A stretch of DNA of 35,082 nt from Erysipelotrichia bacterium (lineage in GTDB: Bacteria; Bacillota_I; Bacilli_A; RFN20; CAG-826): contig JAAYJX010000038.1 of NCBI GenBank assembly GCA_012522695.1, forward strand, positions 1-35,082, written 5' to 3'. The position numbers were made by a program, and so were the translations under genes. Positions 1 to 35,082 of this stretch are shown here, one piece after another. How positions within the stretch are numbered: the stretch's first letter is position 1; every line of letters starts with the position of its first letter. A model generated the notes under the pieces. It worked only from the letters and a program-made list of their open reading frames with translations. It was not told the DNA's origin and did no database searches.

Positions 1-883
1 AATCACTAGTATATTTAGGACCTAAATCATTACCATCATATGTATATTGTGTTTTAAAAAGATTTGTTTCATATATTTTTTCAAAAGAAACATTACGGCC
101 TCTAACTTTACTCGGCGCGCTTTGAAATGTTGCCTCAAGATAGTAATTAATATGCGGCTGGGCAACACTAGGTAAAGGAATATCAAAAGAGTCAGTCCCG
201 GGCGAGCCAATCGTAACACGAAAGTTTTCACGAATTGTATATTGTAAAATTTTATCGTAGTCAAAATAGAGTTTTGTAAATCCGTACAAAACATAATTAG
301 TGACAACTGGTGTTTCTAAACCAACCGTATCGACGTGAATTGACATCCAGTCAGTATTTAAATAAGCTTCATAAATCCGATCACCTTCAGCGTCACTTCT
401 TTGTGAATAAACTTCAATCATTCCGCCTGAACCAGGAATTGACCAAACTTCTAAAACGTTTTTATCGCCAACTTTTGTTGGATGAAAATCTTCATATTTA
501 ATTTCCGTATCCGTTGATTGACCTGCCCATGTTGCTTGGACTTTAATAATAAAATAAAAAGTTGTGTGCTTAGGAAAGTCAGCTTTTGGATGTAAAGTAA
601 TATGCATGCCAAAGTCATCAATTCCATCAGGAGCAAGTTCAACACCAGGTTTACCGCCTGCCCAAATCCAATAACGTAAATTAGCGTAAGCACTATCATC
701 ACGATGATAACGAATTGTAATATCATCAGGAATAACAATACCTTCAAGTTCTTCATCATCATCACCATCAATTGGATCACTTATTGTATCAGTTGGACTA
801 TCTGTTGGATCAGTAATAACTGGATCACAAGACGATAAAACAAATAACGCACTAAGTAAAATTAATAATTTGTTAAGTTTCAT
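1..883 (-). CDS. pulA: Type I pullulanase-like surface lipoprotein, N-terminal part (truncated by window edge)
   Basis: Manual translation from ATG at 883 gives an open frame to base 1: MKLNKLLILLSALFVLSSCDP (lipobox), then IRYHRDDSAYANLRYWIWAGG...FYFIIKVQATWAG (CBM41/PUD-like) and NLFKTQYTYDGNDLGPKYTSD, typical of the linker before the pullulanase N-terminal domain. AGGAG upstream of the start. Catalytic domain lies outside the window. Confidence 0.82.
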   Translation of the reverse strand, partial: MKLNKLLILLSALFVLSSCDPVITDPTDSPTDTISDPIDGDDDEELEGIVIPDDITIRYHRDDSAYANLRYWIWAGGKPGVELAPDGIDDFGMHITLHPKADFPKHTTFYFIIKVQATWAGQSTDTEIKYEDFHPTKVGDKNVLEVWSIPGSGGMIEVYSQRSDAEGDRIYEAYLNTDWMSIHVDTVGLETPVVTNYVLYGFTKLYFDYDKILQYTIRENFRVTIGSPGTDSFDIPLPSVAQPHINYYLEATFQSAPSKVRGRNVSFEKIYETNLFKTQYTYDGNDLGPKYTSD

Positions 884-901
884 AAAGTTTGACTCCTTTT
901 T

Positions 902-2455
902 TTATTTTAAGATGACTGAGCTATAAGCTTCAAGTGTTAATAAATCTTGATTTAAAGATGCAGGTTTTTGCATCGTTTTAATTTCATCAATAATTTCTAA
1001 ATTTGACATATTAATATTTGCCTCAATTTGATGATCGCTAAAATTATGAATTAAATAAATAATATCTTCGTCTTTTTCGATTTTAAACATCGCTAAATGT
1101 ATATTATCGTGTAGTTGATAATGGTAATATAAACCGTCATGAAAAATAGGATATTTATTTCTTAAATTAATAACTTTTTTATAATGATTTAAAAGTGAAT
1201 TTGGTACGTTTAATAAATCAAAAGCACCTTTACTTACTTGTAAAGAAAAATCATAAGTTGTCCCAGGTGGATTATTCGTTTGTTCGCTTGTATCTTTTTC
1301 TAACCAAATCATTGGTAAGCGACGATTAGCGTCAGTATTTGCTCCACCCCTACTACCTTTTAAACCAATTTCTTCACCATAATACATAAAAGGATATCCA
1401 GGTGTTAATAAATAAGCACTCGCAGCAATCTTAGCTTTTTCATCTTTTAGATATCCACCTGATCGATCCATATCATGGTTTGATAAAATAAGTGCGTTTT
1501 TTGATGTCGTCGATCTTTCTTTTAAGGCGACTTCACTAGCAACTAAAGCTCTAGCAAAGTTATTGCCGGTTTGCTGAATAACACTAAGGCCAACACTTTT
1601 TGGATTTACTTCTGCCATTGGGAAATTAAAAAAGTGCATCCCTGAACTAGCATAATTATATAAAACATTCGTCATTTCTTCCCAAGCTTCGCCGATAATA
1701 AAAGCATCTTCTTTTTGGCTTTTAATGTAATCATTTAAATAAGTTAAAAAAGCAATGTTTTTTGAACTTTTGCCACTAAAGAAGCTTGTCACCGCGTCAA
1801 GGCGAAAACCTTTAACACCGCGATTAAGCCAAAAGTTAATAATGTTTTCTATTTCATTTATGACATATTCATTATCTAAGTTTAAATCAGGCATCGATGT
1901 ATCAAATTGACCTTCATAATAACTTTGAGCAACATTTGAATAACGATATCCTTTTTGCTGTGTATCTGACCAATTGTAATAAAAGCGTTTGCTTGTTGGA
2001 TCTAAAACATTATCACGCTTATCTTTTTCAGCGTCTTTAAACCACTCGTGATTTGAGCTTGAATGATTAATAACTAAATCAAGAATAATATCGATATGTC
2101 TTTTATTTGCTTCGCTAATTAAATAATCAAAGTCATCTAAGGTACCGAATTCTTTTTCAATTGCTAAATAATCTTTAACATCATACTTATGGTAAGTATC
2201 GCTTGGATGAATTGGCGTTAACCATAAACCTTTAATACCTAAGTCTTCAAGATAATCAAGTTTTGAAGCAATCCCTCTTAAATCACCTACTCCATCATGA
2301 TTAGAATCACAAAAAGAGCCAACAAAGATTTCATAAAAAACTGAGCCGTTAACGTTAGTTACGTCAGGATCTAATGGATAATTATTCGTTTGATTTGGAT
2401 GGCAAGATAAAGAAAGAAAAGTAATAAATAAAAAACTAAAAAAACGTTTTTTCAT
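902..2455 (-). CDS. GH13 alpha-amylase family lipoprotein
   Basis: 517 aa; signal peptide with lipobox LSLSC; GH13 motifs DLVINHSS, GFRLDAVTSFF, IIGEAWEE, LSNHDMDR. Confidence 0.93.
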   Translation of the reverse strand: MKKRFFSFLFITFLSLSCHPNQTNNYPLDPDVTNVNGSVFYEIFVGSFCDSNHDGVGDLRGIASKLDYLEDLGIKGLWLTPIHPSDTYHKYDVKDYLAIEKEFGTLDDFDYLISEANKRHIDIILDLVINHSSSNHEWFKDAEKDKRDNVLDPTSKRFYYNWSDTQQKGYRYSNVAQSYYEGQFDTSMPDLNLDNEYVINEIENIINFWLNRGVKGFRLDAVTSFFSGKSSKNIAFLTYLNDYIKSQKEDAFIIGEAWEEMTNVLYNYASSGMHFFNFPMAEVNPKSVGLSVIQQTGNNFARALVASEVALKERSTTSKNALILSNHDMDRSGGYLKDEKAKIAASAYLLTPGYPFMYYGEEIGLKGSRGGANTDANRRLPMIWLEKDTSEQTNNPPGTTYDFSLQVSKGAFDLLNVPNSLLNHYKKVINLRNKYPIFHDGLYYHYQLHDNIHLAMFKIEKDEDIIYLIHNFSDHQIEANINMSNLEIIDEIKTMQKPASLNQDLLTLEAYSSVILK

Positions 2456-3351
2456 TAGCCCTTAACCGCACCGCCAGTTACACCGCTAACATAAAACTTT
2501 TGCATAATAATAAATAAAATAGAAATAGGTACAGCAACTAAAACACTACCAGCAGCAAATTGTTTCCAATAAAGAGCCATATCTTGCTGTTGGGCTATCA
2601 TTTTATATAAACCAACTGAAACAGTATAATGTTGCATCGCATCACCTAAAATATAACTAGATAAAATATAATCACCCCACGGGCCCATAAAGGCTGTAAG
2701 AATTGTATAAACAATAATTGGTTTAGCAAGGGGCATAATAATCATATAGAAAATTTGAAAACGTGAGGCTCCATCAATCATCGCTGCCTCATCAATTGAA
2801 CGAGAAATTGTATCAAAAAAACCTTTGGATATAAAATATCCCATTCCTGCCCCACCAACATAACAAAGAATTAAACCAAAAAGACTTTGCTTAAGACCAA
2901 CTAGGGCCAAGATTTGATATAAAATAATCATACTTAAAAAGCCAGGAAACATTCCTAAAACAAGAATGAATTTCATCATCGGTTGACGAGCTTTAAAGCG
3001 TAAACGCGAAAAGGCATAAGACGTACATAAAACTAAAATTGTTGAAACAAGCGAAGTAACTAAACTAACGACGAGGGTATTAAAAAACCAAACAGCATAA
3101 TAATCACTATAAGAAATAGAGCCAGTTGGAGCATTACCACTAAATAAATGATTAAAGCCAACTGTAGAAAAAAGAGCTTTATAATTATCAAAAGAAAAAG
3201 TTAGAGGGACGAGACGATAAATAGAGTTATACCCTGGCTCACCAGAAAATGATTGTAAGATAAGCCAAACAATTGGTAGTAACCAAATAATTGACATAAC
3301 AATTAAAATTAAATAAATAAAAAGATTGGCAATAATTTTTCTTGCTCTCAT
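2455..3351 (-). CDS. malG: Maltodextrin-type ABC transporter permease (MalG-like)
   Basis: 298 aa, multiple TM segments, EAA motif IDEAAMIDGASRFQIFYMIIMPLAKP, next to MalF/MalE homologs. Confidence 0.9.
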   Translation of the reverse strand: MRARKIIANLFIYLILIVMSIIWLLPIVWLILQSFSGEPGYNSIYRLVPLTFSFDNYKALFSTVGFNHLFSGNAPTGSISYSDYYAVWFFNTLVVSLVTSLVSTILVLCTSYAFSRLRFKARQPMMKFILVLGMFPGFLSMIILYQILALVGLKQSLFGLILCYVGGAGMGYFISKGFFDTISRSIDEAAMIDGASRFQIFYMIIMPLAKPIIVYTILTAFMGPWGDYILSSYILGDAMQHYTVSVGLYKMIAQQQDMALYWKQFAAGSVLVAVPISILFIIMQKFYVSGVTGGAVKG

Positions 3352-5579
3352 TATTGGAAGTCCTCCTCTTTTTGCACCGAACCAATTCGGGCGTACATAA
3401 TTAGTGATAAAAAGGCCGAAATCGCAAAGATAAAGATACCAAGCGTTGAGGCGACGTTATATTGGTTACCACTGCCAGTTGTAATTTTATATAACCAAGT
3501 AATTAATAAGTCTGTGTCATTTGCGTTATATAAGTATAACTTGTTAGGTTGTGAGCCGGTTAGGAAGAAAATAACGTTAAAGTTATTAATATTACCAATG
3601 AATTGGGTAATTAGATATGGCCCTGTTACAAAAAGCATATAAGGTAAAGTAATTTTAATAAATTGGGTAAATGGGCCTGCTCCATCAATCCGTGCTGATT
3701 CATATAAATCTTCAGGAATATTCATTAAAATGCCACTTGTAATAAGCATCGTATAAGGAACACCAACCCAACAGTTAACGATAATGACAGTAAATTTAGC
3801 GATATTTCCATCACTTAAAAACTTAATTGGTTTAGCTAAATTGAACGTCGTCATCAAAAATTCATTAAGCGGTCCATAATCACCAAGAATTTTTGACATC
3901 GCTAGCAGGCTAACAAATTGAGGAACAGCAATTGTAACAACAAAAATGGTCCGCCAGAGTTTTTTAAGTTTAATACCTTTACGATTAATTAATAAAGCTA
4001 AAATCATTCCTAAAACATAATTTAAGAAAGTTGCAAAAAAGGCCCAAATAAGTGTCCAACTTAATAATGTCCAAATCGTCCTTGACATCATTTCATTTGC
4101 GCCTTTACCAGCAAAGAGGGTTATAAAGTTATCAAAGCCAACCCATTTAAATAAATTTAAACCTGAGTTGGCGCCATTAAAGTTTGTAAAAGCAACAAAA
4201 ATTGTAAAGGCTAAAGGAATAATAACTAAGATTGTTGCAAAAGTAACTGGTAAAAATAAAACCGTTGTTGCAAAGTTTTCATTAAATAACGCCTGCGTTT
4301 GTTTTTTAAACGTTGATGTTTGTCCATAATATTTATTTGCATAACGTTCATTAAATGCCTTTGAATTTAAAACAAGACGATCATATTTTTTTTGATGTGC
4401 TTCTTTTGTAATTTTTTTATTATGTAGACCTAAATCAAAAATTGTTTCAGCAATATGTCCTTCAACATTTAAAGCACCAACGATACGCGTAATAGCTTCT
4501 TTTTTCTTAATCCGCTTTTTTTCATCAATTGAACTTAAATTATTACGTTTTGAAAGTTCATCTCGAGCATAAATCGCATCTAAGACAAGTTCGCTATTTT
4601 CATAGGCAAAAAGAAGATGATTAATCGCCTTATTGACATCATTAAAAACATTATAGCGATCATAAATTTGATGAAACTTATTTAAATTAAATTTTGCTTC
4701 ATCTAAAACTTCATGAGGTGCGTTTACTAATTTCTTTAAAGACAAATAATTAATAAAGCGCGCTGATAAGGTCTCATAACCATTTTCTAATAAAACTTTG
4801 TAACGTTTTCTTTTTGATAAAAAGCGTATGCGCTTAGCTTTTTCATCTCCTTTATTTGAAATCAAATAAATATTTTCATTAATCTTTTCAATAAAATTAA
4901 TTTGATCTTCGTATGCATCAACATATTTTGGCCCATGAACAATTTTGTCATTATGCGAGGCCGTGTTTAAATTACGAATATATAAGTAGATAAAGACAAA
5001 AATAAGAATAACGGTAAGTAGGCCATAAAGAAGACATTTAATCGAACTATCACCTTCGACTCCAGCTGTATATAATCCTGTTTCTTCATCAACGCCTGGA
5101 GGTGTAAAAGGAATTAAACCTGGTCCCGTTAATTTCCATAAATTGACCCAACCAAAAAAGACCATAAAAAGAATAAAACCAACTTGAACAAGCATATAAA
5201 AAATGCCATTAACAATTTGACCGCTTTTGATACTTGAAAAGCCCATAATAAAATAAGATGTTTTACCATTACGGTCAACTTCATAAAAATGACGTATATG
5301 TTTTTTGAAAAAAGAAACAAAGCGTTTAATTAAAAAGACAATACCTTTATACAAGCTAACAAAGATGTTAGCGAAAGCTTTTAAAATATCAAGTAAAAAA
5401 GCACCAAGCCAAATTAATGATTTTAAAAGAGTATTTAAAAGGCCTAGTAAAAATGTTTTAAATTTTCCAACCGGTTGAACATCAACATTAGCTAATGCCG
5501 AAACGTTTGCAAAATTTAAGTGGCCCCCTTCTTCTTTAAGAAGAAGTTCTTTCTCATTAATTTTTGTTTTCTTTTTCAT
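3351..5579 (-). CDS. malF: Maltodextrin-type ABC transporter permease (MalF-like) with long N-terminal extension
   Basis: 742 aa; C-terminal ~315 aa is a standard MalF-type permease (EDLYESARIDGAGPFTQFIKITLP); N-terminal ~425 aa has extra hydrophobic segments and a charged region. Confidence 0.88.
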   Translation of the reverse strand: MKKKTKINEKELLLKEEGGHLNFANVSALANVDVQPVGKFKTFLLGLLNTLLKSLIWLGAFLLDILKAFANIFVSLYKGIVFLIKRFVSFFKKHIRHFYEVDRNGKTSYFIMGFSSIKSGQIVNGIFYMLVQVGFILFMVFFGWVNLWKLTGPGLIPFTPPGVDEETGLYTAGVEGDSSIKCLLYGLLTVILIFVFIYLYIRNLNTASHNDKIVHGPKYVDAYEDQINFIEKINENIYLISNKGDEKAKRIRFLSKRKRYKVLLENGYETLSARFINYLSLKKLVNAPHEVLDEAKFNLNKFHQIYDRYNVFNDVNKAINHLLFAYENSELVLDAIYARDELSKRNNLSSIDEKKRIKKKEAITRIVGALNVEGHIAETIFDLGLHNKKITKEAHQKKYDRLVLNSKAFNERYANKYYGQTSTFKKQTQALFNENFATTVLFLPVTFATILVIIPLAFTIFVAFTNFNGANSGLNLFKWVGFDNFITLFAGKGANEMMSRTIWTLLSWTLIWAFFATFLNYVLGMILALLINRKGIKLKKLWRTIFVVTIAVPQFVSLLAMSKILGDYGPLNEFLMTTFNLAKPIKFLSDGNIAKFTVIIVNCWVGVPYTMLITSGILMNIPEDLYESARIDGAGPFTQFIKITLPYMLFVTGPYLITQFIGNINNFNVIFFLTGSQPNKLYLYNANDTDLLITWLYKITTGSGNQYNVASTLGIFIFAISAFLSLIMYARIGSVQKEEDFQ

Positions 5580-5603
5580 TTTTTAACCTCGCTTGTAGTT
5601 TGA

Positions 5604-5629
5604 AAAGGCAGGGCCGAAACCCTGCCTTT
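5604..5629 (-). terminator. GC-rich hairpin between malE and malF (attenuator or mRNA 3'-stabilising element)
   Basis: + strand AAAGGCAGGG-CCGAAA-CCCTGCCTTT: 10-bp perfect stem, 6-nt loop; only a short U-run follows on the minus strand. Confidence 0.7.
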
Positions 5630-5641
5630 AATTCGTCTAAA

Positions 5642-6862
5642 CTATTGATTCATTTGACTAACAGCAGCAGCAAGAGCACTAGCTGCGCCATCATATGGAT
5701 CCCAATCTTGATCCATAATCATTTTTCCAATAGCGCCAACTGGATCCCAATAACCGCCAGTAACGGCTGTTGCTTGGTTAACACCAAATTCGTTTTGAGC
5801 ATTAACTGCAGCAAGCATAACACTAGCGTTAACAGCTGGTAATTCACTAGCAACTTTATTAGCTGGGCCGATTCCACGTTGTTCAAAACGATGTTTTTGT
5901 GAATCGTAGCTAGTTGAAAATTTAGCAAAAGCAAGAGCTTCGTTTGGATATTTTGTATTAGCTTTAACAGAAACTAATTTGGCTGAACGGAAAGAACCAA
6001 GTTGCTTACCATCAAGAGTTGGTAATTTGGCTGCGCCTAAATCATCTCCAAGAGCCTCTAAGAGTTCTTCATATTGCCAAGTTCCACCAACACCAGCAAC
6101 AACGGTTGGAGTTGCGGCAGTCATACCAGCAACGACGTTGTCGTTGGCAGTCCAAGCAGAGCCATTCGCCCCGCCTTTTAATGTGTAAGCTTTTTCAACG
6201 ATGTCGACGACACCTGCAGAATCGTAGTTACAATTTTGTATATCTGGATCGCCAGCTTGGGCAGCTGGGGTAACACTAATTGTGCCACCTCCACCAAGAT
6301 ATAGGCTCGTACCTTGCCAGGCATTTGGTATATCATATTCAACGTTTTTCCCTAAGGATTTAGCTTTGGCAAGTAAACCTTCAAGCGTTGCAATATCAGT
6401 TGCATCAACTAAGGCTTTGTTATACCAAAGGAAATAAGTGTTATCTGATGTTTGTGGGAAACCATAAAGTTTACCATCTCTAGTTGCGGCATCAACTGTC
6501 CAATCAATACTAGCAGCAATGGCGTCGGTTTTAATTTGACCTTTAAGTTCTAAAAGATTATTCGTTTTGACAAGCTCAGTTAAGTTATCATCAACGAGTG
6601 CAAATACGTCAGCAGCAGCTTCAGCGTCTTTCGTAAGTTCGGTTCTAACGTCACCTTCTTTAACGTGTTTTAGCTCAATTGAAACACCTTTGCCTTCTTC
6701 GGTTTTATTAAATTCCGAAATAATATGTTCCATAACAGCCTTATCTTCGGTCGGGGCCCAAACTTTGAGCTTAACACCAGAATCAGCTGGATCACATGCT
6801 ACAAGTGGAACAGCTAGCATGGCGACAGCAAGAAATAAAAAATTCCTTTTCTTGAAAAACAT
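5642..6862 (-). CDS. malE: Extracellular maltodextrin-binding lipoprotein (MalE-like)
   Basis: 406 aa; lipobox LVAC; family 1 solute-binding protein features (LKVWAPTEDKAVMEHIISEFNK, KLYGFPQTSDNTYFLWYNK); AGGAGG upstream. Confidence 0.9.
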   Translation of the reverse strand: MFFKKRNFLFLAVAMLAVPLVACDPADSGVKLKVWAPTEDKAVMEHIISEFNKTEEGKGVSIELKHVKEGDVRTELTKDAEAAADVFALVDDNLTELVKTNNLLELKGQIKTDAIAASIDWTVDAATRDGKLYGFPQTSDNTYFLWYNKALVDATDIATLEGLLAKAKSLGKNVEYDIPNAWQGTSLYLGGGGTISVTPAAQAGDPDIQNCNYDSAGVVDIVEKAYTLKGGANGSAWTANDNVVAGMTAATPTVVAGVGGTWQYEELLEALGDDLGAAKLPTLDGKQLGSFRSAKLVSVKANTKYPNEALAFAKFSTSYDSQKHRFEQRGIGPANKVASELPAVNASVMLAAVNAQNEFGVNQATAVTGGYWDPVGAIGKMIMDQDWDPYDGAASALAAAVSQMNQ

Positions 6863-6885
6863 TAATTACCCTCCTTTCTTTTTTA

Positions 6886-6914
6886 GCAGCAAAAAAACAT
6901 TAGCACTTTGCTGC
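6886..6914 (-). promoter_or_regulatory. 5'UTR inverted repeat upstream of malE
   Basis: GCAGCAAA-N13-TTTGCTGC, 8-bp perfect arms, between the predicted malE promoter and its RBS. Confidence 0.45.
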
Positions 6915-6944
6915 ATGTTAGTAATTAGCGTTTAACATAGTTTA

Positions 6945-6973
6945 ATTATAATGAAAAAGATTTTTATTATCAA
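6945..6973 (-). promoter_or_regulatory. Predicted sigma-A-type promoter of malE
   Basis: Minus strand TTGATA-17 bp-TATAAT. Confidence 0.65.
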
Positions 6974-7018
6974 TATGATAAAAGCAAGGTCGCTTTAAAT
7001 AATTTAACAGCTAATATT

Positions 7019-8311
7019 TTAATAAATCCGCTTCGTTGAATTTTTGTCAAAAAGGTGAACTTTTGTTAAATCAAAAACTAGATTTAGTTTATCGTGAATA
7101 TTAATTGCGCGTTCACTAGGAATTTTGGCAACAATATTATTTGTGCCAAATAAAGCGTGAACATAATATTCATGACCAAGAAGTTCAGCAACACTAACTT
7201 GTATTTGGTAAACATCGCTTTGATGTTTTTCTTTATTTTCAGGCGTTGCTTCAAAAATATCTTCAGGACGAATACCGAACACGATATCCATTTTCTTACC
7301 TAAAGAAGCAAGGTGCTCTTCAAGTTTTTCAATCTTTTCTTTAAGAGCGGGATCTTCTTTAGTTTTTAAAGCTAATTCATCATTAAGTTCATCGATTTGT
7401 CGTCTAAGAAGTTTACCTTCATGCGCGACAAACTCATCTAGAGCAGTTAATTGTTTATCGTCTAATTTAACTTTCTTACCATTAGACAAAGTTAAAACAC
7501 CTTTATTTAATGTTGCATCAATAAAGTTCATAGCAGGTGAGCCAATAAAACTAGCAACAAATAAATTGGCAGGATTATTATAAATTTCAAGAGGCGAACC
7601 AACTTGTTGAATATAACCAGCTTTCATAACAACAATACGTGTTGCCATCGTCATTGCTTCGGTTTGATCATGTGTAACATAAATTGTTGTCGCACCAAGT
7701 TCTTCATGAAGTTTAATAATTTCACTTCTCATTTGCACACGAAGCTTCGCATCTAAGTTAGAAAGAGGTTCGTCCATTAAGAAAACTTTTGCATTACGAA
7801 CAATTGCTCGTCCTAACGCGACACGTTGTCTTTGGCCACCAGAGAGAGCTTTTGGTTTTCTTTGTAATAATTCTTCGATTTCTAAAATGCGGGCTGCTTC
7901 TTTAACGCGACGATCAATTTCAGCTTGTGGGAAGCGTCTAATTTTTAAACCAAACGCCATATTGTCATAAACAGACATGTGCGGGTAAAGCGCATAACTT
8001 TGGAAAACCATCGCAATATCACGGTCTTTAGGAGCGCGATCATTTGAATATTCGCCATCAATCCAAAGCTCACCAGCCGTAATTTCTTCTAAGCCGGCAA
8101 TCATTCTTAAAGTAGTTGATTTACCACAACCTGATGGGCCAACAAAAACGACAAATTCTTTTTTAGCAATATCTAAATTAAAATCAAAAACAGCTTGAAC
8201 CTTATTGTCATAAACCTTATCAATTCCCCGTAAGGAAACATAACTTAAATCTTCGGGTTTACTAACAATAACTTCACCTGTAGTTACTTCTTTTTTTGTT
8301 TCTTTTTTCAT
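7019..8311 (-). CDS. malK: Sugar ABC transporter ATP-binding protein (MalK/MsmX-like)
   Basis: 430 aa; Walker [10 protein letters not shown], signature [16 protein letters not shown], Walker [18 protein letters not shown]-terminal regulatory/TOBE region FGIRPEDI. Confidence 0.93.
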
Positions 8312-8387
8312 CTTTTAAAGCCCTCCATAAAAAAGTTTATCATATTTAATTTTGTCTACATAGTGCATCATGCACAAAGTAATTTTA

Positions 8388-10079
8388 TTATTTTATTTCA
8401 AATAAATAACATTCAAAAGGTCTTAAAATTAATTCACCTTTTTCTTCTTTTTGGTCTTGATAATTATGGAGTAATAGACGTTCCATTTTATGTCTTAATT
8501 TATATTTCACTTCGTAATCACGAAAGTTTGCTAGACATAAAATCTTAACATCCCCGTCATGTTTAAAGTTCAATAAATCAGGATTTAATTCATCGATTAA
8601 AGTAAGTTTTCCAAGCAAAACACTTTGTTGAATTTTTTCATTTTTTCGTAATTTAATCGCTCTTTTGTAGTAATTTAATATCGAATCTGGGTTATTTTCA
8701 TTGTTTTTGACATTTACTTCTTTGTAGTTACTATTAATTTTAGTTAAAGGCGGGACGTTAGAAAAACCACCATGAATTGTATCGTCCCACTGCATTGGTG
8801 TCCGAGCGTTAACGCGTGATGTTCTTCTTAAAAAACGCAGTAGAGTTTTCTCATCATATCGACCTTTATTTTCTTTTATATAGTTCTTGTTATTAACGTC
8901 ATCAAAGTCACTTAATTTTTCATAAGTTACATTTGACATGCCAATTTCATCACCATAATGAATAAAAGGCGTTCCATATAAAAAGAGTAAAACAGTAATA
9001 AGCATCTTGGCTGATTCATTACGATATTTAATACTTCCATATTGCGATAAGACTCGTGGATGATCGTGATTAGACCAATATAGAGGTAGCCAGGCTTTTT
9101 GATAAGTAGCGTTATACCAACGCATTAAATTTTTCTTTAAACTAAGAACATCAGTAACGATTTCTTCATCGCTTTTTTCAACACTACCATAAGCACCGTT
9201 TTGCCAAACTGTATCAAAATTAAAGACTATATTAATCGAACCATTTTTATAATTCGTTAGGCGTAGTGATTGTTTAGGACTTACTTGCCCTCCGACTTCT
9301 CCGATAGTTACAATCTCATAATGATTAAAGACCTCTTTTTTAAATTCATCCATATAATCAAAAAGTTCTTTACGGTTAGAAAACTTTGTTGTATCTAAAA
9401 CTAAACCGTTTTGATCAACTTCATATGTTGAATCAGAAAATGTTAAATCTTTAGCTAAATGTGCAAGGGCGTCTAAACGAAATCCATCAACACCTTTATT
9501 AAGATAAAATCTTGCTATCTCATAATACTTTTGTCTTAAAGAAGGATTGGCCCAATTAACATCTGGCATCTTTTTTGAAAAAATATGTAAATAATATTGT
9601 TCACTCAATTCATCATAAGTCCATGCTGAAGTCGAAAAAAATCCTTTCCAATTATTCGGAGGCACTAGTTTGTTATTTACTTTTTTAGGAGGCTGAAAGA
9701 AGTAATAATCACGTTCAAGTGAGTTTTTATCTTTTTGAGCTTTTTTAAACCATTCATGTTCATCACTTGTATGATTTAATACGAAATCAACAATAACTCT
9801 AATATTGCGTGCGTGAGCTTCTTTAATAAGCAAATCAAAATCTTCGTTTGTTCCAAATAGAGGATCGATTTCATAATAATTAGAAACATCATAACCATTA
9901 TCATCCATTGGTGAAGCAAAAAACGGACAAATCCATAGTAAGTCAACACCTAGTTCTTTTAAGTAATCAAGCTTAGAGATAATACCTTTCAAGTCGCCTA
10001 CTCCATCATCATTTGTATCTTTAAAAGACCGCGGATAAATAATATAACCAACTGCTTTTTGCCACCATTTTAAATTCAT
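8388..10079 (-). CDS. Cytoplasmic GH13 alpha-glucosidase (oligo-1,6-glucosidase/maltase type)
   Basis: 563 aa; KWWQKAVGYIIYPRSFKDTNDDGVGDLKGI, DFVLNHTSDEHEWF, GFRLDALAHL, TIGEVGG, WSNHDHPR; no signal peptide. Confidence 0.93.
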   Translation of the reverse strand: MNLKWWQKAVGYIIYPRSFKDTNDDGVGDLKGIISKLDYLKELGVDLLWICPFFASPMDDNGYDVSNYYEIDPLFGTNEDFDLLIKEAHARNIRVIVDFVLNHTSDEHEWFKKAQKDKNSLERDYYFFQPPKKVNNKLVPPNNWKGFFSTSAWTYDELSEQYYLHIFSKKMPDVNWANPSLRQKYYEIARFYLNKGVDGFRLDALAHLAKDLTFSDSTYEVDQNGLVLDTTKFSNRKELFDYMDEFKKEVFNHYEIVTIGEVGGQVSPKQSLRLTNYKNGSINIVFNFDTVWQNGAYGSVEKSDEEIVTDVLSLKKNLMRWYNATYQKAWLPLYWSNHDHPRVLSQYGSIKYRNESAKMLITVLLFLYGTPFIHYGDEIGMSNVTYEKLSDFDDVNNKNYIKENKGRYDEKTLLRFLRRTSRVNARTPMQWDDTIHGGFSNVPPLTKINSNYKEVNVKNNENNPDSILNYYKRAIKLRKNEKIQQSVLLGKLTLIDELNPDLLNFKHDGDVKILCLANFRDYEVKYKLRHKMERLLLHNYQDQKEEKGELILRPFECYLFEIK

Positions 10080-10146
10080 TTATTTTCCTTTTATTTTTAT
10101 ACCACTTTTAATTTATGTCTTTTTTTGTAATTTAGCAAACTATCAA

Positions 10147-10204
10147 TTTCGACTATACTCGAAACTCTTTGCGTTTTTACGTTTTATTTCGACTACAATC
10201 GAAA
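10147..10204. promoter_or_regulatory. Tandem TTTCGA-N6-TCGAAA motif (two copies)
   Basis: TTTCGACTATACTCGAAA (10147-10164) and TTTCGACTACAATCGAAA (10187-10204), 40-bp period, upstream of the GH13 glucosidase. Confidence 0.6.
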
Positions 10205-10234
10205 TTGTTTTTATATTATTTATTAAAAAGAAAA

Positions 10235-10312
10235 TGGCGCGCTCGGGACGATTCGAACGTCCGACACCCATCTTAGGAGGATGGTGCTCTATCCATCTGG
10301 AGCTACAAGCGC
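10235..10312 (-). tRNA. tRNA-Arg(CCT)
   Basis: Minus strand GCGCTTG...CCATC-CTCCTAA-GATGG...GTTCGAATC...CGAGCGC-G-CCA; complete cloverleaf with encoded CCA, anticodon CCT. Confidence 0.93.
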
Positions 10313-10325
10313 ACACCACTAATCA

Positions 10326-10355
10326 ATTCTAAGCTTTATTATATAAATGTTTCAA
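10326..10355 (-). promoter_or_regulatory. Predicted promoter of tRNA-Arg
   Basis: Minus strand TTGAAA-18 bp-TAGAAT just upstream of the tRNA 5' end. Confidence 0.5.
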
Positions 10356-10404
10356 GAAATAATTAAAAAAGAAAACAGTATTTTCATATTTAAATTGCTA
10401 AAGT

Positions 10405-10869
10405 TTATTTATTTGAACTTAAATACGCAAGTAGTTCTTTTGTACTAGTTTTAGGATCAACATCGTAAAAAATATCACTAATTAAACCTTCTTCATTAAT
10501 AATAAACGTTGTCCTTCTTGTCCCTTTTACTTTTTTACCATACATCGTCTTTTCTTTAACGACTCCATAAGTTTCTAAAACTTGACGAGTTGGATCAGAT
10601 AAAAGCATAAAGTTTAAGTTTTGTTTTAAAATAAAACGACTATGCGAGGCGACTGTATCTTTTGAAACACCAATTACTTTATAACCTAATTTATTAAACT
10701 CATCGTTATGTTTAGAAAAACATATGGCTTGAACGGTGCAACCGCTAGTGAAGTCTTTAGGATAAAAATAAAGGATAACTTTTTGTCCACGAAAAGAAGA
10801 TAAACATACATCTTCATTGAATTCATTTTTAAGCGTGAAATCAGGCGCTAATTCATTAATTTTTATCAT
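10405..10869 (-). CDS. bcp: Thioredoxin-dependent peroxiredoxin (Bcp/PrxQ type)
   Basis: 154 aa; YFYPKDFTSGCTVQAICFS with peroxidatic and +5 resolving Cys, RRTTFIINEEG. Confidence 0.9.
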   Translation of the reverse strand: MIKINELAPDFTLKNEFNEDVCLSSFRGQKVILYFYPKDFTSGCTVQAICFSKHNDEFNKLGYKVIGVSKDTVASHSRFILKQNLNFMLLSDPTRQVLETYGVVKEKTMYGKKVKGTRRTTFIINEEGLISDIFYDVDPKTSTKELLAYLSSNK

Positions 10870-10921
10870 AAATTTAGTATAGCAAAATACATTTTGTTTT
10901 TTTATCTAGATGCTCATGGTA

Positions 10922-13771
10922 TTATTCAGTTCTTAAAGCGACAACAGGGTCTTTTTTCGCCGCGGATTGTGAAGGTACGAGTCCGGAAATTAGTGTCAAA
11001 CCAATACTAATACCAAGCATAATTAGAGCGACCCACCAAGGGAACCTTGCAATGTGAGCGTCGGCTAAAATACCGACAATTAAATTAATAATGCCTGAAA
11101 GAAGATAAGTTACCGCTAAACCAATAATTCCTGAAATTGACCCAAGAATAAATGTTTCGGCAATAAACAAATTAGAGACGTCTTGTTTTCTTCCACCAAG
11201 TGAACGAATAACACCAATTTCTTTTGTTCTTTCAACGACCGAAACATAAGTAATAATTGCAATCATGACACTAGAAACAATTAGCGCTAATGAGGTAAAA
11301 CCAATTAAAGCAATTGTAATAATTGTTAATAAGTTAGAAATCATTTTCATTACTAATGAAAGCATATCGCTATAAATTATATCTAAACGATCTTCTCTTA
11401 AAATTTCTTTGCCGGTGCTAAGTGTAATCGTGCCTTCGCCATTCCACTCATCAAGCCAAGCTAAAACTTTATCTTTTTGGATGAAATTAGGTGGATAAAT
11501 ATTAATCGATTTAGAAACAGCAAATGGCTTATTGAATTCGTCTAAACTAACTTCCCATTCAAGAATATTACTATCTTCGTCACGCGTGATTATAGATTCG
11601 ACATTACCCCCAAGAGCGTGCATATCATAAGAAACAACTGAAACACTATTTGCCATACCCATAAACATCGACATAATTCCTTGCATCGAGCTTGAACTAT
11701 CAATGAGATTTTTAGATTCTTTGATTTCACTTTCGCCAACTAAAACGTACTCATAAGTAAAGTCAATAACTTTTCCATTAATTACTTGAACATAATCTGC
11801 TGGTAAAGGAAATCCTTGAAAAATCGAGCCTTTACGAAGAATAACAGCAGTCCCAACTAATGTCTCATTTTTTTCAATTGTTCTTAAATAATTAGCTAAA
11901 ACTGATTCATAATTTATATTAATAATATGTTCAGCAAGTGCCGTTGTATAATAAATGCCACTTGATAGCATCCCATAATTAAGGTTTTCTTTTGGTTCTA
12001 AAATACCAACAATATTTAGTTCTAATCCATCTTGCCAACTTTCGCTTGCGTATGGATGATACGTAAAAGGATTATTTTCAATCGCATTTTCAGTAAAAAT
12101 ATCGTCATTTTTATACCAATAATATTGTTTAGCTGCTAAATCTTCATATTCAATTTTACCTCCATCATAAAGATTAGCATCATAATCATTTTCGATCGCC
12201 TTATCAACTAAATTAATAAACTCGTCTTGTGAGTAATAACCCATATGACCTAAAGTTAAGTCAGCAATCATCCGATTTTTATCTAAAACAACCATAATTT
12301 CATTACTTTCTTTAGCAATGCCGTTTGTGCCTTCTTTTTTGTATAAGACATCGTATTGGGACAGGACATATTCTTCTGTAACAGGATTTCTTGTTTCAGG
12401 AGCTTGCGCAAAGGGATTATTTAGCATTCCAACTAAAGGGGCGAATTGTTCAAAGCCTTCAATGTTTTCTAAGATTGAACCATATGCTGACTTAATACCT
12501 GTAATTGAAGTTCTTTGGCCTAGAAGGTTTACTTGAGAATAAAAATCAGTATAAAAACTATTTGCCACATCAATACCATATTTATGATGAATTGCTGAGT
12601 AATACTCTTGTGGTAAGTCATTAACATAAGTTATATAATCTTGGTTAATTTTATTTTCGACCATAAAATCATCCATTGTTTTTAAACGTTCATTAAGTTC
12701 ACCAATCATCTTATCGACGTTGACATAATCACCTTTTTGAATAATTTCTTTTTGCTCGCTCGTTGTAAAATTACTAATTGAGTTTATATCAAAAGCCGAT
12801 TGTGTTATTTGAATCGGATTACCCGCGAGCATATCGTTTTGCATATCATCAATAAAGCGTTGAATGCCAATTGAAACACTTAAGACAAGAGAAACACCAA
12901 TAATGCCAATACTACCGGCAATTGCCGTCATCGCGGTGCGACTTTTTTTCGTAAAAATATTTTGCATTGATAGGCGAAAAGCTGTTAAAAAAGACATTTT
13001 TGCTTTTTCTTTCTTTTTCGTTATGCTTTCTTCTTTAAGTTCTTCTTCCATTTTAAGAAGTGCGACTTTCGTTTGTTTTTCTTCATCCTCACTTTTAAAA
13101 GGATTTGAATCATCAATTAATTCTCCATCAAGAAGTTTAATAATGCGCGTTGAATACTCTTCAGCTAAATCTGAGTTATGCGTTACCATAATAACTAAAC
13201 GTTCTTTAGCGATTTCGCGTATTAAATCGAGGATTTGCTTACTTGTTTTTGTATCAAGAGCGCCGGTAGGTTCATCAGCAAGTAAAATTTCTGGATTATT
13301 AACTAACGCCCTAGCTATTGCGACTCTTTGACTTTGGCCACCTGATAATTGATTAGGAAATTTATAATATTGATCACTTAAGCCAACTTTATCAAGAGCT
13401 TCTTTTGCTCTTTGAATTCTTGTTTCTTTATCAATCCCGGCAATCGTTAACGAAAGTTCAACGTTACCTAAAACAGTTTGATGAGGAATTAAATTATAAG
13501 TTTGAAAAACAAAACCAATCCGATGATTACGATAAACATCCCAATCACGATCTTTATATTTCTTTGTGCTTTTGCCCCAAATAATTAAATCACCATTTGT
13601 TGCTTGGTCAAGTCCGCCAATTAAATTTAATAAAGTTGTTTTACCACAACCCGAAGGTCCTAAAACGGAAACAAACTCATTTTCACGAAAATTAACATTT
13701 ATATCTTTTAAAGCCTTAACAACTATATCGGCAACATAATAATTTTTCTTTATGTTTACTAATTTAAGCAT
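10922..13771 (-). CDS. ABC transporter, fused ATPase and FtsX/MacB-type permease
   Basis: 949 aa; N-terminal ATPase (GPSGCGKTT, LSGGQSQRVAIARALV, ILLADEPTGALD), TM helix, large non-cytoplasmic domain, C-terminal FtsX-like TMs ending PSQSAAKKDPVVALRTE. Confidence 0.9.
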   Translation of the reverse strand: MLKLVNIKKNYYVADIVVKALKDINVNFRENEFVSVLGPSGCGKTTLLNLIGGLDQATNGDLIIWGKSTKKYKDRDWDVYRNHRIGFVFQTYNLIPHQTVLGNVELSLTIAGIDKETRIQRAKEALDKVGLSDQYYKFPNQLSGGQSQRVAIARALVNNPEILLADEPTGALDTKTSKQILDLIREIAKERLVIMVTHNSDLAEEYSTRIIKLLDGELIDDSNPFKSEDEEKQTKVALLKMEEELKEESITKKKEKAKMSFLTAFRLSMQNIFTKKSRTAMTAIAGSIGIIGVSLVLSVSIGIQRFIDDMQNDMLAGNPIQITQSAFDINSISNFTTSEQKEIIQKGDYVNVDKMIGELNERLKTMDDFMVENKINQDYITYVNDLPQEYYSAIHHKYGIDVANSFYTDFYSQVNLLGQRTSITGIKSAYGSILENIEGFEQFAPLVGMLNNPFAQAPETRNPVTEEYVLSQYDVLYKKEGTNGIAKESNEIMVVLDKNRMIADLTLGHMGYYSQDEFINLVDKAIENDYDANLYDGGKIEYEDLAAKQYYWYKNDDIFTENAIENNPFTYHPYASESWQDGLELNIVGILEPKENLNYGMLSSGIYYTTALAEHIININYESVLANYLRTIEKNETLVGTAVILRKGSIFQGFPLPADYVQVINGKVIDFTYEYVLVGESEIKESKNLIDSSSSMQGIMSMFMGMANSVSVVSYDMHALGGNVESIITRDEDSNILEWEVSLDEFNKPFAVSKSINIYPPNFIQKDKVLAWLDEWNGEGTITLSTGKEILREDRLDIIYSDMLSLVMKMISNLLTIITIALIGFTSLALIVSSVMIAIITYVSVVERTKEIGVIRSLGGRKQDVSNLFIAETFILGSISGIIGLAVTYLLSGIINLIVGILADAHIARFPWWVALIMLGISIGLTLISGLVPSQSAAKKDPVVALRTE

Positions 13772-13900
13772 TTTGAAAACCTCCTAAAATTAAAAGTAAC
13801 TTGTTCTAACAAAATTAATCCAATAAAGTTAAAACTCTATTAAATGATATACCTTTTGAGTAGAAATAATAAGTAATTTACAAATAAAGTTTAAGATTAG

Positions 13901-13915
13901 GTTAATAATATTAAC
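13901..13915. promoter_or_regulatory. Palindrome upstream of GH31 gene (possible operator)
   Basis: GTTAATA-A-TATTAAC, 7-bp perfect arms. Confidence 0.4.
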
Positions 13916-13940
13916 GAGAAATTATTTTTAACAATCAATT

Positions 13941-16400
13941 ATGAATTATTCATGTGATAATTTAATATTAGAGATAAGTAGAGGTAAAAGTATGCTAGAT
14001 TATCATCTTCGAATAAAAACCACAGCCAAAAGTAGTGAGTCTTCATTTATTTATTGGCAAGATTATCGCATAAGTATTTTATTTTCTAAATTAATAAGAA
14101 TTGAAAAAAATAAAGATAAATATTTTAATGATCAACCAACCCAAGGTGTTTGGTATCGAAAGTTTGATACACCAAAGTTTAGCCATAAAGAAATTAACAA
14201 AAATTTATTATTAATCGAGACTAAGGATGTAGAGCTTTATTTACACACTAACTTTAAACAAACTTATGTCGTTATAAATAAGAAGAAAATTTTATTATCT
14301 AAGTCACAAAATCTACTAGGCACTTATAAAACTCTCGATGGTTATAACGGTTTACATTTTGAAGGTTTTGATGATTTAGGTAATCGTAAAAAGATTACTC
14401 TTGAAGATGGTGTCGTTGCGAAAAACGGTATCGCCTTACTTGATGATTCAAAGTCACTTATTATTAATGAATTAGGTCAACTTGAAATAGCAAAAGAAAA
14501 TCATTTAGATGTTTATATTTTTTGTTTTGGAAAGGACTATCGTTTAGCCGTTAAAGCCTTGTATGAAATAACTGGTTATGTTCCTTTAATTCCTAAGTAC
14601 GCTCTTGGTAATTGGTGGAGTCGATATTATGAATATAGCGATAAAACATATTTAAAGTTAATGAATCATTTTCTTGAACGTGATATCCCACTTACTGTTG
14701 CAACAATTGATATGGATTGGCACTATAATTCACATCATCTTGAAGAAGCTTTTCAAATTACTAAATTAGGTCGTAATAATTCTTACTATGGAGGAAAAGA
14801 TGGATGGACTGGCTATTCTTGGAACAAAAAACTTTTCCCTAATTACAAACAATTTCTCAAAGAACTACATACTTATAATGTTAAAATACCTCTAAATCTC
14901 CATCCGGCTGGTGGGATACGTTGGTTTGAAGATGTATATGAACAATTTGCTAAAGCGATGGGTTTAGATCATACATTACTTCAACATATTCCTTTTGATT
15001 TTACTAATCCAAATTTTATTAATAATTATTTTCGTCTTATCCATAAACCTTATGAAAATGATGGAGTTGATTTTTGGTGGATTGATTGGCAACAAGGTAG
15101 TACTTCTAAATTACCAGGACTTGATCCTTTATGGGCATTAAATCATTATCACTATTTAGATATTATTAAAGAAAAAAAGAACGGGATTATTTTATCGCGT
15201 TATAGCGGGATTGGCTCGCACCGTTATCCTGTTGGTTTTTCTGGTGATACTTTAATAACTTGGGAAACGCTTAAGTTTTTACCTTATTTTACAAATACTG
15301 CAACAAATGCCGGCTATTTTTATTGGTCACACGATATTGGTGGACATTTTGCCGGGATAAGTGAATATGAATTATATTTACGTTTTGTTCAGTTTGGTGT
15401 CTTTTCGCCGATCAATAGACTACACGGCACTTGTAGTCCAATTATGTCAAAAGAACCATGGTATGCTAAAAACGGGACAGGCTTAATTGCTGAAAACTTT
15501 TTGCGTCTAAGACATCAATTAATTCCGTTTTTATATAGTGCAAGCTATCTAGCTCATACTGAAGCACTGGCCTTAATCGAACCACTATATTATGAAGTAA
15601 AAAGTGAAGATGGATATAAGTATCCTAACCAAAGTATTTTTGCCCAACAAAGTTTTATATTACCGATTTCTTCAAAAATAGATGAAAGTGGCTTAGCCTC
15701 GGTCAAAGGTTTTTTACCAAGGGGTCGCTATATTGATTTTTTTACACATAATATTTATGAATTAGAAAAAGATCAAGAAATAATCTTTTATCGTCATTTA
15801 GATAGTTTTCCATTTTTATTAAAAGCCGGCGCAGTTGTGCCCCTTTCACTTGATAAGGGGAATAGCATTACTAATCCAAAAAAATTAAGAATTGTCACAT
15901 CAACTGGTAATAATGAGTATTGTCTTTATGAAGATTTAGATGAAAACAATAATGTTATAAAGGCTTTTACAAAGTTTAAAAACACACTTATAAACAATGA
16001 GCAGACTTTAAAAATTAGTTTTGATAATGTTCATAAAGTTATTAAAAATAGAACGCTTATTGTTGATTTTATTGATAGTGAGGATGTCGATATTATCGTT
16101 ACTAAAAATGGCCAAAAAGTAAATTATCAAAAGCCGCATTTTAATTATTTAAGAATTGAAATTGATGTTGATTTAATTAGTGAATATGAACTTACTTTTT
16201 TAGTAAAACAAAATAAGATAGAAACAATTAAAAAACAAATCACAAAAACTTTTTATAGTTTACAATTTCCTAATCCCGAAAAAGAAAAACTCTACCAAGA
16301 AATAATGTCACAAGAAACAATTGTAAAATTAAGAGATACAATTAATAATAGTGACCTTTTGGATTCTCAAAAAAGTTGTTTGTTAGAATTTATTATTTAA
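13941..16400 (+). CDS. Glycoside hydrolase family 31 (alpha-glucosidase-like); true start possibly ATG 13992
   Basis: 819 aa; GH31 features TIDMDWHYNSHH, DFWWIDWQQG, SRYSGIGSHRYPVGFSGDT, NAGYFYWSHDIGGHFAG; no signal peptide. Confidence 0.9.
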   Translation: MNYSCDNLILEISRGKSMLDYHLRIKTTAKSSESSFIYWQDYRISILFSKLIRIEKNKDKYFNDQPTQGVWYRKFDTPKFSHKEINKNLLLIETKDVELYLHTNFKQTYVVINKKKILLSKSQNLLGTYKTLDGYNGLHFEGFDDLGNRKKITLEDGVVAKNGIALLDDSKSLIINELGQLEIAKENHLDVYIFCFGKDYRLAVKALYEITGYVPLIPKYALGNWWSRYYEYSDKTYLKLMNHFLERDIPLTVATIDMDWHYNSHHLEEAFQITKLGRNNSYYGGKDGWTGYSWNKKLFPNYKQFLKELHTYNVKIPLNLHPAGGIRWFEDVYEQFAKAMGLDHTLLQHIPFDFTNPNFINNYFRLIHKPYENDGVDFWWIDWQQGSTSKLPGLDPLWALNHYHYLDIIKEKKNGIILSRYSGIGSHRYPVGFSGDTLITWETLKFLPYFTNTATNAGYFYWSHDIGGHFAGISEYELYLRFVQFGVFSPINRLHGTCSPIMSKEPWYAKNGTGLIAENFLRLRHQLIPFLYSASYLAHTEALALIEPLYYEVKSEDGYKYPNQSIFAQQSFILPISSKIDESGLASVKGFLPRGRYIDFFTHNIYELEKDQEIIFYRHLDSFPFLLKAGAVVPLSLDKGNSITNPKKLRIVTSTGNNEYCLYEDLDENNNVIKAFTKFKNTLINNEQTLKISFDNVHKVIKNRTLIVDFIDSEDVDIIVTKNGQKVNYQKPHFNYLRIEIDVDLISEYELTFLVKQNKIETIKKQITKTFYSLQFPNPEKEKLYQEIMSQETIVKLRDTINNSDLLDSQKSCLLEFII

Positions 16401-16439
16401 AACATTTACTTTACTAAAAATTATATAAGGAGGAAAAAG

Positions 16440-18413
16440 ATGATAAAAATTAGAGCAAAAGATTTAACAATTGAAGAAAAAGCCAAACTTTTAATTGGAA
16501 AAGATTTTTGGCGAATTGATACGTTAGGCGGAAAAATACCTGACTTTTTAATGAACGACGGACCAGTTGGAATAAGACAGCCAAGACTTTCAACTAATGG
16601 TGTTGAAACCGTTCAGCCTAGTATTGCTTATCCTTCAATTCAAGTTTTATCACAAACATGGAATGAAGACTTAGTTTATGAAATGGCTAAAGCAATAGCT
16701 AATGATGCAATTGAATTAGAAACCGATATCATTTTAGCTCCAGGCGTTAATATTAAGCGTCTACCACATAATGGACGTAACTTTGAATATGTTTCTGAAG
16801 ATCCATTTTTAGCAGGTGTAATGGCAAAAAAATATATTGAAGGTATTCAAGATCAAAAAGTTGGTGCATGTTTAAAACATTACGCAGCAAATAATAGCGA
16901 AGTGTCACGTAATTATAAATCAATGGAAATTGACGAAAGAACATTAAGAGAAATTTATTTACTTCCTCATGAAATTGCCACAAAAGCAAAACCGTGGCTT
17001 GTCATGACAGCTTATAATCTTGTTAACGGCGTTCGTATGAGTGCTCACGATAAACTTTATCGCATCTTAAGAAATGAATTTAAATTTGATGGCTTAATTA
17101 TTAGTGATTGGGGTGCGGTCATGAACAGAACAAAATCACTTAAGGCTAGTCTTGATTTAGAAATGCCATACGATAAATTGCATTTAGAACAATTACTCGA
17201 TGATATTAAAAATGAAAAAGTTGATATGGAAATTGTTGACGCAAGTGTTAATCGCATAATTGATACTGCTTATAAATGTGAAGAAATGCGTAAGATCCGG
17301 CAAATTAATTTAAGTGTTGAGGAACGTTATAATATTGCTGAAAAAGTTGCCGAAGAAGGTATTGTGTTGTTAAAAAATGAAGATGGTGCTTTGCCTTTAA
17401 AGAAAAATGAAAAAGTTTTAGTAACTGGCACGGCTGTTGATTCTTATGTCTTTGGTGGCGGTTCTAGCCAAGTTACACCGCGCGAACCTTTTGTTAAGTT
17501 AATCGATAGTTTAAAAGGTGAAGGCTTAAACGTCTCTTATTTCCGCACGATGCAATTTACTGCCGGAGCATTTACCTCAATTACTGATCTCAAAGGGGCC
17601 TTAAATAAAATTTTCATTGATGATATTGATGCGACAATTGTAACGATTAGCCAAGATAATCATGCACATAGTGAATTTTATAATCGTCAAAACTTACTTC
17701 TTTCTAATGAGCAAATTGATTTAATTAAAGAAATTACTTATGTTTCGCCAAAAACAATTGTTGTTATTTATAGCGGCGCGCCCATTGAAATGAATGAATG
17801 GATTGACGATGTTGATGCCGTTTTATATGTTGGTTATGTTGGTGAAAAAGGCAATAAAGCTGTTGCGAAAATATTAAGTGGAAGTGTTAATCCTAGTGGT
17901 AAACTTACCGAAACATTCCCAATGTTTTTAGAAGATGTTCAAGCTTATCACGCCTATGAAGATGCTCGTGTCGCTTTATATGAAGAACAATTAAGTGTTG
18001 GTTATCGACAATTCGTTTCTGAAAATACACCCGTATTGTTTCCTTTTGGTTTTGGTTTAAGTTATTCAACTTTTGTCTATGATAATTTAAAAATTACTAA
18101 AAGCGGCAAAGAAGTTGATATTACATTAACGCTTACAAATACTTCAAAAATTGATGGTCACGAGGTTGCCCAAGTTTATGTTCGCGAAAGACTTCCGGAT
18201 GTTTATCGCCCACTTTATGAATTAAAGGGATGGAAAAAAGTTTTTCTTAAAGCAGGTGAAACAAAAACTGTAAGTATTACTTTAGATCAAAGAAGTTTTA
18301 GTTATTATTCTTTGGCTCATGATGATTGGCACATTAATGAAAATGGTCAATTTAGTATTTATGTTTCTTCTTCTTCAATCGATATTGAATTATTCACCCA
18401 TATTAAATATTAA
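16440..18413 (+). CDS. Glycoside hydrolase family 3 (beta-glucosidase-like)
   Basis: 657 aa; KHYAANNSEVSR, LIISDWGAV (nucleophile Asp motif), C-terminal fibronectin-III-like domain; RBS AAGGAGG. Confidence 0.92.
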   Translation: MIKIRAKDLTIEEKAKLLIGKDFWRIDTLGGKIPDFLMNDGPVGIRQPRLSTNGVETVQPSIAYPSIQVLSQTWNEDLVYEMAKAIANDAIELETDIILAPGVNIKRLPHNGRNFEYVSEDPFLAGVMAKKYIEGIQDQKVGACLKHYAANNSEVSRNYKSMEIDERTLREIYLLPHEIATKAKPWLVMTAYNLVNGVRMSAHDKLYRILRNEFKFDGLIISDWGAVMNRTKSLKASLDLEMPYDKLHLEQLLDDIKNEKVDMEIVDASVNRIIDTAYKCEEMRKIRQINLSVEERYNIAEKVAEEGIVLLKNEDGALPLKKNEKVLVTGTAVDSYVFGGGSSQVTPREPFVKLIDSLKGEGLNVSYFRTMQFTAGAFTSITDLKGALNKIFIDDIDATIVTISQDNHAHSEFYNRQNLLLSNEQIDLIKEITYVSPKTIVVIYSGAPIEMNEWIDDVDAVLYVGYVGEKGNKAVAKILSGSVNPSGKLTETFPMFLEDVQAYHAYEDARVALYEEQLSVGYRQFVSENTPVLFPFGFGLSYSTFVYDNLKITKSGKEVDITLTLTNTSKIDGHEVAQVYVRERLPDVYRPLYELKGWKKVFLKAGETKTVSITLDQRSFSYYSLAHDDWHINENGQFSIYVSSSSIDIELFTHIKY

Positions 18414-18481
18414 CTTTTGTTTTGCTAGGCTTTTCTTAAAATTTATTTCTTTTGTTTTTCGTCCTTTTATAATGATTCTAT

Positions 18482-18509
18482 TTGAATTTACTAGTAAAAA
18501 TGATATGAT
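18482..18509 (+). promoter_or_regulatory. Predicted promoter of the M-box leader
   Basis: TTGAAT-16 bp-TATGAT with TGn extended -10. Confidence 0.6.
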
Positions 18510-18511
18510 AA

Positions 18512-18680
18512 ATGTTGGAAACTGGTAGGTGAGACTACCATTTGGATTATCGGTTACTGCCGCGATTTAGTGGAGACACTATCTTGAAGGTTAATAGTCT
18601 AAATCGAATCAAGGTTTAGAATAATGTAATGTCATGCCAAATGGAGTTAAAGCTTGAGACATAGGTTTCAATTTAATTTA
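18512..18680 (+). ncRNA. M-box (ykoK) Mg2+ riboswitch; boundaries approximate
   Basis: GGTAGGTGAGACTACCATTTGGA...GGTTACTGCCGCGA...GAGACATAGG resemble the conserved M-box elements; directly precedes a P-type Mg2+ ATPase. Confidence 0.82.
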
Positions 18681-18686
18681 GAAATT

Positions 18687-18720
18687 AAACACCAGCTTTC
18701 AATTGGTGTTTTTATTTTTC
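18687..18720 (+). terminator. Intrinsic terminator of the riboswitch expression platform
   Basis: AAACACCA-GCTTTCAAT-TGGTGTTT followed by TTATTTTTC. Confidence 0.75.
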
Positions 18721-18734
18721 TTTGGAGGAATTAT

Positions 18735-18767
18735 ATGGACGATTATCATCAGAGGATTTTAATTTGA
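18735..18767 (+). CDS. Putative 10-aa leader ORF (MDDYHQRILI)
   Basis: ATG with GGAGGA at 18724-18729 (5-nt spacing), ending in TGA, between the terminator and mgtA. Single-sequence evidence. Confidence 0.4.
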   Translation: MDDYHQRILI

Positions 18768-18826
18768 TCTTTTAGTAGAAAAAACTTCTTTTTGCTAAGA
18801 GATAACAAAAAAAGCGAAAAGGAGGT

Positions 18827-21490
18827 ATGAGAGTGAAAAAAGAAAGAAAAAGAATCGACTTAAAAAAACAAAATGAAGTCGAAGCTAATATTAGAAAATA
18901 CGCTAATTTACCAATTGAAGAATTATATGAGCAATTTAATACTTCTAGTGCTGGTTTAAAAGAAGACCAACTAGAAGACTTAAAAGACAAATATGATAAA
19001 AACGTTATTGAAATTGGTAAGAAAAACACAAGATTTAGAAGATTAATAAATTCTATAATTAATCCTTTTAATATTATTTTATTGTTAATTGCTTTTGTTA
19101 CTTTTCTATTAGACGTTATTTTAGTACCAGTTAAAGAAGAACGTGACTTCTTAACTGTTATTATAATAATTGCCTTAGTTTTAATTTCAGCGATTGTCGC
19201 CTTTATTCAAGGTGAAAAATCTAATAAAGCAACTGAGCAACTTACCAGTCTTATTTCTAATAAAGCGGACGTTTTAAGAGATGGCAAACTAATTGAAGTA
19301 TTAATGGAGGATATCTTACCTGGTGATATTATAAAGCTATCGGCTGGCGATATGATTCCTGCAGATATAAGGTTTATCTCGACAAAAGACACGTTTATTG
19401 CCCAAAGTGCTTTAACCGGAGAATCAAATCCTGTTGAAAAATTTTCACATAAATTACCAAAAGAAGATTGTTCAATTACAGATTTAGAAAATATAGGCTT
19501 TAGTGGATCAAACGTTATTTCTGGCGTTGCTTATGGTGTTGTTATTTTAACTGGTAATAATACTTACTTCGGAGCGATGGCTGAACAACTTTCATCCCCA
19601 AGAGATAAAAATTCTTTTGAAAAAGGTGTAAGTAATGTAAGTAAATTATTAATTATTATGATGCTTATTATGGTACCTATTGTCTTTTTACTTAATTGGA
19701 TTGGTCCAAAAAGAATTGGTTGGGAATCCTCGCTTTTGTTTGCAATTTCAATTGCCGTTGGTTTAACACCTGAATTACTACCAGTTATTATGACCACGAC
19801 ACTTGCTACTGGGGCAATTGCCATGAGCAAACATCAAGTAATTGTTAAAGATTTAGGTAGTATTCAAACGTTTGGACAAATGGATATTTTATGTACTGAT
19901 AAAACTGGTACTCTAACTGAAGATAAAATTATTTTAGAAAAATATATGGATTTAAATGGGCAATCAGATTTTAGAGTTTTAAGACACGCTTATTTAAATA
20001 GTTATTTTCAAACTGGCCTAAAAAATATGATGGACGTTGCCATTATTGAACGAGCAAGAAAACAAGAGATTAGTGAAGTAAAAAGAAAATATACTGTCGT
20101 TGATGAAATTCCTTTTGATTTTTCTAGAAGAAGAATGAGTGTAGTTGTTGTCGATGATACAGGCAAAAGGCAACTTATTACTAAGGGCGCGGTTGAAGAG
20201 ATGCTAGCAATTTGTAAATATGCTGAAATTAATGGCGAAGTTGTCATTATTGATAAAAATATTAAAGAAATAGCATTAAAAACATATCATAAACATAATA
20301 ACGATGGTTTAAGAATGATTGCTGTTGCTCAAAAAAATGAAGTTCCTGATGAACATAAATTTGGTGTGGCTGATGAATCGAATATGGTTTTAATTGGCTT
20401 TATTGGTTTTTTAGATCCGCCTAAAGAAAGTGCAAAAATCGCCATTAGTGCCTTAAAAGATCATGGTATTAGAACGGTTGTTTTAACAGGTGATAGTGAA
20501 GGAGTTGCGGCAAAAGTATGTAAAAAGGTGGGAATTAGCGCCGATAAAATCATTTTAGGCGTTGAAGTTGAAAAAATGAGTGATGAGGAGTTAAAAGAAG
20601 AACTTAAAGTTTGTGACCTTTTTGCCAAACTTTCTCCTAAACAAAAAGAAAGGGTTGTAAATTTATTTCAAGAACTTAATCACACGGTTGGCTATTTAGG
20701 TGACGGGATTAATGATGCCCTTGCTTTAAAACAGGCTGATGTTGGTGTCTCAGTCGACGGCGCGGTTGATATTGCCAAAGAAACAGCTGATATTATTTTA
20801 CTTGAAAAAGATTTAATGGTTTTAGAAGAAGGAGTTATTAGAGGGCGTCAGACTTTTGGTAATGTTATTAAATATATTAAGATGGCCGTTAGTGGTAATT
20901 TTGGTAATATGTTTGCTGTTATTGGTGCGTCAATCTTTTTGCCATTTTTACCGATGTTACCAGTCCAATTACTAATTCAAAACCTTCTTAATGACTTCTC
21001 ACAAGTCGGTTTACCTTTTGATCGTGTTGATGAAGACTATATTGCAAAACCTCGAAAGTGGAATACAAAATCAATCTTAAAATTTACAGCGGTCTTTGGA
21101 CCTCTTTCATCTGTTTTTGACTTTTTAACATTTATTGTTATGTATTTTATTATTGGTAAAGGTTTAGGCGTTAGTGAACTTGCACCACTCTTTCAAGCTG
21201 GATGGTTTATTTTTGGTACGCTTTCGCAAATCTTAATTGTTCATATTGTTAGAACAAGAAAAGTGCCTTTTGTTCAAAGTTATGCTTCAAAACCTTTAAT
21301 TATTTCTTCAATAGCTTTTGGTGTCCCTGCTATTTTAATCGCCTTTACTTCACTAGGCGAAAAGTTTTTACATATGACAAGACTACCACTTATTTATATC
21401 CCGTGGCTTTTAGGAATATTAGTGTTATACGCTCTTAGTACACAATTACTAAAAATGGTCTTTATCAAACGTTCTGGTGAATGGTTATAG
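18827..21490 (+). CDS. mgtA: Magnesium-transporting P-type ATPase (MgtA type); start may be GTG 18833
   Basis: 887 aa; DKTGTLTEDK phosphorylation motif, TGES, GDGINDALALKQADVGVSVDGAVDIAKE, MgtA-like C-terminal region; riboswitch context. Confidence 0.93.
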   Translation: MRVKKERKRIDLKKQNEVEANIRKYANLPIEELYEQFNTSSAGLKEDQLEDLKDKYDKNVIEIGKKNTRFRRLINSIINPFNIILLLIAFVTFLLDVILVPVKEERDFLTVIIIIALVLISAIVAFIQGEKSNKATEQLTSLISNKADVLRDGKLIEVLMEDILPGDIIKLSAGDMIPADIRFISTKDTFIAQSALTGESNPVEKFSHKLPKEDCSITDLENIGFSGSNVISGVAYGVVILTGNNTYFGAMAEQLSSPRDKNSFEKGVSNVSKLLIIMMLIMVPIVFLLNWIGPKRIGWESSLLFAISIAVGLTPELLPVIMTTTLATGAIAMSKHQVIVKDLGSIQTFGQMDILCTDKTGTLTEDKIILEKYMDLNGQSDFRVLRHAYLNSYFQTGLKNMMDVAIIERARKQEISEVKRKYTVVDEIPFDFSRRRMSVVVVDDTGKRQLITKGAVEEMLAICKYAEINGEVVIIDKNIKEIALKTYHKHNNDGLRMIAVAQKNEVPDEHKFGVADESNMVLIGFIGFLDPPKESAKIAISALKDHGIRTVVLTGDSEGVAAKVCKKVGISADKIILGVEVEKMSDEELKEELKVCDLFAKLSPKQKERVVNLFQELNHTVGYLGDGINDALALKQADVGVSVDGAVDIAKETADIILLEKDLMVLEEGVIRGRQTFGNVIKYIKMAVSGNFGNMFAVIGASIFLPFLPMLPVQLLIQNLLNDFSQVGLPFDRVDEDYIAKPRKWNTKSILKFTAVFGPLSSVFDFLTFIVMYFIIGKGLGVSELAPLFQAGWFIFGTLSQILIVHIVRTRKVPFVQSYASKPLIISSIAFGVPAILIAFTSLGEKFLHMTRLPLIYIPWLLGILVLYALSTQLLKMVFIKRSGEWL

Positions 21491-21502
21491 CGTTTAAACT
21501 AC

Positions 21503-22462
21503 TTAATCGCTAATTTTAATAATATAACGAATCGTGCGTTCATATGGTTTAGATTTTGTGACTAATAAATTATTAAATGTTTGGTTTTGACTTCTAACAA
21601 TATCAACTGGTTCAATCGCAAGAGCGTGATATAAATTAACTAATTTATGGCCCACTAACAAAAGATTACTAGGAAAATTTGTTGAATACATTTGCACAGC
21701 AGGATAATTTGAAATCACTTCTAAAGTAATGTCTTTTGTTTTAAAAGTTAGCAGACCATCAATTAATAATAAATGGTCAAAACCCATCGCGGGTTCTTTA
21801 TTAACTAAGGGATGCAAAATTATATCTTGGAGTTTTTTACCTTCTTTAATATAAAAAGGACTATCGCTTGTATTAACTATTAACTCATCATTCAATTGCT
21901 TTTTATCATGTGTATAATAATGTGTTGCGTTTGCTTTTAAAATATGATTAAGAATTGTACCATCACCATCAAGATTAAAATAACTATGGTTTGTTATGTT
22001 TAAAATCGTATCCATAGTTGTCGTTGCTTTGTAATTTATTTCTAATCCAACATCTCGCAAAGTATAAATAACGTGCAGTTTAACTTCTGCTGGATAGCCC
22101 CCTTCTCCATCAACACTTACATATTCAAATACTAATTCGGTTAAGGTTTGTTTTATAAGTCTAAACTTTTTAAAAGCAAAGCTTTCATGTCCTCCGTGAA
22201 GTGAATTTGTGTTTTTTTCGTTAAGTTGAGTTTGATATGTTTTATTATTAATTTTAAAAACACCTTTGTCAATTCGTCCTGCGACACGTCCAATCGTCGC
22301 TCCAAAATAGCCGCTAGCTGCTGTTTTATAATCATTTAAATTAGCTAACGATAAAACAATATTACGATAGTTTTTTGGTTTAATTTCAAATGTATAAATT
22401 GATGCACCTATATCTAAAAATCTAATTCGGATAAAATTATTTTCTAATGTGTAAAGTTGCAT
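21503..22462 (-). CDS. galM: Aldose 1-epimerase (galactose mutarotase)
   Basis: 319 aa; FGATIGRVAGRI, NSLHGG, NITNHSYFNLDG. Confidence 0.92.
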   Translation of the reverse strand: MQLYTLENNFIRIRFLDIGASIYTFEIKPKNYRNIVLSLANLNDYKTAASGYFGATIGRVAGRIDKGVFKINNKTYQTQLNEKNTNSLHGGHESFAFKKFRLIKQTLTELVFEYVSVDGEGGYPAEVKLHVIYTLRDVGLEINYKATTTMDTILNITNHSYFNLDGDGTILNHILKANATHYYTHDKKQLNDELIVNTSDSPFYIKEGKKLQDIILHPLVNKEPAMGFDHLLLIDGLLTFKTKDITLEVISNYPAVQMYSTNFPSNLLLVGHKLVNLYHALAIEPVDIVRSQNQTFNNLLVTKSKPYERTIRYIIKISD

Positions 22463-22493
22463 TATTATTTATGGCCTTAGTCATTATTATACA

Positions 22494-22525
22494 TAAAAAA
22501 ACGCCCAACGAAAAAATTAGGCGTT
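22494..22525 (-). terminator. Intrinsic terminator
   Basis: Minus strand AACGCCTAATTTTTTCGTTGGGCGTTTTTTTATG: stem plus U-tract. Confidence 0.7.
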
Positions 22526-22713
22526 AATCAATACCAATACTGAAATAGTAACTTTGCGAACATATAGATTTTAGATTATTTCACCAAATAAAATTTTTTA
22601 TGTAAGCAAATTTAAATAATCATTCTATCTTCTTGATTAAGTTTTTTTAGAAGTTCTCTTTTTTGTTGGTTTTACTCTCGTTTGGCAAAATTATGGGGGA
22701 AGTTACAATATAA

Positions 22714-22790
22714 TGGTCGGAACGGAGGGATTCGAACCCTCGGCCTCTTGGTCCCGAACCAAGCGCACTACCAAGCTGTGCTACGTCCCG
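22714..22790 (-). tRNA. tRNA-Pro(CGG)
   Basis: Minus strand CGGGACG...CTTGG-TTCGGGA-CCAAG...GGTTCGAATCC...CGTTCCG-A-CCA; anticodon CGG. Confidence 0.9.
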
Positions 22791-22823
22791 AAGTTAACGG
22801 ACCAACTAACATTATAAAACAAC

Positions 22824-25800
22824 CTAGGAAAAATTAAAGTTAAAAAGATCTAATTGATCAGAATCTGGTAAGTCAGCAAAAACACCAAGTTTTTTCATTT
22901 TATCTAAAACAGTCGTATTAAGTTTTGTTCGTTTTTCTAAATCTTCAACCGAAGTAAATACTCCGTCTTTTCTTGCCTCTAAAACACTTTGAGCGGCTGA
23001 TTCACCTAAACCGTCTAAAACAACAAAGGGAGGAATTAACGTTTTATTTTCTTCGTCAATAATAAAATTTGTTGCATCAGATTTATATAAATCAAGATTC
23101 GCAAATTTAAAACCTCTTTCATACATTTCTAAGGCAACAAATAAAGTGTCAAAAATTTCTTCTTCTTTAGGAGTAATTCTTTCTTGACGATTAACGGTTT
23201 TACGTCTTAATTCTTCTAATCTTGTTGATATTTCATCTTCACCTAAAACCATCGTTTCAAATTCAAATTGTTTTGAACGAACACTAAAGAAAACAGCATA
23301 AAAAACAAGAGGATAATACACTTTAAAATATCCTACACGTGTTGCTTGCATAACATAGGCGACTGCGTGGGCTTTAGGAAACATGTAACTAATTTTATTA
23401 CAAGAATCGATATAATAATCTGGAACATTAAAAGCTTTCATAATCGCAACGTTTTCTTGTGGGATTTTTTTACCACCTCGAACAATTTCCATAATCCCAA
23501 AAGCAATGTTTGCTTCAATACCTTGATCCATTAAATAAGTCATAATATCGTCACGACAACCAATAACATCTTTTAATGTAGCGGCTTTTGAATCAATTAG
23601 AGCTTCAGCGTTATTAGCCCAAACATTACCGCCGTGCGTTAGACCACTAACAATAACTAATTCAGCAAATGTTTTTGGTTTAGCTTTACGTAAAACACCA
23701 CGGACAAAATCAGTGCCAAATTCCGGCACACCTAAAGAACCATTATCAATTTTCATAAAGTTATTATTTCTATTTAACGCTTTATCACTAGTAAATAAAG
23801 ATAAAACTTTAGGGTCATTTAAAGGCACTTCATTAAGGTCGACTTTAGCAATATCTGCCATCATCTTTAAAGCTAAAGGATCGCCATGTCCTAATAAGTC
23901 AAGTTTAAGAAGCGAGTCATGAATTGCCCGATAGTCAAAATGTGTTGTTTTCCATGAAGATGTTAAATCATCAGCCGGATATTGAACTGGCATAAAATCA
24001 AAAACATCAAGATGATTAGGAATAACCATAATCCCGCCTGGATGTTGACCGGTCGTTTTTTTAACACCAACAAGCGGCGCAGCTAAATAAGCAACTTCGG
24101 CCCGTGGGACACTATCAGGGTCAAAGCCTCTTCTTTCAAAATAGCCGCGTACATAACCAAAAGCCATTTTTTCAGCTGTTGTTGAAATCGTCCCGGCACG
24201 AAAAACATTATCTTCGCCGAGTAAAACTTTTGTAAAGTCGTGAGCTTGTGCTTGATAATCACTTGGGAAGTTTAAGTCGATATCTGGTACTTTATTTGCG
24301 TGGATACCTAGGAATGTTTCAAAGGGAATATTTTGACCATCTTTTATATATTGCGTGTGACAAATAGGACAATTTTTATCAGGTAAATCATAACCTGAAG
24401 CATAATTAGGATCAGTATTAAATTCAAAATTACGACAATTTGGACAACGATAATGAGGTTTTAAAGGGTTAACTTCAGTAATGTGCATTAATGTCGCGAC
24501 TAAACTTGAGCCAACTGAACCACGACTACCAACAATATAACCATCTTCATTAGCTTTATGAACAATCCGGTAGGCAATGTAATAAATGACCGCGTAGTTA
24601 TTGCTAATAATCGCATTGAGCTCAGTCTTAATTCTTTCTTCAATAACTTCAGGTAAAACATCTCCATACCATTTATGCGCTGTTTCATATGTTAATTTTT
24701 TAACCATTTCTTCAGCTTCTGGCATTTTTGGAGATTCGAGTTTTGTACTAATTGGTTGCAATTCTTCAATTAATGCAGCGATTTCTTTTGTATTTGTTAC
24801 GATAATTTCGAAAGCTTTTTCTGGATCTAAAAATTTAAAGTGTTCAAGCATTTCATCAGTAGAACGATAATGTTGATCAGGATTTTCATGATAAACACCA
24901 TCAGGACGATCATATGGATTCGTATTTAAAGGATGGGGTCGATTACCTTTCGCTTTCGTCATAATATAAATATCACGTGTAACTTTATCTTCTTCATTAA
25001 CATAATGGACGTCGCCTGTTACAACGACTTTTTTATTAGCAAGTTCTGCGGCTGAAATAATATCTTTAATAAGTGTTTGAACTTGTTCGATATTTTCTAA
25101 AGTATTTGTATTTATTAAATAAGAATAATTAGCCGGAGGTTGCACTTCAATATAATCATAAAAGTCCATTGCTTTTTGTAATTCGAGGGCATTTTTTGTG
25201 CGGGCTTTATCAAAGATTTCTCCATTAAAACATGCTGAACCGAATAAAAGACCTTCGCGGTGTTTAATTAATTCATGACGAGGGATGCGCGGTAAATCAG
25301 CAAAATAATTAATGTGACTTAGAGTAATTAATTTATATAAGTTTTTTAACCCTATTTTATTTTTCACTAAAACAATAACATGACGCGGCTTTAAATGTTT
25401 TAAAATATCATCACTAGCTTTTAATGTACTTAAATCACTATGCGTTAAATAGCCATGCTCGCGTTCTAAAATCGTTAAACTAGCAAGCCAAACATCATTT
25501 AATATTTTCGCATCATAAAGAGCTCTATGTGCTTCTCTTTCATTATAAGCAGCAATTTGTAAACGTCGTGACAGAGCGCCTAAATTATGATAACGGTCTT
25601 CGGGAAAAAGATATCGTGATAAGGCTAATGTATCAATAATTGGATTACTTATTTCTTCTAACCCATGTCTTTTTAATGCTTCATTTAAAAAACCAATATC
25701 AAAATCAGCATTATGCGAAACTAAAATGGCGTCTTTTAAAAATTCTTTAATAATTAAAATAGCGTCTTTTTCTTCAAGTCCATCTTTAACCATTTCATCA

Positions 25801-27245
25801 TTAATTCCCGTCATTTTTTGAATCATCTTCGGAATTGGACGATGAGGATTTATAAAGAAACTAAGTTCTTTAACGATTAATCCTTTTTCAAAACGAACCG
25901 CACCAAATTCAATAATATGGTCATATCTTGATGAAAGGCCTGTCGTTTCAAAGTCAAAACAAACATAAGTGGCGTTATGTAAAACAATATCTTTTTTATT
26001 AAAAACGTATTCTAAGTTATCATCAACCATATAAAACTCAGCCCCATAAATTGCTTTAACACCGTGTTCTTTAGCAGCCTTTTGGACATCTGGAAAAGCA
26101 TGGACAACACCGTGATCAGTAACGGCTAGAGCTTCATGACCCATGTTTTTAGCCAAACGGAAATAATCATCAACTTGGCCAACTCCATCCATTTCTGACA
26201 TTTTTGTATGAAGATGTAATTCAACGCGTTTTTCTTTTGCTTTATCTCTTCTAAGTGGAGACATTGGTAAAATTTTTAGTTTAATAATACGTAAAAATAT
26301 TTCGCCGGAATAATTATCTATTTCAGCTGTTCCTTGAACGAGTAAGTTCATTCCAATTTTATAAATATCAAAACTTTCTTCGTCTTCGTTTTTTTCAGAA
26401 TATAATTTCCCGTATAAAGCTTTTTTTCGATCATCTAAGCCAAGTGTTAAAAGAATTCTGCCACTACTTAGTGTTCTTTTATCAATACTAAAAACACGTG
26501 CTTCTAAGTTAACTTTTTGGCCTGGTGAAATAATTTCACTAATTGATTCAACAAAAAAGAAACCATTTTGATGTAAATTTGAACGATCTTTTTTTGCTTG
26601 TTTTAACTCGCGATAATTTTTCTTCATTTCCGCGAGCATATCTTTTTCAATATTTTTTAAATCTTCTTTATGTATTTCTTGTAACGTTTTAATTTCTGGA
26701 TAATAAGTATCTTCATCTGTATCGCTTTCGCTTTCAATTTGTTCAATAACTTTTTCGGCCTTTTCGATTAAATTATCTAATTTTTTAGCTGATATTTTAG
26801 GACGTTCAATTAAAGTTGCTTCAACAGCAAATTCATAATTAATAAATTTTAATGTCTCATTAATTTTAATTGCTAATTCGTTAAAAGCTTTAAATTTTTT
26901 CTCATCACTAAATTGAAAAGTAATAATGTTTTCAAGATTGCTATGTTCTTCATAAGGCTCTACTTTAAAATGCTCTAGTGAGTAGCTTTCAATAATGTGT
27001 AAAGCGTCATAAATCGTTGGTTTTTTCTTATAAGAAAAAGTCATCGAATACAAATAATTAATATTTTTAAGATGTGCTAAAAAACGCTTTAGTAAATGAT
27101 ATTGCCAAGGTGTATCTTTAACAAGCGCCATATCAACTTGTTCATAAATAATTAAATTACGACTTACAAGATCAAAGTCTAAATCAAAATTATACGTATC
27201 AAGTAAGCCAATTGAATTTAAAAATCGATGAATTTTTGTATCCAT
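22824..27245 (-). CDS. polC: DNA polymerase III PolC-type alpha subunit with 3'-5' exonuclease
   Basis: 1473 aa; PHP motif ELHLHTKMSEMDGVG, exonuclease YVCFDFETTGLSSRYDHIIEFGAVRF, Zn-binding CPNC...CPIC, PDIDLNFPSDYQ. Confidence 0.97.
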   Translation of the reverse strand: MDTKIHRFLNSIGLLDTYNFDLDFDLVSRNLIIYEQVDMALVKDTPWQYHLLKRFLAHLKNINYLYSMTFSYKKKPTIYDALHIIESYSLEHFKVEPYEEHSNLENIITFQFSDEKKFKAFNELAIKINETLKFINYEFAVEATLIERPKISAKKLDNLIEKAEKVIEQIESESDTDEDTYYPEIKTLQEIHKEDLKNIEKDMLAEMKKNYRELKQAKKDRSNLHQNGFFFVESISEIISPGQKVNLEARVFSIDKRTLSSGRILLTLGLDDRKKALYGKLYSEKNEDEESFDIYKIGMNLLVQGTAEIDNYSGEIFLRIIKLKILPMSPLRRDKAKEKRVELHLHTKMSEMDGVGQVDDYFRLAKNMGHEALAVTDHGVVHAFPDVQKAAKEHGVKAIYGAEFYMVDDNLEYVFNKKDIVLHNATYVCFDFETTGLSSRYDHIIEFGAVRFEKGLIVKELSFFINPHRPIPKMIQKMTGINDEMVKDGLEEKDAILIIKEFLKDAILVSHNADFDIGFLNEALKRHGLEEISNPIIDTLALSRYLFPEDRYHNLGALSRRLQIAAYNEREAHRALYDAKILNDVWLASLTILEREHGYLTHSDLSTLKASDDILKHLKPRHVIVLVKNKIGLKNLYKLITLSHINYFADLPRIPRHELIKHREGLLFGSACFNGEIFDKARTKNALELQKAMDFYDYIEVQPPANYSYLINTNTLENIEQVQTLIKDIISAAELANKKVVVTGDVHYVNEEDKVTRDIYIMTKAKGNRPHPLNTNPYDRPDGVYHENPDQHYRSTDEMLEHFKFLDPEKAFEIIVTNTKEIAALIEELQPISTKLESPKMPEAEEMVKKLTYETAHKWYGDVLPEVIEERIKTELNAIISNNYAVIYYIAYRIVHKANEDGYIVGSRGSVGSSLVATLMHITEVNPLKPHYRCPNCRNFEFNTDPNYASGYDLPDKNCPICHTQYIKDGQNIPFETFLGIHANKVPDIDLNFPSDYQAQAHDFTKVLLGEDNVFRAGTISTTAEKMAFGYVRGYFERRGFDPDSVPRAEVAYLAAPLVGVKKTTGQHPGGIMVIPNHLDVFDFMPVQYPADDLTSSWKTTHFDYRAIHDSLLKLDLLGHGDPLALKMMADIAKVDLNEVPLNDPKVLSLFTSDKALNRNNNFMKIDNGSLGVPEFGTDFVRGVLRKAKPKTFAELVIVSGLTHGGNVWANNAEALIDSKAATLKDVIGCRDDIMTYLMDQGIEANIAFGIMEIVRGGKKIPQENVAIMKAFNVPDYYIDSCNKISYMFPKAHAVAYVMQATRVGYFKVYYPLVFYAVFFSVRSKQFEFETMVLGEDEISTRLEELRRKTVNRQERITPKEEEIFDTLFVALEMYERGFKFANLDLYKSDATNFIIDEENKTLIPPFVVLDGLGESAAQSVLEARKDGVFTSVEDLEKRTKLNTTVLDKMKKLGVFADLPDSDQLDLFNFNFS

Positions 27246-27248
27246 AAT

Positions 27249-28547
27249 TTAAAATAACCCAATAATATCCTTTATCGTAATTAAAATCATTAAACCAAAT
27301 AATAAAATTAAACCAATTGTTGAAATAATATTTTTAACTTTATCAGGCACTTTTTTACGACTAACACCTTCAATTAGTGTTACTAATAATTGCCAACCAT
27401 CTAAACCTGGAAACGGAAGTAAATTAAAAATTGCTAAGTTAACAGAAATTAATCCCCATAAAAAGATATATGTCGCAAAACCATAGTCTGCTAATATAGT
27501 CGAGGAAGTTGAAAAAATCCCAACAACACCAGAAACTTCTCCCTTTCCAACAAATAACGAACCAAGTCCTTTAACAATTGCGGTATTTGCATAAGAAAAA
27601 TCACCCCATGTATCTTTGACAACTTCTTTAAAAGTTCGATGTGATTTTAAAAAGGTGAACCCTAAACCTGTTTCTTTAAATGCTAAAGGCTTATTTAAAC
27701 CAGGTGAATAAACTTCAAGAGTTAAATCATGAACACTAATTTCACTTCCCTCACTTCGATCTTTTCTTGCCCTTAAAGATATATCGATTTTATCACCAAT
27801 AAGAAATAAAGGGTCTTCAAGGTCATTTACAACATGGCCTTTGGCCATATTAGGAAGATTTTTTAATTTTCCTTCAAGAATTAATTTATGATATGCATTA
27901 TTTTCGTCTAGTTGATCAGGGAGAACTTTCGCTTCATAAAAAGTTAAGCCATCTTCAAATTTAGGAGTATTTTTAACTTTATTAGGGACGAATCCTAAAA
28001 CGTAAGTATTTTCTTTAATAATGACTTCACTATCAACAATTAAAGTCGTGCCACTATCTCCTTCTAAATATTTAACGTAGCCCATTTGATAGTTGCTTAA
28101 AAGACCACTTTCTGATGCTAAAGAATTTTCACTCACAAGCGTTTGTCCATCAAATTGATAAAAGGGAAGGGTGTTAGAAATTAAAAATAAAACCATCCCT
28201 AAAACCATATTTAAAATTATACCAGCTGACAAAACGATAGCTTTTTTCCATTTTTTAATACCTTCTAAACTTCTTTCGGGACCAACTTCAACACCTTGAG
28301 GTAAAACAGCTCCTTCGCCATACATCATGACATAGCCGCCTAAGGGGATTAATCCGAGCGAATAAGTCGTCTCGCGACCTGGCTTTTTATATTTAAAAAG
28401 TTTTGGACCAAAGCCAATAGAAAATTCCATACAATAAACATTAAATAATTTAGCGGTCATAAGGTGTCCTAACTCGTGAATAGTAATTAAAACACCTAAT
28501 GAAACTAAAAATAAAACGAGATTTAAAATAAAATTTAAGACGTCCAT
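27249..28547 (-). CDS. rseP: Site-2 protease family zinc metalloprotease (RseP/RasP)
   Basis: 432 aa; HELGH active-site motif near N-terminus, LPFPGLDGWQ near C-terminus; synteny. Confidence 0.92.
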   Translation of the reverse strand: MDVLNFILNLVLFLVSLGVLITIHELGHLMTAKLFNVYCMEFSIGFGPKLFKYKKPGRETTYSLGLIPLGGYVMMYGEGAVLPQGVEVGPERSLEGIKKWKKAIVLSAGIILNMVLGMVLFLISNTLPFYQFDGQTLVSENSLASESGLLSNYQMGYVKYLEGDSGTTLIVDSEVIIKENTYVLGFVPNKVKNTPKFEDGLTFYEAKVLPDQLDENNAYHKLILEGKLKNLPNMAKGHVVNDLEDPLFLIGDKIDISLRARKDRSEGSEISVHDLTLEVYSPGLNKPLAFKETGLGFTFLKSHRTFKEVVKDTWGDFSYANTAIVKGLGSLFVGKGEVSGVVGIFSTSSTILADYGFATYIFLWGLISVNLAIFNLLPFPGLDGWQLLVTLIEGVSRKKVPDKVKNIISTIGLILLFGLMILITIKDIIGLF

Positions 28548-28551
28548 AGTT

Positions 28552-29694
28552 CTACCTAATCCTCTTTCTTAAATACGCTCGTGTTTTTGCATCAGCATTT
28601 AAAACATTGCGAATCGTTTGTTTACGAATTTTTGTTTGATTTAATCGTTTTTTAATAATTTGCGCAATATCTAAAAAGGCAATTTTATTATCTAAAAAAG
28701 CATAAACCGCCATTTCGTTTGCCGCATTAATAATGGCCGGGGCCGTTCCGCCCATTTGCAAAGCCTTTTTTGCTAAACCAACACATGGATATTTATTTTT
28801 ATCAAACTCACCGAAGTGATATTCTTTAAATTGTTTTAAATTAGCGACTTTTGTTAACTGATATTTTACTTGGCCCTCAAATAAGGCATAAGTAATTGGA
28901 TCACGCATATTTGGTTTACTAACATCAGCAATATAAGAATCGTCTTTTAATTGCACTAGTGAATGAACATGACTTTCATCGTGCATTAAAATATCAATTT
29001 TGTCTAATGGGTAATTAAATAAATAATATGCTTCTATAATTTCAAAGCCTTTATTCATCATCGTTGCTGAATCAATTGTAATTTTAGCACCCATTTGCCA
29101 TGTTGGATGTTTAAGAGCGTCTTTTGCCTTCACATTTTTTAATTGGTCATACGTATGTTTTCGAAACGCTCCACCTGAAGCTGTTAAAATAAGACGCTTA
29201 ACATTTTCTTCTTTAACTTTGTTTAAACACTTTGCTAAAGCAACATGCTCAGAATCAATTGGATATAACTTTCCGTAGCCTTTTAATAATAAGTTATTAA
29301 TAATTTCTCCACCGATAACGAGACTTTCTTTATTAGCTAAACATAACGTCAAACCTTTTTTTAAAGCCGTAATTGTTGGACGAAAACCAACAAAACCAAC
29401 TAAAGCATTAACGACAAGATCAACTTCGACATGTTTAATTAGTTTTAAAAGCCCTTCATCTCCACTAAAGAAAATAATATGAGGATATTGTTTTTTTAAA
29501 ACACTAACATATTCTTTGTGTTTAATACAAACGTGTGTCACTTTAGGATGTCTTCTTAAAATTTTTGAAACCATTTCAATTTTTTGCCCAACACTAAAAG
29601 CGACTAGTTCAAATTTATCTTGATGAATTGATAAAACATCAAGCGTTTGTTCGCCAATACTACCAGAAGCACCAAAAATCATTACTTTTTTCAT
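28552..29694 (-). CDS. dxr: 1-deoxy-D-xylulose-5-phosphate reductoisomerase
   Basis: MKKVMIFGASGSIGEQTLDVL, ANKESLVIGGE, PIDSEHVALAKCL, LTASGGAF, MGAKITIDSATMMNKGFEIIEA; start set to ATG 29694 rather than the TTG at 29709. Confidence 0.95.
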   Translation of the reverse strand: MKKVMIFGASGSIGEQTLDVLSIHQDKFELVAFSVGQKIEMVSKILRRHPKVTHVCIKHKEYVSVLKKQYPHIIFFSGDEGLLKLIKHVEVDLVVNALVGFVGFRPTITALKKGLTLCLANKESLVIGGEIINNLLLKGYGKLYPIDSEHVALAKCLNKVKEENVKRLILTASGGAFRKHTYDQLKNVKAKDALKHPTWQMGAKITIDSATMMNKGFEIIEAYYLFNYPLDKIDILMHDESHVHSLVQLKDDSYIADVSKPNMRDPITYALFEGQVKYQLTKVANLKQFKEYHFGEFDKNKYPCVGLAKKALQMGGTAPAIINAANEMAVYAFLDNKIAFLDIAQIIKKRLNQTKIRKQTIRNVLNADAKTRAYLRKRIR

Positions 29695-30722
29695 AAAAAG
29701 AAATCCCAACCGTTATTAATAAAAATAATAAGACTTGCTAAACCAATTGCCGCAAATAAAAACGAATCAAGACGATCTAAAATCCCGCCATGACCTTTTA
29801 ATAAGGAACCGAAGTCTTTTATTTCATAATGTCGTTTAATCGCACTAAAAGCAAAGTCACCTAAATTACCAATTAAAGGCATACCAAATGATAAAAGTAA
29901 AATCCAATACCACTCCTTAATTGTTAAAAAGGGAAGAATTGGTAAGCCAACTGCATCAACAACTAAAGCAAAAGAAGTTGAAACGAGTAAACTAACAAAA
30001 ATACCGCCAAAAAAGCCAGCCCAAGTTTTTTTCGGTGAAATCCGCGGATTAACCTTTTTATGGCCAAAATATAAACCAATAAAATAAGCACCAATATCAT
30101 TCAACACAACACCAAGAACTAAATAAATTAATAAAAACGAGCTGTGCAAATATTTAAATAACGGTGTTGATACGTCAATCGGATTAGTTAAACTATCAAA
30201 AGCAAATTTAGAATATGGATAATAACGCATAAACAAAAGTGATTGTGCCCCTAAAGCAACAACCGTTACCATCGTAAATAAATAAGTCGCATCTAAAATC
30301 GTAAATTTTTCATTCGCTAAAACAACGATAAAGAAAACGCCTGCTGCTACGGCAATAGCAATCGTTGAAAGGGAAAGTGTATCAAAACCTTTTTCAAGAC
30401 GAAAAACATAATCAGGACCCATCTCACGGGCAAGTACGACTTGATTTTTAATAAAAACCCAAAAGACCAAAGCGTAAATAATGATATAACTGAAGACGTA
30501 AATAAAAAGAGAAAATCTTCTTTTTCTTTCAACGGAAACGATTTCATGTGTACCAATCGCAATAACGATAAAAATTAAAGTAAAATAAAACCATCCACCA
30601 GTAAAAATCGTCGGTAGACAAATAAGAATTAAAACAAGTCCTGTCATAACTCTTGCTTTCATCGAAAGCTTTGTTTCTTTGGAAATTTCATTTGGCATTA
30701 AAGGTTTGTTACTTCTTTCCAT
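29691..30722 (-). CDS. cdsA: Phosphatidate cytidylyltransferase
   Basis: NPRISPKKTWAGFFGG, GNLGDFAFSAIKRHYEIKDFGSLLKGHGGILDRLDS signature; start set to ATG 30722 (GGAGG RBS) rather than TTG 30737. Confidence 0.95.
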   Translation of the reverse strand: MERSNKPLMPNEISKETKLSMKARVMTGLVLILICLPTIFTGGWFYFTLIFIVIAIGTHEIVSVERKRRFSLFIYVFSYIIIYALVFWVFIKNQVVLAREMGPDYVFRLEKGFDTLSLSTIAIAVAAGVFFIVVLANEKFTILDATYLFTMVTVVALGAQSLLFMRYYPYSKFAFDSLTNPIDVSTPLFKYLHSSFLLIYLVLGVVLNDIGAYFIGLYFGHKKVNPRISPKKTWAGFFGGIFVSLLVSTSFALVVDAVGLPILPFLTIKEWYWILLLSFGMPLIGNLGDFAFSAIKRHYEIKDFGSLLKGHGGILDRLDSFLFAAIGLASLIIFINNGWDFFL

Positions 30723-31461
30723 TTTCAAGTCCTCCAAAACGTCTTTCTCTTAAATCATATTGTCTAAAACATTCGATTAAATGCTCACGATTAAAATCAG
30801 GCCAATAAACTTTTGGAAAAATAAATTCACTATAAGCATTTTGCCATAACAAATAATTTGATAAACGATATTCACCACTCGTCCGAATCATTAAATCAAC
30901 ATTTGGTAAATTAGCCGTATACAAATGTTTTTCAATCGTTTCTAAAGTAATATCATCGATTTCTAATTTATTGTCTTTCACTTGTTGACTAATTTCTTTT
31001 GCTACTTTTAAAATTTCTTGTTGACCCCCATAATTAAGACAAATATTTAAAACATGTTTGTGACAGTCTTTTGTTGCTAAAAGGGCTTCTTTAATTGTTT
31101 TTTGTGTTTTTTTAGGTAAACCTAAGACATCGCCAGAAATAACTAAGCGTACACTTTTATTAATTAAAGTTTGAAGTTCGCGCTTAAAAAATTCTTCTAA
31201 GTAATTAAAAAGATGATTAATTTCAGCTTGCGGTCTCGACCAATTTTCGGTTGAAAAAGCATATAAAGAAGTGACTTCGATATTATATTCTAAACAAACA
31301 TTTAGGATATCGATAATAATTTCACAAGCTTGTTTATGGCCAAGGTGACGAGGGAGTGATCTTTTTTTAGCCCAACGTCCATTGCCATCCATAATAAAAG
31401 CAATATGTTTTAAAGGAGTTTTTAGTTTATAAGTTGTTTCTTTATTTACTTTAGGTGACAT
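30709..31461 (-). CDS. uppS: Isoprenyl transferase (undecaprenyl diphosphate synthase)
   Basis: HIAFIMDGNGRWAKKR, TSLYAFSTENWSRP, LMIRTSGEYRLSNYLLWQNAYSEF. Confidence 0.96.
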   Translation of the reverse strand: MSPKVNKETTYKLKTPLKHIAFIMDGNGRWAKKRSLPRHLGHKQACEIIIDILNVCLEYNIEVTSLYAFSTENWSRPQAEINHLFNYLEEFFKRELQTLINKSVRLVISGDVLGLPKKTQKTIKEALLATKDCHKHVLNICLNYGGQQEILKVAKEISQQVKDNKLEIDDITLETIEKHLYTANLPNVDLMIRTSGEYRLSNYLLWQNAYSEFIFPKVYWPDFNREHLIECFRQYDLRERRFGGLENGKK

Positions 31462-31544
31462 CTAATAAATTATATCTTAAAAACGCGTGCGTTTAAATAA
31501 AAATCACACAATCTTTTTTACAAAAAGAATTAGTGATGCCTATT

Positions 31545-32090
31545 TTAAAGCGACATTATTTCTTTTTCTTTAACTTGTAAAATTTCTTCGACTTTTTTTG
31601 TTGAATCGTCGGTCACTTTTTGAATATCAGCTTCAATACGTTTTCTTAAGTCATCACTATATTCATCTGAAGAACGTAATAAATCGATATATTCACGTCT
31701 AATATTGCGAATCGCAACTTTAGCATCTTCAGCATATACTTTTGCTTTTTTAGCTAAATCACGTCTTGTTTCTTCAGTTAAAGCTGGAATAATAAGACGA
31801 ACCTGATCACCATCGACAATTGGATTTATACTTAAATCGCTCGTATTAATCGCCGCGACAATTGCTTTTAAATCATTACGATCATAAGGCTTTACAATTA
31901 ATTGCCTTGGCTCAGGAACAGTAATTGAAGAAATTTGATTAAGGGGAATTTTATCACCATAATAGCTAACTTCGATTCGATCAAGTAGTTGAACATTAGC
32001 GCGACCAGTGCGCAAAGTATTGTAAGTTATCTTGAGATTTTGAAGAGTTTTCTCCATTCTTTCTAGTGCATCAAGGGCAAGTTCATCCAT
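31545..32090 (-). CDS. frr: Ribosome recycling factor
   Basis: 181 aa; LRTGRANVQLLDRIEVSYYG, full-length RRF. Confidence 0.97.
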   Translation of the reverse strand: MDELALDALERMEKTLQNLKITYNTLRTGRANVQLLDRIEVSYYGDKIPLNQISSITVPEPRQLIVKPYDRNDLKAIVAAINTSDLSINPIVDGDQVRLIIPALTEETRRDLAKKAKVYAEDAKVAIRNIRREYIDLLRSSDEYSDDLRKRIEADIQKVTDDSTKKVEEILQVKEKEIMSL

Positions 32091-32094
32091 TTTT

Positions 32095-32814
32095 TTATCC
32101 TCTTTTGACTATCGATCCGACTTTTTCGCCATCTAAAACACGGAGAAAATTTTTCGTGTCGGTCATATTAAAAACATGTATTACGATGTTTTGATATTGT
32201 ATCATAGCAACAGCTGTTTGGTCCATTACTTGCAAGTTTTTTGCCATTAATTCACTAAAGGTTATTTCAGGAATAAATTTTGCATCCTTATTAAGGCGTG
32301 GGTCAGAATCATATACTCCATCAACACCATTTTTAGCCATAAAAATAGCATCGGCTTCGATTTCAATTGCTCTTAATGTTGCTGTCGTATCAGTCGAGAA
32401 AAACGGATTCCCTGTTCCTCCAGCAAAAATAACAACACGTCCTTTTTCCATATGCGAAATTGCTCTTTTTTTAATATAAGGTTCGCTAACGGCTTTGACT
32501 TCTATCGCCGACATAACACGGCATTCTAAACCGGCTTGTTCAATCGCGCTTTGTAAAGCCAAAGAATTTATAATAGTTCCTAGCATTCCCATATAATCCG
32601 CTGTTGAACGTTCGATGCCAATTTGATTAGCAAGTTTTCCCCGCCAAATATTACCAGCACCAACGACAATTGCGATTTGAAGATTACGTTCATACATCGC
32701 CTTAATTGCATCAGCAACAATTTTTAAATATTTTGCATTTAAAATTAATTTATCTTTTTCGCCTAAGAGGGCTTCTCCAGATAATTTAACGAGAATTCTT
32801 TTATAGTTATTCAT
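32095..32814 (-). CDS. pyrH: UMP kinase
   Basis: 239 aa; YKRILVKLSGEALLG, VVGAGNIWRG, FAGGTGNPFFSTDTTATLRAIE. Confidence 0.97.
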   Translation of the reverse strand: MNNYKRILVKLSGEALLGEKDKLILNAKYLKIVADAIKAMYERNLQIAIVVGAGNIWRGKLANQIGIERSTADYMGMLGTIINSLALQSAIEQAGLECRVMSAIEVKAVSEPYIKKRAISHMEKGRVVIFAGGTGNPFFSTDTTATLRAIEIEADAIFMAKNGVDGVYDSDPRLNKDAKFIPEITFSELMAKNLQVMDQTAVAMIQYQNIVIHVFNMTDTKNFLRVLDGEKVGSIVKRG

Positions 32815-32830
32815 ATTTGGCTCCTTTTAT

Positions 32831-32856
32831 AAAAAAAACACTCATATATGAGTGTT
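32831..32856 (-). terminator. Palindromic intrinsic terminator/attenuator between tsf and pyrH
   Basis: AACACTCATATATGAGTGTT, a perfect 20-nt palindrome followed by a T-run on the minus strand. Confidence 0.7.
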
Positions 32857-32865
32857 AATTTTTAA

Positions 32866-33744
32866 TTATTTAATTTGTTCCATGACCTCTTCGGCAAAGT
32901 CACAGCATCTTTTTTCGATTCCTTCACCCGTTTCATAACGGACAAATTTTAGAACTTGATTATCATTTTCTTTAAGAACTTGTCCAACCTTTTTAGAATC
33001 ATCTCGGACGAATGATTGTTCTTCAAGAGTTGATTCACTTAATTGTTTTGAAACTTTTCCATTAATAATACCTTCTAAAATCTTTTCAGGTTTACCAGCT
33101 AATTTTTCATCATTTTTAGCAAGTTCGCGTGCGATATGTTTTTCTTGTTCAACCACACTAGCTGGAATATCTTTTTTGCTTATATAAATTGGACTCATCG
33201 CAGCAATGTGCATGGCTAAATTACGACCTAATTCTTCATCTTTTTTAGCTAAATGAACAAGAACAGAAACTTTTCCATTCATGTGAATATATGTCGATAA
33301 TCCTTCTTTTTCGTTAGCTTTAACAATTTCAAAACGACGGAAATCAATTTTTTCTCCAAGTGCGACAGTCGCATCAGTTAAAAGCCCGGCAACTAATTGT
33401 TTAGCCTCTTCTAAAGATTGAGAACCATTATGAAGAGTTGTTTTTGTAATTTCATCGACTAAAGAAATAAAGCGATCACCACGTGAAACAAAGTCCGTTT
33501 CACAATTTACTTCAACGACGATACCTTTGTGGCAACCTTCACAAACTGTTGCTTTAGTTAAACCTTCAGCAGCAATACGTCCAGCTTTTGTTGCAGCTTT
33601 AGCAATGCCTTTTTCTCTTAACCAAGAAATTGCTTTATCAACATCAAGATCGTTTTCTTCAAGTGCTTTTTTACAATCCATCATCCCAGCACCTGTTCTT
33701 TCACGTAATTCTTTAATTGCTTCAATTAATGTTTTTGAGGCCAT
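32866..33744 (-). CDS. tsf: Elongation factor Ts
   Basis: 292 aa; IKELRERTGAGMMDCKKALEE, VEVNCETDFVSRGD. Confidence 0.97.
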   Translation of the reverse strand: MASKTLIEAIKELRERTGAGMMDCKKALEENDLDVDKAISWLREKGIAKAATKAGRIAAEGLTKATVCEGCHKGIVVEVNCETDFVSRGDRFISLVDEITKTTLHNGSQSLEEAKQLVAGLLTDATVALGEKIDFRRFEIVKANEKEGLSTYIHMNGKVSVLVHLAKKDEELGRNLAMHIAAMSPIYISKKDIPASVVEQEKHIARELAKNDEKLAGKPEKILEGIINGKVSKQLSESTLEEQSFVRDDSKKVGQVLKENDNQVLKFVRYETGEGIEKRCCDFAEEVMEQIK

Positions 33745-33746
33745 AT

Positions 33747-34904
33747 TTATTCTCCTTCTTCTTCATCTTCTACTTTTGTAACTTTTTTTGCTACTTTTTT
33801 AACTTTTGGTTTTTCAACGACTTCTTCTTCAACAATTACGTCTGCTTCTTTTTTAACAACAGTTTCTTTTTTTGGCAAAGCTTTCTTTTTTGGTTTTTCT
33901 TCAACGCTTTCTTCAACTTCTAAACCTTCATCTTCTTCTTCACTAACTTCTTCTTTTACTTGATAACGTTGTCTTTTAGCTCTTAAGGCTTGCTGACGTT
34001 CATAATGCTCACGACGTGCTCTGCGCTGGGCACGAATACGCGCTAAACGTTCAGCGTTTTCTTTATCGGCTAAACGAACAGCATCTTTCATCGTTACTTC
34101 TTCTTCATCATCTTTTAAGTAAGCAACAATTGGGTCTCCGCCTTTAGCTTCAACAACAGCATCTGCCAATAAATTTATAATTAGTTGAATTGAACTTGGT
34201 GCGTCGTCATTTGCCGGAATTGGATAATCAATTAAATCCGGATCAGAATTTGTATCAACAATACCAAAAACAGGTATTTTTAATTTTCGTGCTTCTTTAA
34301 TAGCAATATGTTCAGTTTCACTATTAACGACGACTAAAGCTTGTGGTAAACGACGCATTTCTTTAATACCAGCTAGAGTTGTTGCTAATTTTGCTTTTTC
34401 TTTTCTTAAAAGAATTGCTTCTTTTTTTGGTAAACGATCAAGAACTCCATCACTATCATCACTTTCAAGTTGTTTTAAATAACGAATCCGACTCTCAATC
34501 GTTTTAAAATTTGTTAATGTTCCACCTAACCAACGATTAACAACATAAAAACTACCTGAGCGAGTAGCTTCACTAACAATTAATTCTTGGCTTAATTCTT
34601 TTGTGCCAACGAATAAAACTTTACCGCTATCGGCAACAATTTCTTTTAAGGCTGTGTAAGCTTCATTAATGCATTCAAGTGTTTTTGAAAGATCAATAAT
34701 ATAAATACCGTGACGATTGCCGTAAATATAACGGCCCATTTTCGGATTCCAACGTCTTGTTTGATGACCGAAGTGCACGCGTGCATCTAAGAGTCTTTTC
34801 ATTGTGACGATTGGTTGATTTGGATCATGGAGAAGAGCTTCCATGGTCGTTTCTTCTTCTTGTGTCGTTTCCTCTTCTAAAACGATTTTGTTTTCTTCAC
34901 TCAT
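33747..34904 (-). CDS. rpsB: 30S ribosomal protein S2 with N- and C-terminal extensions
   Basis: 385 aa; core MKRLLDARVHFGHQTRRWNPKMGRYIYGNRHGIYIIDL, RWLGGTLTNFKTI; long charged C-terminal tail. Confidence 0.97.
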   Translation of the reverse strand: MSEENKIVLEEETTQEEETTMEALLHDPNQPIVTMKRLLDARVHFGHQTRRWNPKMGRYIYGNRHGIYIIDLSKTLECINEAYTALKEIVADSGKVLFVGTKELSQELIVSEATRSGSFYVVNRWLGGTLTNFKTIESRIRYLKQLESDDSDGVLDRLPKKEAILLRKEKAKLATTLAGIKEMRRLPQALVVVNSETEHIAIKEARKLKIPVFGIVDTNSDPDLIDYPIPANDDAPSSIQLIINLLADAVVEAKGGDPIVAYLKDDEEEVTMKDAVRLADKENAERLARIRAQRRARREHYERQQALRAKRQRYQVKEEVSEEEDEGLEVEESVEEKPKKKALPKKETVVKKEADVIVEEEVVEKPKVKKVAKKVTKVEDEEEGE

Positions 34905-35026
34905 TAAGTGACCTCCAATTTGTTATGCCTCCACTACTTCGAACAACGTTCCCTTATAATTGTAATTATAAGACTAGGCCGTTGAATCCATAGTGTGTGT
35001 AATTAGCTCTTTAAGCGAGCCGGTTT

Positions 35027-35055
35027 ATTATAACACACGCGCATACCCTAGACAA
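35027..35055 (-). promoter_or_regulatory. Promoter of the rpsB-tsf operon
   Basis: Minus strand TTGTCT-17 bp-TATAAT with TGn extended -10. Confidence 0.75.
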
Positions 35056-35082
35056 GCGAAAAAAATAGCAAAGTCATCAAAT

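Follow-up and report, generated by a model that had tools for sequence, protein, structure and literature searches.

The window, a stretch of 35,082 nucleotides from an Erysipelotrichia bacterium, contains an operon-like run of genes on the minus strand in the order malK-malE-malF-malG, flanked by two GH13 genes (NCBIfam assignments). Genes for the partners MalG, MalK and MalE are all found in the same operon as malF, and the GH13 neighbours, the one line of evidence on this point, suggest maltose or maltodextrin as the substrate. The genes and the parts of malF are:

902..2455, minus strand: GH13 amylolytic enzyme with a lipoprotein-type signal, 517 aa (NCBIfam)
2455..3351, minus strand: malG, partner permease, 298 aa (NF008231, 2.8e-48)
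3351..5579, minus strand: malF, transmembrane subunit of a maltodextrin-type ABC importer, 742 aa (open reading frame, profile and PDB matches)
3354..4319, minus strand: normal MalF core, TM3-TM8, malF residues 421-742 (Pfam, NCBIfam, PDB, Foldseek)
4320..4943, minus strand: inserted all-helical domain in the TM2-TM3 loop, residues 213-420, predicted cytoplasmic (relatives, AlphaFold2, charge, dN/dS)
4644..4664, minus strand: YDRYNVF, residues 306-312, the most conserved motif of the insert (insert alignment)
4944..5291, minus strand: family-typical two-TM module, residues 97-212, with TM1 at ~122-150 and TM2 at ~179-204 (relatives, AlphaFold2)
5280..5465, minus strand: amphipathic lead helix, residues 39-100 (AlphaFold2 helix; hydrophobic moment, periodicity)
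5642..6862, minus strand: malE-type substrate-binding lipoprotein, 406 aa (NF053763, 1.9e-21)
7019..8311, minus strand: malK/ugpC-type ATPase, 430 aa (NF008653, 7.8e-145)
8388..10079, minus strand: GH13 enzyme without a signal peptide, alpha-glucosidase-like, 563 aa (NCBIfam)

As judged from sequence, spacing and Pfam, the OB/TOBE region of the window MalK contains, at residues ~287-335, an insert of ~44 aa that is rich in lysine and glutamate and coiled-coil-like. A second malEFG-type set is present in the same genome (L002, G000:C174), and its 585-aa MalF seems to hold the two-TM region twice.

The malF frame comprises 742 open codons from an ATG, and coordinates 4304-5579 correspond to its residues 1-425. 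A first-pass annotation had described the last ~315 residues as a normal MalF-type permease. This is borne out by the match of residues ~430-742 to the MalF profile NF008232 (1.4e-45) and to chain F of PDB 2r6g (5.4e-40); at 156 bits the profile match is under the curated equivalog cut-off of 392 bits, as it is in all 120 genomes of the class that were searched. The EAA-type coupling loop (DLYESARIDGAG region) is present, and its residues E627, D632 and G633 are invariant in an alignment of 63 sequences (A1). The structures retrieved by Foldseek with the full chain were MalF and further permeases of type I importers, and the alignments were as long as the core. The transport core is unchanged in this insert-bearing MalF.

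Everything ahead of the core had been annotated as an extension of ~425 residues. Residues 213-420 are indeed extra, but residues 1-212 are shared with short relatives. The two-TM module, with the motif G(K)xSYxxMG...GQxxxG and AlphaFold2 pLDDT values of mostly 88-98, occurs in essentially all full-length relatives scored for it, short and long, among them MalFs of 450-550 aa from Lachnospiraceae, Oscillospiraceae and Bacilli; it is weaker in MdxF-like proteins of other Bacilli. Since short relatives have the module too, roughly half of what had been taken for an extension is the normal N-terminus of this Firmicutes type of MalF. The hydrophobic segments quoted in the annotation are all present, but the first of them (residues 39-100) is an amphipathic helix with no clear membrane span. 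Its 100-degree periodicity is strong (0 of 2000 shuffles were as strong), and the helix probably lies along the inner face of the membrane. Many short relatives have a lead of about 57-70 residues. The insert-less MalF of another genome of the window's genus (L088 of G001) has a 273-residue N-terminal lead with extra predicted membrane spans.

The TM2-TM3 insert of the window MalF is 208 residues long. Measured as the segment between the profile of the two-TM module (residues 97-212) and that of the core (residues 421-742) in 136 proteins, the length of this loop is bimodal, with 6-30 aa in 76 MalFs, 193-973 aa in 54 and none in between; the set, drawn from public genome contigs and from genomes related to the window's, is redundant, as some loci come from the same genome. 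With the window insert as the sole query, phmmer matched long relatives with E values from 1.6e-15 to 1e-6. The insert of L237, 973 aa in length and excluded from the insert profile, still matched that profile at 4.5e-8. From these sequence matches, the inserts of the long forms are homologous to one another. Each of the 29 inserts aligned has the asparagine N310, which lies in a Y-D-K/R-Y-N motif. BLAST self-comparison of ten longer inserts revealed no tandem repeats.

For the three least-saturated pairs (dS <0.4), dN/dS of the insert was 0.10, 0.25 and 0.16 versus 0.09, 0.10 and 0.05 for the core, which shows that the insert is constrained, though less than the core. It evolves faster than the core: between the window MalF and L086 the inserts are 24% identical and the cores 65%.

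AlphaFold2 predicts the insert on its own as a confident all-helical domain (pLDDT 88.6, pTM 0.74). In the prediction of the full MalF chain, with a mean pLDDT of 87.6, the same helices appear and values in the insert are mostly 85-97 except around residues 231-250; all of these predictions are of single chains. The first-pass annotation had noted a charged, probably helical region of ~220 residues, and prediction, homology and purifying selection together identify it as a real, folded and conserved domain. The charged region contains 38 K/R and 28 D/E. The TM1-TM2 loop has five acidic and no basic residues and the TM2-TM3 insert is basic, so that by charge the former is predicted to lie outside and the latter inside the cell.

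Searches of Pfam, PDB sequences, and PDB and viral structures with Foldseek did not identify the extension as a known widespread domain. Pfam contained no family for the window insert at an E value of 0.1, and other inserts gave single weak, unrelated matches; Pfam and PDB-sequence searches with malF residues 1-425 gave no matches. Foldseek with the insert gave nothing at E <= 0.001, the best E values being 1.0 (PDB) and 0.59 (viral library). Gyrase A recurred among the Foldseek matches at E 1.8-9 and was dismissed as noise. A search of the open-access literature revealed no published description of such a MalF extension or of a cytoplasmic insertion in an importer of this kind.

MalF of Escherichia coli has a periplasmic P2 loop of ~180 residues between TM3 and TM4. 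The E. coli protein (PDB 2r6g and related structures) shares with the window MalF the core TM3-TM8, MalG, MalK and a MalE-type operon, and MalF structures were the best Foldseek matches. However, its extra mass is the periplasmic P2 domain, whereas the window MalF has only ~30 residues between TM3 and TM4, lacks a large periplasmic P2 domain and carries its additional domain between TM2 and TM3, predicted inside. The suggestion that size was gained differently in the two proteins is therefore upheld. Short MalF/MdxF-like permeases of Firmicutes (L155, L089, L025) share the two-TM module and operon type and are up to ~60% identical in the core, but their TM2-TM3 loop is only 6-30 aa and the inserted domain is absent. 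Long-insert MalFs of the window's own order (L079, L086, L098, L237 and others) have a homologous insert at the same site, although mostly a larger one (341-973 aa); the two shortest inserts are those of the window and L086.

Other enlarged MalFs of Bacilli, of 700-880 aa, have a TM1-TM2 insertion, a binding-protein fusion or an N-terminal coiled coil instead. In several Bacilli families a substrate-binding protein and a MalF-type permease seem to form one chain of 765-774 aa (L167-L171). MalF-type permeases of 805-882 aa (L172-L176, L178) have an insertion of 300+ aa between TM1 and TM2, presumably extracytoplasmic, and L177 has a charged coiled-coil N-terminus of ~220 aa ahead of the usual two-TM module.

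Of 296 genomes across the class that were searched with an insert profile, 12 gave matches: the window's genome and 11 further members of its order. The insert domain was not found outside MalF, either in the examined loci or in the 296-genome searches. In the core tree a single change explains the long forms (SH-aLRT 74; 63/22 in a smaller set); with this modest branch support one origin is favoured, not proven. Long forms are scattered within the order: several genera of the family to which the window's genome belongs have one, as do members of two or more further families. G001, the one further genome sampled from the window's genus, lacks the insert and has a loop of 30 aa, and in the core tree the window protein is closest to L086, from a genome of another family, with 64% identity in the core. 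Taken together, these relationships hint at gene exchange or differential loss.

MalK of at least 480 aa is encoded in 21 of 26 short-MalF operons and in none of seven long-MalF operons (Fisher p = 0.0002), a count in which several enlarged-MalK lengths are minima, as the gene runs off the stretch, and which omits several long-insert operons without a nearby MalK. The seven long-insert operons with an in-operon MalK encode one of 353-409 aa. We regard this apparent trade-off between MalF and MalK as a lead only, because the tree offers one independent contrast for it and shared ancestry by itself may account for the pattern. Neither elaboration is needed, since L242 and L243 combine a short MalF with a MalK of standard size. 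The in-operon MalKs of L213-L230 and L244-L246 have C-terminal extensions, giving 622-1007 aa, or insertions of ~120 aa in the regulatory domain, and most of these extra parts have no Pfam family. Homology between the MalK extensions and the MalF insert was not detectable, and the MalF insert showed no positive relation in length to the ~44-aa MalK insert. That the order builds a cytosolic control element either on MalF (the TM2-TM3 insert) or on MalK (the C-terminal or regulatory-domain extension), the two being functionally equivalent without any sequence relationship, is a speculation to which we give rather little credence.

The explanation that we favour, and hold to be slightly more likely than not, is that the operon encodes a maltodextrin ABC importer of the ordinary type I, with a folded all-alpha domain of ~208 residues inserted into the cytoplasmic TM2-TM3 loop of MalF. 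The insert would have arisen within one order of uncultured Bacilli, probably once, and later varied between 193 and 973 residues. It may sit beside the MalK dimer, where such a module would have a structural or regulatory role and set the coupling of the ATPase or the stability of the complex, and in related operons extra parts of MalK may take over its role. Taken by itself, contact with MalK or regulation by the insert is a tentative inference, rather less likely than not. The regulation of transport proposed in the first-pass annotation is possible.

A start of translation near residue 425, with a spurious frame upstream, would leave a core that is a normal ~315-aa permease by itself. We give this practically no weight, since the only in-frame start codons within residues 151-480 are two TTG (239 and 279), the upstream module is kept in all relatives and the region is under purifying selection. 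The first-pass annotation had also proposed docking of the amylolytic lipoproteins, and a GH13 lipoprotein gene does come after malG in the operon. This is highly improbable for the insert, which is predicted by charge to be cytoplasmic, on the opposite side from where the GH13 lipoprotein is expected; such a lipoprotein also occurs together with a short MalF.

A cytosolic maltodextrin-processing enzyme, such as the GH13 protein encoded at 8388-10079, would be another candidate partner, as the insert is predicted to be cytosolic and the gene for this signal-less enzyme adjoins malK in the window; the insert would then be a docking platform channelling sugar to catabolism. However, the signal-less GH13 gene is also present in operons with a short MalF (L017, L020, L021, L030) and is absent from that place in the long-insert operons inspected. 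The insert thus does not track the enzyme, and we consider docking of this kind unlikely. Since operons with long-insert and short MalFs share one gene order, the insert is no marker of a different pathway. Slightly less unlikely, in our opinion, is a tolerated, fast-drifting spacer without specific function, which would persist because only an exact in-frame deletion could remove it. Its weaker constraint than the core, highly variable length and low identity among families agree with this, and the rapid evolution of the insert seen between the window and L086 also fits a loosely functional spacer. Against it stand the purifying selection, the invariant N310, the YDKYN-like motif and the confident fold, together with a minimum of 193 aa and the absence of intermediates.

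Among type I ABC importers MalFGK2 serves as the model, and in E. coli its regulation acts mainly via MalK. The transporter described here is known and is not a new system; what is new is a conserved, folded insert in MalF that matches no family searched. The insertion of this domain into a familiar transporter subunit is real, constrained and specific to one lineage, and the natural series of MalFs with and without it permits direct comparison by deletion or swap. A cytosolic domain of MalF would be an unexpected site for control or assembly, and the insert looks like a home-grown addition to a textbook transporter in some uncultured Bacilli.
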